From: an uncultured Flavobacteriaceae bacterium | Lineage (GTDB): Bacteria; Bacteroidota; Bacteroidia; Flavobacteriales; Flavobacteriaceae | Assembly (NCBI GenBank): GCA_913061125.1 | Contig: CAJXUB010000001.1 | Location: 46,424 to 110,423 of the forward strand | Reading direction: 5' to 3' | Length of the DNA stretch: 64,000 bases | Part shown: positions 1 to 64,000 of the stretch, one piece after another | How the letters are laid out: each line of letters begins with the position of its first letter | Numbering within the stretch: the stretch's first letter is position 1 | Notes under the pieces: model-generated | Told to the model about the DNA's origin: nothing | Seen by the model: the letters and a program-made list of their open reading frames with translations, nothing else | The model's database searches: none | Program-made: the position numbers and the translations under genes

Positions 1-2166
1 ATCGGCAAAAGGCGAATTGAATGGCGTCGAAATACGAATCACGCTACCAGGTTGAAAAATAGATTCTGTACGAATATTATCAATGCTTTTATTGTAATTA
101 ATACTGGCAAATACATTGGTGTAATTGAACATATTAAAACTGTAATAAAACAAATTTACGTTGTGAGACAGTGCACTCTCCAGCGCTGGATTCCCCGTAA
201 ACAAGGCATTGTAATTATTCAAAACCAACCCGCTTGCAAAATTGGATACATCCGTAAATTGTGTTTGCATGCTATAGGTCAAATTTAGGGTTTCGCTCTT
301 TTTAAGCTGTACGATGATATTTAAATCGGGAAGAAATCTAAAAAATCGGTCGGTAATGGTTTCGCCAAATTGAGTATTTTGAACATTATAGGCATGCCCC
401 GAAATTCCAGGCGTAATGGTAAAAATTCCTGTTTTCAGTCGGTAATGTAACCCTAAGTAAATATCTGAAAAATTATAATCAATTGCATTAACATCGGAGG
501 CACCGCCCAAGTTGGGGGTGGTGTCCAAAGTGGTGTTATCATCTAAAAATTGAAAAATATTGGAATCAAATTTTTGATGACTTAAAATGGTCCCAAAAGT
601 AACATTGATGTTACTTTTCTTGTTTAAAATATTCCAATAATCTAATTTGGCATCCAACTGGTTGGATTTTACCCGTTTCTCTTGCGCTAAATTGTAATTG
701 CTTTGACTGTCGTCTAGGCCCAAATTTGCCGCTGTTCCGTCATAATTCAACTTGTCTTCCAAAATCGCATTATAAAACGGATCCTCATCCTTTATGACGT
801 GTTGTGCTTCCAAAGCAAAAATATTGTCCTCATTGAGCGTGTAATAATAATTTAAATTTTGACTCACATTGTATGGCGTTGTTTCTTCAAACTGATCGAT
901 GTTGTTGTTCAGAGATGAAAAGAACCGCTGATCTTGCTCACTTTTAGACATTTGACCAAAGATGTCGTACTCCAACTGATTGTTGGCATCGGGTTGGTAT
1001 TTGGCCGATAATTTAAGCATCCCCAAATTATTTTCTTGAACCGTATTGCTTTCGGTTCTCTCATCAGGAATCCCCAAATCGGAGTCGGTGTATTGTATGG
1101 ATCGATTTTCTTGCAATTCATTTCTACTGTTGGAAAAAATGGCAAACCCTCCAAGATCCAGAGCTTGATTGGGCGACCAACTAAAATTGGTGGCCCCAAA
1201 TTTAGTGTTGATATCCTTGGCTCTGTTGTTTTGAAGCGTCAAAAACCCGATGTCATTATTGCCCAAATTCAGGTTCGTTCCACTGCTCAAACTGGGGCGA
1301 CGAAACCCGCCCGTAAAATTGAAATAGTCGCGTCGGCTAAACGCCACTTCACCAATATTATTCAAATCGCCGATAAAATTAATACTATAATCTGGGCTGT
1401 AATAAAACAGTTTTGGCTGCGCCAAATAGAGGGTTTTATCGTCCGAATCTCCCGCACCAGCGGTGATGTTTCCAAACCAAAAATTCTTTTTTCCTTCTTT
1501 GAGTTTAATATTTATCGCAACATTGTTTTGATTGTTTGTAACGCCACCCAACTGGCTTACTTCGGAGTAATTTTTTAGGACTTGGACTTTATCGACCGCA
1601 TTGGATGGGATGTTTTTAGTGGCTAATTTAGTGTCGCCGTCAAAAAAATCTTTCCCCTCAACCATCAGTTTGGAGACCACTTTACCTTCCACCTCGACCT
1701 GCCCATCGTCGTTGATTTCTACTCCGGGTAAGTTTTCTAAAACATCTTCTAATTTTCGTTCCGTTCCTTTATTAAACGAATCGGCATTGTAAACCAGCGT
1801 ATCACCACTGATAGTTACTGGCATTTCATACGTTAGTTCAACCTCATCGAGCGCGTTGTCTTCCTGAAGCGTGAAATTTTGAGTCACGTTAGAATCGGTT
1901 GTTTCCACAATTTGGCTCAAAGACTTCATTCCAATGTAGCTAACTTGAATGGAATAGGTTGTATTTTTTTTAAGATCCAATCGAAATCTGCCCTCATCAT
2001 TGGTAATTCCATAAGAATCTAGGGCACTAGTGGCTTTGTTGATGGCGATGACATTAGCCAATTCAAGAGGGTTCCCCAAAGAATCTTTCACATAACCCTC
2101 CAATTTAACTTGTGAAAATGAAAGGGTACTAAAGAGTAATAAAAGGAGACTGTAATAAAATTTCAT
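1..2166 (-). CDS. Outer-membrane beta-barrel / TonB-dependent receptor-like protein with N-terminal carboxypeptidase-regulatory-like domain (3' part runs off the window)
   Basis: Not in the ORF track because it is open to the window edge. Reverse-strand translation from ATG at 2166 gives MKFYYSLLLLLLFSTLSFSQVKLEGYVKDSLGNPLELANVIAINKATSALDSYGITNDEGRF..., a signal peptide plus CarboxypepD_reg-like domain, then GVEINDDGQVEVEGKVVSKLMVEGKDFFDGDTKLATKNIPSNAVDKVQV (plug-like). Confidence 0.85.
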   Translation of the reverse strand, partial: MKFYYSLLLLLFSTLSFSQVKLEGYVKDSLGNPLELANVIAINKATSALDSYGITNDEGRFRLDLKKNTTYSIQVSYIGMKSLSQIVETTDSNVTQNFTLQEDNALDEVELTYEMPVTISGDTLVYNADSFNKGTERKLEDVLENLPGVEINDDGQVEVEGKVVSKLMVEGKDFFDGDTKLATKNIPSNAVDKVQVLKNYSEVSQLGGVTNNQNNVAINIKLKEGKKNFWFGNITAGAGDSDDKTLYLAQPKLFYYSPDYSINFIGDLNNIGEVAFSRRDYFNFTGGFRRPSLSSGTNLNLGNNDIGFLTLQNNRAKDINTKFGATNFSWSPNQALDLGGFAIFSNSRNELQENRSIQYTDSDLGIPDERTESNTVQENNLGMLKLSAKYQPDANNQLEYDIFGQMSKSEQDQRFFSSLNNNIDQFEETTPYNVSQNLNYYYTLNEDNIFALEAQHVIKDEDPFYNAILEDKLNYDGTAANLGLDDSQSNYNLAQEKRVKSNQLDAKLDYWNILNKKSNINVTFGTILSHQKFDSNIFQFLDDNTTLDTTPNLGGASDVNAIDYNFSDIYLGLHYRLKTGIFTITPGISGHAYNVQNTQFGETITDRFFRFLPDLNIIVQLKKSETLNLTYSMQTQFTDVSNFASGLVLNNYNALFTGNPALESALSHNVNLFYYSFNMFNYTNVFASINYNKSIDNIRTESIFQPGSVIRISTPFNSPFAD

Positions 2167-2198
2167 GGGTTTAATTTTTATTTAAATTGGTTCATTGG

Positions 2199-3101
2199 TT
2201 AGCGTCTTCGACTACCACGCCCGCGGTACATCTCTCGCATTTCCTGCATTTTTTGTTTCACCGTAGCATTGTAATCTTTTCGGGTGATGACTTTTCCTTT
2301 TTTTGGTGCTTCGATGGCAAATTTTTCTTCGGGATTCATCACAATTTTAGAGCACAATATGGTGGTTTGATCAGCATTAACTTCTAGTATGAGTCCAGGC
2401 AACCCCCAAAACTCTCCGGGCCCTTGGTTAACCGGAATTTGGGGGGTGTACCAAGCTGTAACTTCTATGGTTTTAGGCACTTCGATTTCATCAGAAACTG
2501 AAGATGTTTTGGTCGAGTCGTTTTTAGTTGTGTTGTTATTTTTGGCTCGATCTCGTCGTCGCATACTTCGCCAATCAAACTCATCCACGGTTTTGATCGC
2601 AGTGGCCTTCATGCATAAATACTGACCAATTTGTTTGGTTTCCGAGCCAAGTTTCCAATCTAATTTTTGCAAGGAATCTGTAATTAAAAACTGACGCCCA
2701 AAAAATTCTTGATCCTGAACGAATTGTTGTGATTTTACATTTTTGTATTGTGGGCCAGCAGACAAACTACCCCACCAGCCGCCAAACCCTCTTTGGCCGG
2801 GTGCTTCCAAAACTTCTTCTTCCTTAAAAATGGATGCCGTTTTATCGAAGGTTAAGATGTAGCTCTTTTCGAACATGCTTCGCATGCGATCCATAATTTG
2901 TTTTTTTTGAGCTTCGCTCATTTGTTGACCTCCCCAACTGTCCAAATCCGGACTAGTTTTAGAGATATAATGAGCCTGTGCTTGGAAATTTTGTGCTGTT
3001 GCGGCAACAGACGTTAGGATTAACATTAAAGCTGCTAAACCCCTAGAATTGAAATACATATAGTTTTGTTTTAACATTTGCAAATTTACATTTTGTTTCA
3101 A
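2199..3101 (-). CDS. GLPGLI family protein
   Basis: Signal-like N-terminus and diagnostic motif WGLPGLILEV; paralogous to the next ORF. The true start may be internal (MYFNSRGLAALMLI). Confidence 0.9.
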   Translation of the reverse strand: MKQNVNLQMLKQNYMYFNSRGLAALMLILTSVAATAQNFQAQAHYISKTSPDLDSWGGQQMSEAQKKQIMDRMRSMFEKSYILTFDKTASIFKEEEVLEAPGQRGFGGWWGSLSAGPQYKNVKSQQFVQDQEFFGRQFLITDSLQKLDWKLGSETKQIGQYLCMKATAIKTVDEFDWRSMRRRDRAKNNNTTKNDSTKTSSVSDEIEVPKTIEVTAWYTPQIPVNQGPGEFWGLPGLILEVNADQTTILCSKIVMNPEEKFAIEAPKKGKVITRKDYNATVKQKMQEMREMYRGRGSRRR

Positions 3102-3131
3102 TTTGGGGCGTTAAAATCTTCACAAAAGCGT

Positions 3132-3983
3132 TTAGCCTCCGATGTGAATTTCAAAAGAATTACCACCTGAGTTTCGACTCTTAAACTGATCATTCATTTC
3201 TTCCATTTTTTTAAGCATAATGGCATCGTATTCGGCTTGGGTGACTTGTTTTCCTTTTTTGGGTTCTTGAATTTCGATTGTTTTTTTTGGATTGAGAGTT
3301 ATCTTACTGCATAAAATGGTCAAATCGCCATCGCTAACCTCTAATATGAGTCCCGGAAGTCCATGATACTGATCTGGACCATTACTGATGGGAATCTGTG
3401 GCGTATACCATGCCGTTACGGTTTGAGTGATCATTTTTGGAGTATCGGTATCTTCTTGTTTGACATCTTTTTCTCCATCATCACTACTGAATGTCATCAT
3501 GGAAAGTTCCTCCACTTCTTTGGTAAAAGTTGCCTTGAAACAAGTATAAGTTCCAATATTTTTAGTCTCGTCATGCAAAATCCATTGGATGGTGGGCATA
3601 GAATCCTTAATGATAAATTGCTTTCCTAAAGTTTCAACTTGATTGACAAAAGATTGAGTTTGAATGTTCTTAAATAAGGACCCTGATTCGCTGTCGGACA
3701 TAACAAACACCATGCCCTTTCCTGTTGTGGGTGGAGCCAATTCCTCGTCTTGTTTATATATCGATTTTGTTTTGTCAAAAGTTAAGAGATAGGTTTTTTG
3801 GAATTGCTTTTTAAGCATATCCATCAGTTGTTTTTGCATTTCAGTGCCTCCAACTTCAGTACTATCTAATTTAATATCTAAACTTCGTTGGGTTTTGTAG
3901 GTGGCAACACCCTGGAAGTCTTGTGCAAAAAGGGTGACGGTAGAACATAATAGAAGAAGAACGAGTCTAAATAATGCAGTCAT
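3132..3983 (-). CDS. GLPGLI family protein
   Basis: Signal peptide and HGLPGLILEV motif; tandem paralog of 2199..3101. Confidence 0.9.
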   Translation of the reverse strand: MTALFRLVLLLLCSTVTLFAQDFQGVATYKTQRSLDIKLDSTEVGGTEMQKQLMDMLKKQFQKTYLLTFDKTKSIYKQDEELAPPTTGKGMVFVMSDSESGSLFKNIQTQSFVNQVETLGKQFIIKDSMPTIQWILHDETKNIGTYTCFKATFTKEVEELSMMTFSSDDGEKDVKQEDTDTPKMITQTVTAWYTPQIPISNGPDQYHGLPGLILEVSDGDLTILCSKITLNPKKTIEIQEPKKGKQVTQAEYDAIMLKKMEEMNDQFKSRNSGGNSFEIHIGG

Positions 3984-4084
3984 GGGTAAATTTTTTAAAT
4001 TAAAATTTATTGTGCTTTATGTTTAGACGAGCTAGGCCAGAAAATGTAACATAAAAACTCTCGTTTTTTTTGTAATTTTCAGCA

Positions 4085-4867
4085 ATGTTAAAATGCTTAC
4101 TTTTAATCTTCAGTATATCCCCTGTGTTATTGCAGGCTCAACTTCAGTTGAGTAACAATGATAACAAGACCACCAAAATCGATATGGACTATTTTGTTGG
4201 TGTGGATGCCTTTCAGGGGTGTTATTATATCAAAAATCAAACCTTATTTTTGACCAAAACTGGGGTGTTACAAAATTATGCAAATCTTCAATTGGGGGCT
4301 ATCAGTCAAGTTGAAATTTTTAATGCCCTTAAAATTGCCGTATTACATCGAAATTTCAATACGGTAGTACTGCTTGACAATAGACTGGCCGAGGTTAATA
4401 TTATTGATTTCAACACGCTCTCACCAATGCGAACGGTATCCCAAATTACTTATGCCAATGACAATAATTTTTGGCTGTTTAATGCGCTAACTTTCGAATT
4501 AGAACTATTTAATTACGACAATAAAAAAACGCTTCAAACCACACTACCCATCGCAGAAGAGGTGATCGCCCTTGAGAGTGATTACAACAACCTTTTGGCG
4601 TTGACTCCAACCGCATTGTATCACTACAATTATACCGGGAGTTTGATTTCAAAAATGGACCATATTGGTCTTGAAAATATGGTGTTATGGGGAAAACATA
4701 TTATAGCCCTAAAAAACAACTTGCTGTACCACAAAACCCTCTCGGACAACGAATTTCAGAGGTTAGACATTCCAAAAAAAACAATGAAACAGTTTTTTGT
4801 AATGAACCAAAGCTTGTATATTTATGACGGAGAAATTCTTCACCAAAACCAACTTATAAAAGATTAA
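4085..4867 (+). CDS. Hypothetical secreted protein
   Basis: Signal-peptide-like start (MLKCLLLIFSISPVLLQAQ), 260 aa ORF, 3 bp upstream of a dNK gene. Confidence 0.6.
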   Translation: MLKCLLLIFSISPVLLQAQLQLSNNDNKTTKIDMDYFVGVDAFQGCYYIKNQTLFLTKTGVLQNYANLQLGAISQVEIFNALKIAVLHRNFNTVVLLDNRLAEVNIIDFNTLSPMRTVSQITYANDNNFWLFNALTFELELFNYDNKKTLQTTLPIAEEVIALESDYNNLLALTPTALYHYNYTGSLISKMDHIGLENMVLWGKHIIALKNNLLYHKTLSDNEFQRLDIPKKTMKQFFVMNQSLYIYDGEILHQNQLIKD

Positions 4868-4870
4868 ATT

Positions 4871-5485
4871 ATGCACATTGCCATCGCTGGAAACATAGGG
4901 GCAGGAAAAACCACTTTAACACAATTACTGGCCAAACACTACAACTGGGAAGCACAACTGGAAGATGTGGTTGACAACCCGTATTTAGATGATTTTTACA
5001 ACCAGATGGAACGCTGGAGTTTCAACCTTCAAGTGTATTTTCTAAACAGTCGATTTCGGCAAGTATTACAAATTCGAAAAAGTGGAAAAGACATCATTCA
5101 GGATCGAACTATTTATGAAGATGCCAATATTTTTGCACCCAACTTACACGCTATGGGGCTCATGACCAATCGTGATTTTGACAACTACAGCTCATTATTT
5201 AACCTTATGGAAAGCTTGGTAGAAGCCCCCGATTTGTTGATATACCTGCGCAGTACAATCCCAAATCTGGTAAATCAAATTCACAAACGAGGCCGCGATT
5301 ATGAAAACTCCATCAGCATAGATTACCTGAGCCGACTCAACGAGCGTTACGAAGCTTGGATTCATGGCTACAACAAAGGACGACTACTTATCATTGATGT
5401 AGATGATTTGGACTTTGTAGAAAACCCCGAAGATTTAGGCCGCATTATCGGAAAAATTGATGCTGAAATAAACGGCCTTTTTTAG
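4871..5485 (+). CDS. Deoxynucleoside kinase
   Basis: P-loop MHIAIAGNIGAGKTTLTQLLA, DRTIYEDANIFA, KRGRDYE motifs of the dNK family. Confidence 0.9.
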   Translation: MHIAIAGNIGAGKTTLTQLLAKHYNWEAQLEDVVDNPYLDDFYNQMERWSFNLQVYFLNSRFRQVLQIRKSGKDIIQDRTIYEDANIFAPNLHAMGLMTNRDFDNYSSLFNLMESLVEAPDLLIYLRSTIPNLVNQIHKRGRDYENSISIDYLSRLNERYEAWIHGYNKGRLLIIDVDDLDFVENPEDLGRIIGKIDAEINGLF

Positions 5486-5506
5486 CATAATACCATACAT
5501 TTTTAA

Positions 5507-5537
5507 CAAAAAAACCACACTAATCAGTGTGGTTTTT
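5507..5537. terminator. Bidirectional intrinsic terminator between dNK and hppA
   Basis: aaaaaaaCCACACtaatcaGTGTGGttttttt between convergent genes. Confidence 0.8.
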
Positions 5538-5557
5538 TTATGCTTTAGAGGTTGAAA

Positions 5558-7987
5558 TTACTCTTTAGTGATTTCAATTTCTTTGATAACTTTTTTCGCA
5601 GAGGTACCAGCTGTTTCAGTCACAGAACCTTCAAAGTTATTGAGTTGTTGCATGACTTCGGATTCCGTTCCTGAAAAAGTTTTTTCAACCACAGTTTCAA
5701 AACCGTTTTCAGTAGTAACGTACTTGACAGTAGCAACCACTTGATCGGATTGATCTTGATCAACATAGACCTTTACTTCAACTTCTTGATTAGCAAAAGC
5801 AGATTCATCTTGAGAATGACCACCAAGAATTGGAGCCACAACCAACCCAATCAAACACGTTAGTTTGATTAAAATATTCATTGAAGGTCCTGAAGTATCT
5901 TTAAAAGGATCGCCCACAGTGTCTCCAGTCACAGCTGCTTTATGAGCGTCAGATCCTTTGTAAGTCATTTCACCGTTAATTTCAACCCCCGCTTCGAAAG
6001 ATTTTTTAGCATTATCCCAAGCTCCTCCAGCATTATTTTGGAAAATGGCCCAAAGAACTCCAGATACCGTAACTCCTGCCATATAGCCGCCTAACATTTC
6101 GGCTACAAGTTTGTGATTTTCGGGGTAGATTAAAATTCCAATAATCACAATAATGATGGGAAATCCTATGGTTAATAGCCCTGGAAGAAGCATTTGTTTT
6201 AGCGAAGCTTTGGTTGAAATATCAACACATTTGTCGTATTCTGGTTTCCCAGTTCCTTCCATAATTCCTGGAATATCTCTAAATTGACGCCGTACTTCTT
6301 CAACCATTTCCATGGCAGCTTTCCCTACAGAACTCATGGCTAAAGCAGAAAATACGACCGGTACCATTCCGCCGACAAAAAGCATGGCAAGAACGGGAGC
6401 TTTAAAAATATTAATCCCATCAATTTCGGTAAACGTAACATAGGCCGCAAATAACGCTAAAGCCGTTAGTGCTGCGGAAGCAATGGCAAAACCTTTACCT
6501 GTGGCTGCTGTGGTATTTCCTACAGAGTCCAAGATGTCTGTACGCTCTCGAACGATGGGCTCTTGCTCACTCATTTCAGCAATGCCGCCGGCATTGTCTG
6601 CGATGGGTCCAAAAGCATCTATGGCCAGTTGCATCGCTGTGGTTGCCATCATGGCTGAGGCCGCCATAGCGACTCCGTAAAATCCAGCAAAAGCATAAGA
6701 GGCCCAGATGGCAATTGCAAATAATAGAACTGAAGAAAACGTAGAAATCATTCCTGTGGCAAGTCCAGCAATAATGTTGGTTGCCGCTCCTGTGCTTGAT
6801 TGTTGTACAATATTTAAAATCGGTTTTTTACCTAAACCTGTATAATATTCTGTAAAGGAGGAAATGGCACCACCAACGATAAGACCAACTAATGTGGCAT
6901 AAAATACTCGGTAAGCAGAAATATTTTGCAATCCTTCGCCATAAAATTCCATTTGCATGGTTTCTGGTAGCATCCAAGTTACAAGTCCAAAACTGGCCAA
7001 ACCAACCAACACGATTGAGGTCCAGTTTCCGATATTAAGGGCTTTTTGTACTTCGGCTTCTTTGGCGTCATTTGAGCTAATTTTAACTAAAAATGTTCCA
7101 ATAATTGATATGATAATTCCAGCACCAGCAATAGCCATTGGTAAAAGGATTGGCCCTATTCCACCAAAAGCGTCAGAAATGCTTCCACCCATGTCTTTTA
7201 TGATGTAGTTTCCTAAAACCATTGCGGCCAAAACTGTGGCGACATAGGATCCAAATAAATCGGCACCCATACCGGCAACATCACCAACATTGTCACCAAC
7301 ATTATCGGCAATAGTGGCGGGATTTCGTGGGTCGTCCTCTGGAATTCCAGCTTCGACTTTTCCAACAAGGTCAGCTCCAACATCGGCGGCTTTGGTGTAG
7401 ATCCCGCCACCTACTCGGGCAAATAAAGCGATGGATTCTGCACCAAGTGAAAATCCAGCGAGTGTTTCGAGGACAATTGTCATATCGACAGTGTTGGTCC
7501 AAGCCCCACCCATGAACACTTGAAAAAATATGATGAAAAATAAGGAAAGTCCCAATACGGCTAACCCTGCAACGCCTAGTCCCATTACGGTTCCACCTCC
7601 AAAAGAAATATTTAGCGCTTTGGGTAAACTGGTCTTTGCGGCTTGTGTTGTTCTAACATTGGTTTTTGTTGCGATGCGCATTCCAATATTTCCTGCAAAA
7701 GCAGAAAAAACAGCCCCAATGACAAATGCTATAATGATGAGGTAGCTTGTAGTTTCTACGACAGAGGCTACCCCTGCCAGAGCAATACTAGCCCCGATCA
7801 CAAAATACGTTAAAAGCTTGTATTCCGCCTTAAGAAAAGCCAAGGCACCAACATAGATGTGGTCTGAAATTTCTTTCATTTTACCATCACCGGCGTCCTG
7901 TTTCATAACTGAGGATCGCTTGAGTCCCATATAAATTAACCCTAGAACCGCCATGGCTGCTGGCATGTATATCATTAATGCTTCCAT
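5558..7987 (-). CDS. hppA: Membrane-bound sodium/proton-translocating pyrophosphatase with C-terminal soluble extension
   Basis: 809 aa; [55 protein letters not shown] motifs. Confidence 0.95.
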
Positions 7988-8077
7988 AATTTAAATTTAA
8001 TTAATTTTAAAGGCCACAAATGTAGTGAAATGATTAAGAATAGAAAAACCTGTTTTTAACCCTATTTGGCCGAGTTT

Positions 8078-9055
8078 TTATTTGTATAATACTTTCTTTA
8101 CTGCTTTGATGACATCCTCGCTGTTGGGCAACCATTCTTCCAATAGGACCGGAGAGTAAGGCGCTGGCGTGTCTGCAGTGTTGATTTTGACAACAGGAGC
8201 ATCTAAATAATCAAACGCTTTTTCCTGAACTTGATAGGTAATTTCTGTAGAAACGTTACCAAAAGGCCAGGCCTCTTCTAAAACAACCAATCGGTTGGTT
8301 TTTTTAACAGATTCTAAAATGGTATTAATATCCAAAGGACGAACTGTCCTTAAGTCAATAATCTCACAAGAAATCCCTTCCTGTTCAAGAGCATCAGCAG
8401 CTTTGTACGCCTCTTTGATAATTTTACCAAAAGAAACCACAGTCACATCCGTTCCAGAGCGCTTGATCTCTGCAACGCCAATGGGCAAAATATACTCGCC
8501 TTCTGGAACTTCACCTTTATCGCCATACATTTGCTCACTTTCCATAAAAATAACAGGGTCGTCGTCGCGAATTGCAGCTTTTAACAAGCCCTTGGCATCG
8601 TATGGATTTGAAGGAACGATAACTTTTAAACCGGGGCAATTGGCGTACCAGCTTTCAAAGGCCTGAGAGTGGGTAGCGGCCAATTGGCCTGCAGAAGCCG
8701 TTGGGCCTCTAAATACTATGGGGCACTTGAATTGTCCGCCAGACATTTGTCTGATTTTTGCCGCGTTATTGATAATCTGATCAATCCCTACCAGCGAAAA
8801 ATTAAACGTCATAAATTCGACAATGGGCCTGTTACCAGTCATGGTCGATCCTACTGCAATTCCAGCAAACCCCAATTCGGCTATTGGGGTGTCAATGACG
8901 CGCTTGGGACCAAATTCATCTAACATCCCTTTGGATGCTTTGTAGGCACCATTGTATTCCGCAACTTCTTCTCCCATAAGATAGATGCTCTCATCGCGGC
9001 GCATCTCCTCACTCATGGCTTCGCAAACGGCTTCTCTAAATTGTATTGTTTTCAT
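8078..9055 (-). CDS. pdhB: Pyruvate dehydrogenase complex E1 component subunit beta
   Basis: MKTIQFREAVCEAMSEEMRRDESIYLMGEEVAEYNGAYKASKGM...; canonical E1-beta. Confidence 0.93.
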   Translation of the reverse strand: MKTIQFREAVCEAMSEEMRRDESIYLMGEEVAEYNGAYKASKGMLDEFGPKRVIDTPIAELGFAGIAVGSTMTGNRPIVEFMTFNFSLVGIDQIINNAAKIRQMSGGQFKCPIVFRGPTASAGQLAATHSQAFESWYANCPGLKVIVPSNPYDAKGLLKAAIRDDDPVIFMESEQMYGDKGEVPEGEYILPIGVAEIKRSGTDVTVVSFGKIIKEAYKAADALEQEGISCEIIDLRTVRPLDINTILESVKKTNRLVVLEEAWPFGNVSTEITYQVQEKAFDYLDAPVVKINTADTPAPYSPVLLEEWLPNSEDVIKAVKKVLYK

Positions 9056-9176
9056 GTGTTGGTTCGTAATTAAATCAATTCTATTGTTACAATGTTCGGT
9101 TTACTTTACAATTGATTTATTTCAGCCCTGCAAAAATAGTAATAATCAAACATATTAAAGCCAAGTATTATTTAAA

Positions 9177-9202
9177 AATTTGCTATGCATGCATAGCAAA
9201 TT
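9177..9202. promoter_or_regulatory. 26-bp perfect palindrome upstream of etfBA (candidate transcription-factor operator)
   Basis: AATTTGCTATGCATGCATAGCAAATT equals its own reverse complement; 46 bp upstream of the etfB ATG. Confidence 0.6.
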
Positions 9203-9248
9203 CAATTTTTTTTTGTACTTTCGTGGCATAGATAAAACGACCCAAACT

Positions 9249-9995
9249 ATGAAGATTTTAGTATGCATCAGTCATGTCCCAGACACCACTTCAAAAATTA
9301 ATTTTACAAACGACAATACCGGCTTTGATACAACTGGTGTTCAGTTTGTTATCAACCCCAACGACGAATTTGGATTGACCAGAGCCATGTGGTTTAAGGA
9401 ACGTCAAAACGCCACGGTAGATGTGGTTAATGTTGGCGGACCAGAAACAGAACCCACGCTTCGAAAAGCACTGGCCATCGGCGCCGATGCCGCTATTCGA
9501 GTAAACACACCTGCAACCGATGGTTTTGCTGTAGCTCAAGAATTGACTAAAATTGCAAAAGAAGGCGATTATGACCTAATTATCGCTGGACGGGAATCTA
9601 TTGATTACAATGGCGGTATGGTTCCAGGAATTATTGCTTCAAATCTTAAGGCGAGTTTTGTAAACAATTGCATACAGTTGGATATTGAGGGAGACAACGC
9701 CACTGCTGTTAGAGAAATTGATGGCGGTAAAGAAACTCTAAACACCACCCTACCTCTTGTTATTGGCGGACAAAAAGGCCTTGTTGAAGAAAGTGACCTT
9801 AAAATCCCCAACATGCGTGGTATTATGATGGCCAGAAAAAAACCATTGACTGTCCTAGAGCCAAATGAAAACCAAGATTTCACAACATCCATTTCGTTTG
9901 AGAAACCCGAGCCAAAAGGGGCCATCAAATTGGTCGATGCCGAAAATATTGATGAACTTATTAATCTTCTGCACAACGAAGCAAAAGTTATTTAA
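9249..9995 (+). CDS. etfB: Electron transfer flavoprotein subunit beta
   Basis: MKILVCISHVPDTTSKINFT...; AGRESIDYNGGMVPGIIA. Start refined inside ORF 9180..9995. Confidence 0.93.
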   Translation: MKILVCISHVPDTTSKINFTNDNTGFDTTGVQFVINPNDEFGLTRAMWFKERQNATVDVVNVGGPETEPTLRKALAIGADAAIRVNTPATDGFAVAQELTKIAKEGDYDLIIAGRESIDYNGGMVPGIIASNLKASFVNNCIQLDIEGDNATAVREIDGGKETLNTTLPLVIGGQKGLVEESDLKIPNMRGIMMARKKPLTVLEPNENQDFTTSISFEKPEPKGAIKLVDAENIDELINLLHNEAKVI

Positions 9996-10010
9996 AACAA
10001 AAAAAATCTT

Positions 10011-10967
10011 ATGTCCGTATTAGTATATATTGAATCCGAAAATGGCACGTTTAAAAAAAGTGCCTTAGAAGTCGCCTCCTATGGGCGATGTGTTGCCAAT
10101 TCACTAAACACCTCTTTGTGCGCCTTAGTTTTTAATTCCAAAGACAATGCTACTCTTGGGGCTTATGGTGTGAACAAGGTTTTGAATGTCGAATCCACAC
10201 ATCCGTTCACTGCAGAAGCGCATTCAAATGCTTTGAAACAAGCCGTCGATAAAGAACAATCAACAGTTGTGATTTTGAGCAACAGTGCTAACAGCAAGTA
10301 TTTAGCACCGCTTTTGGCATCGGACCTAAAAGCCGGTTATGTACCAAACGTTGTTGAAGCGCCATCAAGCACCTCCCCTTTTGTTGTCAAACGAAGTGTA
10401 TTTAGCAACAAAGCATTTTGTAACACTGAAATTTCAACTCCCATCAAAATTATTGGAATATCCAATAATGCATTTGGTCTGGTGGAACAGGTCGTTGATA
10501 TCACAACAGAGGCATTTGAACTGGAAAATATCAGCTCAAAAATTAGGGTTGAAGGGGTAGATAAAGCTACCGATAAAGTATCCATTGCAGATGCAGACAT
10601 TGTAGTGTCGGCAGGACGAGGTCTCAAAGGGCCCGAAAACTGGGGAATGATTGAAGAATTAGCCGATGTGCTTGGTGCAGCAACAGCTTGCTCAAAACCT
10701 GTTTCGGATTTAGGGTGGAGACCGCACAGCGAACACGTGGGTCAAACGGGGAAACCAGTAGCTACAAACCTCTACATCGCCATTGGAATTTCAGGTGCTA
10801 TTCAACACCTTGCTGGTGTGAATTCCTCCAAAACCAAAGTGGTAATCAATACAGATCCTGAGGCCCCTTTTTTTAAGGCCGCAGATTATGGAATTGTAGG
10901 CGATGCTTTTGAAGTGGTGCCCAAACTTATTGAAAAACTTCGTGCATTTAAAACCCAAAACGCTTGA
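10011..10967 (+). CDS. etfA: Electron transfer flavoprotein subunit alpha
   Basis: C-terminal FAD domain VSAGRGLKGPENWGMIEELADVLGAATACSKPVSDLGWRPHSEHVGQTGKPVATNLYIAIGISGAIQHLAG. Confidence 0.95.
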   Translation: MSVLVYIESENGTFKKSALEVASYGRCVANSLNTSLCALVFNSKDNATLGAYGVNKVLNVESTHPFTAEAHSNALKQAVDKEQSTVVILSNSANSKYLAPLLASDLKAGYVPNVVEAPSSTSPFVVKRSVFSNKAFCNTEISTPIKIIGISNNAFGLVEQVVDITTEAFELENISSKIRVEGVDKATDKVSIADADIVVSAGRGLKGPENWGMIEELADVLGAATACSKPVSDLGWRPHSEHVGQTGKPVATNLYIAIGISGAIQHLAGVNSSKTKVVINTDPEAPFFKAADYGIVGDAFEVVPKLIEKLRAFKTQNA

Positions 10968-11036
10968 TTTTTCAAAACTTGCGCATATAAAAGTTTGGTA
11001 ATTTAGGAATTAAGACTGTTATTTGTTGGTCAAACA

Positions 11037-11651
11037 ATGAGTTTAGTTCGACTTAACATAAAAGGAATTTCTTACAGCCAAACACAAAGTGGTGCTTACG
11101 CCCTTATTTTGAGTGAAGAAAATGGAGGCCGAAAGTTGCCAATAGTGATTGGTGCATTTGAGGCACAATCCATTGCAATTGCTCTGGAAAAAGACATTCG
11201 TCCTCCTAGGCCACTGACTCACGATTTGTTCAAAAATTTCTCAGACCGATTTAATATTTTAATAAAGCAAGTGATTATCCACAAGCTGGTTGATGGCGTA
11301 TTTTATGCCTCATTAATTTGTGAGAATAATGGGATTGAGGAAATTATCGATGCTCGAACCAGCGATGCCATTGCCTTAGCGTTGCGATTTTCAGCTCCAA
11401 TTTTTACTTACAAAAATATTATTGAAAAAGCCGGTATTGTCCTAAAAATAAACCCAAAAGACAAGGACGATACAGAAGACAGTTTGGTTTTTGAAGAAGC
11501 CAACTTGGACGACGAAAACGTCGATCAAAACCCTGAAAGTGATTATAAAAACCTTTCTTTAACTAAACTAAAAGAACAACTCAAAGCAGCCGTTAGAGAT
11601 GAGGACTATGAAACTGCAGCAAAGCTTAGAGACGAAATTTCAAAGCGCTAA
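11037..11651 (+). CDS. Bifunctional nuclease (DUF151) family protein with C-terminal UVR-like motif
   Basis: LPIVIGAFEAQSIAIALEKDIRPPRPLTHDLF and a C-terminal KLKEQLKAAVRDEDYETAAKLRDEI UVR motif. Confidence 0.88.
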   Translation: MSLVRLNIKGISYSQTQSGAYALILSEENGGRKLPIVIGAFEAQSIAIALEKDIRPPRPLTHDLFKNFSDRFNILIKQVIIHKLVDGVFYASLICENNGIEEIIDARTSDAIALALRFSAPIFTYKNIIEKAGIVLKINPKDKDDTEDSLVFEEANLDDENVDQNPESDYKNLSLTKLKEQLKAAVRDEDYETAAKLRDEISKR

Positions 11652-11663
11652 ACCATCCAATCA

Positions 11664-13055
11664 ATGAAACCATTTTTACTGCTATTTGCGATACTTTTTA
11701 CCCCATTTGTTCAAGCACAAGATGTTGCCTCTGAGATTATTAAAAGTCAAGGGTTTAACATCGGAAGTTTAGTGCGAGGTGCCATGGGAATGGTCGTTCT
11801 GTTGGGCATTGCGTTCTTTTTGAGTACCAATCGGAGGGCCATCAACTGGCGTACTGTAATTCTTGGATTGACTGCGCAATTGGTTTTGGCCATTGGGGTG
11901 CTTAAAGTTGAATTTGTTCAAACTATTTTTAAAAAAATTGGAGATCTATTTCTGGCGGTTTTAGACTTCACCATGAAAGGAACTGAATTTTTGTTTGCCG
12001 CATTTTCAACTGGTAAAATTGACAACTCAATGGACACATTTGCCATCTCAATTTTACCAACAATCATTTTCTTTTCGGCCCTAACCTCAGTATTATTTTA
12101 TTTAGGAATAATCCAAAAAGTTGTTAAAGGTTTGGCATGGCTACTCACAAAATTGCTTCAGGTGTCTGGCGCAGAAAGTCTTAGTGTTACCGGAAATATA
12201 TTCTTGGGTCAAACAGAAGCACCACTGATGATTAAGGCCTATTTAGAAAAAATGAACCGTTCGGAGATTTTGCTCGTTATGGTTGGCGGAATGGCCACTG
12301 TGGCAGGAGGCGTATTGGCGGCTTACATTGGTTTTCTAGGCGGCGAAGATGATATTTTGCGGCAATATTATGCCAAACACCTTCTTACGGCCTCGGTCAT
12401 GGCAGCTCCAGGAGCCATCGTTATTTCAAAAATATTATACCCCCAAACAGAACCAATAAACAACGACGTAACCATAACCCAAGACAAAGTGGGCTCAAAT
12501 CTATTAGATGCCATTGCCAATGGTACAACAGAGGGCTTAAAATTGGCGTTCAATATTGGAGCCATGTTGTTGGTGTTTTTGGCTTTTATAGCCATGCTAA
12601 ATGGCATCCTCGAATGGGTTGGTAGCTTGGGGAGTATCAATGAATGGGTGAAATCCAATACAGTTTATGACGCACTTTCGTTAGAATTTTTATTGGGATA
12701 CGCCTTTGCCCCTTTGATGTGGCTTATTGGTATCGCCAAAGAAGATATTACCCTGATGGGACAATTGCTGGGGATTAAGCTTGTGGCCAGTGAATTTATT
12801 GGATACATCCAATTGGCAGAGCTTAAAAATCCGCTTGAAGTTGTTCATTTAAAATATGAAAAATCAATCATAATGGCCACCTACATGCTGTGTGGATTTG
12901 CCAATTTTGCTTCCATCGGTATACAAGTAGGAGGCATCGGTTCTTTGGCCCCCAGCCAAAGAAAAAACTTATCGGAACTTGGTATGAAAGCCCTCATTGG
13001 GGGGACCATAGCATCCCTTCTTTCAGCGACCATTGCTGGGCTAATTATTGGATAG
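11664..13055 (+). CDS. NupC/CNT-family nucleoside transporter
   Basis: Polytopic membrane protein with FLGQTEAPLMIKAYLEKMNRSEI and GFANFASIGIQVGGIGSLAPSQR. Confidence 0.9.
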   Translation: MKPFLLLFAILFTPFVQAQDVASEIIKSQGFNIGSLVRGAMGMVVLLGIAFFLSTNRRAINWRTVILGLTAQLVLAIGVLKVEFVQTIFKKIGDLFLAVLDFTMKGTEFLFAAFSTGKIDNSMDTFAISILPTIIFFSALTSVLFYLGIIQKVVKGLAWLLTKLLQVSGAESLSVTGNIFLGQTEAPLMIKAYLEKMNRSEILLVMVGGMATVAGGVLAAYIGFLGGEDDILRQYYAKHLLTASVMAAPGAIVISKILYPQTEPINNDVTITQDKVGSNLLDAIANGTTEGLKLAFNIGAMLLVFLAFIAMLNGILEWVGSLGSINEWVKSNTVYDALSLEFLLGYAFAPLMWLIGIAKEDITLMGQLLGIKLVASEFIGYIQLAELKNPLEVVHLKYEKSIIMATYMLCGFANFASIGIQVGGIGSLAPSQRKNLSELGMKALIGGTIASLLSATIAGLIIG

Positions 13056-13149
13056 CTTATCGTTGATAACTTTTAAAAATAATTTAGAGCTTAGCTTTTA
13101 ATTTCCTTGGGGCTTTGGTTATTTTTATGCTGTATAATCTTACTGTAAT

Positions 13150-13974
13150 ATGAAGCAATATTTGGATTTAGTTAATCATGTTTTAAAACATGGAAACGCC
13201 AAGGGGGATCGCACGGGAACAGGGACAAAAAGTGTTTTCGGATATCAAATGCGCTTTGATTTGGGCGAAGGTTTCCCGATGGTTACCACTAAAAAATTAC
13301 ATTTAAAATCCATCATTTATGAATTGCTATGGTTTCTTAAAGGCGATACAAACATTCAATATTTGACTGAAAACGGTGTGCGAATTTGGAACGAATGGGC
13401 AGACGACCACGGCGATCTTGGCCCAGTGTATGGCCACCAGTGGCGCAACTGGAACAGCGACGAAATTGACCAAATTAAATCCGTCATAGAAACTTTAAAA
13501 AATAAGCCCAACAGCCGAAGAATGCTGGTCTCAGCCTGGAATCCATCCGTTTTGCCAGACACCTCAAAATCCTTTGCAGAAAATGTAGCTGACGGGAAAG
13601 CTGCTCTTCCGCCTTGTCATGCATTTTTTCAATTTTATGTTCACCAGGGTAAACTATCGTGCCAACTTTATCAACGCAGTGCAGACATTTTTCTGGGAGT
13701 ACCATTCAATATCGCATCTTATGCTCTTTTCACTATGATGATGGCTCAAGTTTGCGGATACGAGCCCGGTGAATTTATTCACACTTTTGGGGATGCCCAC
13801 ATATACAATAACCATATTGAACAATTGGAATTGCAACGATCGAGAGAACCGCGTCCTTTACCAAAAATGATTCTTAACCCAGAGGTTAAAAGTATTTTTG
13901 ATTTTAAATTTGAGGACTTTACATTGGTTGACTACAACCCTCATCCCCACATCAAAGGAAAGGTGGCGGTATAA
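13150..13974 (+). CDS. thyA: Thymidylate synthase
   Basis: [36 protein letters not shown]...; [12 protein letters not shown] active-site Cys; [18 protein letters not shown]. Confidence 0.97.
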
Positions 13975-13995
13975 TGTCAATGGAAAACATTATTT

Positions 13996-14538
13996 TTGCC
14001 CACAAAATTTGAGGACTTGAACACAAGAAAACACCATAATAACCTAACCCTGATTGTTGCTGTATCTGAAAATCAAATTATTGGAAAAGATAACGATTTG
14101 GTTTGGGACTTACGTACGGACATGAAACGATTTAAGGCGCTTACATCTGGACATCACATTATTATGGGTCGAAAAACTTTTGAGAGTTTTCCCAAGCCCT
14201 TACCCAACCGAACGCATGTTGTCATTACAAGACAAAAAGACTATGCGGTCCCCGAAGGAGTCATTGTTGTAAACTCATTGGAAAAAGCCATCGAAATTGC
14301 TAAAGCCGATGAACAACCCTACATCATTGGTGGCGGAGAAATTTATAAACAAGCGTTACCTTATGCAGACAAAATTGAGCTCACTAGAGTTCATGGGAAT
14401 TTTGTGGGAGACACCTATTTCCCCGAAATTGACTTAAATGAATGGGTAGAGACTCATCGTGAATTCATTTCAAAGGATGAAATTCATGCCTACGATTTTT
14501 CATTTATTACTTACAAAAAACAAACTAACACAAAATAA
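13996..14538 (+). CDS. folA: Dihydrofolate reductase
   Basis: LIVAVSENQIIGKDNDLVWDLRTDMKRFKALTSGHHIIMGRKTFES; TTG start in track, actual start uncertain. Confidence 0.93.
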   Translation: MPTKFEDLNTRKHHNNLTLIVAVSENQIIGKDNDLVWDLRTDMKRFKALTSGHHIIMGRKTFESFPKPLPNRTHVVITRQKDYAVPEGVIVVNSLEKAIEIAKADEQPYIIGGGEIYKQALPYADKIELTRVHGNFVGDTYFPEIDLNEWVETHREFISKDEIHAYDFSFITYKKQTNTK

Positions 14539-14548
14539 TTTACACCCT

Positions 14549-15433
14549 ATGAATGCCTATATTTTTCCTGGTCAAGGGGCGCAATTCTCCGGAATGGGTA
14601 AAGACCTATACGATAATTCTAATGTAGCTAAAGCTATGTTTAATCAGGCCAATTCCCTCTTGGGGTTTGACATCACAAAAATTATGTTTGAGGGTGAAGC
14701 CGAAGATTTAAAACAAACCAAGGTAACTCAACCCGCCATATTTTTACACTCCGTTATCTTAGCAAAATGTTTGGGAGCAACCTTTAACCCCGATATGGTT
14801 GCCGGTCACTCGCTGGGAGAATTTTCTGCCCTTGTAGCCAATGGGACCTTGGACTTCGAGAATGGATTAAGGCTGGTAGCGCAACGTGCAGAAGCGATGC
14901 AAAAAGCATGTGAAGCATCAGAAGGCACCATGGCTGCTATTTTAGGCCTAGACAATGAAGTGGTTGAAGAAACCTGTGAAACCCTCGATGGTGTGGTTGT
15001 TGCTGCCAATTACAATTGCCACGGCCAGCTGGTCATTTCTGGAGCTATTGAGCCCATTCACCACGCTTGTGAAATTTTAAAAGAAAAAGGAGCTCGCAGA
15101 GCTTTAGTACTTCCTGTGGGTGGTGCATTTCACTCACCGCTCATGGAACCTGCAAGAGAACAATTGGCTGCTGCCATTGAAAAAACACCCTTTAATACGC
15201 CAACTTGCCCTATTTATCAAAATGTATCGGCTAGCGCCGTAAGTGATACAACTGCAATCAAATCGAATCTTATAGCTCAACTCACCGCTCCTGTAAAATG
15301 GACTCAATCTGTTCAGCAGATGATTCACGATGGAGCCCGTCGGTTTATTGAGGTGGGGCCGGGTAATGTTCTTCAAGGTCTGGTGCGCAAAATCAACAAA
15401 GAGGTTTCAACAGAAGCCGTAAAATTTGAATAA
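14549..15433 (+). CDS. fabD: ACP S-malonyltransferase
   Basis: MNAYIFPGQGAQFSGMGKDLYD, GHSLGEFSALVANG. Start refined inside ORF 14459..15433. Confidence 0.95.
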   Translation: MNAYIFPGQGAQFSGMGKDLYDNSNVAKAMFNQANSLLGFDITKIMFEGEAEDLKQTKVTQPAIFLHSVILAKCLGATFNPDMVAGHSLGEFSALVANGTLDFENGLRLVAQRAEAMQKACEASEGTMAAILGLDNEVVEETCETLDGVVVAANYNCHGQLVISGAIEPIHHACEILKEKGARRALVLPVGGAFHSPLMEPAREQLAAAIEKTPFNTPTCPIYQNVSASAVSDTTAIKSNLIAQLTAPVKWTQSVQQMIHDGARRFIEVGPGNVLQGLVRKINKEVSTEAVKFE

Positions 15434-15434
15434 A

Positions 15435-15929
15435 ATGATGAAAGCCAAAACCTTAGCTATAATCCTATTAATTGCGATGAATATCGGTCTCGATCAATAT
15501 TCAAAACATATGGTGAGAGAACAGGTTGTACCTGGTTCACGTACGGAAATTGTGGGTCAATTGGTTCAGCTGATGAATGTTGAGAATTCGGGGGCATTTC
15601 TAGGAATTGGTAGTGATTCAAACCCTACTGTAAAATTAATTTTTCTTCTGATATTACCGACCCTCGTTTTAGGTGCTGTGCTTTACTATTTATTCACCAA
15701 TAAAAACTTAGATCAATTGTCAGTTATTGGATTTAGCAGCATCGTTGGGGGTGGAATTGCCAACTTATACGACCGTTTTGTGTATGGGTCTGTGACGGAT
15801 TTTATTTTCATGGATTTTGGTTTTGCTAAAACAGGCATATTTAACGCCGCAGATTTATCCGTAACAACTGGAATGGTTTTGCTTCTCATTGCTTCGTTCA
15901 AATCCCAAAAAGGCAGCTCGAAAACTTAG
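15435..15929 (+). CDS. lspA: Lipoprotein signal peptidase
   Basis: NVENSGAFLGIG, GGGIANLYDRFVYGSVTDFIFMDFGFAKTGIFNAADLSVTTG motifs. Confidence 0.93.
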   Translation: MMKAKTLAIILLIAMNIGLDQYSKHMVREQVVPGSRTEIVGQLVQLMNVENSGAFLGIGSDSNPTVKLIFLLILPTLVLGAVLYYLFTNKNLDQLSVIGFSSIVGGGIANLYDRFVYGSVTDFIFMDFGFAKTGIFNAADLSVTTGMVLLLIASFKSQKGSSKT

Positions 15930-17203
15930 TTTTTGTAAACCACACCGTCTTTCATTACAAAAGTAATGCGCTCTAGGGCCGAGATATCATCAATAGGGTT
16001 GGTATCGGTTGCTACAATATCCGCGATAAAACCGACCTTAATTTGACCTATTTCGTTGGATAATCCTAAAATTTTAGCATTGGTCACAGTAGCAGATTGA
16101 ATGGCTTCCATGGGAGGCATTCCGACCTCTACCATATACCCAAATTCTTTTGCATTTAGCCCGTGGGGGAAAACACCGGCATCTGTACCGAAAGCGATTC
16201 TAACACCACGCTTATACGCTTTTGCGAAGGTACTTTGAATTTTTGGTCCGATTTCTAAAGCTTTGGGGACAATTATTTTAGGGTAAAACCCTTCAATGGT
16301 AGCATTTTCAGCAACTGCTTTACCGGCAGTTATGGTAGGGACAAAATACGTTCCGTATTGTTTCATCAAATCCATTGTTTTTGTACTCATTTTAGTTCCG
16401 TGTTCAATGGTAGTAACCCCTCCTATTACAGCGCGTTGCATCCCCTCGTCGCCGTGGGCATGGGCAGCGACTATCATTCCATAATCTTTAGCTGTTTCAC
16501 AAATGGCTTTAACTTCCTCTATAGTAAATTGAGGGTTTTGACCATTTTTTGCCACACTCAATACCCCGCCAGTAGCCGTAATTTTAATATTATCTGCTCC
16601 ATTTTTATAGCGCTGGCGTACTGCTTTTCGAGCCTCATCTGGGCTATTTATAACGCCTTGCTCTGGCCCTGGGTCACCCATCAATAATTTTTTTCTTCCA
16701 TTGGTTGGATCTGCATGTCCACCTGTTGTAGCTATGGCTTTTCCTGCTGTGAAAATCCTTGGACCAACAATAAGTTTGTTATTTATCGCATTTCGAAGGG
16801 CTATATTTACACCTGTTCCGCCAAGATCACGCACAGTTGTAAAACCGGCCATAAGTGTTGTTTTTGCAAAATTGACCGATTTAAATGCCACATCAGCTTC
16901 GTTAGCGGTAAATTGTTCCATGTATCGCTTTGGATTGTATTCGTTCTCTAAATGTACATGCATGTCAATAAGCCCTGGTAAAACAGTTTTAGATTTTAAA
17001 TCAATAATAATATCCTCGGAATTTTCTGGTACAACATACCCCTTTTCAATGGCTATTATTTTATCACCATAAACAATAATAGTCTGGCTTGGAACTAGAG
17101 TCCCATTTTTGGTGTCAACCAATTGACCACAGTGCAGGTAAAGGTTTTGAGCAGAACTCAAAAACGCAACAAATAAAATCAAAATTGAGCATATTTTTTT
17201 CAT
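15926..17203 (-). CDS. Amidohydrolase family protein (secreted)
   Basis: Signal peptide; LPGLIDMHVHLE, AHAHGDEGMQRAV, FGTDAGVFPHGLNAKE metal-binding motifs. Start refined from 17251. Confidence 0.88.
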   Translation of the reverse strand: MKKICSILILFVAFLSSAQNLYLHCGQLVDTKNGTLVPSQTIIVYGDKIIAIEKGYVVPENSEDIIIDLKSKTVLPGLIDMHVHLENEYNPKRYMEQFTANEADVAFKSVNFAKTTLMAGFTTVRDLGGTGVNIALRNAINNKLIVGPRIFTAGKAIATTGGHADPTNGRKKLLMGDPGPEQGVINSPDEARKAVRQRYKNGADNIKITATGGVLSVAKNGQNPQFTIEEVKAICETAKDYGMIVAAHAHGDEGMQRAVIGGVTTIEHGTKMSTKTMDLMKQYGTYFVPTITAGKAVAENATIEGFYPKIIVPKALEIGPKIQSTFAKAYKRGVRIAFGTDAGVFPHGLNAKEFGYMVEVGMPPMEAIQSATVTNAKILGLSNEIGQIKVGFIADIVATDTNPIDDISALERITFVMKDGVVYKN

Positions 17204-17214
17204 AGTATTTAAAT

Positions 17215-18366
17215 TTAATCCAAATATTCTAAAACGGCTTGAACAATACATGCGATTTGTTCGCTATCCAATTCCGTATGCATGGGTAATGATATAACTT
17301 CTTTCGCCAATTGATTTGTAACTGGAAAATCGGATTCGTTGTAACGATCGTCTTGGTAGGCCTTTTGTCGGTGAAGTGGGATGGGGTAATACACCCCACA
17401 TGGAATACCTTTTGAGTTTAAATGTGCTACCAGGCCATCGCGGTCGGCATCTTTAATCTTCAAGGTATATTGATGAAAGACATGACAATCGCAAGTATCG
17501 CATAGCGTCTGACAACTGTTCCCCATTTTTGGAATGATAATGTTGGGGTGGGTTTCAAAGGCGGCGTTATATTGGCGAGCTGCGTCTTGGCGGGCCTTGT
17601 TATAATCGTCCAAATGAGGCAACTTGGCATCCAAAACAGCGGCTTGAATGGAGTCCAACCGCGAGTTTACACCAACAACATCGTGGTGGTAGCGCTTGTA
17701 CATCCCATGATTTACAATCCCTCGGATGGTGTGAGCAAGTTCGTCATCGTTGGTGAAAATAGCGCCTCCATCGCCGTAACATCCCAAATTTTTAGACGGA
17801 AAAAATGACGTGGAAGCGACATGTCCTAAGGTCCCTGTTTTGGATTTTTCTCCATTTGAAGTTGTAAAATTAGATCCAATTCCTTGGGCATTATCTTCAA
17901 TGACATACAGGTTGTGTTCTTTAGCTAGGCGTAGTATTTCATCCATTTTAGCACACTGACCAAATAGATGAACAGGAACAATGGCTTTGGTTTTTGGGGT
18001 AATGGCTTTTTTTATGGCTTGAACATCGATGTTGAAATCGTCTGGATCTACATCTACCAAAACTGGCGTTAGACCCAACAGCGCAATGACCTCAACTGTA
18101 GCCGCAAAAGTAAAATCAGCAGTAATGACCTCATCTCCAGGTTTTAGGCCCAATCCCATCATGGCAATTTGAAGCGCATCAGTGCCGTTAGCACAAGGGA
18201 TAACGTGCTTAACCCCTAAGTAATTTTCGAGATTGGATTGAAATTCTTTGACCTTAGGACCGTTAATAAAAGAGGTCGTTTCGATTACCTCTTGAATGGA
18301 GGAATTGACTTCATTTTTGATCCCTTCGTACTGACCTTTGAGGTCGACCATGTGTATTTTCTTCAT
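17215..18366 (-). CDS. DegT/DnrJ/EryC1/StrS family PLP aminotransferase
   Basis: MKKIHMVDLKGQYEGIKNEVN...; SFFPSKNLGCYGDGGAIFT PLP-lysine motif. Start refined from 18474. Confidence 0.9.
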   Translation of the reverse strand: MKKIHMVDLKGQYEGIKNEVNSSIQEVIETTSFINGPKVKEFQSNLENYLGVKHVIPCANGTDALQIAMMGLGLKPGDEVITADFTFAATVEVIALLGLTPVLVDVDPDDFNIDVQAIKKAITPKTKAIVPVHLFGQCAKMDEILRLAKEHNLYVIEDNAQGIGSNFTTSNGEKSKTGTLGHVASTSFFPSKNLGCYGDGGAIFTNDDELAHTIRGIVNHGMYKRYHHDVVGVNSRLDSIQAAVLDAKLPHLDDYNKARQDAARQYNAAFETHPNIIIPKMGNSCQTLCDTCDCHVFHQYTLKIKDADRDGLVAHLNSKGIPCGVYYPIPLHRQKAYQDDRYNESDFPVTNQLAKEVISLPMHTELDSEQIACIVQAVLEYLD

Positions 18367-18479
18367 AAAAATTGTGGTGTAAATTTCAATATTCCAACGC
18401 AGACAAAAATACAAAATTCGCCTTGTGCAAATGCTAAAATTAAGATAAAGAATGTATTTTTGTTTTAAAACCAAACAGA

Positions 18480-19724
18480 TTGATCGGTATTTATAATTTT
18501 ATAATTGAAGTAGCTAACTTCTTTGTTCCGATTTTTGGGGTCTTTAACAAAAAGCTAAAACAAGGGGTGGAGGGACGAAAAAAGACCTTTTCATTGTTGG
18601 AGCAAAATATTACTTCAAAAGATACCGTTTTTTGGTTTCATTGTGCTTCATTGGGAGAATATGAGCAGGGTCTCCCAGTGTTCCAACGCATTAAAAACAC
18701 GAATCCTGAAGCTAAAATTGTACTGTCATTTTTTTCGCCATCGGGCTACGAGATCCGACAACAAAATCCAATAACTCCCCTTGTGGTTTACCTCCCTTTG
18801 GATACGAAAAAAAATGCTCGATTATTTCTTAAAATCACCCGTCCTAAGCTTGTTGTTTTTGTAAAATATGAACTGTGGCCGAATTACCTCAAAGCGTTAA
18901 AAAAGGAATCAACTAAGGCCATTCTTATCTCTGCATTGTTTCGTAAAAATCACTATTTTTTCAACCGTTTTGGAACAGTCTGGCACTCTTTACTGTTTTC
19001 ATTTGATCATATTTTTACACAAAATGAGGCGTCTAAAATTCTATTAAATTCTATCGGATATCGCGATGTAACTGTCTCGAAAGACACCCGCTTTGATAGA
19101 GTCTCTAACCAGTTGAAGCAAAACAATTCTTTGGCGTTTATAGAAACGTTTTTAAATGGAAAGCAGGCCTTAGTTGCTGGCAGCACATGGCCCGAGGATG
19201 ATCAAATCATTTTACCCTACATCAAACAAATGGGTTCGGATCTGAAATTCATTATTGCGCCACACAGCATTGATCCTCATTACATTGGAAAATTAAAACA
19301 GCAGCTGGGGGAGGATGCCGTTTTATTTTCGCATTATGACGAAGACTCTTTATCTAAAAAAAGAATTTTTATAGTGGATACTATTGGTGTTTTAACCAAA
19401 TTGTACAGCTATGCCTCAGTGGCCTACGTTGGGGGTGGTATGGGAACGGGTGGGTTGCACAACACCTTGGAGGCCGCCGTATTTGGGGTGCCTATTATAA
19501 TTGGTAAAAACTACAATAAATTCCCAGAAGCCAAAGCTATGATTCAAATGGGGGGCATGACAAGTGTTTCTAATAAACAAGACTTTAAATCTAGTGTAGA
19601 TGCTCTGATGTCTAATCCAAAATACCGGGAGGAATGCGGGGCGAAAAACACGTCCTACATTAAAGCCAACAAAGGAGCTACAGACAAGATTATGAAGCAG
19701 TTAGAACTGTTATTTGACGACTAA
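18480..19724 (+). CDS. waaA: 3-deoxy-D-manno-octulosonic acid transferase
   Basis: HCASLGEYEQGLPV, VFVKYELWPNYL, AGSTWPEDD, YVGGGMGTGGLHNTLEAAVFGVPIIIGKNYNKF. Confidence 0.92.
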   Translation: MIGIYNFIIEVANFFVPIFGVFNKKLKQGVEGRKKTFSLLEQNITSKDTVFWFHCASLGEYEQGLPVFQRIKNTNPEAKIVLSFFSPSGYEIRQQNPITPLVVYLPLDTKKNARLFLKITRPKLVVFVKYELWPNYLKALKKESTKAILISALFRKNHYFFNRFGTVWHSLLFSFDHIFTQNEASKILLNSIGYRDVTVSKDTRFDRVSNQLKQNNSLAFIETFLNGKQALVAGSTWPEDDQIILPYIKQMGSDLKFIIAPHSIDPHYIGKLKQQLGEDAVLFSHYDEDSLSKKRIFIVDTIGVLTKLYSYASVAYVGGGMGTGGLHNTLEAAVFGVPIIIGKNYNKFPEAKAMIQMGGMTSVSNKQDFKSSVDALMSNPKYREECGAKNTSYIKANKGATDKIMKQLELLFDD

Positions 19725-19729
19725 TTTCG

Positions 19730-20497
19730 TTACTCGTAAACTTTGATGTAGTCAATGATAAATTCTTGTGGAAAGATCGAATCATCAACTTCAAATCCTC
19801 CAAAATGACCGCCAACGGCCAAATTAACAATCAAGTAAAATGGTTTATTGAACGGCCAAATATCGGCCGTTTTATTGTCGGGCGCAAAAGTATACACCCG
19901 ATGGTCGTCAATAAAAAATTGAATCTTTTCGGCATCCCAATCCATTTTATAAACATGAAACCCCTCTTCAATATTTTCAATCGTTGTTATTTTGGTATTT
20001 ATAGATGTCCCATGACTGTCTTGCGTGTGTAGTGTTGTATGTATTTTATTGGGCATCCGACCCACATATTCCATAATATCAATCTCACCGCAAGAGGGCC
20101 AATGGATGTCATCGATGTCATGACCTAACATCCATATGGCAGGCCAAACGCCCAACCCCTTTGGCAATTTTGCACGAACCTCGACAGTTCCGTACTTAAA
20201 TTCCATTTTGTCTTTTGTAGTGATTCGCCCCGAAAAATACTTCCCGTTCTGTTCAGTTGCTGTGATAATGAGTTGGTTATCTTTTACAGAGACATTGTCT
20301 TGGGTGTAAGCTTGATATTCTTTATTTCCCCATCCACAAAGAGTTGGACATCCATCGCCCAACTCATAATTCCAGTAGCGTTTATCTAAAACATCTGAAC
20401 TAAAATCGTCCTCAAAAATAAACTTTCTATCGGTCGATAACCCTGAACTAAAAAGCAGTGTAACGCTTAAAACAATTAAAACTCGTAGTGCATTCAT
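19730..20497 (-). CDS. Glycoside hydrolase family 16 (laminarinase/beta-glucanase-like)
   Basis: Catalytic motif CGEIDIMEYVG and WPAIWMLG; signal peptide. Confidence 0.9.
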   Translation of the reverse strand: MNALRVLIVLSVTLLFSSGLSTDRKFIFEDDFSSDVLDKRYWNYELGDGCPTLCGWGNKEYQAYTQDNVSVKDNQLIITATEQNGKYFSGRITTKDKMEFKYGTVEVRAKLPKGLGVWPAIWMLGHDIDDIHWPSCGEIDIMEYVGRMPNKIHTTLHTQDSHGTSINTKITTIENIEEGFHVYKMDWDAEKIQFFIDDHRVYTFAPDNKTADIWPFNKPFYLIVNLAVGGHFGGFEVDDSIFPQEFIIDYIKVYE

Positions 20498-22755
20498 AAT
20501 TCAATGGTGGTTGTTAAGTTGGCTGTTGAATCTCCGCCAATATAGATTGTAAATTCACCCGGTTGAACCGTTAGTGTGCCGTGGTCGTCATAAAACCCCA
20601 GCTCTTGCTCGGTAAGGGTAAATTGAACTCTTATAGATGTGTTGGGTAGTAGCTCAATGAGTTCAAATCCTTTAAGCTCTTTAACTGGTCTGGTAGGGCG
20701 AGCCACATGATCTTTTAGATACAACTGAACAACTTCCTTACCCGAAACATCCCCCGTGTTTTTAACTTCTACACTTACAGAAAAATTTCCATCAGTTTCC
20801 CTATGGGCTTCTATGTTATAATATTCAAAAGTGGTATAGCTTAAGCCATAGCCAAAAGGGTAAAGCGGCGAATTTTTTTCATCTTGATAATGGGTCCAAA
20901 ATACTTCTCCAGGAGCGGGTAAACTGGGTCGTCCACTACTTTTGTGATTGTAATAAATGGGGACTTGACCTACAGATCGTGGAAAAGACATCGGGAGTTT
21001 GCCACTAGGGTTGTAATCGCCATAAATGACTTGAGCAAGGGCATGACCGCTTTGAGAACCCAATTGCCAAGCTTCAACGATGGCAGGAAGGTGTTGATCG
21101 GCCCAGTTCAAAACGAGTGGCCGACCGTTATTTAATACTAAAACAATGGTTTTATTAACTTGATAAACCGCTTCCAAAAGGTCCTGTTGAACACCAGGAA
21201 GTCCCAGGTCCGTTCGGCTTCGTCCCTCGCCGCTTTGATAGCCATGCTCACCCAAAACCATGATCACTACATCCGATTGTTTAGCAACTTCCAGCGCCTT
21301 CGGAAAATCACTTTTATTATCAGAATTAATAATCATTTCTTGTGCAAATTGTATTTCACCCAGATTTAAATCGGCCCCTTTCGCATACAAAATTGTATTA
21401 CCAGGGTATGATTTCATGCCCTCGAGCACGGAAACTGCAGAGCCGTCGTCGGCTGCAAAACACCAATTCCCCAATGGGCTCGTTTTATCGCTGGCTAAAG
21501 CTCCAATAACTCCAATTGTCAATCCTTGTTTTGGAAGTGGTAACAGTTGTTTGTCGTTTTTAAGAAGTACAATTGATTTTTTGGCTATGTCTAAACTTGC
21601 CTGTTGAATTTTAGTGTTTCCAACAGTAGTTTTTTCACGAATTGGGTCGCAATATTTATAGGGGTCATCAAAAAGTCCAAGTTCAAATTTAACTCGGAGT
21701 ATTCTTCGAGTGGCATCCTCAATTAGAGCTTCATTTACTTCGCCACTTCTTACCAAATCGGCCAAATGGGTGACATAGGCCAACGATTGCATGTCCATAT
21801 CGGACCCGGCCTGAAGGGCAATTTTGGCTGCCATCTTTGAGTCCTTTGCATACCCATGATTAACCATTTCTTTGATGGATCCCCAATCTGAAACGACAAA
21901 GCCATCGAAATTCCATTGGGTTTTTAATACGTCCCTTTGCAGCGCTTTACTTCCCGTTGAAGGAATTCCATTAACTTGACTAAATGAGTTCATAAGGGTT
22001 CGAACTCCAGCGTTGACTGTGGCTAGAAATGGCGGTAAAACGATGTTGTTTAGCGTTTGAGTTCCGATGTCAACCGTGTTGTATTCTTTGCCTGATTCTG
22101 GAAAACCGTACCCAGCAAAATGTTTGGCACAAGCTGCAATGGTTTTTGGCGATGATAAATCGTCTCCTTGAAATCCTTTAACTCTAGCAAAAGCAACTTT
22201 TGAACCGAGGTAAGGATCCTCCCCAGCCCCTTCCATAACTCGTCCCCAACGTGCATCTCTTGACACATCCACCATGGGGGCAAAGGTCCAATTAATTCCA
22301 GAAGCTGAGGCTTCAAGTGCAGCCATTCGAGCTGAAGTTTCAATGGCTTTCAGATCCCAACTGGCAGCTTCAGCCAGTGGGATAGGACTTATGGTTTTAA
22401 ATCCATGGATGACATCAAACCCAAAAATTAAAGGTATGCCAAGACGAGTCTCTTCAACGGCAATTTGTTGAATTGCTCGAACATTTTCCACCCCGCGTAT
22501 ATTGAGCATCGATCCGACATGGCCCTTTTTGAGTTGTTCGTATTGTTGAGCGGCTGATCCAACCTTGGGAGCTGGGCCCGTTGCGTCCCAAAACCCTGAA
22601 TATTGATTCATCTGACCAATTTTTTCTTCCAGTGTCATTTGCGACAACAGGACATCAATTCGCTGCTCAATGGATGTTTCTGTTTGGTTTGGAGCGCAAG
22701 TTATTAGCCCCAAAAAACACAATGCCATGGCGAATATTAAACTGGTCTTCGTCAT
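20494..22755 (-). CDS. bglX: Glycoside hydrolase family 3 beta-glucosidase (BglX-like lipoprotein)
   Basis: Catalytic VVSDWGSIKEM, DVIHGFKTISPIPLAEAASWD, C-terminal fibronectin-III-like domain. Confidence 0.93.
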   Translation of the reverse strand: MTKTSLIFAMALCFLGLITCAPNQTETSIEQRIDVLLSQMTLEEKIGQMNQYSGFWDATGPAPKVGSAAQQYEQLKKGHVGSMLNIRGVENVRAIQQIAVEETRLGIPLIFGFDVIHGFKTISPIPLAEAASWDLKAIETSARMAALEASASGINWTFAPMVDVSRDARWGRVMEGAGEDPYLGSKVAFARVKGFQGDDLSSPKTIAACAKHFAGYGFPESGKEYNTVDIGTQTLNNIVLPPFLATVNAGVRTLMNSFSQVNGIPSTGSKALQRDVLKTQWNFDGFVVSDWGSIKEMVNHGYAKDSKMAAKIALQAGSDMDMQSLAYVTHLADLVRSGEVNEALIEDATRRILRVKFELGLFDDPYKYCDPIREKTTVGNTKIQQASLDIAKKSIVLLKNDKQLLPLPKQGLTIGVIGALASDKTSPLGNWCFAADDGSAVSVLEGMKSYPGNTILYAKGADLNLGEIQFAQEMIINSDNKSDFPKALEVAKQSDVVIMVLGEHGYQSGEGRSRTDLGLPGVQQDLLEAVYQVNKTIVLVLNNGRPLVLNWADQHLPAIVEAWQLGSQSGHALAQVIYGDYNPSGKLPMSFPRSVGQVPIYYNHKSSGRPSLPAPGEVFWTHYQDEKNSPLYPFGYGLSYTTFEYYNIEAHRETDGNFSVSVEVKNTGDVSGKEVVQLYLKDHVARPTRPVKELKGFELIELLPNTSIRVQFTLTEQELGFYDDHGTLTVQPGEFTIYIGGDSTANLTTTIEL

Positions 22756-22758
22756 TAC

Positions 22759-23880
22759 TTATTGATACACCCTGATGTAATCGACTTCCATAGCATCCAT
22801 GGTGAAGTTTGGATCAATAGTACCTCCATTGGTACCGCCCATGGCCACATTCATGATAAAAAAGAAGTCTTCATTGAAAGGGAAATAGGGTTCCGTTCCT
22901 GAGATATTCATCGAGAAGTATTCATTACCGTCCAGAAAGGCTCTGATGGAGGTTGAAGTCCAGTCAAGCGAGTAAACATGAAATTGGTCGGAAGTGGTAT
23001 TCGGTGTATCCTCGCCATATTCTGCACGGGTGCTATCAGGTAGTTTCCAGTGTAGGGTCGCTTTGACTTTATTTTTATCTTGAAATTGTTCCATGATATC
23101 AATCTCTCCACACTGTGGCCATCCAACTCCGGGTTCCGAAAAATTAGCCCCCAACATCCAAAGTGCTGGCCAGGTACCTTGGGCAGTGGGTAATTTGGCA
23201 CGAATATCTACACGGCCGTATTTAAACTCATATTTGTCTTTAGTAACAATTCTAGCTGAGGTATAGGATCCGTTAGATTCTTTAATCGCCTTAATCTTCA
23301 ATATTCCATCCTCGCGAACAACATTGCTGGAACCCGGGGTGTAAACTTGCTCCTCTTGATTGCCCCATCCGCCGCCACCAACTTCGTTGGTCCATTTGGA
23401 AGAGTTCAGAGGGCCAGAACCATCAAATTCGTCAAACCAAACCAAAACGTCATTGTTTCCTGATCCGCCATTACCAATCACAAAAACTTTCATGTTTTCA
23501 ATCTTTGATATTCTGTCATCAGTTTCTGAGTAAGCGTAGACATAAACAGGGAACTGATTGATCCCCAAATCGGTAACGGTATAGGAAAACTGCCCAGTTG
23601 TATTTTGTGATTCAGAACCACTGTTCCCGACTTGAAAGCCGTATTTCACAGCATTAGTTGCGCTAGCTGTTATGGAAAAAATACCCGAACCGTCGCCAAA
23701 CGGATTGCTGTCATTTTGTCCTTGCAAGGTTGCATTCACTGCCAGATTTGAGGGGATGATCGATTGTGACCCTCCTCCATTATCTCCGCCACCAGAAGAA
23801 TCGCCTCCTCCAGAACAAGACACTAATGTTGCTAAAGCAAAGCAAAAACAAACTGAAATATGGGTAAGTTTTTTTTTCAT
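22759..23880 (-). CDS. GH16 family laminarinase-like lipoprotein with N-terminal PKD-like domain
   Basis: Lipobox LVSCSGG; CGEIDIMEQFQ catalytic motif; N-terminal Ig/PKD-like repeat shared with the neighbouring surface protein. Confidence 0.92.
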   Translation of the reverse strand: MKKKLTHISVCFCFALATLVSCSGGGDSSGGGDNGGGSQSIIPSNLAVNATLQGQNDSNPFGDGSGIFSITASATNAVKYGFQVGNSGSESQNTTGQFSYTVTDLGINQFPVYVYAYSETDDRISKIENMKVFVIGNGGSGNNDVLVWFDEFDGSGPLNSSKWTNEVGGGGWGNQEEQVYTPGSSNVVREDGILKIKAIKESNGSYTSARIVTKDKYEFKYGRVDIRAKLPTAQGTWPALWMLGANFSEPGVGWPQCGEIDIMEQFQDKNKVKATLHWKLPDSTRAEYGEDTPNTTSDQFHVYSLDWTSTSIRAFLDGNEYFSMNISGTEPYFPFNEDFFFIMNVAMGGTNGGTIDPNFTMDAMEVDYIRVYQ

Positions 23881-23943
23881 CGTTATAAGTTAAAAAGAGG
23901 CAGATTACATGATCTGCCTCTGTTAAATATTAATATGTAAAAA

Positions 23944-24828
23944 TTATTCGGCTACCAAGATGGTCCACCACGTAAATTCTCCTGCACCATCTATGGTTCT
24001 CAAATATAACTCATTGTCGTTGTAATCCCAAATCTCATAGACATGACTTCCACCCGTATAATAGGTGAAAAATCCATTTCCAGTGAGGTTTATAGATAGT
24101 TGTCCAGGATCTGTAATAACCCAGTTTTCAGTGTAGTCTGCATATTCATAATTAAGAATATCTGCACCATCTTCACCACCAGTACCATTATTACCTAGGT
24201 CGGCATAGACTTGAGCCGTTCGGCCAAAAATGGTGCCATTGGTAATGTGATTTATGGTGCCATCCGAATTGATTACCCAGCGGTCATCATAGGAACCTGT
24301 TCCGGCTTTTTCTTCAGCTCCAGCGCCATACCATTCGCATGGAATCAATCCGCCAGCAGGGCCTAATCCAAAATGCTGAGGCACCTCAGATTTAACGCGC
24401 CATGTTTTAGAGCTACCGCCAGTGAGGGCGGCAATTAACTCCGCCGGTGGCGTGTAAGTGGCCAAAACTTCAATGGTTGTGGTAGCAGAAGTTGCATTTC
24501 CAGCAGTACCAGAGGCTACAACTGTAATGTCATATGAATTTACACCAACAGTGTAAAAGGTCTTGTTTAAAACCCCTGACGAATTAACAGCATCTGTTTC
24601 TCCATTAATGATAAATTTATAAGATGAGGCATTATTTGCTGTAGCAGTGATAGTTACCACTCCTGAGCCATCTCCATTTGGATTTTGATCGTCTTGCCCC
24701 GCAATTTCTGTCTCAATAGAAAGGTTTGTGGGCGACGTTATTGGGCCAAATTCGTAATCATCCTCTTCGCAAGATGTAAAAACAAAAAGCGACAGGCATA
24801 AGATTGATATATATTTTAAATGTTTCAT
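23944..24828 (-). CDS. PUL surface lipoprotein (putative glycan-binding protein)
   Basis: Lipobox FVFTSCEE; PKD-like domain followed by a domain resembling the repeated domain of the next ORF. Confidence 0.75.
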   Translation of the reverse strand: MKHLKYISILCLSLFVFTSCEEDDYEFGPITSPTNLSIETEIAGQDDQNPNGDGSGVVTITATANNASSYKFIINGETDAVNSSGVLNKTFYTVGVNSYDITVVASGTAGNATSATTTIEVLATYTPPAELIAALTGGSSKTWRVKSEVPQHFGLGPAGGLIPCEWYGAGAEEKAGTGSYDDRWVINSDGTINHITNGTIFGRTAQVYADLGNNGTGGEDGADILNYEYADYTENWVITDPGQLSINLTGNGFFTYYTGGSHVYEIWDYNDNELYLRTIDGAGEFTWWTILVAE

Positions 24829-24840
24829 AACTGTTTAGTA

Positions 24841-26937
24841 TTAATTTTTAACCAATTTATAACGCCACCATACTCCAGAACCGGCTTCAATATCTATAAT
24901 GGCTGTTGTTGAATTTACCAGGTCAATTAGATAAGTTATAGTGTTATTAGCGGGAGCGCCATCTTCGCCACCATTGTGTGCCTTTGGTAAACCAATGTAG
25001 GCCCCAAGTCCTGAAACAGTTAGCGTCCCTGCTGCCTCATCATAGGAATAAGTAGCTGGGTTAGATCCATCATGTGGAGCAATAGGAGCACCGCAACCAT
25101 CAGAAACACCTTGCCATCCTTCCAACCATGTTTCAGTGCCGAGGACATTTGAAAAACTGCCATCAGCTCCAAACACATAGGTGTCGTCGAAGTAACAAGC
25201 TCTTGCCGATACGCCCGCATCGTCAATAGACCACCATTCTGATGAGCCTTGATTTGGACCAACAGCTAAAGATCCCGCCTCAGCAGCAACTTGCCAAGTT
25301 CCTGCAAGCGGTGAGGCTACTGGTGCATCTTTAACCAATTTATAACGCCACCATACTCCAGAACCGGCTTCAATATCTATAATGGCTGTTGTTGAATTTA
25401 CCAGGTCAATTAGATAAGTTATAGTGTTATTAGCGGGAGCGCCATCTTCGCCACCATTGTGTGCCTTTGGTAAACCAATGTAGGCCCCAAGTCCTGAAAC
25501 AGTTAGCGTCCCTGCTGCCTCATCATAGGAATAAGTAGCTGGGTTAGATCCATCATGTGGAGCAATAGGAGCACCGCAACCATCAGAAACACCTTGCCAT
25601 CCTTCCAACCATGTTTCAGTGCCGAGGACATTTGAAAAACTGCCATCAGCTCCAAACACATAGGTGTCGTCGAAGTAACAAGCTCTTGCCGATACGCCCG
25701 CATCGTCAATAGACCACCATTCTGATGAGCCTTGATTTGGACCAACAGCTAAAGATCCCGCCTCAGCAGCAACCCTCCAAGTTCCTACTATTGGGGAGCT
25801 GTTGTTTGATGGAGCTCTGTAAAAATAAATGTTATCAATAAAAACAGTTCCTGCTGCCCATGGTGTTCCAACAAACTTCAATTGAAAAATATCTGATACT
25901 GTAAGCCCTTGGTCCGTGTAGGCAGAAATCGGTATTTCTATACTGGTCCATTCTCCAGCGGTAAGGGATTCTGTTACAGGTGCTTCAGTTACCACACCAC
26001 CATCGTTATTAATGAGGGAGGTTTCAATTGCAGTGACGGCATCTGTGGTCCAAACATCTAAATGTAAGAATTCCATGTTTGACACATCAACTGTAGTTCC
26101 ATCTGCAAGAGCAATTCCTTGGTAGCTAAGATTAACATATTGAAGAATTTCATCGCCATTTAGATCAAACATTGCCCAAGAACTGCCTTGACCAGCTTGA
26201 CCCCAGTCTGGAAAATAATTTGTTCCGGGAACATCGTTGTATGCTGCGCTAAATATTGAAATGACATCCTCAGGTTCTCTAGACGGAGGAGTCGGAGCAG
26301 AAGCTATTGGTGCCTCTATCGCTGTTACCTCAAAATCCTCTTCGATGTAAATAGTGGTTTGAATGGCTGCCCCTTTAATTTCAATGGTGATGTCGTAAAC
26401 ACCAGCTTCTTGATATTGAATGTTTGCAGTTTCACCAATATTGGCAGATACAGGTTCTGTGACTCCAGTTTCTCCAGAGTATACATCAAAGGTTATCGCG
26501 TAATCTGCAGTGACTGTAACATTAACTTGTTTTGAAACTGTAGCATCGTTTTCTATCGTCACCTGTTCGTTTGACGGCGCTTGAAACGAGACCACCAAAG
26601 GCTTGGTTAGGGTTGTAGAAAGACCTGTTACGCCATAAGCTGTAGCTGTAACGGTGTACTCTCCCTCAGCATAAGTATGGGATACACTTTGGCCATTGTC
26701 AATCTGAGCTGGCTCTGGCGTGTCGTCACCCAATGCAATGTCGAAGGATACTGCGCCTTCGGCAAGTGGTAAAATGGTTACTAAGCCGGTGTTGTCTTGT
26801 GTGACATCAAACTGCAGGTCTAACCCACTAGGGGCTGTAGCAGTATTGACAAAGTCCACATTTTTTTCGTCATCTGCACAAGTAAAAACAAGAAGTGCAG
26901 CAAGACAAAAACTAAATAAATATTTTATTGTGTTCAT
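24841..26937 (-). CDS. SusE/F-position multi-domain surface glycan-binding lipoprotein with duplicated C-terminal domain
   Basis: Lipobox LLVFTCAD; PKD-like domains, CBM-like region (NYFPDWGQAGQGSSWAMFDLNGDE...FIDNIYFYRAP), two identical ~148-aa C-terminal repeats; located directly downstream of susD. Confidence 0.82.
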   Translation of the reverse strand: MNTIKYLFSFCLAALLVFTCADDEKNVDFVNTATAPSGLDLQFDVTQDNTGLVTILPLAEGAVSFDIALGDDTPEPAQIDNGQSVSHTYAEGEYTVTATAYGVTGLSTTLTKPLVVSFQAPSNEQVTIENDATVSKQVNVTVTADYAITFDVYSGETGVTEPVSANIGETANIQYQEAGVYDITIEIKGAAIQTTIYIEEDFEVTAIEAPIASAPTPPSREPEDVISIFSAAYNDVPGTNYFPDWGQAGQGSSWAMFDLNGDEILQYVNLSYQGIALADGTTVDVSNMEFLHLDVWTTDAVTAIETSLINNDGGVVTEAPVTESLTAGEWTSIEIPISAYTDQGLTVSDIFQLKFVGTPWAAGTVFIDNIYFYRAPSNNSSPIVGTWRVAAEAGSLAVGPNQGSSEWWSIDDAGVSARACYFDDTYVFGADGSFSNVLGTETWLEGWQGVSDGCGAPIAPHDGSNPATYSYDEAAGTLTVSGLGAYIGLPKAHNGGEDGAPANNTITYLIDLVNSTTAIIDIEAGSGVWWRYKLVKDAPVASPLAGTWQVAAEAGSLAVGPNQGSSEWWSIDDAGVSARACYFDDTYVFGADGSFSNVLGTETWLEGWQGVSDGCGAPIAPHDGSNPATYSYDEAAGTLTVSGLGAYIGLPKAHNGGEDGAPANNTITYLIDLVNSTTAIIDIEAGSGVWWRYKLVKN
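24847..25290. repeat. 444-bp direct repeat, copy A
   Basis: Identical by eye to 25330..25773 (offset 483 bp); boundaries set at first mismatches. Confidence 0.93.
25330..25773. repeat. 444-bp direct repeat, copy B
   Basis: Identical by eye to 24847..25290. Confidence 0.93.
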
Positions 26938-26948
26938 AATATTGTGTA

Positions 26949-28454
26949 TTAATAATTTGGATTTTGACTCCAGTTACCATTCGAAAATTGAATTTCTTCA
27001 AATGGAATTGGGAATACTTCATGTTTTCCGGCCACAAATCCATTAATGGCTTGTGGCGCTTTACCTGTTCTTACGAGGTCAAAGAAACGGTGTCCTTCAC
27101 CCATAAGTTCAAGACGTCTCTCTTCCAAGATGGCATCAGTCAAGGCAGCACCAGAAGCCGTTATGTTTTGACTGCTATCACCAAAAGCACGCTCTCTAAC
27201 TTGATTCAAATAGGTTTGAGCTTGAGTGTCATCAATACCGCCTCTGTTAAGGGCTTCCGCAGCCATCAAAAGAACATCAGCATAACGAATCGATCTATAG
27301 TTGTTTGGATTGGTTAGGTTTTGATCGCCTATATTTTGATCGCCTTTTCTTGGTAAATATTTTCTGTTGTAATACCCGGTGTGTTCATACCCTTCAACAT
27401 AGGTTGCGCCAGTGGTTTCAGCCCAAGCAACAATATCTAAAATAGAGACATCACGTCTAGTATCATTGGCATTGTAGGCATCAAAAGCCGCTTGCACTGG
27501 AACATTAAAACTGTATCCAGAATCGTATAATGGTCCTGTATGATTTCGAATTCCCATAAATCCAACAGCCACGTTCCCTTCACTACACTGTAAGCATCCA
27601 AAACCGGCTCCCTCGCCGTCGGTATATTGTACTTCAAAAACAGATTCTACACCATTTTCGCCATCGTTTTCAAAGATTTCTGAAAAATCAGAAACCAATT
27701 GATATGGTCCGTTATTAATTAAATCTTGTAAAACCTCTGCAGCATCTGCGAATTTATCTTGGTACAGGTAAGCCTTCCCAAGAAGGGCTTGAGCTGCTCC
27801 TTTGGTGACACGTCCAATTTGTGGAGCGGTATACTCTAAGGTATTGACGGCATAGGTTAAATCACTTTCTATCAGTGCATAAACATCTGAAACCGAGGAT
27901 CTTGGAATGGATGTTTCATCGCCTGGAGCGAAGCGTTTTCCGCCGCCTGCTAGGGCATTGTCGTATTCCTTAATTGGAATTCCTCCAAACCACTTTACAA
28001 GTTCAAAATGAAAATATGCTCTTAAAAACCGAACTTCAGCAATCATCTTGTCGCGCCCATCAAATTCGGTTTTATTTTGAAATTCTAAAAAGTAATTGGT
28101 TCGTTTTACCCCCGCAAACATCCAGTTCCATACGTCTCGTAAGTTGCTATTTACTGGGGTGTGAGTCATGTCGTCAATTTGCTGAAACCCAACCACGTCC
28201 GTGGCACTCTCACCGCCACACAAGGTGTTGTCGGAGGCAATTTCGCCCAACAAATTGTTGACGTAAGTGGCTTGCAATAAATCGTAAGCACCTACTAGTG
28301 CTAAATAATAATCTTCTTCAGAGTTGAAATATCCCTCTGAATCAATGATGTAGTTTTCTTCTTCGTCTAGAAATTGATCCGTACAAGAATAAATTCCAGC
28401 CGCCAAAAGAAATCCTACGACCATTAGTAATATGTTGTTGTTTGTTGTCTTCAT
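26949..28454 (-). CDS. susD: RagB/SusD family nutrient uptake outer membrane lipoprotein
   Basis: Lipobox GIYSCTDQFLDEE; RYADVLLMAAEALNRGG and LMGEGHRFFDLVRTG hallmark motifs. Confidence 0.96.
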   Translation of the reverse strand: MKTTNNNILLMVVGFLLAAGIYSCTDQFLDEEENYIIDSEGYFNSEEDYYLALVGAYDLLQATYVNNLLGEIASDNTLCGGESATDVVGFQQIDDMTHTPVNSNLRDVWNWMFAGVKRTNYFLEFQNKTEFDGRDKMIAEVRFLRAYFHFELVKWFGGIPIKEYDNALAGGGKRFAPGDETSIPRSSVSDVYALIESDLTYAVNTLEYTAPQIGRVTKGAAQALLGKAYLYQDKFADAAEVLQDLINNGPYQLVSDFSEIFENDGENGVESVFEVQYTDGEGAGFGCLQCSEGNVAVGFMGIRNHTGPLYDSGYSFNVPVQAAFDAYNANDTRRDVSILDIVAWAETTGATYVEGYEHTGYYNRKYLPRKGDQNIGDQNLTNPNNYRSIRYADVLLMAAEALNRGGIDDTQAQTYLNQVRERAFGDSSQNITASGAALTDAILEERRLELMGEGHRFFDLVRTGKAPQAINGFVAGKHEVFPIPFEEIQFSNGNWSQNPNY

Positions 28455-28467
28455 TATTATATACTAT

Positions 28468-31400
28468 TTAAAATGAAACATTAAGTCCTAATAAGTATTG
28501 TCGAGTGACGGGGTAAAACCCCGGGTCTATCCCGCCTCCAATGGCATTTCCGTTGGTGGCAGCAGGATCAAATCCTTTATATTTAGAGAATGTAAAGGCG
28601 TTGTTGACTGAGGCATACACTCTAAATTTAGAGACACCTACTTTGTTGGTTACCTCACTTGGAATGGTGTATCCGAGTTGAATATTTTGAATTCTTAAGA
28701 ACGAGGCGTCTTCTACAAAGAAATCGGAAAACAACTTGTTGGAGGTTGCTCCTGTGGTTGCTCTTGGCACTTCATTGCTGGTACCTGGCCCGGTCCAGCG
28801 GTCCAGATAGTAATCTAATCGGTTGACATTTTTTTGATCTCTTTCGTAATTTCGAACCATGTCTTTCCCTAATTCGGCATAGGCATAGGCCGAAAAATCA
28901 AAGTTTTTGTAATCCAATGCAATATTGAATCCCATGATGTAATCTGGAAGTGGTTTCCCAATAAATGTTCGATCGTTGGCATTAATTTGACCATCGCCAT
29001 TAACATCTACAAAACGCAGGTCTCCGGGTTGAGCTGCGTTACCTAATCCTGCTTGAGATGGGTGTGCGTCAACTTCGGCTTGGGTTTGGAATATTCCATC
29101 GGTTTTTAGTCCGTAGAAATACCCAATGGGTTGACCAACTTCCATTCGCGATGGTGCCAACTGTCCGATTCCGAAAGATCCACCTTCTAAAGCAACATCG
29201 CCATTGATTGAAATTACTTCACCGTCAAGTTTCGTAACATTATATCCGAGGTTGTAATTAAAATCTTCTCCGATTTCACCTTTGTAATTTAATAGCAATT
29301 CAATCCCTTTTGTTCTTGTAGTTCCTGCATTTACAACTGGTGTTCCAGATCCTGGTGCTGTTGCGCCTAATATTCCTGAGAAAGGTAAACCTGGAATTAG
29401 CAGATCAACACGGTCTTCTACAAAGTAGTCTGCTACGACTTCTAATTTGTTTCCAAACAATTGTGCATCCAAACCGATGTCTAACTTTTCTGCAGTTTCC
29501 CAAGAGGCAACAGGGTTGGGCAGTGGCCCAAGTGCAGTTCCGTTGGTGAGTACGCCATTGAATACGTAGGTAGCTTCTCCATTGAGTGAGGCGCGGTATA
29601 AATCACTCCCTACAAGGTTTCCAAGTGTTCCGTAACTGGCTCTAAGTTTAAGAAAATCTACAAAACTGCTGTTTTGCATAAAGGTTTCGTCCGATATTTT
29701 CCAACCTGCAGTCGCCGATTTAAAGTAATCGACTCTATAATCTTGATCAAATGCCGATGAGGCATCCCGACGTATCATGGCAGATAATAAATATTTGCCT
29801 TTAAAATCGTATTGTAAACGCGTAAAGTAGGATAATAATCTATTGTCGTAGGTATACGATCCATTTTCTTTGGCATCGTTGGTTCCTGTTGTAAGTGCTA
29901 TATCGGCAAATTCCCAAGAATTGTTGGGCACATCATAGCCGGTAGCAAATAATCCATCGCCCCAATCTTTGGTTACTGCCATACCCACGGTCAGTTCTGC
30001 ATTATGGTCATCAAATAGCGTCTTTTTGTAGTTGATAAACGTATCCCAAGTGTATGAATTATTTTCTCTTTTGGACTGACTTACGGTACTTCGGTCGGTA
30101 TTAAAAACTTTTCCAGCACCGTAATTTACTATTGGAGAAAACGTTTTGGCTTTATCATCGTAAGTTTTAAATCCCATACGAGTTGTAGCCGTGAGGCCTT
30201 CTAATACTTTGTATTCAATTTGAAAATTACCTTCAATACTATTCCCAAAATAGGAATTGTACGTGTCTCTTATTTGAGAAAATGGGTTGATAATTTCATT
30301 ACCAAATGCGCCATTTAAATCTTCTTGATCCAAGGCATACAATGGCGAATAACTGATCGCATTAAATAATACGGACCCTAAACCGGACTCGTTTATTGTT
30401 CGGCGCTCGTTGGCAAAATAGTTAAGATTAAGCGTTGTTTTTATCTTTTCACTTACATCAATTCCAAGACTTAATTTAACGTTATTTCTTTTAAAATTCG
30501 ATTTATCACTTGCAATAATCCCTTCTTGATCCAATTGCGAAGCACCAAGATAATATGTCACACTTTCGGTTCCACCAGAAAGACTGATGTTATGATTAGT
30601 TATCATGGCTTCGTCAAATAAGTTGTCTTGCCAATTGGTATTGTTGCTCAAGTTGTTGAGATTAGGAAACGGTAAAGCTTCGCCGTTTGCAGCATAGCTT
30701 TCGTTAAGTAGTGCTGCATATTCTACATTATTGAGTAGAGATAATTTCTTGGACGTTTCTTGAACCCCAGTGTAGGCGTTATAAGAAACTTTTGGCGCCG
30801 AGTTTTTCGACCCTTTTTTGGTCGTTACTAAAATTACTCCATTAGCCCCTTCGATACCATAAATAGCGGCCTGTGCATCCTTTAGGACTGTGAGCGATTC
30901 AATATCGTCCGGATTAACACTATTCATTGAAGCAATGTATCCATCGACAACAACCAACGGGTCGTTGTCAGAATTACTACTCACACCACGAATCAAAACT
31001 CTAAAACCACTTCCTGGTGACCCAGAAGCTGTGGTTACAGAAACTCCTGTGGAACGCCCTTGCAACGCTTGGGCAACATCCACTGGCTTTAATTTTTCGA
31101 TGGTTTCTGATTTTACCATAGACACAGAACCTGTTAGATCTTTGCGACTTTTGGAGCCGTATCCAATAAGAACAACCTCATCAAGAGATTCGTTGTCTTC
31201 GTCCATCGTAACTTGCATGCTGGACACTGCTGGCAACTCAATTGTTTTAAATCCAATGTAAGTAAATACAACCACGGCATCCGAAGCGACGTTGGATAAA
31301 ACGAAATTTCCATCGAAATCGGTTACCGCACCATTGTTGGTATTTTTGACTACCACATTGACCCCGGGAAGGGGTAAGCCGTCAACGCTTGATTTAACTG

Positions 31401-31482
31401 TTCCTGACACTGAAATCGTTTGCGCTGTTGCAAAAGAAGCACACAACACAGTCAGCAACAAAGTAGAAACTATTTTTTTCAT
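28468..31482 (-). CDS. susC: SusC/RagA family TonB-linked outer membrane protein
   Basis: MKKIVSTLLLTVLCASFATAQTISVSGTVKSSVDGLPLPGVNVVVKNTNNGAVTDFDGNF...; plug TGSVSMVKSETIEKLKPVDVAQALQGRSTGV. Start refined from 31554. Confidence 0.97.
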   Translation of the reverse strand: MKKIVSTLLLTVLCASFATAQTISVSGTVKSSVDGLPLPGVNVVVKNTNNGAVTDFDGNFVLSNVASDAVVVFTYIGFKTIELPAVSSMQVTMDEDNESLDEVVLIGYGSKSRKDLTGSVSMVKSETIEKLKPVDVAQALQGRSTGVSVTTASGSPGSGFRVLIRGVSSNSDNDPLVVVDGYIASMNSVNPDDIESLTVLKDAQAAIYGIEGANGVILVTTKKGSKNSAPKVSYNAYTGVQETSKKLSLLNNVEYAALLNESYAANGEALPFPNLNNLSNNTNWQDNLFDEAMITNHNISLSGGTESVTYYLGASQLDQEGIIASDKSNFKRNNVKLSLGIDVSEKIKTTLNLNYFANERRTINESGLGSVLFNAISYSPLYALDQEDLNGAFGNEIINPFSQIRDTYNSYFGNSIEGNFQIEYKVLEGLTATTRMGFKTYDDKAKTFSPIVNYGAGKVFNTDRSTVSQSKRENNSYTWDTFINYKKTLFDDHNAELTVGMAVTKDWGDGLFATGYDVPNNSWEFADIALTTGTNDAKENGSYTYDNRLLSYFTRLQYDFKGKYLLSAMIRRDASSAFDQDYRVDYFKSATAGWKISDETFMQNSSFVDFLKLRASYGTLGNLVGSDLYRASLNGEATYVFNGVLTNGTALGPLPNPVASWETAEKLDIGLDAQLFGNKLEVVADYFVEDRVDLLIPGLPFSGILGATAPGSGTPVVNAGTTRTKGIELLLNYKGEIGEDFNYNLGYNVTKLDGEVISINGDVALEGGSFGIGQLAPSRMEVGQPIGYFYGLKTDGIFQTQAEVDAHPSQAGLGNAAQPGDLRFVDVNGDGQINANDRTFIGKPLPDYIMGFNIALDYKNFDFSAYAYAELGKDMVRNYERDQKNVNRLDYYLDRWTGPGTSNEVPRATTGATSNKLFSDFFVEDASFLRIQNIQLGYTIPSEVTNKVGVSKFRVYASVNNAFTFSKYKGFDPAATNGNAIGGGIDPGFYPVTRQYLLGLNVSF

Positions 31483-31683
31483 AAAATTTGTTTTGTTTGA
31501 TTTTGTTAAATATATCACAACAAACTGTAGTGTTAATAAAATGAACCGCAACAAAAATAATACATGCCGTAAAAAAATGAATTAAAGATGAAAAATTACT
31601 TTTTTTATGATAAAAAAGCGAGGCATCGCATCTGAAAAAACATTAGTTTGTTGTGGAAAATATGGGAGATGTTGGGGTGGTGT

Positions 31684-31709
31684 ATGGTTTTTTTTAAGAA
31701 AAAAACCAT
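31684..31709 (-). terminator. Inverted repeat/terminator after the PUL regulator
   Basis: atggttttttttaagaaaaaaaccat immediately downstream of the stop at 31711. Confidence 0.6.
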
Positions 31710-31710
31710 C

Positions 31711-34557
31711 TTAAAGATCTAAAATATAATTGGTTAAACTGGATTTCGGTGCTAAATTCATCTTTTTCCGCAAACGATATCGCTTGACCTCTACACTTCT
31801 TGGTGAAATATTTAGAAGCGGCGCTATCTCTTTGGAGGATAAATTTAGTCTAAGATACGCACAAAGTTTTAAATCGTTCGGGGTGAGATTTGGATGTTTT
31901 TCTTTGACCAATTTTAAAAAGTCTTTATCGGCGTTATCAAATGCTTCTTTGAACAGTTTCCAATCGTCCGTGTTATTCAAATTATTATCAATAATGTTTA
32001 TGACTTTCCTTAAATCCTTGGCCGGATTTTGAGTGTTTAATTCCGATTTTATATTGTTCAGAAATTCATTCTTCTTAATCAAACTCATTGTCGAAATTGC
32101 GAGCTCTCTATTTTTACTTTCGATTTCAAGTTCCAACTTTTCGTTTTTTAGACGCATTAATTTTTGGCTATTTTCAAGCTCATTTAAGGCCATTTCTTTT
32201 TGAGACTTTTGGAGCAATTGCATTTGCTGACGCCTGTAGTACCTGCGGTAAATGGTGTGAATCATCACAGAAAGAATAAGCAGCAGAACAACGTAAGTTG
32301 CCATGGCTATGGCTGATAAGTACCACGGCCGCTTGATGATGACTCGAAAAGTGGCTTCATTGCGAGTCTCGGTAGTTCCAATTTTTCCTTTTACTTTGAA
32401 CGTATATTTCCCAAAAGGTAAATTTTCAAAAACTTGGGTTGTATTGCTCTGCCAGTCGGACCAGTCTTTGGACCACCCCTCAAGCTTATAGGAATACGCC
32501 GTATTTACCATATTGCCATATTGAGGAATACTGTACTCAAAATGAAGGTTATTGTTGTCATAATTTAAACTTGGAGGTGTCTCGAAATTTAGAGGCGTTT
32601 TGGGTTCGTTTTTAAAATTGGCTTGCGCCGAATTAATATGAATGGTTTGGCTGTAATCGGGTTTTGGAATATTATTTTTTAAAACATAATACCCGTTGGA
32701 GGATCCTAATAAATACTCGCTGTCATTTATTCTGGTGAAATTTTCAAATCCTGCAACTACATTTTTAACGTTAGAAATTGACACTGGAATTTCTTCAATA
32801 TTAGGTTTATCCGTTACACTTCCTGGGGAAATGATAAGAATATTATCATCGGCAAAACACCACTTTAAATTATCGGTCGATTTGACGTCCAACAAAGTCG
32901 AAGTGGTGGTGTATTTTTTAAAAATTTCTGCCATGGTTAAAGACTCAGAAAACAGTTGGGTTTCTCGATTTAATTGGAAAATCCCATTCGAAGAATAATA
33001 ATAATAATTGCTTAACAGTTTGATGAAATTTGATCCACTCCCTTTATCAATTTCGTTTATTACATCTTTTGATTTCAGGGTTTTAAAATCCTCCGATAAT
33101 GCTAATTTGTACAACCCTCTTAACTCATGATTGACATATATGTTGTTGTCAATAATTTGAAAAAATCGGCTGGATAGGTCAAAACCTTTAATTTTGTAGC
33201 CATAATCCCAACCGCCGGAAGATTTGGTCAATACATGAAGCCCTTTGTAGTTGCCTTGCAAAATTTTATCCGTCCCAGGAATTTTTTTAAAATCCCACGT
33301 CCCAGAGGCTTCTGATAATTGGGATCTGATGGCATTGTTCTTGATGACAATTGTCCCCAAATCGTGACCACAAAAAAGAAAATTGTCAATGACTTTTAGA
33401 GCCCAAACCTGGCCGCTAGTCCCTTGAACAAACTTAAAATCGCCATTGTCATTTCGGGGTTTGACAAATAACCCCTGATTGGTTCCAAGATAGAGTCGAT
33501 CTTCAAACACGACGGAGGCATACACTGTACCAATTTGACCTGTTGCATCTTTATAAACTCGAAATCTTGATGCTAAATTAATGTGGCTAATTCCGATATC
33601 TAACCCCAACCACAGGTTGTTTGTTTGGTCTTCATAAATAGATAAAACGGTGTTGTTGGTCAATCCTTTTTCATAATCCAAATTGTAGCTCAATGTACCG
33701 TTGGGTGAGATGTGCAATAGCCCGTTTGAGATTGTCCCCAAGATAAGACTCCCATCATTCAGTTGATTGGCGCAATAAATGCTGAGTTCTTTAAGGTTCA
33801 GTTTCGAATCAAATTGCCATGGTTTTGTGGCATTATCTTCGATGTAAAATAATCCAGCTTTGGAGGTAATATATACCGTAGTGTCATCAAAAATAGAAAT
33901 CCCTACCAGTTTGGATGAGGTCAAATTTGGGTCTTCAGAAACAAGGATGACTTCCCCATTTACGATTTTATAAATTCCTTTGTTCCTTTTGGCAAAATAA
34001 ATTATGCCATCTACATTGAACAGATTCCATATTTCGTGGTCGGAATTTATAATTTTAATGGCTTTGGTTTCTGCATCGATAAGATAAATTCTTGAAAGCG
34101 ATTGAAATAAAATCCAATTGTCTAAAATTTCGATATTCCAAAATTGTTCCTCCTCTAAAACCTCAACATCCAAGGCCTTAACTAAAGATTGATACCCCAG
34201 GGTACCAGATGTATTTTTTGTCCATACCCCAAAATCCATGTAACTTCCAGAGTAAATTTTACTGCCAGAAGCTTTCACCGAGCGAACTATTGAGTTATCC
34301 GGAACCGGATATAACGTCCATTTGGAGCCATTAAACTCCAAAAGGCCAGAATTGTTTGCAAAATACATGGTTTGATTGTCGGTTTGAGTGATGCTCCAGT
34401 TCTGATTTTCAGCACCATAGTCATCTGGTGAATAGGTCATCACGGGGGGGTGCTCTTGAGCAACCACTGGCAAGGATAAAATCCAAACTAAAATTAGACG
34501 CAATCTTAGCATTTCTTGAATAAAATTTATAATGAAATGATATATCGCAAAATACAA
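31711..34557 (-). CDS. Two-component-regulator-propeller / triple-Tyr (YYY) sensor with LuxR-type C-terminal HTH (PUL regulator)
   Basis: Propeller-like repeats, YSYKLEGWSKDWSDWQSNTTQVFENLPFGKYTFKVKGK (YYY), TM segment, coiled coil, C-terminal HTH LNLSSKEIAPLLNISPRSVEVKRYRLRKKMNL. Confidence 0.9.
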   Translation of the reverse strand: MYFAIYHFIINFIQEMLRLRLILVWILSLPVVAQEHPPVMTYSPDDYGAENQNWSITQTDNQTMYFANNSGLLEFNGSKWTLYPVPDNSIVRSVKASGSKIYSGSYMDFGVWTKNTSGTLGYQSLVKALDVEVLEEEQFWNIEILDNWILFQSLSRIYLIDAETKAIKIINSDHEIWNLFNVDGIIYFAKRNKGIYKIVNGEVILVSEDPNLTSSKLVGISIFDDTTVYITSKAGLFYIEDNATKPWQFDSKLNLKELSIYCANQLNDGSLILGTISNGLLHISPNGTLSYNLDYEKGLTNNTVLSIYEDQTNNLWLGLDIGISHINLASRFRVYKDATGQIGTVYASVVFEDRLYLGTNQGLFVKPRNDNGDFKFVQGTSGQVWALKVIDNFLFCGHDLGTIVIKNNAIRSQLSEASGTWDFKKIPGTDKILQGNYKGLHVLTKSSGGWDYGYKIKGFDLSSRFFQIIDNNIYVNHELRGLYKLALSEDFKTLKSKDVINEIDKGSGSNFIKLLSNYYYYSSNGIFQLNRETQLFSESLTMAEIFKKYTTTSTLLDVKSTDNLKWCFADDNILIISPGSVTDKPNIEEIPVSISNVKNVVAGFENFTRINDSEYLLGSSNGYYVLKNNIPKPDYSQTIHINSAQANFKNEPKTPLNFETPPSLNYDNNNLHFEYSIPQYGNMVNTAYSYKLEGWSKDWSDWQSNTTQVFENLPFGKYTFKVKGKIGTTETRNEATFRVIIKRPWYLSAIAMATYVVLLLILSVMIHTIYRRYYRRQQMQLLQKSQKEMALNELENSQKLMRLKNEKLELEIESKNRELAISTMSLIKKNEFLNNIKSELNTQNPAKDLRKVINIIDNNLNNTDDWKLFKEAFDNADKDFLKLVKEKHPNLTPNDLKLCAYLRLNLSSKEIAPLLNISPRSVEVKRYRLRKKMNLAPKSSLTNYILDL

Positions 34558-34797
34558 ATTTTATAATTAACATAAACAACATTTAAAAAAAGCACCTATA
34601 CACTGCCCTATCGTTGGTGTTGTATTGTTGTTATTCTAACTTCTTAACAATATTGTTTTTGGTGTTTTTATAAAGTCCATTTACTTACATCAATAAATCA
34701 TCACACCACTAAACTTAAAATGGTTTAGTAAAATAAGAGATAAAGAAATTTAAATTCAGTTTCTGAGGCACTCATTCGTTTGACTTTGGCAACTGAC

Positions 34798-34828
34798 AGA
34801 AAAAGCAAAGCACCGCCAGAAGCGATGC
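34798..34828 (-). terminator. Terminator-like hairpin (minus strand), module 1
   Basis: Minus strand GCATCGC-TTCTG-GCGGTGC followed by TTTGCTTTTTCTG; one G-T wobble in stem. Confidence 0.55.
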
Positions 34829-34912
34829 CTTACCAATTAACCAATTTAACTTGTAATAAGATATTTAATTACTCTGCTAAAGTATGACGGAAACCAATAA
34901 AAAAAAAGGGTC

Positions 34913-34970
34913 ATGTAACAAACGGCCATTTGACGTAATAAACGGCCATTTGACGTAATAAACGGGAAAA
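34913..34970. repeat. 58-bp element, copy 1: ATGTAACAAACGGCCATTTGACGTAATAAACGGCCATTTGACGTAATAAACGGGAAAA
   Basis: Identical to 39609..39666; one substitution vs 35123..35180; contains three AAACGG half-sites at 20-bp period. Confidence 0.95.
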
Positions 34971-35007
34971 ATGAGTTACAAATATTTCTACAAAATCGTT
35001 TAGGTTT

Positions 35008-35042
35008 AAAAAAAAGAGAGTGTCTTTAAAAAGACACTCTCT
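35008..35042 (-). terminator. Strong intrinsic terminator (minus strand), module 2
   Basis: Minus strand AGAGAGTGTC-TTTTTAAA-GACACTCTCT followed by a run of T (plus-strand A8 at 35008-35015). Confidence 0.85.
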
Positions 35043-35122
35043 TGGGACTAAGTCAAATTCTAATAAATTATGAAAACTTTATGGCATAAAATTACTTCAA
35101 CCTGAAGATCTATACAAGCATT

Positions 35123-35180
35123 ATGTAACAAGCGGCCATTTGACGTAATAAACGGCCATTTGACGTAATAAACGGGAAAA
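35123..35180. repeat. 58-bp element, copy 2
   Basis: One substitution (AAGCGG for AAACGG) relative to copies 1 and 3; 17 bp past the lytR-like stop codon. Confidence 0.95.
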
Positions 35181-35197
35181 TTTGTCCTAAAAAAACC

Positions 35198-35959
35198 CTA
35201 AGAAATATTGAGATAAGCCACTAATTCCTCCTTTCGGCGTTTGGCCACCGGCAACACTATATTGCCTTCCATTTCACAATTGCTGCCATCTGCATTGTTA
35301 ATATTGACAATGTACTTGAGATTAATCAGATATTTTTGATGAATTCTAAAAAAGTATGCGGGAGATAATATTTTGTCATACTCACCAATATTTTTGGCGA
35401 CAACAATGGTACCCCCATCGTGCATATGAACAATCGTGTAGCGCCCGTCGGATTCAAAAAAGAGAATATCCTCTAATTTTCTAAAATGAATTTTCCGAAT
35501 GGATGGGATGGCTATAAAGTTGTAATTTGAAGTGTTTGCTTCCATAGAATCTTTGAGGGACTCGATTTGAGCTGGTGTCGTGTAGTACTGATTGTCTAAA
35601 CTGTTTTTTACTTTTTCAACGGCTAAGATCAAGTCCTTTGTGTCAATTGGTTTTAGTAAAAAATCGATGGCATTAAATTTAAATGCTGAAAGTGCATATT
35701 CTTGGAAGGCAGTGATAAATACCACCAAAAAATCATCATATTGGATTTGTTCCAAAACATCAAAACCAGTTCCTTGATCCAAAACGATATCCAAAAAAAT
35801 AAGCTTTGGCTCTATGTTATTTATCTTCGCTATGGCATCGGATACTGTTGTTGCAACATCAACAATTTCAATGGATGGGCAGTGCCGTTCTAAGTAGATT
35901 TTGAGTAGTTCGTTGTTTTTGACTTCGTCATCAACTAAAATAGTGGAGATTTTTTGCAT
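35198..35959 (-). CDS. LytTR family response regulator
   Basis: REC domain (ISTILVDDEVKNNELL, PKLIFLDIVLDQGTGFDVL, FLLKPIDTKDLILAVEK) and LytTR domain (FFESDGRYTIVHM...FFRIHQKYLINLKYI). Confidence 0.95.
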   Translation of the reverse strand: MQKISTILVDDEVKNNELLKIYLERHCPSIEIVDVATTVSDAIAKINNIEPKLIFLDIVLDQGTGFDVLEQIQYDDFLVVFITAFQEYALSAFKFNAIDFLLKPIDTKDLILAVEKVKNSLDNQYYTTPAQIESLKDSMEANTSNYNFIAIPSIRKIHFRKLEDILFFESDGRYTIVHMHDGGTIVVAKNIGEYDKILSPAYFFRIHQKYLINLKYIVNINNADGSNCEMEGNIVLPVAKRRKEELVAYLNIS

Positions 35960-36113
35960 GGCGTGATTTTTGGAGTGTGGAAGGTTTCATAAAATCTTAA
36001 ATATCAAGAGATTATTACCTAAAATATTTGGGGTTCTTTAACAAATCTATAACAATAATTGGTTTTAACCCAATAAATTACTTAATTTATAACTAAATCC
36101 AATTCAATCTATC

Positions 36114-37997
36114 GTGTTATACCATCGCATAAAAATCGCTTTTAAGTCAATTTTAAAGCGCCTAAATTCGGCCTATTTAATCGCCGTTTATTTAATTTTA
36201 TTTGCCTTTGGCTGGAGCCATGCTCAACCCCTGTCCAAAGACGAGTTGGTCAAAATTATCGATAGTGTAAACCAATCGGAACTTGAAAATGTAGATCGGG
36301 TTTATAATGAGTTAAAGCAACACGCTTTGGACATTGAAGAGGATTCGATTTATGCTGAATTGACCTTTAAACAAATTGAAAAAAATGGTGGTATTTTTCT
36401 TTATTCGCAGACTGAAATTCTGCTGGGAAATTTGCTTTTTAATGAACATTATTTTTTAAAAAATCATCCCAAAATTCTCTTACGATGTCTTCATGATCTT
36501 GCCAGGTCGTACCTATTCCACAGCGGTTCATCTGAAATAATCAAAAGTATTTCAGAACACTACTATAAGCGGTATTTTAAACTCCTTAGACAATTGAATC
36601 TAAATGCTGATGAAGAAAAAATAGCCAAAAAAAACAAGTTACAATACCTGGTTCACACCAAAAATGACAGCCTGTTTTATTACTTAGATCTGTACAAAAT
36701 TAGTGAGGCCAAAAAAGCAAAATATTTAAATCACTGGTACAAAGAACTTAACCTACCGCTAAAAGAGCTGCAATATGCCACGCTCACTGGGGATAAAATG
36801 GCAATCATTACAGCGCACTTTAACAACCGCAATTTTAATGAGGTTGTTAAGTTGTATCCTGATTTTTTGAAACGTTTTAAAGCTGAAAATGATATTTTGG
36901 GAGAACACCAATTGTACCGCATTATGGGTCAATCTTACTTGATTCAAAATAAATTTCAGAAGGCGGAGGCATTCTATGCAAAAGCTCTAAATTATTTTAA
37001 ACAAAATACCTCTAGCCCTTATGTTGAAGAGATCTACAACGACTTAATTGATTTGCAATCTAGAGTTAATAATCTTGAAAAATATCGTTTTTACAGCAAT
37101 GAACTCATTAGTTACACGAATAACCTGAAAGAGCAGCAACTTGAGGTGTTGCGCAATCATCTTGATTATTCCAGTAAAATTTCAAATCTCGAACTGAAAC
37201 TCAAAAACGAAGAAGAGGCCTTAAAAATTGAAGGGTTTCAAAATCAAATCAACAAACAAAAAACAATCATTTCATTTGCGTTGGGTCTTATTGTGGTTAC
37301 CCTAATATTTATATACTTCTATGCGGTAAGTTCAAAAACGCAGGCGGAGTTGGAGGACGCCAATAAGCAAATGGTTATTGATGTTTTAAGATCAAAATTT
37401 AAACCTCATTTTACTTTTAATGTTTTGTCCGTAATCAATTATTTTGTGGAAAAAAAAGAGGTTAAAAATGCCACATTAGCATTGACAAAAATGTCTTCAT
37501 TGCTGCGGTCAACACTAGATAACATGAACGAAAAACTGGTGTCTTTTGAATCGGAATATCAAATTTGTCAAAACTATATGTATTTGGAATCCCTTCGTTT
37601 TTCGAACAAATTTGATTATGAATTTCAGCCGCTTGATAATTTGACTGCATCACATTGGTTAATTCCCCCTGGCGTTTTAGAGCCGATTTTAGAGAACGCT
37701 GTGAATCATGCTTTTAAAGGGGTGGATTATAAGGGGAAAATTAATTTCAACTACGAAATCACCGATGACTTTTTTTTAAAGATTACCATCAAAGATAATG
37801 GGACAGGATTTAGGCCTTCTTCTGGAATCGTAAAGAAAAAATCGCACGGATTAAAAATCACTAGAGATTATATCAAAACCGTTTCTAAATTGTACAAAAA
37901 ACCAATTCAATTGGAGTTTTTTTCGAATCAAGGTACTCAAGTCGTTTTAACAATTCCCAGGCTGAATCCAGATTTAGGGTATTTTAAAAACGACTAA
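36114..37997 (+). CDS. LytS-type sensor histidine kinase with TPR-like sensor region
   Basis: RSKFKPHFTFNVLSVINYFV (His_kinase box) and IPPGVLEPILENAVNHAFKG ... IKDNGTGF ATPase motifs; one predicted TM segment. Confidence 0.92.
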   Translation: MLYHRIKIAFKSILKRLNSAYLIAVYLILFAFGWSHAQPLSKDELVKIIDSVNQSELENVDRVYNELKQHALDIEEDSIYAELTFKQIEKNGGIFLYSQTEILLGNLLFNEHYFLKNHPKILLRCLHDLARSYLFHSGSSEIIKSISEHYYKRYFKLLRQLNLNADEEKIAKKNKLQYLVHTKNDSLFYYLDLYKISEAKKAKYLNHWYKELNLPLKELQYATLTGDKMAIITAHFNNRNFNEVVKLYPDFLKRFKAENDILGEHQLYRIMGQSYLIQNKFQKAEAFYAKALNYFKQNTSSPYVEEIYNDLIDLQSRVNNLEKYRFYSNELISYTNNLKEQQLEVLRNHLDYSSKISNLELKLKNEEEALKIEGFQNQINKQKTIISFALGLIVVTLIFIYFYAVSSKTQAELEDANKQMVIDVLRSKFKPHFTFNVLSVINYFVEKKEVKNATLALTKMSSLLRSTLDNMNEKLVSFESEYQICQNYMYLESLRFSNKFDYEFQPLDNLTASHWLIPPGVLEPILENAVNHAFKGVDYKGKINFNYEITDDFFLKITIKDNGTGFRPSSGIVKKKSHGLKITRDYIKTVSKLYKKPIQLEFFSNQGTQVVLTIPRLNPDLGYFKND

Positions 37998-38027
37998 AGT
38001 AATGTTTTGGTATGACCCCTAAATTAA

Positions 38028-38062
38028 GAGAGGGTAAATTTCATTACGAAATCTACCCTCTC
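38028..38062. other. Long inverted repeat between convergent genes
   Basis: GAGAGGGTAAATTTCattacGAAATCTACCCTCTC; no adjacent T-tract on either strand. Confidence 0.6.
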
Positions 38063-38145
38063 AACTTATGAAAACAAAACTAATTTTTATGTCTCTTATT
38101 GACACTCTTATTCATCATAAGAGTTTAATATTTGTTTTTGTCCTT

Positions 38146-39492
38146 TTATTTTATTCTGATAACTTCTACTCGTCTGTTTTGTTTTCTTCCTTCACGTGTT
38201 GCATTAGAAGCCGTTGGTTTAGATTCTCCAAATGCTTCGGTTACTAACGCTGACGCAGGTACACCATTGTTTACTAGATAATCTCTAACGGCTTTAACTC
38301 GTCTTTCAGATAACTTCATATTCATAGCGCTGTTTCCTGTACTATCCGTATGCCCTTCTAATTTGAATTGAGCCTCTGGGTGTTGGTTGATTATTTTTAC
38401 AATCTCTCCAAGGACTGCATATGTTTCTTGCTTGAAACTGGACTTACTGGTGTCGAATAGGATGCGTTTTGATAAATTATTCAAGTCTGAACCCCTATCA
38501 CCCACAACAACTTCTTTGTAGGGACAACCGTTATTTTCAGGGATTCCAGGAACTTTTGGACACCTGTCAGCGCTATCAACAATACCATCATTATCAGAAT
38601 CTGGAAGCGGGCATCCTTTATTACTCGCAGGACCTTTTATTTTCGGACAATTGTCAACAGAATCCAATAGACCATCACCGTCTGAGTCAACATCGACTGG
38701 CTTTGGCGGACAACCATTGTTACTGGCCACACCGCTAACATTTGGACAACGATCCAAATTATCGTTTATGCCGTCACCATCAGAATCAGGAATAATCGTT
38801 GGAAGAATGTCTTCAACTGTTTCTTCTTCTATCACCTCACCTCCAAAGTTGATAGACAGCCCCAGAGCATGTTGGAAGTGCTTCGTTAAATAATCTTTAA
38901 ATGAGTGCTTGTAGGTAGTGCTATAAGTTAATCCTATATAATCTGAAAACCAATATGAAAGTCCTAACGTCCCGTTTAGAGTTCCTGCACCTACGTTGGC
39001 ACTTGACTTTTTGGCATTATTAGTGTTGTATGGACCTTCTTCGATCCATGTGTATCCACCACCTAGGCCAATAAAAGGCTCTAATCGTTTAGATTTAACA
39101 AGATTAGATAGGCTATATTTTACAGAGCCGTCCAAAGCATAATACATCAAATCATCAACCTTAAGAGATGGATTTGTGGCGGTCTGTCCCCACTTTTCTA
39201 TTCGATTTAAAGAGGCAGTGAATGCAAATGAAAAATTATCTTTAAAATATCGGCCTACAGAAAGGGTAGAAACTGAAGGTAATATATTCCAGTGATCTTC
39301 TAAGTTAAAAAATTCATCAAAATAAGATCCTTGTGGAGAGTCCTCCCCAACGGGGTATACATCTACAGCATTGACTCCTATAGTAATTTGCCACGGATTA
39401 GCTTCGTTTTGTGCTGTTGAAGTCCACGCAAATAGGACAATCAACGCTAAAAGCCTACTAATTTCTTTGATGTTGTTAGTAATTTTTTTCAT
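38146..39492 (-). CDS. OmpA family outer membrane protein with thrombospondin type-3 repeats
   Basis: DSDGDGINDNLDRCPNVSGV-type repeats and C-terminal OmpA domain EGHTDSTGNSAMNMKLSERRVKAVRDYLVNNGV. Confidence 0.94.
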   Translation of the reverse strand: MKKITNNIKEISRLLALIVLFAWTSTAQNEANPWQITIGVNAVDVYPVGEDSPQGSYFDEFFNLEDHWNILPSVSTLSVGRYFKDNFSFAFTASLNRIEKWGQTATNPSLKVDDLMYYALDGSVKYSLSNLVKSKRLEPFIGLGGGYTWIEEGPYNTNNAKKSSANVGAGTLNGTLGLSYWFSDYIGLTYSTTYKHSFKDYLTKHFQHALGLSINFGGEVIEEETVEDILPTIIPDSDGDGINDNLDRCPNVSGVASNNGCPPKPVDVDSDGDGLLDSVDNCPKIKGPASNKGCPLPDSDNDGIVDSADRCPKVPGIPENNGCPYKEVVVGDRGSDLNNLSKRILFDTSKSSFKQETYAVLGEIVKIINQHPEAQFKLEGHTDSTGNSAMNMKLSERRVKAVRDYLVNNGVPASALVTEAFGESKPTASNATREGRKQNRRVEVIRIK

Positions 39493-39608
39493 GCTTAATA
39501 CAGTTTAATATTTAAATTTATTTTGGGCGGTGTACTCAACCCGAGCATGTAGCCACGGTTGAATGCACTTTGCAAAGGACGGTTGAAAGTTTAACTTTCA
39601 CTAACCTC

Positions 39609-39666
39609 ATGTAACAAACGGCCATTTGACGTAATAAACGGCCATTTGACGTAATAAACGGGAAAA
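39609..39666. repeat. 58-bp element, copy 3
   Basis: Identical to copy 1; lies in the divergent ompA-like/tetR-like intergenic region. Confidence 0.95.
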
Positions 39667-39758
39667 TTAAGCTCAAAGATTTCTTTGAAATTGAATTAAA
39701 ATTAAGTTAAAAATTACTGTTATTAATAGTAATACTATTATATTTGCGCTTTATTACT

Positions 39759-40427
39759 ATGGAAAAATTGAGCCTTCAAATTAAGATAAGCCCAGCACTG
39801 TATTCCAAAGACCCGGAATCCTCGGAGCTTGGTCGTCAGATTATTTCAAAAAGTATTGAAATGATTGTCGAGTTGGGGTTTGAGTCCTTTACGTTCAAAA
39901 AACTTGGCCAAGCCATTGGGTCCAATGAAAGTTCGGTGTATCGTTATTTTTCCAATAAACACACCTTGCTTATTTATCTTGTCAATTGGTACTGGAGTTG
40001 GATGGACTACAAAATTGTCATTGGAACCAACAATAGGCCTCATGCAGAAGATAAAATAAAATCAGCCATTGAACTGTTGGTGAGCGATGTTAAACAAGAC
40101 AGTAATTTTTCCTACATCAATGAAATATTGCTTAATAAGATTATCATCACCGAATCCTCCAAAGCGTATCACAACGCCGATGTGGATATTGAAAATGAAA
40201 AAGGGTTTTTTAAAACCTACAAACAAGTTGTTCAGCGGGTTAGTGATTTTATTTTGGAATACAGCCCAGGTTTTGAGTTTCCGCACATGTTGGTATCAAC
40301 CGTCATTGAGGGCGCTCACAATCAACGGTTTTTTGCAGAACACCTTCCTGCCCTTACCGATTATGAAGAAGGCCAAAATAACATCATCCGATTTTACACC
40401 AATTTAGTATTCAAAACGCTGCAATGA
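39759..40427 (+). CDS. TetR family transcriptional regulator
   Basis: N-terminal HTH FTFKKLGQAIGSNESSVYRYFSNKHTLLIYLVNWY. Start refined from 39744. Confidence 0.9.
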   Translation: MEKLSLQIKISPALYSKDPESSELGRQIISKSIEMIVELGFESFTFKKLGQAIGSNESSVYRYFSNKHTLLIYLVNWYWSWMDYKIVIGTNNRPHAEDKIKSAIELLVSDVKQDSNFSYINEILLNKIIITESSKAYHNADVDIENEKGFFKTYKQVVQRVSDFILEYSPGFEFPHMLVSTVIEGAHNQRFFAEHLPALTDYEEGQNNIIRFYTNLVFKTLQ

Positions 40428-40768
40428 TCGTTAATACGTTTTATAAATATCAGACAATATCTGTGGCGATTTCGGCACTTATTTTAGCAAGTGTTCTCGT
40501 TCATCCGGTGTCGCATTTGATTGATTTGGTGTTGGATATTGATGCCATAGAAGTTGTGGAAATCAACGACATGAAAGACAGTACCAACGAGGGTGAAAAT
40601 TCTGAATTGGAAGAAAATTCTTTTGAAAAAAATACCCAAATAAAACATCTGTTGGATTGGGCCATTTGTGTAGAACGGTCGTCCAACACCGTAAAATTAC
40701 GATACAGTCAACTGCATGACTCAGTTGTCGCGGATATTGTTTTACCCCCTCCAGAACTTCACGTTTAA
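40424..40768 (+). CDS. Hypothetical protein with one hydrophobic N-terminal segment
   Basis: ORF overlaps the tetR stop (ATGA); TISVAISALILASVLVHPVSHLIDLVLDI. Confidence 0.6.
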   Translation: MIVNTFYKYQTISVAISALILASVLVHPVSHLIDLVLDIDAIEVVEINDMKDSTNEGENSELEENSFEKNTQIKHLLDWAICVERSSNTVKLRYSQLHDSVVADIVLPPPELHV

Positions 40769-40875
40769 AGTTATCGTTTAGTGCTTTTGGCACACCCTGA
40801 CTTTCAGGTTTTATAAAATATTCTGTTGGTCATTGTATATTAATCTAATTAAAAATTCAATTTAACTCATTAATA

Positions 40876-42432
40876 ATGAATCATTTACATCCATTAAAAA
40901 ATTTAAAAGCTGATATTCCAGCTAGTATTGTCGTATTTTTTGTAGCCCTTCCGCTGTGCTTGGGTATCGCATTGGCTAGTGGCGCACCACTTTTTTCAGG
41001 GCTAATTGCCGGTATTGTCGGTGGGATAATTGTTGGGGCAATTAGTGGTTCTGCCATTGGAGTCAGTGGGCCTGCAGCTGGTCTGGCTGCCATTGTGTTG
41101 GTCGCTATAAGCACTTTAGGAGGATTTGAAAATTTCCTGTTGGCTGTTGTTTTGGGAGGCCTAATTCAAGTTGGTTTTGGAATCCTAAAAGCTGGAGTTA
41201 TCGGATATTATTTTCCTTCCTCCGTTATTAAAGGCATGCTGACTGGTATTGGAATAATTATTGTCATCAAACAAATTCCTTATTTCTTCGGCTATGACAC
41301 AACTCTGGCAGAAGGAGCTCGTTTTTCAGAAGTATTTAATTTCATCAGTCCAGGTGCGACATTAATTGCCTGTATTGGTCTTGCTATCCTAATTATTTGG
41401 AATGTATGGTTGTCCAAATCTTATAAAATATTTCAAATCATTCAGGGGCCCGTTGTGGCTGTCGCTGTTGGTATTATTTACTACATTTTGACTCAGGACA
41501 ATTCCACTTGGGGTATCGATAAAAGCATGCTCGTAAGTGTCCCTGTTCCTGAAGATTTATCGTCATTTGTTGGGCAATTTAGTTCGCCTAATTTTGATCA
41601 AATTACCAACCCACAAATCTGGGTTACCGCTTTTACAATTGCTCTGGTAGCCAGTTTGGAAACCCTACTGTGTGTTGAAGCCACCGACAAATTGGACCCC
41701 AGAAAACGCGTCACGCCCACCAATAGAGAACTCATCGCTCAAGGATCTGGAAATATCATTTCTGGACTCATCGGAGGGCTGCCAATTACACAAGTCATTG
41801 TAAGAAGTTCAGCCAACATTCAATCTGGAGGGCGCACCAAAACCTCTGCCATTGTTCATGGCTTTTTGTTGCTTATTTCTATTTTGATCATCCCAACGTT
41901 ACTTAACAAAATTCCGCTTTCGGTACTGGCAGCGGTGCTGTTTATTGTTGGATATAAATTGGCTAAACCTGCTCTATTTGTTACCATTTATAAACAGGGG
42001 TGGAAACAATTTGTACCCTTTATTGTAACTGTTTTGGGTATTATTTTCACCGATCTGCTTGTGGGTATTGGACTAGGACTTGCCGTAGGTATAATTGTAG
42101 TTTTAATCAAAAGCTACCAAAACTCCCACTTCCTCCACATCGAGGATAAGAGCAATGGCGTGCAAAAGCTCAAAATGACCTTGGCTGAAGAAGTGACCTT
42201 TATAAATAAAGGTGCTATTTTGAAAGAGCTGGAACATATTTCGGCAGACTCCTTGTTGGAAATTGATGTTCGTAAAACACAATTTTTAGATTACGATATT
42301 ATTGAAATTTTAGACGATTTTTCTCTAAAAGCCAAAAATAGAAACATCAATATTACGTTAATATCTGAACGAGGGACAATAGAAAACCCTGAAAGTTTTT
42401 CAGATTTTTTTAAATTACAACCCGCATCTTAA
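40876..42432 (+). CDS. SulP family inorganic anion transporter with STAS-like C-terminus
   Basis: LKADIPASIVVFFVALPLCLGIALASGAPLFSGLIAGIVGG; NRELIAQGSGNIISGLIGGLPITQVIVRSSANIQSGGRTKTSA. Confidence 0.95.
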   Translation: MNHLHPLKNLKADIPASIVVFFVALPLCLGIALASGAPLFSGLIAGIVGGIIVGAISGSAIGVSGPAAGLAAIVLVAISTLGGFENFLLAVVLGGLIQVGFGILKAGVIGYYFPSSVIKGMLTGIGIIIVIKQIPYFFGYDTTLAEGARFSEVFNFISPGATLIACIGLAILIIWNVWLSKSYKIFQIIQGPVVAVAVGIIYYILTQDNSTWGIDKSMLVSVPVPEDLSSFVGQFSSPNFDQITNPQIWVTAFTIALVASLETLLCVEATDKLDPRKRVTPTNRELIAQGSGNIISGLIGGLPITQVIVRSSANIQSGGRTKTSAIVHGFLLLISILIIPTLLNKIPLSVLAAVLFIVGYKLAKPALFVTIYKQGWKQFVPFIVTVLGIIFTDLLVGIGLGLAVGIIVVLIKSYQNSHFLHIEDKSNGVQKLKMTLAEEVTFINKGAILKELEHISADSLLEIDVRKTQFLDYDIIEILDDFSLKAKNRNINITLISERGTIENPESFSDFFKLQPAS

Positions 42433-42463
42433 TCCTACACTTTAATATAAAACACATAATACT

Positions 42464-43090
42464 ATGAATGCACACACAAAAGAAACACAAAATCAAATGA
42501 CCCCTGAATCAGCTAAAAATGCTTTGATGGATGGAAACGCCCGTTTTGTTCAAGGACAACAAACGGGGCGGGACCTCATGAAACAAGTCCGTCAAACCAG
42601 CACAGGACAATTCCCCTTTGCCACGATTTTAAGCTGTATCGATTCCAGAGTTTCCTCAGAGCTTATTTTTGACCAAGGAATTGGCGATATTTTTAGTGTT
42701 CGTATAGCTGGAAATTTTGTCAACGAGGACATCCTAGGGAGCATGGAATTCGCTTGCAAGTTGGCGGGCACAAAACTAGTTGTTGTTTTGGGACACACCG
42801 CCTGTGGCGCCGTAAAAGGGGCTTGTGACCATGCCCGCCTTGGCAACCTTACAACTTTAATTAATAAAATTGAACCTGCTGTAGAAGCTGTAACTGAACC
42901 ACAGGATGAAACCCTAAGAAACTCGTCTAATATCGATTTTGTGAATGAGGTGGCCAAAACAAACGTACACATGACCATTGATAACATCCGTAAGTCAAGC
43001 CAAGTCCTCAAAGATATGGAAGATGCTGGTGAGATAGAAATTGTTGGTGGAATGTACGATATTAAAACAGGTCTAGTTACATTTTATTAA
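42464..43090 (+). CDS. Beta-class carbonic anhydrase
   Basis: SCIDSRVSSELIFDQGIGDIFSVRIAGN and VLGHTACGAVKGACD zinc-binding motifs. Confidence 0.95.
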   Translation: MNAHTKETQNQMTPESAKNALMDGNARFVQGQQTGRDLMKQVRQTSTGQFPFATILSCIDSRVSSELIFDQGIGDIFSVRIAGNFVNEDILGSMEFACKLAGTKLVVVLGHTACGAVKGACDHARLGNLTTLINKIEPAVEAVTEPQDETLRNSSNIDFVNEVAKTNVHMTIDNIRKSSQVLKDMEDAGEIEIVGGMYDIKTGLVTFY

Positions 43091-43092
43091 TT

Positions 43093-43773
43093 ATGAATCT
43101 CAAATTTTTATTTAGCATTGGCCTCCTCACCTGGGGGTCAATGTTTTTAACGGCTCAAAACGATACGGGCAACTGGCTGATGTATTTTGGCACCAATAAA
43201 ATCAGTGAAAAATTTAGTATTCACACGGAAGCACAGTACCGAAATCACACCATCAGCCCCACCAACATCGAACAACTTCTACTTCGTACGGGGCTTAATT
43301 ATCATTTTAAATCAAACAGCTTGGCAACGTTAGGGTATGCGCATATCGGAAACTACGTGTACGAGTCTGAACAAAAAAGTCCAGAGGTTGAGGAGCATCG
43401 GATATGGCAACAATTTTTAAACTCCAATACCATTGGTCGAGTTAAATTGGAGCACCGATACAGACTAGAGGAACGATTTATTGAAGACGACTTTAAAATG
43501 CGTTTTCGATACCGATTGATGGTCTTTGTACCAATTAATAGACCAACAATCGAAACGGGCACCCTATATCTCGGCGTTTACGATGAATTGTTCATTAATG
43601 ACAAACGGACTTTCTTTGATCGCAACCGACTATATGCTGGATTAGGCTATCAATACGCTAACAATATCCATTTTCAAGTTGGATTGCTTCGACAGGAAGT
43701 CCAAACAGCTGCCAAAACATTTTTGCAGTTTGGTTTGATTTACAATACCGATTTGAGACCCGTCAAGGAGTAA
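43093..43773 (+). CDS. DUF2490 domain-containing (outer-membrane beta-strand rich) protein
   Basis: Signal peptide; NWLMYFGTNKISEKFSIHTEAQYRNHTISPTNIEQLLLRTGLNYHF. Confidence 0.8.
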   Translation: MNLKFLFSIGLLTWGSMFLTAQNDTGNWLMYFGTNKISEKFSIHTEAQYRNHTISPTNIEQLLLRTGLNYHFKSNSLATLGYAHIGNYVYESEQKSPEVEEHRIWQQFLNSNTIGRVKLEHRYRLEERFIEDDFKMRFRYRLMVFVPINRPTIETGTLYLGVYDELFINDKRTFFDRNRLYAGLGYQYANNIHFQVGLLRQEVQTAAKTFLQFGLIYNTDLRPVKE

Positions 43774-43868
43774 ACAAATTCATTGGTCTATTGGTCTTCA
43801 AAAACAAGATGTTAAACATCAAATGCTGAGCAACAAATAATTTAAATCATAAATCAACCAATCAACAC

Positions 43869-43898
43869 AAAAAAAGGCATTCCTAACGAATGCCTTTT
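43869..43898. terminator. Intrinsic terminator after the SulP/carbonic anhydrase cluster
   Basis: aaaaaaGGCATTCctaacGAATGCCtttt. Confidence 0.8.
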
Positions 43899-43949
43899 CT
43901 TATGATGACCTTTACGTTAAATGATTACTTTTGTGAAAACAGCAATTCA

Positions 43950-44897
43950 ATGCCTGAAAATGAAGTTCTATTGTCCTTAGTTGTTCCTGTTTTCAATGAG
44001 GAACAGAATATTCCAATTCTCACCAAAAAAGTACATCAAGCGCTTGATGATTATAACTTCGAATTAATTTTTATCGACGACTGCTCTACAGATAATACTC
44101 GACAAGTCATCAAGACGATGAACGATCCAAAAGTTGTACTGCTAACGCTTAAAAAAAAATATGGCCAAAGTTTAGCCATGGCAGCGGGTTTTGAGCTGGC
44201 CGCAGGGGACTACATTGTAACCCTTGATGGCGACTTGCAAAATGACCCCAAAGATATTCCAATCATGCTTAAAAAACTTGTCCACGAGGACTGGGATTTG
44301 GTGACGGGATTTCGAGAGAAACGTCGCGATTCATTACTAAAAACCATCCCCTCACGAGTTGCCAATTTCATCATCCGAATCACCACAAAACTCAATGTTA
44401 AGGACCAAGGATGTGCGCTAAAAGTCTTTAAAAAAGAGACTGCAAAAGAACTGAACCTCTACGGCGAAATGCACCGTTTTATAGCCTTAGTAGCCCACCT
44501 CGATGGTGCCAGAATAACGGAAATTTCGGTACAGCATCATGCCCGTAAATATGGTATTTCCAAATATGGCCTGGGACGCACTTTTAAGGTTATAAATGAT
44601 CTTTTGCTTATCCTTTTTCAGCGTAATTTTTTACAAAAACCAATTTATTTTTTTGGTAATATTGGGCTGTTTTTATTTGGGGGAGGCGCTTTGATTTGTC
44701 TCTATTTTTTAATTCTAAAACTTTTGGGGGAGGACATTTGGGGAAGACCCCTTCTTATTCTGGCTGTGGTTCTATTAGTAGTAGGAATTCAATTCTTTAG
44801 CATCGGTATTTTGTACGATTTACTCATGAAAACTTACTTTGAGTCTCAAGAAAAAAAACCCTATCAAATTCGAAAAATTTTCCGTTTTAAAGGATAA
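43950..44897 (+). CDS. Family 2 glycosyltransferase (DPM1/GtrB-like) with two C-terminal TM segments
   Basis: LSLVVPVFNEEQNIPIL, FIDDCSTDNTRQVI, YIVTLDGDLQNDPKDIPIM. Start refined from 43890, which lies inside the terminator. Confidence 0.9.
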   Translation: MPENEVLLSLVVPVFNEEQNIPILTKKVHQALDDYNFELIFIDDCSTDNTRQVIKTMNDPKVVLLTLKKKYGQSLAMAAGFELAAGDYIVTLDGDLQNDPKDIPIMLKKLVHEDWDLVTGFREKRRDSLLKTIPSRVANFIIRITTKLNVKDQGCALKVFKKETAKELNLYGEMHRFIALVAHLDGARITEISVQHHARKYGISKYGLGRTFKVINDLLLILFQRNFLQKPIYFFGNIGLFLFGGGALICLYFLILKLLGEDIWGRPLLILAVVLLVVGIQFFSIGILYDLLMKTYFESQEKKPYQIRKIFRFKG

Positions 44898-44971
44898 AAC
44901 ACGCCTGAAAATATGAGTGTGTACTGCTCACTCGCATTGTGATGTAATACAGACTTAAGAATCACTAAAAA

Positions 44972-46252
44972 CTAGTTTAATTCTGGAAACTTTGCCTTGA
45001 TTTTATCCAAGGCCAAGTTGTCTATGGCTCCAATATGTTTGTGTTTGTGTCGTGTCCCACGTGCGTAAGATCCATCTTGAACTTGTGCCCCAATAACTTG
45101 GTAGGCTTCCCTAAATGTTGCACCATTTTGCACCAGAGAATTAATACTATCCACCGTAAATAAATACTTATACTTATCGTCTTCCAAATTCACCGATTTA
45201 ACTTCAATCTTTTGAAGGCCATAATCAAAAATAGACAATACCGTTTTAAGCGTTTCAAATGCTGAAATCATTGGTGATTTTAACAATTGAAAATCCCGAT
45301 GGTAGCCGCTTGGCAGGTTGTTCGTCATTAATTGCATTTGAGACGCTAAACCTTGTAAACCATTACATTTTGCACGGATTAATTCAAATACATCTGGGTT
45401 TTTTTTATGCGGCATGATACTACTGCCTGTTGTGAGCTGTTCTGGAAAGCTGATAAAATCAAAATTTTGACTCATATACAAGCAAATATCCATGGCAAAC
45501 TTGGAAAGAGTAAATGCTAGGTTGCCTAGACTTGAGGCAATGATTTGTTCGTTTTTTCCTCTTGCCATTTGAGCAGATACCACATTGTATTTTAAATCTG
45601 AAAAGTTCAGTAAATCTGTTGTCATTTCTCGGTCAATTGGAAAGGAGCTCCCATAACCAGCAGCCGAGCCCAATGGGTTCTGATCTACAACTTTTTGTGC
45701 TGACTGAAGCACCATAACGTCATCAATAAGAGATTCGGCATAAGCCGAAAACCAAAGCCCAAAGGAAGAAGGCATGGCAACCTGAAGATGAGTATAACCT
45801 GGCAATAATTTAGATTTATGCTGTTCTGCTAAATCTAATAAGGTCCCAAATAGGACTTTAACCTGATTTTGAATGTGGTTTAAATTGTCTTTATAATACA
45901 ATTGAAGTGCTACTAAAACCTGATCATTTCTGGAGCGTGCAGTATGTATTTTTTTTCCTGCGGTGCCAATGCGCTGGGTTAGCTCGTGCTCAATTTTAGA
46001 ATGAACATCCTCAAATTGGTTTTCGATTTTAAAAATGCCCCGCTCTTCTTCTTCTTGAAGTTCGCCAATAGCGTCCTCAACTTGTTTAAGCTCACTGTTG
46101 TTTAAAATTCCAATATGGGCTAACATTTTGGCATGTGCAAGGGAGGCTTGTAAATCATACTTAGCAATATACAAGTCAATGTCCCGATCATCTCCTACAG
46201 TAAATGTTTCAATAGTTTTGTCAATAGATATTCCTTTATCCCAAAGTTTCAT
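44972..46252 (-). CDS. argH: Argininosuccinate lyase
   Basis: TARSRNDQV, GSSIMPHKKNPDVFELIRAK signature. Confidence 0.96.
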   Translation of the reverse strand: MKLWDKGISIDKTIETFTVGDDRDIDLYIAKYDLQASLAHAKMLAHIGILNNSELKQVEDAIGELQEEEERGIFKIENQFEDVHSKIEHELTQRIGTAGKKIHTARSRNDQVLVALQLYYKDNLNHIQNQVKVLFGTLLDLAEQHKSKLLPGYTHLQVAMPSSFGLWFSAYAESLIDDVMVLQSAQKVVDQNPLGSAAGYGSSFPIDREMTTDLLNFSDLKYNVVSAQMARGKNEQIIASSLGNLAFTLSKFAMDICLYMSQNFDFISFPEQLTTGSSIMPHKKNPDVFELIRAKCNGLQGLASQMQLMTNNLPSGYHRDFQLLKSPMISAFETLKTVLSIFDYGLQKIEVKSVNLEDDKYKYLFTVDSINSLVQNGATFREAYQVIGAQVQDGSYARGTRHKHKHIGAIDNLALDKIKAKFPELN

Positions 46253-46255
46253 AGA

Positions 46256-47323
46256 TTAAAGTATTTTTTTTAATAATTGGATATATAATCTAACCCCTTC
46301 TTCAATTTCGTGGATATAAATAAACTCATCAGCTGTATGCGATCGTGTACTGTCTCCAGGACCTAACTTTAATGAAGGACAACTCAATACCGCCTGATCT
46401 GATAAAGTTGGCGAACCGTATGTTTCTCTCCCCATCTCGATCCCCGCTTGAACTAATGGATGGTTTTTAGGAATACTAGAAGAATTTAAATTTGTGCTAC
46501 GCGCTGTGGCTTTAGCGTTTGGTAAATGCTTTTGTAGAATAGCCACAATTTGAGCATTGGTATAACAATCGTTCACACGCACGTCTACCACCATAGACAC
46601 TTTTGCTGGAACGGCGTTGTGTTGCTGACCCGCATTAATTTGTGTAAGTGTCATCTTTACACTTCCCAAAGCCTCCGATTCTTGTTCAAATTTGTAGGTC
46701 TTTATCCACTCCATAACAGGTATGGCATTGTATAGCGCATTGTTACCATTGGGGTGAGCGGCATGACCTGGCGTACCTGATACCTCAACATCGAAAACAA
46801 TCAATCCTTTTTCTGCTATAGCCAAATGCATTTGAGTGGGTTCCCCAACAATAGCAACATCAATTTTGGGAATTACTTTAAGCATACTATTGAGGCCATT
46901 TGACCCGCTGCTTTCTTCTTCTGCAGAACCCACAAAAACCAAGTTATAGGCCAGTGATTCCTGAAAGTAAAAATGGGTGAATGTTGCCAAAAGTGACACC
47001 AAACATCCCCCTGCATCGTTACTCCCAAGACCATAAAGCTTACCGTCTTCAATATGTGCGTCAAAAGGATCTTTTGTGTATCCACTGTTGGGTTTTACAG
47101 TGTCGTGATGCGAATTCAGCAAAAGCGTTGGTTTAGAATCATCAAAATACTTATTAGTAGCCCATACGTTATTTTGATGACGTTGAAATGGAATATCAAA
47201 AGACTTAAACCACTGCTCCAAAAGCAAGGCCGTGAGATCTTCTTTTGAAGAAAATGAAGGTGTTTCTATCAAGTTTTTTAATAATTTAATAGCCGACTGA
47301 GTAAGCGAGTCTATAGTCATCAT
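46256..47323 (-). CDS. argE: M20 family deacylase (acetyl/succinyl-ornithine deacylase position)
   Basis: LLNSHHDTVKPNSGYTKDPFDAHIEDGKLYGLGSNDAGGCLVSLLA; VGSAEEESSG; in arg operon. Confidence 0.88.
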   Translation of the reverse strand: MMTIDSLTQSAIKLLKNLIETPSFSSKEDLTALLLEQWFKSFDIPFQRHQNNVWATNKYFDDSKPTLLLNSHHDTVKPNSGYTKDPFDAHIEDGKLYGLGSNDAGGCLVSLLATFTHFYFQESLAYNLVFVGSAEEESSGSNGLNSMLKVIPKIDVAIVGEPTQMHLAIAEKGLIVFDVEVSGTPGHAAHPNGNNALYNAIPVMEWIKTYKFEQESEALGSVKMTLTQINAGQQHNAVPAKVSMVVDVRVNDCYTNAQIVAILQKHLPNAKATARSTNLNSSSIPKNHPLVQAGIEMGRETYGSPTLSDQAVLSCPSLKLGPGDSTRSHTADEFIYIHEIEEGVRLYIQLLKKIL

Positions 47324-48099
47324 AGGGTTAAAGTTGTATGGTTATTGGAATTCCCCGAAAGCATGCTTGGCTGACCGATGCAAACCCTCGAAACTTGATG
47401 TTCTAAAGCATCAAAGGAGTTTTGTAGTTTTGGCAACATTCCATCGGATATAACTCCAGAAGCTAAAAGTTCAGTATATAATGACTTGTCTATAGTTTTG
47501 ATTAGAGTTGATGCAAGATCAATATCTTTTAAAACTCCTTGTTTTTCAAAACAGTAATATAATGTAACCTCAAAAATATCGGCTAGAGATTTTGCTAATG
47601 AGGCAGCAATAGTGTCTGCATTGGTATTGAGTAATTGTCCTTTTTTATTGTGCGTAATAGCAGAAAAAACTGGTGTTAAATCTGCACTTAACAACAATGA
47701 AATATAGTCCGAATTTACGTTTTGAACATCCCCCACAAACCCATAATCAACATCCAAAACAGGTCGTTTTACAGATTGAATAGAATTAGCATCGGCGCCG
47801 GAGCAACCTACGGCGTTACAGCCCAGTGCTTGAAGCTGAGCTACAATCGAAGTGTTAATTTGACCCGAATAAACCATCGTGATTACCTCCAAGGTCTTAG
47901 CATCTGTAATGCGCCGTCCATCCACCATTTGAACCTCCAATTGCATTTTTTGAGATAATGCTGTTGCTGATTTCCCTCCTCCATGAACCAATAGTTTTAA
48001 CCCATCCATTACGGAAAATTGAGATAAAAATGATCTTTTGGCCTCAGAATTGTCAAGAATATGACCTCCTATTTTTACAATACTTAATGACTGTTTCAT
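47320..48099 (-). CDS. argB: Acetylglutamate kinase
   Basis: MKQSLSIVKIGGHILDN; LLVHGGGKSATALSQKM; GVISDGMLPKLQNSFDAL. Start refined from 48168. Confidence 0.93.
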   Translation of the reverse strand: MKQSLSIVKIGGHILDNSEAKRSFLSQFSVMDGLKLLVHGGGKSATALSQKMQLEVQMVDGRRITDAKTLEVITMVYSGQINTSIVAQLQALGCNAVGCSGADANSIQSVKRPVLDVDYGFVGDVQNVNSDYISLLLSADLTPVFSAITHNKKGQLLNTNADTIAASLAKSLADIFEVTLYYCFEKQGVLKDIDLASTLIKTIDKSLYTELLASGVISDGMLPKLQNSFDALEHQVSRVCIGQPSMLSGNSNNHTTLTL

Positions 48100-49031
48100 A
48101 ATGATTCTAAAACTTGTTTCAACACAATCTGAGCCGCAAACGTTCGGTTGTGAGATTGATCGATACATAAAGACTTTGGGCTGTCAAGTACAGCGTCCTC
48201 CACCACAACATTTCGTCGAACAGGGAGGCAATGCATAAATTTAGCTGCACCTATTTTATCTTGTGTAATCATCCAATCTGATTTTGGCTTCAGAATTTTT
48301 CCATAATCCGTAAAACTGCTCCAGTTTTTGGCGTAAATAAAATCAGCATCTTTAAAGGCTTCTATTTGGTTATTAGATACAGCGGTATGCTTTACAATTG
48401 ATGGATCCAACTCATAACCCTTTGGGTGAACTATACTAAAATCCACATCTTGAAGCTGCATGGTTCGTACAAATGAATTGGCAACTGCATGCGGTAAAGC
48501 TTTTGGATGTGGGGCCCATGAAAGCACAACCTTTGGCTTCTTTTTGTCGCTTTGCTCTACAATAGTAATGGCATCGGCTAATCCCTGTAAAGGATGAGCT
48601 GTGGCACTTTCCATATTAATTAGTGGAACTGAGGCATAAGTAGCAAAAGCATTCAAAACCCACTCAGACTGATCCTTGGCCTTGTCTATTAAAGTTGGGA
48701 ATGCCCTTACACCAATAATTGAAGCGTATTGAGAAATGACTTGAGCGGCCTCTTTTATATGTTCCGAAGACTTTAAATCCATAACCGCTCCTTCTTCAAA
48801 CTCTAATTGCCATGCATCATTGACATTTAAAACAATGACATTCATCCCCAAATTTTTGGCCGCCAACTCTGTACTAATTCGGGTTCTTAAACTCGCATTA
48901 AAAAATAACAAGACTAAGGTCTTTTGAGCACCAAGACTGCTGTATGCGTGTGGATTGGCTTTTAATGCAAGAGCGTCTTGAACGGTTTTGTTCAAATCTT
49001 TAATGCTATTGATGTTTAAAAAGTGATTCAT
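48096..49031 (-). CDS. argF': N-acetyl/N-succinyl-ornithine carbamoyltransferase (ArgF' type)
   Basis: FFNASLRTRISTELAAKNLGM; MHCLPVRRNVVVEDAVLDSP; arg operon context. Confidence 0.92.
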   Translation of the reverse strand: MNHFLNINSIKDLNKTVQDALALKANPHAYSSLGAQKTLVLLFFNASLRTRISTELAAKNLGMNVIVLNVNDAWQLEFEEGAVMDLKSSEHIKEAAQVISQYASIIGVRAFPTLIDKAKDQSEWVLNAFATYASVPLINMESATAHPLQGLADAITIVEQSDKKKPKVVLSWAPHPKALPHAVANSFVRTMQLQDVDFSIVHPKGYELDPSIVKHTAVSNNQIEAFKDADFIYAKNWSSFTDYGKILKPKSDWMITQDKIGAAKFMHCLPVRRNVVVEDAVLDSPKSLCIDQSHNRTFAAQIVLKQVLESL

Positions 49032-50152
49032 AATTCTTGTTTTAAAGCGCTGAAAAAAGCATCAATATGTTCTTTTTGAATGGTAAGAGGAGGTAAAATG
49101 CGAATCAAATTTGGGTTTTTTGAACTTCCTGTAAATATTTTATGTTTGAAAAGTAGTGTTTTTCTTAATTTAGAAACTGGGAATTCAAATTCCAATCCAA
49201 GCATCAATCCTCTTCCTTTAAATTGTAAAATTTGAGGAATATCTTCTGCCAATTGCCTAAAATAAAGTTCCATTTGCTGAGCATTCTGCATCAAATCTTG
49301 ATTTTTTAACACCTCCAAAACACTAAGAGATGCGGCACAAGCCAAGTGATTTCCTCCAAAGGTTGTTCCTAAAAGTCCATAAGAGGCTTTTATGTCTGAA
49401 TGAATCAAAATTCCACCCACAGGAAATCCGTTGCCCATGCCTTTGGCCATAGAAATAATGTGCGGGGTAATCCCATGTTTTTGAAAGGCAAAAAAATCAC
49501 CGCTGCGCCCAAAACCAGATTGCACCTCATCGGCAATAAGTAAAGAACCGTACTGTTTGCACAACTCCTCCAAACCTTTGTAAAATTCTGTAGTACTTTG
49601 GTCTAAACCACCAACTCCCTGAATACATTCAATAATGATGGCGCAAGTTTCTCCTTTTTGAAGCGTTTTCTCTACCGCCTCCAAATCACCTAATGGATGA
49701 AAATCCACTTTTTGTTGTGCATTAAGTGGCGAAATAATTTTTGCATTATCCGTACTTGCCACCGCAGCAGATGTTCGCCCATGAAAAGAATTCTGAAAAG
49801 CAATTACAGAAGCTTTATTGGTGTGAAAGGAGGCTAATTTCAGTGCGTTTTCATTGGCTTCTGCACCTGAGCTGCAAAGAAATAACGCATAATTATGACA
49901 GCCCGAATCCGTAGCCAATTGCTTCGCTAATTCATTTTGCAATGGGTTTTTAACCGCATTACTATAAAAACCAAGCTTGTTCAGTTGTTGGGTTATGCCC
50001 TCAACATACTTAGGATGAGCATGACCTATGGAAATCACAGCGTGACCTCCGTAAAGGTCCAAATATTGCACCCCTTGTTCGTCAAAAATAAAAACATCTT
50101 TTGCTTGAACTGGCGTTACATCAAACAATGGATAAACATCAAATAACTTCAT
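49028..50152 (-). CDS. argD: Acylornithine aminotransferase
   Basis: FLCSSGAEANENALKLA, LLIADEVQSGFGRSG, ISMAKGMGNGFPVGG. Confidence 0.94.
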   Translation of the reverse strand: MKLFDVYPLFDVTPVQAKDVFIFDEQGVQYLDLYGGHAVISIGHAHPKYVEGITQQLNKLGFYSNAVKNPLQNELAKQLATDSGCHNYALFLCSSGAEANENALKLASFHTNKASVIAFQNSFHGRTSAAVASTDNAKIISPLNAQQKVDFHPLGDLEAVEKTLQKGETCAIIIECIQGVGGLDQSTTEFYKGLEELCKQYGSLLIADEVQSGFGRSGDFFAFQKHGITPHIISMAKGMGNGFPVGGILIHSDIKASYGLLGTTFGGNHLACAASLSVLEVLKNQDLMQNAQQMELYFRQLAEDIPQILQFKGRGLMLGLEFEFPVSKLRKTLLFKHKIFTGSSKNPNLIRILPPLTIQKEHIDAFFSALKQEL

Positions 50153-50949
50153 ACTTGATTGGTTTTAATGGCATTAATTTTTTGAAATGACGCCACCATG
50201 CCTTGAATCAATGATGAACTAAGGCCTTTGTGTTCCATTTCATTGAGCCCTTCAATGGTGCAACCCATCGGTGTGGTCACTTTGTCAATTTCTTGTTCAG
50301 GGTGATTCCCATTTTTGATTAACAATTGAGCTGCACCTTCACTAGTGTACATGGCCAATCGTTGCGCTTGTTTGGCATCGAAACCCAATTGAATAGCCGC
50401 CTGTGTAGTGGCTCTTATTAATCGCATCCAAAAGGCAATTCCACTGGCGCAAACTACTGTTGCGGCTTGCATCTGTTCCTCTGGAATACAAATTGTTGCT
50501 CCAAGTCTATTGAAAATAGCTTCGGCTACGGATAATCTTGATTTGCCTGTTTCATTACTGCACAAGCAGGTCATAGATTTACCAACGGCGATAGCTGTAT
50601 TTGGCATCGCTCTTATGATGTAATTTTGAGCACCAACAAGGGTTTCAATTTTAGTTATTGGGAATCCAGTAATGGTTGAAATTAAAATGTGTTTTTCTGT
50701 TAGAAAGGGGGCGATATTTTCTAAAATGAACTGTAAATGAGCGGGTTGAACTGCAAAAATCAAAATGTCCGAATTCTGTACAGCTTTGCTATTGTCCGTG
50801 GTAAGATAAACATTTTTGTAGCCATCAAATTCTTTTAGTGCTTCTAGCCCTCTCCGCGTTAAATATAAAGACGTAATGGCATTATTGATGATAAGTCCTT
50901 TGGCAATTGAACGCCCTAAGTTTCCTGTTCCAATGATTGCTATTTTCAT
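50149..50949 (-). CDS. proC: Pyrroline-5-carboxylate reductase
   Basis: MKIAIIGTGNLGRSIAKGL; RAMPNTAIAVGKSMTCL; KVTTPMGCTIEGLNEME. Start refined from 51009. Confidence 0.94.
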   Translation of the reverse strand: MKIAIIGTGNLGRSIAKGLIINNAITSLYLTRRGLEALKEFDGYKNVYLTTDNSKAVQNSDILIFAVQPAHLQFILENIAPFLTEKHILISTITGFPITKIETLVGAQNYIIRAMPNTAIAVGKSMTCLCSNETGKSRLSVAEAIFNRLGATICIPEEQMQAATVVCASGIAFWMRLIRATTQAAIQLGFDAKQAQRLAMYTSEGAAQLLIKNGNHPEQEIDKVTTPMGCTIEGLNEMEHKGLSSSLIQGMVASFQKINAIKTNQV

Positions 50950-50959
50950 TTTTTTAATT

Positions 50960-51937
50960 TTAAAAATAATTTGCTTTGAGTTGTAATCCTGTTGTTTCTT
51001 CAAGTCCAAACATCAGATTCATGTTTTGAACAGCTTGACCTGATGCGCCTTTTAAAAGATTATCGACAGCACTGGTTATGAGTAATTTATTGTTGTGTTT
51101 ACTAAGATGTATCAAACATTTATTGGTATTAACCACCTGCTTGAGATGAATTTCATTTTCAGAAATTATTACAAAAGGCGATTTGTCATAAAACGATTTA
51201 TAAAGCGTCGTAATGGCCTCCAAACTCTCGTTTAACTCCAAATATATACTTGCAAAAATGCCTCTAGAGAAATTACCTCTATTAGGTATAAAATTCAATT
51301 CAGAATCAAAATTATTTTGCACTGCAATCAATGATTCCTTAATCTCTGCCAAATGCTGATGTTTAAAAGCCTTGTAATGAGAAAAATTATTGTCTCTCCA
51401 CGTAAAATGAGTCGTTGCTGAAGGGTTAGTCCCAGCACCAGTTGCTCCTGTAACTGCATTAATATGAACCGGACTTTGAATCAAATTTTTAGCCGCTAAC
51501 GGTAAAAGTGCTAATTGAATAGCTGTTGCAAAACAGCCAGGATTAGCAATGTATTTGGCCTTGATTATTGCCTTTTTATTCAATTCGGGGAGCCCGTATA
51601 TAAATTGTTTAGCTTGAAAATTAGCCGAAATATTCAGCCTAAAGTCGTGACTCAAATCGATGATTTTTGTTTGCTTAGAAAACAAATGGTTTTCTAAAAA
51701 TGCTTTTGAATTTCCATGCCCTAAACACAAAAATAAAACGTCGATATTTGGATTTATTTGATCTGAAAAATTTTGATATGATTCGCCTACCAAATCTTGA
51801 TGAATATCACTCAGTGGGCGGCCTGCGCTTGATGTGCTGTACACAAAATTTAGGGCTGCTTTAGGGTGATTTATTAGCAATCGAATCAGCTCACCAGCAG
51901 TGTATCCTGCTCCACCAATTATTCCTACTTGTATCAT
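50960..51937 (-). CDS. argC: N-acetyl-gamma-glutamyl-phosphate reductase
   Basis: VGIIGGAGYTAGELIRLLINHP; YIANPGCFATAIQLALLPL. Confidence 0.95.
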   Translation of the reverse strand: MIQVGIIGGAGYTAGELIRLLINHPKAALNFVYSTSSAGRPLSDIHQDLVGESYQNFSDQINPNIDVLFLCLGHGNSKAFLENHLFSKQTKIIDLSHDFRLNISANFQAKQFIYGLPELNKKAIIKAKYIANPGCFATAIQLALLPLAAKNLIQSPVHINAVTGATGAGTNPSATTHFTWRDNNFSHYKAFKHQHLAEIKESLIAVQNNFDSELNFIPNRGNFSRGIFASIYLELNESLEAITTLYKSFYDKSPFVIISENEIHLKQVVNTNKCLIHLSKHNNKLLITSAVDNLLKGASGQAVQNMNLMFGLEETTGLQLKANYF

Positions 51938-53130
51938 GATTTAGAATTTATATTTTGAATAATTTTGTTTTGATTGGCCGTAATTTTTATAAATCCTTTC
52001 GCATCGTCGGCAGTCCATGCAGTATTCATTTCGCCATAGCTTGCAAAATTAGATTTCATCAAATCATAAGGAGAATCAACACCATTTAGCATAAAGTGAT
52101 AGGGCTTTAAAACCACTGTGACATCTCCACTAACATTGGCCTGACTCGATTGAAAAAATGCTTCCATATCACGCATCACTGGATCTAAGTATTGACCCTC
52201 GTGTAGGTGCATTCCATAGTAACTGGCCAAACTGTCTTTGTGTTGCAGTTGCCATTTGGAAAGGGTGTGTTTTTCCAGCAAATGGTGGGCTTTAATGACG
52301 ATTAATGCTGCAGCGGCTTCAAAACCAACTCTACCCTTAATGCCCACAATAGTATCACCAACATGAATATCTCTTCCAATGGCGTAAAGAGAAGCAAGAT
52401 CATTTAGCTTTTGAATATTTTGAAGCGGAGCGTTTGAAATCCCATCAATGGCTGATAATTGACCTTTATCAAAACTTAAAACTACTGTACTTTGATTCTT
52501 CTTTCGTAATGGTGAGGGATAAGCTTCTTCAGGCAAAGCCAAATGAGAGGTCAATGTTTCATCACCGCCGATACTCGTCCCCCAAAGCCCTTTATTTATG
52601 GAATATTTCGCTTTGTCCCAAGCCAAGTCAACCCCTTTTGATTTTAAATACGTGATTTCATCTTCCCTACTTAATTTATGATCTCGAATAGGGGTAATAA
52701 TTTGAATTTCTGGTGCCAAGGTTTGAAAAATCATATCAAAACGCACTTGATCGTTTCCTGCACCTGTACTTCCGTGTGCAATGTATTTGGCATTTATGGA
52801 CTTAGCATAAGTTACGATTTCTATGGCATGGATTATACGCTCAGCACTAACAGAAAGTGGATAGGTATTGTTTTTAAGGACATTTCCAAAAATTAAATAC
52901 TTAACGACTTTTTGATAAAATTGCTCCGTAGCTTCAATATTTTTGTAAACTGAAACACCCATTTTATAGGCTTTTGCCTCTATGGATTGAATTTCGTTTT
53001 TAGTAAAGCCCCCTGTATTGACACTAATGGCGTGGACCTCAAAGCCCAAATCTTGAGAAAGGTGTACTGCACAATACGAAGTATCCAATCCGCCACTATA
53101 GGCCAAAACTAATTTATCTTTAGAATTCAT
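51934..53130 (-). CDS. argG: Argininosuccinate synthase
   Basis: KLVLAYSGGLDTSYCAVHL; AHGSTGAGNDQVRFD. Confidence 0.96.
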   Translation of the reverse strand: MNSKDKLVLAYSGGLDTSYCAVHLSQDLGFEVHAISVNTGGFTKNEIQSIEAKAYKMGVSVYKNIEATEQFYQKVVKYLIFGNVLKNNTYPLSVSAERIIHAIEIVTYAKSINAKYIAHGSTGAGNDQVRFDMIFQTLAPEIQIITPIRDHKLSREDEITYLKSKGVDLAWDKAKYSINKGLWGTSIGGDETLTSHLALPEEAYPSPLRKKNQSTVVLSFDKGQLSAIDGISNAPLQNIQKLNDLASLYAIGRDIHVGDTIVGIKGRVGFEAAAALIVIKAHHLLEKHTLSKWQLQHKDSLASYYGMHLHEGQYLDPVMRDMEAFFQSSQANVSGDVTVVLKPYHFMLNGVDSPYDLMKSNFASYGEMNTAWTADDAKGFIKITANQNKIIQNINSKS

Positions 53131-53750
53131 TTCATTTGTTTTTTGAGAAAAAGAGTTTGTTTTATGCTTTTTAAACGTTTAAAGGTTGATGGCTTAATCT
53201 TTTTTTGATTTTTCTGTTTTTGATTTTTTGGATCAAATAACATCCCCGTACACAAGCACATGGTTTGCTCAGTACGTTGTAAAACATCATAATTTTTACA
53301 CGTTTGACATCCCTTCCAAAAAGACGGCTCCTTGGTCAGTTCAGAAAAGGTCACAGGTTTGTACCCCAAATTAGTATTGAGCTTCATAACGGCTAACCCC
53401 GTGGTAATACTAAACACCTTGGCTTTTGGGTATTTAGTTCTGGAGTGATCGAATACCAATTGTTTGATTTTTTTTGCCAATCCTTGATTTCTGTAATCGG
53501 GATGTACAATTAGCCCAGAATTGGCTACAAACCGTTGGTGATCCCAAGTTTCGATGTAACAAAATCCAGCAAATTTATCGCCATCCAATGCGATGACTGC
53601 GTCTCCTTGATCCATCTTTGCACAAATGTATTCTGGTGAGCGCTTAGCAATACCTGTCCCTCTGACTTTTGCTGCAGCTTCAATGGTGGCGCAAATAACT
53701 TGCGCATAAATATGATGAGATTTATCTGTGATAACCAATTTCATTATCAA
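53127..53750 (-). CDS. GNAT family N-acetyltransferase, first gene of arg operon (candidate glutamate N-acyltransferase)
   Basis: GLIVHPDYRNQGLAKKIKQLVFD acyl-CoA motif; overlaps argG start. Confidence 0.85.
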   Translation of the reverse strand: MIMKLVITDKSHHIYAQVICATIEAAAKVRGTGIAKRSPEYICAKMDQGDAVIALDGDKFAGFCYIETWDHQRFVANSGLIVHPDYRNQGLAKKIKQLVFDHSRTKYPKAKVFSITTGLAVMKLNTNLGYKPVTFSELTKEPSFWKGCQTCKNYDVLQRTEQTMCLCTGMLFDPKNQKQKNQKKIKPSTFKRLKSIKQTLFLKKQMK

Positions 53751-53833
53751 TAGATTAAATAAGAGTTAAAACTAAAAGAAAATTGAAAAGAAAGAACCGG
53801 ACTCACCTAAGTTCCAAAAATTAAAGATACACC

Positions 53834-53932
53834 CTAAGGGCGACGGCGGTTGTGACGCGGAAACAACGAAGCACTACTCGGTCGAGCTAATAAACAAATT
53901 TTTGCTGTTGTAAAATGTGGGTTAATCATCAT
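53834..53932 (-). CDS. Candidate Arg-rich leader peptide of the arginine operon (MMINPHFTTAKICLLARPSSASLFPRHNRRRP)
   Basis: Reverse-strand ATG ATG ... CCG CGT CAC AAC CGC CGT CGC CCT TAG; 84 nt upstream of the first arg-operon ORF; below the ORF-track length cutoff. Confidence 0.65.
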   Translation of the reverse strand: MMINPHFTTAKICLLARPSSASLFPRHNRRRP

Positions 53933-54089
53933 TAACATATAACATCTCAAAACTATAAATTAATTTTTTATTTGAAACTCCAGATTCAAATTATTTTGAA
54001 AAATTGAAGAATTGTCAGTTGTTTATTAAAAAAATGACTATTTGTGAAAAAATAACCCTTAAAATCATTTAAACGAAAAATCTACACAA

Positions 54090-54118
54090 AAAAAACCACC
54101 TGAAGGTGGTCTTTTTTT
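54090..54118. terminator. Bidirectional intrinsic terminator
   Basis: aaaaaaaACCACCtgaaGGTGGTcttttttt. Confidence 0.8.
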
Positions 54119-54136
54119 AGCTAATGGTAAAAAAAA

Positions 54137-54697
54137 TTAATTGTTTGAGGCAGGAAGGCGTTGGTAAACATAAAATTTATTCACTTTTCCGTTCTCAAAG
54201 TAAATATCTGACAAGTGAATAAACTGAGCGTCTTGTCCATTTACACTCATGGTCACTTGTGCCCCAGTAACAACCCATTGTCCGTCTTTTTGAGTTTCCA
54301 GATCATTGACTTTCATTGGAAACGAGAAAAAGGTATTCCACTTGGGGTTGGCGCCTTCAAACCATGCTGCCAAAAATGCTGCATGCGCCTCCTTACCTTG
54401 AATATATTCCCCATTTGGCCCCCAGATTTGGATATCATCAGACTCCATATCCATGATGGCGTCTATATTTCTATCATTATGAACTTGAATATATTGATCC
54501 CAAAGATCAACTACCGAATTGTCTCCAGAGGAAGCCGTATATGTTTTGTTTGGTGTTTTTAAATAGCCAACCGCCCTATCTATTTCAATAATTTTTTCTG
54601 GTGCTGGGGGTGGAGGCGTCTTTTTTGAATTACCAATACTTATAGCACACGAGGTTATTACAATAAAAGAAAGGCTTAATAATACTAATTTTTTCAT
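54137..54697 (-). CDS. Nuclear-transport-factor-2 (SnoaL)-like lipoprotein
   Basis: Lipobox IVITSCAISIG; VVDLWDQYIQVHNDRNIDAIMDMESDDIQIWGPNGEYIQGKEAHAAFLAAWF. Confidence 0.75.
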   Translation of the reverse strand: MKKLVLLSLSFIVITSCAISIGNSKKTPPPPAPEKIIEIDRAVGYLKTPNKTYTASSGDNSVVDLWDQYIQVHNDRNIDAIMDMESDDIQIWGPNGEYIQGKEAHAAFLAAWFEGANPKWNTFFSFPMKVNDLETQKDGQWVVTGAQVTMSVNGQDAQFIHLSDIYFENGKVNKFYVYQRLPASNN

Positions 54698-54804
54698 TTT
54701 TAAAAATTTTATAATTGGTTAAAGGTCTAAATATATAAAAAATTAGTTGTGAATTACAAGTTATTTTGATAGATTTAAACCATTGTTAACCAATAATTTT
54801 AAAA

Positions 54805-55587
54805 ATGAAAAATGTAATAGTATTATCTTTTATGGCAATCCTTGCCACAAGTTGCAACACACAACATCGCGACTACACCAAAAATTTAAAAACGGCTCAA
54901 AAACTTTTTCAGCTTCATGAAGTTGAAGATTATGAGGCACAATACGAGCTGATGAGTGACGATCTGGTGTCCGAATCCTCATTGTATGGCTCAGGGTCAA
55001 TGAATAAAGATCAATTTATGGCCAATGTTAAAGGCTATCACACGGCCTTTGATAATCTAAAATATACACCTGAAGTTTGGCTGCCTGGAACGGATACCCT
55101 CGGACAACCTGATGGCAGTGTACGAACTTATGGCGTTTGGACAGGGACTCAAGTTCAAACTCAAAAAGAAGTAAACCTGAAAGGATACTGGTACTTCAAT
55201 TTTGACGAAGAAGGAAAAATTGTTGGTCAGGGCGATTATTTTGATTTTGGAGGAATGCTAGATGCCGTTTATCCAAAGAATTTGGTGTTTGCCTCTGTTC
55301 AAGCCAAAGATGGAAAGTTAGACAATCTATTAGAAGTTTTAAACAGTGAAAACGGCCTTCCAAAGACGCGCTCATTTGAGGGCTGTATGTCTCTAGAAAT
55401 GACCATCAATAAAGACACCAATACGGTTTGGATTGTTTCCAACTGGGGAACTAACGACCAATACTTGGCTTATTTAAACTGGAGACAGACCGAAGACAAT
55501 ATCATTGAAACCATGGTTCCACTACTTGAAGGAGGGACTGAAGGATTAAAAATTGCGCACTCCAATACTGGATTTAAATCGTTTTAA
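54805..55587 (+). CDS. Lipoprotein with SnoaL/NTF2-like region and C-terminal monooxygenase-like (ABM-type) half
   Basis: Lipobox AILATSCNT; N-terminal NTF2-like pattern; second half VFASVQAKDGKLDNLLEVLNSENGLPKTRSFEGCMSLEMTIN. Confidence 0.65.
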   Translation: MKNVIVLSFMAILATSCNTQHRDYTKNLKTAQKLFQLHEVEDYEAQYELMSDDLVSESSLYGSGSMNKDQFMANVKGYHTAFDNLKYTPEVWLPGTDTLGQPDGSVRTYGVWTGTQVQTQKEVNLKGYWYFNFDEEGKIVGQGDYFDFGGMLDAVYPKNLVFASVQAKDGKLDNLLEVLNSENGLPKTRSFEGCMSLEMTINKDTNTVWIVSNWGTNDQYLAYLNWRQTEDNIIETMVPLLEGGTEGLKIAHSNTGFKSF

Positions 55588-55606
55588 TAATATCAAAACA
55601 ATAATT

Positions 55607-56098
55607 ATGAAACAATTAATTTATTTATTTTTCGTCTTTTCAGTCGTTAGTTGCAATGCCCCAAAGCCGGTTGATTTAGAAAAAGCCACTCAAGAAGCTA
55701 ATGATTTCATTGCCAGTCAATTTGATTTTTTCACAGAAAGCAGTCTAGAAATTGCAGAGGCAACTTTTGCAGAGGATGCCGTTTTAATAGGCACAGATGC
55801 CGCTGAATACCTAACGGGTTGGGCAGAAATTGAACCTTCTGTTAAAGGGCAATTAGCCATTAAAAACCCTGTGTTCACGTCTCGTAAATTAAATGTAATC
55901 ATGAGCGATGGAGGTGATATGGCCTCTTATACTCAAGAGCTGGATTTCACATTTTCCATTGCCGGAGAAGCCGGAGAGGTTAAAAATGTTCGAAATAGCG
56001 GGGTGATTAAGAAAATAAACGGTCAATGGAAAGTGGTACAAATTCACTGGTCTATTGGTCTTGAAGGTCAAGCTGTCGAATATCAGATGGCTGAGTAG
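55607..56098 (+). CDS. NTF2-like lipoprotein
   Basis: Lipobox FSVVSCNA; AEDAVLIGTDAAEYLTGWAEIEPSVKGQL; NSGVIKKINGQWKVVQIHWSIGL. Confidence 0.75.
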   Translation: MKQLIYLFFVFSVVSCNAPKPVDLEKATQEANDFIASQFDFFTESSLEIAEATFAEDAVLIGTDAAEYLTGWAEIEPSVKGQLAIKNPVFTSRKLNVIMSDGGDMASYTQELDFTFSIAGEAGEVKNVRNSGVIKKINGQWKVVQIHWSIGLEGQAVEYQMAE

Positions 56099-56125
56099 TG
56101 TGATTTAACCACTAATTAATCCACA

Positions 56126-56155
56126 AAAAAACCCGCAACACTTGTTGCGGGTTTT
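56126..56155. terminator. Intrinsic terminator
   Basis: aaaaaaCCCGCAACacttGTTGCGGGtttt. Confidence 0.85.
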
Positions 56156-56156
56156 G

Positions 56157-56241
56157 TACTGAAGGCGGGACTTGAACCCGCACGGCCATAATGGCCATTG
56201 GATTTTAAGTCCAACGTGTCTACCAATTCCACCACTTCAGC
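56157..56241 (-). tRNA. tRNA-Leu (anticodon TAA)
   Basis: Minus strand GCTGAAGTGGTGGAATTGGTAGACACGTTGGACTTAAAATCCAATGGCC...GGTTCAAGTCCCGCCTTCAGTA; acceptor, anticodon and T arms fold by eye. Confidence 0.95.
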
Positions 56242-56261
56242 ATTAAGACTTAAAAATTATG

Positions 56262-56333
56262 AGCGAAAGACGGGATTTGAACCCGCGACCCTCACCTTGG
56301 CAAGGTGATGCTCTACCCCTGAGCTACTTTCGC
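56262..56333 (-). tRNA. tRNA-Gly (anticodon GCC)
   Basis: Minus strand GCGAAAGTAGCTCAGGGGTAGAGCATCACCTTGCCAAGGTGAGGGTCGCGGGTTCAAATCCCGTCTTTCGCT. Confidence 0.96.
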
Positions 56334-56419
56334 ATTGTTTAAGATCGTACTTTGAGAGTCAAAGGGGACGCAAATTTAATACATTTATAGTAATACCAAA
56401 GTTTTTTTTTGTTTTATCC

Positions 56420-59023
56420 TTATTTTTTGCCCGATAACATCCGCTTGATTTCATTCAACTTCATGAGCGCTTCAACAGGGGTTAAGCGGTCAATATCAGT
56501 ATCTAAAATATCTGCTTTTAATTCCTCTAATAAAGGATCGTCTAAATTGAAAAAACTGAGCTGCATTTCAGAACTGGGGTTTTTAACTTTGGCCGAAAGC
56601 TCGTCTGCTGAATGGGATTTTTCCAATTGTTTTAAAATCTTCTTCGAGCGCTGAAGGACTTGTTGCGGCATACCGGCCATTTTGGCCACGTGAATCCCAA
56701 AACTGTGTTGGCTCCCCCCAGCTATTAGGGTTCTCAAAAACAATACATTATCTTTCAATTCTTTGACAGCAACATTGTAATTTTTAATTCGTGAAAATGT
56801 GTTTGTCATTTCATTCAACTCGTGGTAATGTGTCGCAAAAAGGGTTTTGACCCGCGATGGGTGTTCGTGTAAATATTCGCTTATGGCCCACGCAATAGAA
56901 ATCCCGTCGTAAGTACTTGTTCCTCGACCGATTTCGTCCAAAAGTACCAAACTGCGCTCAGAAATATTATTGAGGATAGAAGCAGTTTCATTCATTTCAA
57001 CCATAAACGTTGACTCTCCTACAGAAATATTATCATTGGCACCAACTCTAGTAAATAATTTGTCGATTACTCCAATTCTGGCAGAATCAGCAGGCACAAA
57101 ACTACCCATTTGAGCCAACAATACGATCAGAGCGGTCTGCCGTAAAATGGCTGATTTTCCAGACATGTTGGGCCCTGTTATCATGATGATTTGTTGGGTT
57201 TCCCGATCCAAAAACACATCGTTAGCCACGTAAGTGTCCCCCAACGGCAACTGCTTTTCTATAACCGGATGGCGGCCTTTTTTTATGTCTAAATCAAACG
57301 ATTCATCCACAACAGGACAGCTGTATTGGTTTTGAAGAGCCAACTCTGAAAAAGAACTTAAACAATCCAATTGTGCTATCTGTTGAGCGTTTTGCTGTAC
57401 AGCTTTGATGTGATCACTCATCCAAACGACAAGTTCAGAAAACAGCCGTTGCTCGATAGCTAAAATTTGTTCCTCGGCACCTAATATTTTTTGTTCATAG
57501 TCTTTAAGCTCATCAGTAATGTAACGCTCGGCATTGACTAAAGTCTGCTTTCTTACCCAGTGGTCAGGCACCTTATCTTTGTGGGTGTTTCTAACCTCAA
57601 TGTAATACCCAAATACATTATTTGATGCAATTTTTAACGACGGAATTCCAGTCGTTTCACTTTCACGGATCAGCATTTGATCTAAATAATCTTTCCCCGA
57701 AAAAGCAATCTCACGCAGCGCCTTTAGTTCATTTGATGCAGAGGATAAAATGGCGTTACCTTTGAGAATATTGACTGGAGACTCTTCACTTAATGTGTGT
57801 TGTATTCTATCACGAAGTGCCGTACAATCGTTGATCTGTTGGCCCAAAGCGATTAGAGTTTCATGGTTACTCTCAAGCGTTAGCGTCTTAATGGGCAGTA
57901 ATAATTCCAAAGAATTCTTTAACTGGACTACTTCTCGTGGATTTACTTTTCCTGTCGCAACTTTTGAAATGAGTCGTTCCAAATCACCCATACCTTTCAA
58001 CTGCGATTGTATGGCTTTTCGTGCCGAATCCATCTTATAAAAATACTGGACAATGTCATGCCGTTGCTTGATTTTATCAATTGACTTTAGGGGCAATGCC
58101 AACCAACGTTTTAAAAGCCGACCACCCATGGGGGTTCGAGTTTTATCAATAACATCAATTAATGTGACGGCATTTGGATTTGTAGAATGATACAACTCCA
58201 GATTTCGAATGGTAAACCGATCCATCCACACAAAATGTTCTTCCAAAAGGCGCTCAATCGAGGTGATATGCTGAAGTTTGTGGTGTTGTGTCTCTCCTAA
58301 ATAGTGCAAAATAGCCCCCGATGCAACGATACCTTGGCGGAGCTCATCCACACCAAATCCTTTTAGGGTTGTTGTGTTGAAATGTTTGCACAACGATTCT
58401 TCAGCATAATCCAATTGAAACACCCAATCTTCCTGAAAAAATACATGAAAATTATCACCAAAAAGTTCGGAAAATTTGTGCCGTTTTTGCTTTTCAATTA
58501 GAATTTCGCTGGGGTTAAAATTTTGAAGTAATTTGGCCACATAAGCCGCATGGCCTTGAGCCGTTAGAAATTCCCCCGTCGAAACATCCAAAAACGAAAC
58601 CCCAATTGTTTGACCTAAATACACAGAGGCCAAAAAGTTATTGGTTTTAGCACTCAAAACCTCATCATTGAGCGAAACACCAGGCGTAATTAGTTCTGTA
58701 ACACCGCGTTTTACAATTGTTTTGGCTTGTTTTGGGTCTTCCAATTGATCACAAATGGCTACACGCTCGCCCGCTTTGACCAATTTTGGCAAATAGGTGT
58801 TCAGAGAATGGTGTGGAAATCCTGCCAATTCGGTTTCGCTTTGGCTCCCGGCTCCGCGTTTGGTCAGAATTATATCCAATATTTTGGAGGCCTTAATGGC
58901 ATCCTGACCAAAGGTTTCGTAAAAATCGCCCACACGAAACAGCAATAAAGCATCCGGGTACTTTGCCTTTATGGCGTTGTACTGCTTCATTAATGGGGTT
59001 TCTTTTTTGGGTTTGGCGGTCAA
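56420..59023 (-). CDS. mutS: DNA mismatch repair protein MutS
   Basis: [70 protein letters not shown]. Confidence 0.97.
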
Positions 59024-59121
59024 TGGATCTCTAATTAAAAGCGTATTTTTGTGTATATATAAAGACGCTAATGTAACTAATTTTGGCGTTTTTTAAAACC
59101 CATCAACAGAGAATTACACGG

Positions 59122-59655
59122 ATGCGAAAATTAAAAAATAGTGAGTTAGCCCGGCTTAGTTTGGACGAATTTAAGGCTACAAAAAAAACACCGCTTATTG
59201 TAATTTTAGATAACATTAGAAGTCTAAACAACGTAGGGAGTGTGTTTCGAACCGCCGATGCCTTTCGAATTGAGCACATCTACTTGTGTGGAATTACGGC
59301 AAGCCCCCCGCACAAGGACATTCAAAAAACAGCACTAGGAAGTACTGAATCTGTGGATTGGAGCCATGCAGAAGATACGGTCGGTGTTGTTCAAGATTTA
59401 AAAGCCAAAGGCATTAAAGTTTGGGCTGTGGAACAAGCTGAAAAGGCCACGTTTCTGCAACATTTTAAGCCAAAAATAGATACAACTTATGCCGTCGTAT
59501 TTGGCCATGAAGTTAAAGGTGTTTCTCAAAATGTTGTCTCAATTTGCGATGGTGTTTTAGAAATTCCACAATTTGGAACCAAACACTCTTTGAATATTTC
59601 TGTAAGTTGTGGTATTGTTCTTTGGCAGCTCTTTTCGAAGTTAAATCAGCATTGA
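59122..59655 (+). CDS. TrmH/SpoU family RNA 2'-O-methyltransferase
   Basis: IVILDNIRSLNNVGSVFRTADAF; VFGHEVKGVSQNVV; LEIPQFGTKHSLNISVSCGIVLWQ. Start refined from 59083. Confidence 0.92.
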   Translation: MRKLKNSELARLSLDEFKATKKTPLIVILDNIRSLNNVGSVFRTADAFRIEHIYLCGITASPPHKDIQKTALGSTESVDWSHAEDTVGVVQDLKAKGIKVWAVEQAEKATFLQHFKPKIDTTYAVVFGHEVKGVSQNVVSICDGVLEIPQFGTKHSLNISVSCGIVLWQLFSKLNQH

Positions 59656-60785
59656 ATTTGATCCAAAAGCCAAAGATAATCGTGACGATTTTCTACAAAA
59701 TCTCGATTGGTGATGTCTATTATTTTAACCCTAAATTGAGGATTGTTTTTCATAAACTCGGCATACCCTTTGTGAATTTTATTTAAATATTCTGTGTCCA
59801 AATGTCGCTCATAATCTCGGCCTCGTTTTTTTATATTGGCTTTGAGTTTATCGATATTTTGATGCAAATACACGTACAAATCGGGGCGTTTGATGTCTTT
59901 ATATACCTGGTAAAATAATTTACGGTATAATAAAAACTCATCTTTTGATAAGGTAATTTTTGAAAAAATCAAGGATTTGAACACGTCATAATCGGCAATA
60001 ACAAAATCTTTAAACAGGTCCAATTGAGCCAAATCTTCAGAGATTTGTTGATAGCGATCAGCCAAAAAGGACATCTCTAAGGTAAATGCATAGCGTTCGT
60101 TATCTTTATAGAATTTGGGTAAAAACGGATTATCCGCAAAACGTTCAAAAATCGGTTTGGCATTAAAATCTTGGGCCATCATTTGTGTTAAAGAGGATTT
60201 CCCAGCGCCTATATTTCCTTCAATAGTAATGAAATTAAACGCCGTTAAATCAATCGTTTCAAGCGGATTATAAAGCGCATCTTGGGTTTGATTTACCGCA
60301 CTTTGGTCTTGACAAAGTTCCACAAGATGGGCTACCGATTGGTTGAGCTTTGGGTGGACTAAATCCGCCGCAATTTCAGCGAGAGGTTCCAGCACAAATA
60401 GGCGTTGTTCCAACCTTGGGTGTGGCACAGTCAAAATGTTATTTTCAATAATTTCGTCGCCGTAAAATAAAATGTCCAAATCAATCGTCCGGTTGTGATA
60501 CTGGCCGTCATTGAGGCGTTTTCGGCCTTGATTTTGTTCAATTTGAAGCAATTTTGAAATCAACAACTCAGCAGACCAATTGGTTCTAATTTCGATACAG
60601 GCATTGAGAAATGGATCGCCCTGAAATCCCAGAGCAGGCGTTTCGTAGCAGTTTGATATTTTGATGATACTCCCGACTTCAAAATGAATGGCATCAATAG
60701 CGGCCTGGAGGTAATCTAACCTGTTTCCAACGTTACTGCCGAGGCCAATATAAACACGAGTTCTATCTTGCATAAGAGGTGGCAA
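59646..60785 (-). CDS. folK: Fusion: HPPK (FolK) domain + deoxynucleoside kinase domain
   Basis: N-term RVYIGLGSNVGNRLDYLQAAIDAI...GRKRLNDGQYHNRTIDLDILFYGDE (HPPK); C-term ITIEGNIGAGKSSLTQMMAQDFNAKPIFERFADNPFLPKFY...KKRGRDYE (dNK), one ORF. Confidence 0.95.
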   Translation of the reverse strand: MPPLMQDRTRVYIGLGSNVGNRLDYLQAAIDAIHFEVGSIIKISNCYETPALGFQGDPFLNACIEIRTNWSAELLISKLLQIEQNQGRKRLNDGQYHNRTIDLDILFYGDEIIENNILTVPHPRLEQRLFVLEPLAEIAADLVHPKLNQSVAHLVELCQDQSAVNQTQDALYNPLETIDLTAFNFITIEGNIGAGKSSLTQMMAQDFNAKPIFERFADNPFLPKFYKDNERYAFTLEMSFLADRYQQISEDLAQLDLFKDFVIADYDVFKSLIFSKITLSKDEFLLYRKLFYQVYKDIKRPDLYVYLHQNIDKLKANIKKRGRDYERHLDTEYLNKIHKGYAEFMKNNPQFRVKIIDITNRDFVENRHDYLWLLDQIQC

Positions 60786-60841
60786 TTTAAGTAAAAGAAA
60801 AATTAATATTCTATCTTTACCGAAGTATTTATTGACAACTC

Positions 60842-61546
60842 ATGACTCTGAAAGACAAGACTTTAGCACGTCGCTTATATTTAATTCTCGGAATTTTATT
60901 TATCACCTCACTGGTCGTTTCCAATTTGATTTTTAAGAAATTCTTTTACTACTACCCTTTTGATGTTTCTATTTTTGGGATTACGCTATTTGAAATTTCT
61001 GTTGGCATATTACCCTACCCCATCACGTTTTTAATAACGGATTTAATCAGTGAAATTTATGGAAAGAAAAAGGCCAATGAGGTGGTCATTGGAGGGATTT
61101 TTGCTTCCTTTTTTGCGATGGGAATCATTTATGTGGCCAATGCAGTCCCGGCCACAGACTGGTCGCCTGTTTCGGACAATTTATTTTCTACCGTATTTGG
61201 AAGTACTGCCATAGCGGTTTTGGCCAGTATGCTGGCCTATTTATTTGCCCAATTTGTAGACATTCAAATCTATCATTTTTGGAAACGAATCACTCAAGGC
61301 AAACACCTTTGGTTACGAAATAACTTTTCCACCTTTTTGTCCCAATTCATCGACACCGCCACAGTGTTGCTATTGTTGTGCTCATTCGGGGAAATTGATT
61401 GGAATTTATTTGGAGGATTATTACTGGCAGGATTTCTATTTAAAGTCTTAATAGCAGCAGTAGACACCCCATTTTTATACCTTGGGGTTTATTGGTTTCG
61501 AAAACGATTTGATCTTAAAATTAACGATGAAATTCCATTGGACTAA
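60842..61546 (+). CDS. Queuosine precursor transporter (YhhQ/VUT family)
   Basis: FPYPITFLITDLISEIYGKKKANEVVIGG-type motif; LRNNFSTFLSQFIDTATVLLL. Confidence 0.92.
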   Translation: MTLKDKTLARRLYLILGILFITSLVVSNLIFKKFFYYYPFDVSIFGITLFEISVGILPYPITFLITDLISEIYGKKKANEVVIGGIFASFFAMGIIYVANAVPATDWSPVSDNLFSTVFGSTAIAVLASMLAYLFAQFVDIQIYHFWKRITQGKHLWLRNNFSTFLSQFIDTATVLLLLCSFGEIDWNLFGGLLLAGFLFKVLIAAVDTPFLYLGVYWFRKRFDLKINDEIPLD

Positions 61547-62313
61547 CCCCCAACGTCCAGCCCAACCACCAAGCCCTCATTACTTCGTACATTGAACACA
61601 GTATCGTCTTCAAAAATAAGATATTGACCTTTGACTCCAACAAGCGTTCCACTAAATTCTGGTGTTTTTATCAAGTTTAAACTTTTGGGAGTTTCAGGGT
61701 ATTTTTGAACAGGAAACTTCAAGCGCAAGGGCTCTTTATTTTGTAATACATAGGGGCGAACCTCCTCTGGCAAATGCTGAATCAATTGATGCCGCCATTG
61801 TTTTAAATCCTCCGAACTGGCATCGCCTTTAAGCATCTGACGCCAGTTGGTTTTATCGCTAACAAATTGTTTTAGAACCACCTCGGCAACACCGGCTAAA
61901 TATCGGTTAGGAACCTCTAAAATTTCTAACGCCTCTTGCGCCCCTTGGTCTATCCAACGGGTTGGAACTTGAGTTTTCCGAGTCACCCCCACTTTCACAT
62001 TGCTTGAGTTGGCCAAATACACAATATGGGGTTGCAATTGTACCTGTTTTTCGTAAGACAAATCCCGTTCTTCAATATTCAAATGCGCTTTACTGAGTTC
62101 AGGACGCATAATCCAATCTGCTGTTTGAGGCAATTCAAAAAAACACGATTTACAAAACCCTTGACGAAAAGTAGGCTCCATACTCCCGCAACTCAAACAT
62201 TCGTATCCCACAAATTTCAGCGTGATTTTCTTTTGAATCAACTGATGAACCTGAATAAAAGCCCCTCCAATCCTCAAAAAATAATTGATCGGGCTTGAAA
62301 ACTCCGTTTTCAT
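61543..62313 (-). CDS. DUF2797 domain-containing protein
   Basis: ECLSCGSMEPTFRQGFCKSCFFELP, VYLANSSNVKVGVTRKTQVPTRWIDQGAQEALEI. Confidence 0.85.
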   Translation of the reverse strand: MKTEFSSPINYFLRIGGAFIQVHQLIQKKITLKFVGYECLSCGSMEPTFRQGFCKSCFFELPQTADWIMRPELSKAHLNIEERDLSYEKQVQLQPHIVYLANSSNVKVGVTRKTQVPTRWIDQGAQEALEILEVPNRYLAGVAEVVLKQFVSDKTNWRQMLKGDASSEDLKQWRHQLIQHLPEEVRPYVLQNKEPLRLKFPVQKYPETPKSLNLIKTPEFSGTLVGVKGQYLIFEDDTVFNVRSNEGLVVGLDVGG

Positions 62314-62385
62314 TTTTGTAAGAACACCTTGATACAGCATTGAGATTTTTTGTTACTTTTAGCCTTGTAAATATATGTAATTTTT

Positions 62386-63897
62386 ATGCCAATCCCATTA
62401 GTCAATTCGGTTGCAAGTTGGTTTTTAAAAAAACGGTTTCATCAAATTGAATTGTTTTTAAAATACCCCTATGAAGTTCAAAATGAGCTTCTTATGAATC
62501 TTTTAGATTTGTCAAAGCACACGGAATTTGGACAACAATATGATTTTAAATCCATACGAACATACCGCGAATTTGCAGCGCGTGTTCCCGTTTCAACGTA
62601 TGAAAATTACCACCATTGGATCCAACGGTCGCGACAAGGTGAGCAAAACCTGTTTTGGCCAAAGCCCATAAAATGGTTTGCAAAATCCAGTGGTACAACC
62701 AATACAAAAAGTAAATTTATCCCTGTGAGTAATGCAGCTCTCGAAGATTGTCACTATGCTGCAGGCAAGGATTTATTGTGTATGTATCTTAACAACAACC
62801 CGAATTCCGAATTGTTTAACGGAAAAAATTTGCGGTTGGGCGGGAGTAAAGAATTGTACGAAGAAAACGGAACTGTATTTGGCGATCTTTCCGCTATTTT
62901 GATTGACAATATGCCATTTTGGGCCGAATTCAGTAGTACCCCCAGCAATAAGGTCTCACTAATGAGCGATTGGAACACCAAAATGCAGGCCATTGTAGAT
63001 GAAACTGTCAATGAAAATGTGACCAGTTTGGCAGGTGTTCCGTCCTGGATGTTGGTCTTATTGAATCAAGTTTTGGAAACTTCCGGCCAATCAAATCTGT
63101 TGGACATCTGGCCCAATTTAGAAGTCTATTTCCATGGCGGTGTTAGTTTTATGCCATACGTGGGACAGTACAAAAAAATTATCCCAAAAAAAGACTTTAA
63201 TTACTACGAAACCTATAATGCTTCCGAAGGATTTTTTGCTATTCAGGATCAAAACAACTCGAATGAACTTCTACTGATGTTGGACTATGGGATTTTTTAT
63301 GAGTTTATTCCTATGGATACTTATGGAACCTCAGAAGAAAAAATTATTCCTTTGCATGAGGTTGAAAAAGGGAAAAATTACGCCATGATTATCACGACTA
63401 ATGCAGGTTTGTGGCGGTACAAAATTGGAGATACTGTCAAGTTTACGTGCATCGATCCGTATCGAATTAAAGTCACAGGACGAACCAAGCATTTTATCAA
63501 TGCCTTTGGAGAAGAACTTATTATTGAAAATACGGAAAAGGCGCTTCAAAATATTTCGAAAAAAATGAACTTTGAGATTAGCGATTATACCGTAGCTCCA
63601 ATTTTTATGAAAGGTAATGAAAAGGGCGCACACGAGTGGTTAATTGAATTTAAAACCCCTCCCGAAGACCTGAACTATTTTACAGAGCTATTGGACAATG
63701 CTTTGAAAGCATTGAATTCGGATTATGAAGCCAAACGCTATAATAATATGACGCTGAATCCTCCAAAAATAAACATCGCGCGAACGGGGCTTTTTCACGA
63801 CTGGTTAAAACGTAAAAATAAACTCGGCGGACAGCACAAAGTACCGCGACTTTCAAATTCAAGAGAATTTTTAGAAGAACTATTTAATCTCTTTTAG
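62386..63897 (+). CDS. GH3 auxin-responsive promoter family protein (acyl-adenylating enzyme superfamily)
   Basis: TYENYHHWIQRSRQGEQNLFWPKPIKWFAKSSGTTNTKSKFIPVS; YYETYNASEGFFAIQD; GLWRYKIGDTVKFT. Confidence 0.92.
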   Translation: MPIPLVNSVASWFLKKRFHQIELFLKYPYEVQNELLMNLLDLSKHTEFGQQYDFKSIRTYREFAARVPVSTYENYHHWIQRSRQGEQNLFWPKPIKWFAKSSGTTNTKSKFIPVSNAALEDCHYAAGKDLLCMYLNNNPNSELFNGKNLRLGGSKELYEENGTVFGDLSAILIDNMPFWAEFSSTPSNKVSLMSDWNTKMQAIVDETVNENVTSLAGVPSWMLVLLNQVLETSGQSNLLDIWPNLEVYFHGGVSFMPYVGQYKKIIPKKDFNYYETYNASEGFFAIQDQNNSNELLLMLDYGIFYEFIPMDTYGTSEEKIIPLHEVEKGKNYAMIITTNAGLWRYKIGDTVKFTCIDPYRIKVTGRTKHFINAFGEELIIENTEKALQNISKKMNFEISDYTVAPIFMKGNEKGAHEWLIEFKTPPEDLNYFTELLDNALKALNSDYEAKRYNNMTLNPPKINIARTGLFHDWLKRKNKLGGQHKVPRLSNSREFLEELFNLF

Positions 63898-64000
63898 AAT
63901 GTGGTTGCTTTAAAACAAATCTGTCATCCACCAAAAATCCATGTGAATCAACTACCTCGGGGCAAGCCCACGAGGTATTCAAAGGAAACTATTTTAAACA

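Follow-up and report, generated by a model that had tools for sequence, protein, structure and literature searches.

A putative LytTR-dependent family of tandem small RNAs with a start-codon-complementary core in marine Flavobacteriaceae

Most of what is known about multicopy small RNAs (sRNAs) of Bacteroidota comes from gut Bacteroides, and to our knowledge no transcription factor has yet been identified for the FopS family. The FopS sRNAs of Bacteroides thetaiotaomicron possess canonical promoters, have an unknown activator and target SusC-like transporters (PMC11697453). Outside the Bacteroidota, the sRNA SpoZ of Clostridioides difficile is activated by RgaR via paired direct-repeat sites upstream of its promoter; it is a Firmicutes RNA of about 528 nt, encoded by a single gene and largely antisense to its neighbour (PMC10602386). 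The same arrangement of activator and direct repeats applies to the VirR-activated regulatory RNAs of Clostridium perfringens, which are also Firmicutes RNAs encoded by single genes. In Flavobacterium psychrophilum, the single sRNA Rfp18 has a strong secondary structure and is needed for full protease mRNA levels (PMC9723704).

The locus presented here lies in a 64,000-nucleotide stretch of DNA (in the following, the window) from the genome of an uncultured Flavobacteriaceae bacterium (G000) and comprises two tandem modules (Table 1). The RNA family represented by module 1 resembles FopS in being multicopy, in its conserved seed, which is unpaired and precedes a Rho-independent terminator, and in the pairing, here only predicted, with start regions of outer-membrane or exported-protein mRNAs. 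It differs from FopS in its core, in the lack of an Rfam match and in its LytTR-type operator. With SpoZ it shares an activator-type arrangement of direct repeats, but its members are short, paralogous sRNAs arranged in tandem, their seed is of the trans type and their operator has three half-sites. An effect on secreted-protein mRNAs, again merely predicted here, would be common to Rfp18 and the present family. In the published literature searched, we did not find any link between LytTR regulators and sRNAs in Bacteroidetes.

Operator elements and promoter geometry

The initial annotation described two 58-bp elements at 34913-34970 and 35123-35180, spaced by 210 bp, with a strong terminator on the minus strand behind each of them, and our analysis confirmed this. 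The elements of both modules are 94% identical across 65 nt. They contain two copies each of the 20-mer CGTTTATTACGTCAAATGGC, and two more, at 39621-39660, precede an ompA-like gene, which gives six matches in the window compared to 0.02 expected from shuffles. On the minus strand, each element reads as two copies of CCGTTTATTACGTCAAATGG followed by CCG(T/C)TTGTTACAT(G/A)A and thus represents three LytTR-type half-sites with a period of 20 bp, the third being CCGTTTGTTACATGA or a close variant. The whole genome harbors approximately eight such operators. If scored against what we take to be the LytTR consensus, the half-sites of module 1 match eight of nine positions, and the promoter-proximal half-sites reach at least eight of nine in 32 of 34 cases (background 1%). 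The 20-bp period also satisfies the described layout of LytTR sites, i.e. repeats of roughly 9-11 nt in direct orientation, separated by 11-13 nt (PMC4847170).

Some further operators were noticed beside these. The ompA-like gene is preceded by an operator also in the related genome G009, and operators near L009 3997, L012 4018 and L013 4035 are located ahead of genes for exported, small membrane and short lipoprotein-like proteins. The lipoprotein-like frame behind one of them is short and may be broken, and the position of the -7 box varies in two of these three.

In six of the eight operator copies of the window's genome, a -7-like box begins exactly 26 nt past the last half-site. Only the TTTG half of this box fits in the ompA copy, and in the copies at C7 and C23:6715 the box is poor or displaced. 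We rescanned the sRNA copies of the relatives without presupposing the spacing, and TAnnTTT was present at exactly 26 nt in 33 of the 35 scorable copies, i.e. those with a recognisable operator. Module 1 of the window is one of the two exceptions (TACTTTAG stands there), and the box of module 2 is the better one. An NTTG occurs in the -33 region of 33 of 34 sRNA copies, and a few family copies have a degenerate operator or none (L140, L150). A scan for E. coli-type sigma-70 promoters did not give any excess over shuffles, which is expected in Bacteroidota. The flavobacterial sigma-A box has the sequence TAnnTTTG and occupies positions -12 to -5 (PMC9723704). If the -7 box is placed accordingly, the key G of the half-sites comes to lie near -51 and -71, and the critical G residues of the spoZ promoter are found at -51 and -72 (PMC10602386). 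The proposed order of an operator and promoter, a short non-coding RNA and a terminator is hence supported by the conserved spacing and by the LytTR-like half-sites, albeit without transcript data.

Table 1. Positions and properties of the features discussed in the text (window coordinates unless a locus is named)
Feature	Position	Strand	Description
Operator, module 1	34911..34965	-	half-sites CCGTTTATTACGTCAAATGG (34946-34965, 34926-34945) and CCGTTTGTTACATGA (34911-34925)
-7 box, module 1	34877..34884	-	TACTTTAG, 26 nt past operator; degenerate, weaker than family consensus TATATTT[GA]
Predicted sRNA, module 1	34799..34872	-	about 74 nt; start deduced by placing the box at -12 to -5; family alignment and model
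18-nt core, predicted seed	34835..34852	-	AAGTTAAATTGGTTAATT, invariant in family
Intrinsic terminator, module 1	34799..34834	-	hairpin 34804-34834 and T-rich tail, z = -3.8; covaries in family
Operator, module 2	35121..35175	-	half-sites 35156-35175, 35136-35155 and CCGCTTGTTACATAA (35121-35135)
-7 box, module 2	35087..35094	-	TAATTTTA, 26 nt past operator; CTTG in -33 region
Predicted RNA, module 2	35006..35082	-	no relative found
Intrinsic terminator, module 2	35008..35043	-	hairpin 35014-35043 and T-run, z = -6.9; strongest terminator
Adjacent LytTR response regulator	35198..35959	-	Response_reg and LytTR domains
LytS-type sensor histidine kinase	36114..37997	+	His_kinase
Third operator copy	39607..39661	-	upstream of ompA-like gene 38146-39492
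Orphan LytTR regulator	L132 4260-4973 (G000:C18)		near rpsF/rpsR/rplI and priA

The RNA family of module 1 and the RNA of module 2

The gaps between operators and hairpins had been described as lacking a plausible ORF and as dissimilar to each other. The absence of an ORF holds for both modules. The two spacers are indeed not similar to one another, but that of module 1 is similar to others in the same genome and in related genomes. Module 1 therefore meets the criterion of an own promoter, no ORF and a Rho-independent terminator, and a second locus of the window's genome (C17, L011) bears a similar RNA. We identified 38 distinct copies of the family in Flavobacteriaceae-type genomes, often two or three in tandem about 190 bp apart. 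Their 5' ends vary, the 18-nt core (AAGUUAAAUUGGUUAAUU) is invariant, and the terminator covaries. A covariance search in related genomes detected the RNA in 10 of 12 genomes of the genus, usually with two copies each. All six good-quality genomes carry the module 1-type RNA, and the model did not match in two lower-quality ones. In the terminator helix, 95.8% of the cells are paired and 27 double-sided changes occur, a value reached by none of 500 shuffles, so that the criterion of a structure kept by covariation is met for this helix. A conserved 5' hairpin was also considered and rejected, since it is weak and missing from several copies.

A scan of public genomes, which demanded the exact 18-nt core, returned 20 stretches, nearly all of them titled Flavobacteriaceae, Formosa or Bacteroidetes. 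The invariance of the core in this set of named genomes is thus partly a consequence of the search itself. A match in Clostridium was discarded, as the architecture of the family is absent there. The record L131, titled Rhodobacteraceae, contains two full operator-sRNA modules and is probably a mis-binned contig. No Rfam model matched the family at gathering scores, and nothing credible appeared at a permissive threshold; membership in the FopS/GibS family was rejected for want of such a match. A wide distribution can be dismissed as well, because, when 398 genomes of the order were searched with the model, only weak single matches appeared outside the known genera. Some of these are plainly mere terminators, and two, in genus g180, are loosely core-like. 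Weak model matches in a genus other than the window's (L284/L285 near 1501-1579) show AAAGTTTGGTTGGTTATT ahead of a strong terminator and are possible distant relatives. The operator shared by the two modules also precedes an apparent second conserved RNA (L010 3840-4023, L021/L024 near 1350-1540), found in G000, G003 and G009, with a large hairpin whose loop contains GATYCCCAAATYT.

The situation is different for module 2. Its RNA body has no relatives within the genus and was found in the window's genome only, so that the criterion of a conserved body is not met, and support is limited to the operator, the promoter geometry and the terminator. No other terminator precedes its hairpin when one reads downstream from the response-regulator gene, so the transcript of that gene may end here as well. 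Module 2 could represent a young sRNA, or its RNA might double as the 3' end of the response-regulator mRNA.

Complementarity of the core to translation start regions

Potential targets were found by a pattern search for the complement of the core, allowing for at most one mismatch, and such sites are located just upstream of start codons. For the counts, the shorter AACCAATTTAA had to lie within 12 nt of an ATG, and reversed patterns served as controls. In G150, which possesses three tandem copies, 21 sites were counted (reversed controls: 2). Six genomes of the window's genus contain 31 sites (controls: 8), about 26 of them distinct once antisense matches to the sRNA itself are removed, and five genomes without known sRNA have 6 sites, compared to 7 for the controls. 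Expressed as the near-ATG share of all AACCAATTTAA occurrences, the values are 19 of 28 for G150 (p = 5e-5), 26 of 70 for the window's genus, a modest enrichment (p = 0.03), and 6 of 35 for the genomes without known sRNA.

The matched genes mostly begin with a signal peptide or lipoprotein signal. A crude hydrophobicity test was met by 23 of the 28 distinct matched genes, compared to 20 of 46 long ORFs of the window. Some of the genes are evident orthologs across species, e.g. between G003 and G009 or G000 and G003, and the domains encoded by them include Sortilin-Vps10, Peptidase_M43, PKD and fn3. The family thus meets the FopS-like criterion of a seed complementary to the translation start regions of several mRNAs. 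As the core matches many start sites of exported proteins, the sRNA is probably a brake on the production of cell-surface proteins, a conclusion drawn without transcript data.

Candidate activators, alternative readings and the proposed circuit

LytTR control, as suggested by the initial annotation, agrees with the fit of the half-sites, for which no binding data exist, but the neighboring response regulator is not a requirement. The window's genome has two LytTR genes. The adjacent response regulator is found within the genus only in G000 and G009, and an orphan-type LytTR gene is present in each genus genome examined. According to the alignment, this orphan type carries a Glu at the position of the expected phospho-acceptor Asp of the adjacent regulator. 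Activation of both modules and of ompA by the adjacent regulator together with its kinase would explain why a LytTR protein adjoins the operators and why the neighboring ompA has an operator in G000 and G009; G150, with its tandem array, has a likely ortholog of this regulator too. We nevertheless regard this as unlikely, since G003, G005, G006 and G010 all have operators and sRNAs, and the orphan is their sole LytTR gene. In G003 (L105 4855-6120, G003:C4), the whole regulator-kinase-ompA block is missing at the syntenic site, and the operator and the sRNA remain between TetR and the PUL regulator. Near-complete relatives without the adjacent regulator keep the system, which argues that this protein is dispensable for it. 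The start region of the orphan gene itself pairs with the core: the fraction of shuffled cores pairing equally well is 0-0.018 in most sRNA-bearing genomes and 0.05 in G005. The pairing is not seen in the sRNA-free G002, but the sRNA-free G001 still gives 0.03. Such pairing suggests feedback, and for this reason we prefer the orphan as activator. In the absence of binding data, the odds for this choice are about even. The orphan also occurs in genomes that yielded no operator. The orphan of G010 does not show an obvious residue change matching the shifted half-sites of that genome. Both LytTR regulators may bind the half-sites.

The RNAs themselves and their operators could also be understood in other ways. 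The core might be a binding site for a protein, e.g. an RRM-type RNA-binding protein, and the matches near start codons incidental: 18 invariant nucleotides are more than a seed needs, and RbpB binds a conserved stretch of the FopS sRNAs (PMC11697453). We give little credence to this explanation, given that the enrichment near ATG is specific to sRNA-bearing genomes and that some start codons show complementarity to almost the whole core, G000:C37 in 17 of 18 positions. The core may, of course, serve as both protein site and seed. It seems similarly unlikely that the hairpins merely terminate upstream genes or act as leaders or attenuators of downstream ones, without a separate sRNA. The position of the module 2 hairpin behind the response-regulator gene and that of the C17 sRNA just upstream of a TPR-like gene would be in line with it. 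However, each RNA is preceded by a promoter at a fixed distance from an activator-type operator, the core is kept at loci with differing neighbors and in tandem arrays, and a separate TAC(A/T)TTTG box past the terminator serves the TPR-like gene. Near-identical operator copies at about eight places of a 1.8-Mb genome might finally bring to mind a mobile or selfish intergenic repeat without regulatory role. This can be practically ruled out, because the copies hold their orientation and distance to the promoter box and the half-sites of the relatives at the same loci have diverged, in G010 even together (CCACTTATTAC).

It is therefore probable, in our judgment, that the two modules are independent sRNA genes belonging to the regulon of an activator of the LytTR type, that the module 1 seed represses start regions and that the activator is subject to feedback. 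An operator, the promoter geometry, an RNA family, terminator covariation and start-codon complementarity could all be demonstrated at the level of the DNA. The activator would bind the three half-sites, whose 20-bp period ends beside the -33 region, and, as inferred from the conserved geometry, aid RNA polymerase at the fixed -7 box 26 nt off. Judging from the comparison of the copies, module 1 would yield an sRNA of about 74 nt in which a variable 5' end is followed by the unpaired core and the terminator. The core is predicted to pair with mRNA start regions, mostly those of exported proteins and lipoproteins, for which complementarity is evident and repression of translation is inferred. 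As the start region of the orphan regulator is also complementary to the core, the sRNA probably acts back on the regulator that activates it. Module 2 would contribute another RNA, controlled by the same operator and with an unknown target. Transcription and LytTR binding are, like the feedback and a role at the envelope, inferred.

A fully closed circuit of envelope control, where the orphan LytTR regulator with its Glu at the phospho-acceptor position activates the tandem sRNAs via the three-half-site operator and the sRNAs repress exported-protein and regulator mRNAs at their start, remains a tentative idea for which the chances are somewhat less than even. The family nevertheless represents sRNAs outside Rfam that would link a LytTR-type regulator to the control of surface and secreted proteins, the regulation being inferred. 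In marine Flavobacteriaceae, the sequence gives access to every part, from the operator and the promoter to the RNA, its seed and the candidate targets, and the whole circuit is thus directly testable.

Follow-up and report, generated by a model that had tools for sequence, protein, structure and literature searches.

Upstream of the arginine biosynthesis operon in the window, by which we mean the whole 64,000-nt stretch of DNA analyzed here, the minus strand carries a short open reading frame (ORF) with clustered arginine codons at its 3′ end. Comparison with related loci strongly supports reading this ORF as a leader that encodes an Arg-rich peptide within the 5′ region of that operon, given a conserved frame, a conserved start codon, Arg residues retained under different codon spellings, and a fixed place before the same genes. 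The same comparison shows a conserved, Arg-coding leader with the sequence marks of translation, three paired hairpins, and linkage to the arg operon. We consider it probable, if well short of certain, that the ORF is an arginine-sensing leader acting by ribosome-mediated attenuation, with hairpin H1 as a weak terminator; ribosome stalling, termination at H1, and the roles of hairpins H0 and H2 are what we infer from this arrangement. The first-pass annotation of the region had proposed both a leader peptide and arginine-responsive attenuation. The former is borne out by the comparison of loci, while the latter is still a proposal.

The leader ORF, its operon, and its conservation

All features described here lie on the minus strand. 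The leader ORF has 32 codons (positions 53834 to 53932; MMINPHFTTAKICLLARPSSASLFPRHNRRRP, then stop). As first reported, its 3′ end reads CGT CAC AAC CGC CGT CGC CCT TAG, with four Arg codons among the last seven sense codons, and the peptide ends in R-H-N-R-R-R-P-stop. The putative control region (CGT CAC AAC CGC CGT CGC, 53840 to 53857) contains all four, each of them a CGY codon. Chance is excluded as the origin of this end: when the 392-nt region upstream of the operon was shuffled 5,000 times with dinucleotide composition preserved, ORFs of 15 to 60 amino acids contained at most three Arg among their last seven codons, none reaching four. Elsewhere in the whole window, four Arg in the last seven codons occur in one other ORF, near position 2201; its tail, MYRGRGSRRR-stop, belongs to a longer frame and is no leader.

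The preceding gene ends at 54137, with a terminator-like hairpin beyond it (54118 to 54087). Between that hairpin and the leader lies a predicted promoter −7 box, TAGTTTTG (53948 to 53955), which follows the Bacteroidota consensus TAnnTTTG, given in a published study as spanning −12 to −5 (PMC9723704). The box predicts a transcription start near 53943, 11 nt upstream of the leader ATG. Downstream of the leader are nine genes identified by Pfam and ORF analysis. The first encodes a GNAT-family acetyltransferase (53127 to 53744), whose ATG at 53744 agrees with relatives and which may catalyze the initial acylation step of the arginine pathway in these bacteria. The others (44972 to 53130) encode an argininosuccinate synthase (argG), an ArgC-type dehydrogenase (argC), ProC (proC), an ArgD-type aminotransferase (argD), a carbamoyltransferase (argF-type), an amino-acid kinase (argB), an M20 deacylase (argE-type), and an ArgH-type lyase (argH). 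The leader stop lies 89 nt from the ATG at 53744; the 84 nt given earlier fits a TTG at 53750 instead.

Using the GNAT protein as query, we gathered 110 loci from relatives, and frames were compared across 94 distinct loci of Flavobacteriaceae, with H1 as the anchor. Every one of these loci keeps the leader frame open over 20 or more codons, whereas the other two frames stay open that far in only 18 and 14 loci. At 52 of 56 loci with two leaders (described below), an NTG stands at codons −30 to −28, while other three-codon windows score 0 to 14. The first base of this NTG varies (TTG 37, ATG 11, and GTG 5); variation at that base alone, with the position of the triplet constant, is the mark of a start codon. 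Leader Arg codons are CGC or CGU in 330 of 376 cases (88%), compared with 157 of 701 (22%) in the adjacent GNAT gene, a bias not wholly independent of RNA structure because part of it sits in H1. Conservation of the peptide is confined to the Arg(-Pro) end; the N-terminal 20 residues show none. Two findings that the first-pass annotation had named as refuting its reading, a transcription start downstream of 53834 and a lack of conserved Arg codons in relatives, did not emerge: the predicted promoter box precedes the ORF, and relatives retain the Arg codons. As a side observation, two records (CALSPC010000006.1 and PALD01000066.1) are titled as Rhodobacteraceae and Cytophagaceae MAGs, respectively, yet their arg loci are typical of Flavobacteriaceae, so mistaken titles or mixed bins are possible.

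An additional upstream Arg-rich leader of roughly 17 to 29 amino acids (MILMKNKIRPSSPAMLLRRRCAF and relatives) is present at 56 of the 94 loci, a few of which (such as L018, L019, and L097) are doubtful. At two-leader loci such as L046, L045, and L016, the first leader lies about 220 to 130 nt upstream of the H1 anchor, and its stop typically falls about 48 nt before the start of the second. This first leader appears to be mostly leaderless in the mRNA sense: where a promoter box is recognizable, its ATG coincides with the predicted +1 in 33 of 50 loci and lies within one base of it in 44 of 50. No consensus structure was predicted over the first leader of the tandem loci, where the alignment is poor. 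The genus represented by the window has only the downstream leader, with its own promoter box.

Arg-rich leaders also occur elsewhere in Bacteroidia. Outside the family, 11 of 32 loci have a short ORF with at least four Arg in its last 12 codons, compared with 0.7 expected from shuffles. For example, two loci with the same GNAT start (L173 and L177) encode RRPFSRRPARV-stop in AGG and AGA codons, and a third (L164) encodes RPFRPSRRPHGGIC with AGG, CGC, and AGA. A further genus (g149), probably Flavobacterium judging by its make-up, has a conserved leader peptide, e.g., MNKTSLHITSLSRTNRPTTSPEVRML, written mostly in CGG codons. That Arg is kept while its codons differ between lineages points to selection on the amino acid, and these differences constitute a natural test of control-codon choice. 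We found no Arg-rich leader at four Bacteroidia loci with the same operon start (L025, L027, L171, and L183). Within g149, loci L158 to L160 and L185 to L203 carry a CGG-coded SR...SPEVR leader and lack H2, with other hairpins in its place at some loci.

Hairpins H0, H1, and H2

The first-pass annotation recognized the ORF and H1; the promoter box, hairpin H0, and the conservation of the region were missing from its picture. H0 (GCUC-GACC-GAGU, 53876 to 53887) lies inside the leader ORF and typically begins 48 nt ahead of the final Arg codon. It is weak in the window itself, with four pairs, one of them G-U, and is recognized from other paired sequences at the same place in relatives. Stems within the window's genus read ACUU/AAGU, ACUC/GAGU, and GCUC/GAGU, and in tandem-type loci, where the stem covaries, all six pairs have changed on both sides.

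H1 (CGCCC-UUA-GGGUG, 53830 to 53842) spans the final Arg codon as well as the stop codon and, together with the U-rich stretch that separates it from H2 (53816 to 53829), resembles a terminator. It is the CCCTTAGGG hairpin of the first-pass annotation, which was correct, and the comparison of loci provides variants such as GCCC-GUAA-GGGU, as well as CAC/GUG in Salegentibacter- and Gramella-like loci. The T content of the stretch between H1 and H2 averages 56% over loci, compared with 37% over the 60 nt leading up to the GNAT start. A U-rich tail follows H1 in 56 of the 75 loci with a 5-bp stem, where 15.5 would be expected by chance. H1 with its tail satisfies a loose terminator rule in 56 of 94 loci and fails it in 38. 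With only four to five pairs and a loose U-tract, H1 is weak as an intrinsic terminator. The RRP end of the leader keeps a conserved Pro codon after the Arg run, and proC lies inside the arg operon at 50149 to 50949; Pro itself may matter, or the H1 stem may fix its codon.

H2 (GGAAC-UUAGGUGAGUCCG-GUUC, 53794 to 53815) has a nearly invariant loop, AGGUGNGUCC, at 53808 to 53799. A second hairpin had been placed correctly in the first-pass annotation, but the proposed pairing of GGA(A)CT with AGTCC does not hold; comparison instead supports a stem of GGAAC...GUUC(C) that closes the loop AGGUGAGUCC. Among loci aligned to a covariance model, on which the analysis of H1 and H2 was performed, the stem covaries (GGAAC/GUUCC, GGAAAU/AUUUCC, GGAGAU/AUCUCC, and GAAAG/CUUUC) around AGGUGNGUCC, and the N of the loop is A, U, or C but never G in this set of family loci. 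The percentage paired and the covariation score of H1 and H2 together were reached by none of 500 shuffles. Kinship of the sequences inflates covariation scores, yet the scores collapse when pairing partners are slid by one to three columns.

The H1 and H2 covariance model matches 186 of 301 family genomes, with a single match per genome among the matches listed, and in a 250-genome sample of the phylum it matches only members of Flavobacteriaceae. In the first 37 genomes, the element was present in all scanned GNAT carriers and in no scanned genome lacking GNAT. Of 43 matches checked, 42 precede the arg operon, with the loop 56 to 147 nt before the GNAT start; the remaining one departs from the loop pattern used. 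Across loci, the distance from the H2 loop to the start of the first gene is usually 56 to 70 nt, but it reaches 82 to 154 nt in about one-tenth of them, some with inserted hairpins. With Rfam covariance models, neither the window leader (E up to 1) nor five relatives (gathering score) gave a relevant match, and phage records gave no match. A second genomic copy of the H2 loop, AGGTGNGTCC at L112, was taken as chance, as the 3-kb stretch around it is dominated by a 604-aa ORF and contains no second arg leader.

H2 is terminator-like at just 1 of 94 loci, and an intrinsic-terminator role was rejected. Its variable loop base is not associated with the third position of the Arg codon that precedes it, and the whole 5′ region of the window folds no better than shuffles. 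No antiterminator pairing covaries among the Flavobacteriaceae loci. The sole predicted competing pairing, CGCC of H1 with GGUG of H2, is possible and invariant across loci. H2 is a compact conserved RNA that may have a binding partner.

Proposed mechanism and alternatives

In the attenuation model, RNA polymerase would begin near 53943, and a ribosome would enter the 32-codon leader immediately. With charged tRNA-Arg plentiful, the ribosome would pass the CGY codons and be released at the stop codon, which lies in the H1 loop; the hairpin would then fold before the U-rich stretch, and many transcripts would terminate. When arginine is scarce, the ribosome would stall on the Arg codons, H1 would not form, and polymerase would read through into the operon. 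Because the Arg codons make up the left side of H1, a halted ribosome would block the hairpin directly, with no need for an antiterminator. H0 may be the counterpart of the early pause hairpin in classical attenuators, and H2 would be present only in read-through RNA, as a second, arg-specific element. Between transcription and translation, a choice that the first-pass annotation left open, the sequence leans toward transcription. A terminator-like H1, its direct blocking by the ribosome, and an H2-to-start distance that varies from 56 to 154 nt, which speaks against sequestration of the start site, together favor attenuation at the transcriptional level.

Several observations count against this model: H1 would make a weak terminator, no covarying antiterminator was seen, the folding of the window's 5′ region does not exceed that of shuffles, and an Arg-rich leader is missing from some Bacteroidia loci that share the operon start. 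The model also leaves H2, the best conserved part of the region, without a role. A composite sensor, in which one or two Arg-codon leaders (the first of them leaderless) feed an arg-dedicated H2, with a dedicated trans-acting factor, RNA polymerase, or arginine recognizing its nearly invariant AGGUGNGUCC loop, has some chance of being correct, if a small one. If so, leader and H2 together would constitute a hitherto undescribed type of attenuator.

The same arginine-sensing leader could instead end in Rho-dependent termination or mRNA decay, with Rho loading, after departure of the leader ribosome, onto the G-poor spacer that separates H2 from the start codon. We consider this unlikely. The spacer, about 49 nt long, averages 4.7% G and 16.9% C, although G-poor 5′ regions are common in these AT-rich genomes. 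The weakness of H1 as a terminator would fit, as would the precedent of Salmonella speF orf34, a leader with two Arg codons that acts via Rho and RNase G (PMC6386406), but the U-rich tail of H1 would go unexplained. Distinctly unlikely is translational control of the first arg gene, whereby rearrangement of H1 and H2 would hide or free its start region; the precedent is rbfL of Staphylococcus aureus, at which a stalled ribosome influences the start downstream (PMC13009471). The usual spacing of 56 to 70 nt between the H2 loop and the ATG is short enough to suit such a switch; the loci with 82 to 154 nt or inserted hairpins do not suit it, no conserved pairing extends to the start codon, and a leader-bound ribosome would be too distant to cover the start of the first gene.

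It is very doubtful that the hairpins, chiefly H2, are the regulator proper, as a site for a protein or for arginine, with the Arg codons minor and the ORF kept for some other reason. The near-invariance and arg-specificity of the H2 loop would be expected under such a scheme, and the CGY run does lie partly inside the H1 stem. However, the open frame and start codon are conserved far upstream of the hairpins, Arg-rich leaders remain in lineages lacking this H2, and the first tandem leader is likewise Arg-rich. Finally, although a short upstream peptide does precede an arginine-pathway gene here, a nascent peptide that senses free arginine from within the exit tunnel, in the manner of the fungal arginine attenuator peptide, or a functional small protein is hardly credible, as either needs a conserved sequence and only the Arg(-Pro) end is kept.

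Relation to known attenuators and Arg-codon leaders

Amino-acid operons of the trp, his, thr, and leu type are controlled by ribosome-mediated attenuators. The arg leader resembles these in having a short ORF rich in codons for the end product, downstream hairpins, and a place directly before the biosynthetic operon: the ORF lies between the predicted promoter and the first gene, and its codon run matches the operon's product. It differs in the amino acid concerned, arginine; in doing without a strong terminator/antiterminator pair; in holding its Arg codons within the terminator-like hairpin; in the extra hairpin H2 with its conserved loop; and in the tandem leaders of many species. Control of arg genes is commonly attributed to ArgR, and to our knowledge leader-peptide control of arginine synthesis stands outside the textbook set. 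Bacteroidota, as far as we know, lack Shine-Dalgarno sequences, and near-leaderless sensor ORFs would therefore suit their translation. We found no paper in the open-access literature on leader-peptide control of arginine synthesis in Bacteroidota; an earlier description elsewhere is possible.

The closest parallel within the family comes from Flavobacterium psychrophilum, for which leader-peptide attenuation of amino-acid operons has been proposed, with conserved structured 5′ elements at pheA, hisG, and others (PMC9723704). Like the arg leader, these elements are absent from Rfam and belong to the same proposed mechanism class; unlike here, no arg element is named in the main text of that study. 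Salmonella orf34, a 34-codon ORF upstream of speF, senses arginine by consecutive Arg codons but controls ornithine decarboxylase and not arginine synthesis, uses Rho and RNase G, and encodes an unrelated peptide (PMC6386406). The arg leader falls outside the orf34 family (DUF2618), as it precedes an arg operon and its peptide lacks the HIRRT core (PMC6386406). Nor is it of the fungal arginine attenuator peptide type, being conserved just at its Arg-rich end. The S. aureus leader peptide rbfL senses arginine limitation through Arg codons as well, but these are AGA and AGG, the peptide acts on the translation start of rbf, and the account of rbfL reports no related RNA structure (PMC13009471). 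As described in these sources, the known Arg-codon leaders thus serve speF and rbf rather than arginine biosynthesis operons (PMC6386406, PMC13009471), whereas the leader reported here precedes just such an operon and is widespread in Bacteroidia.
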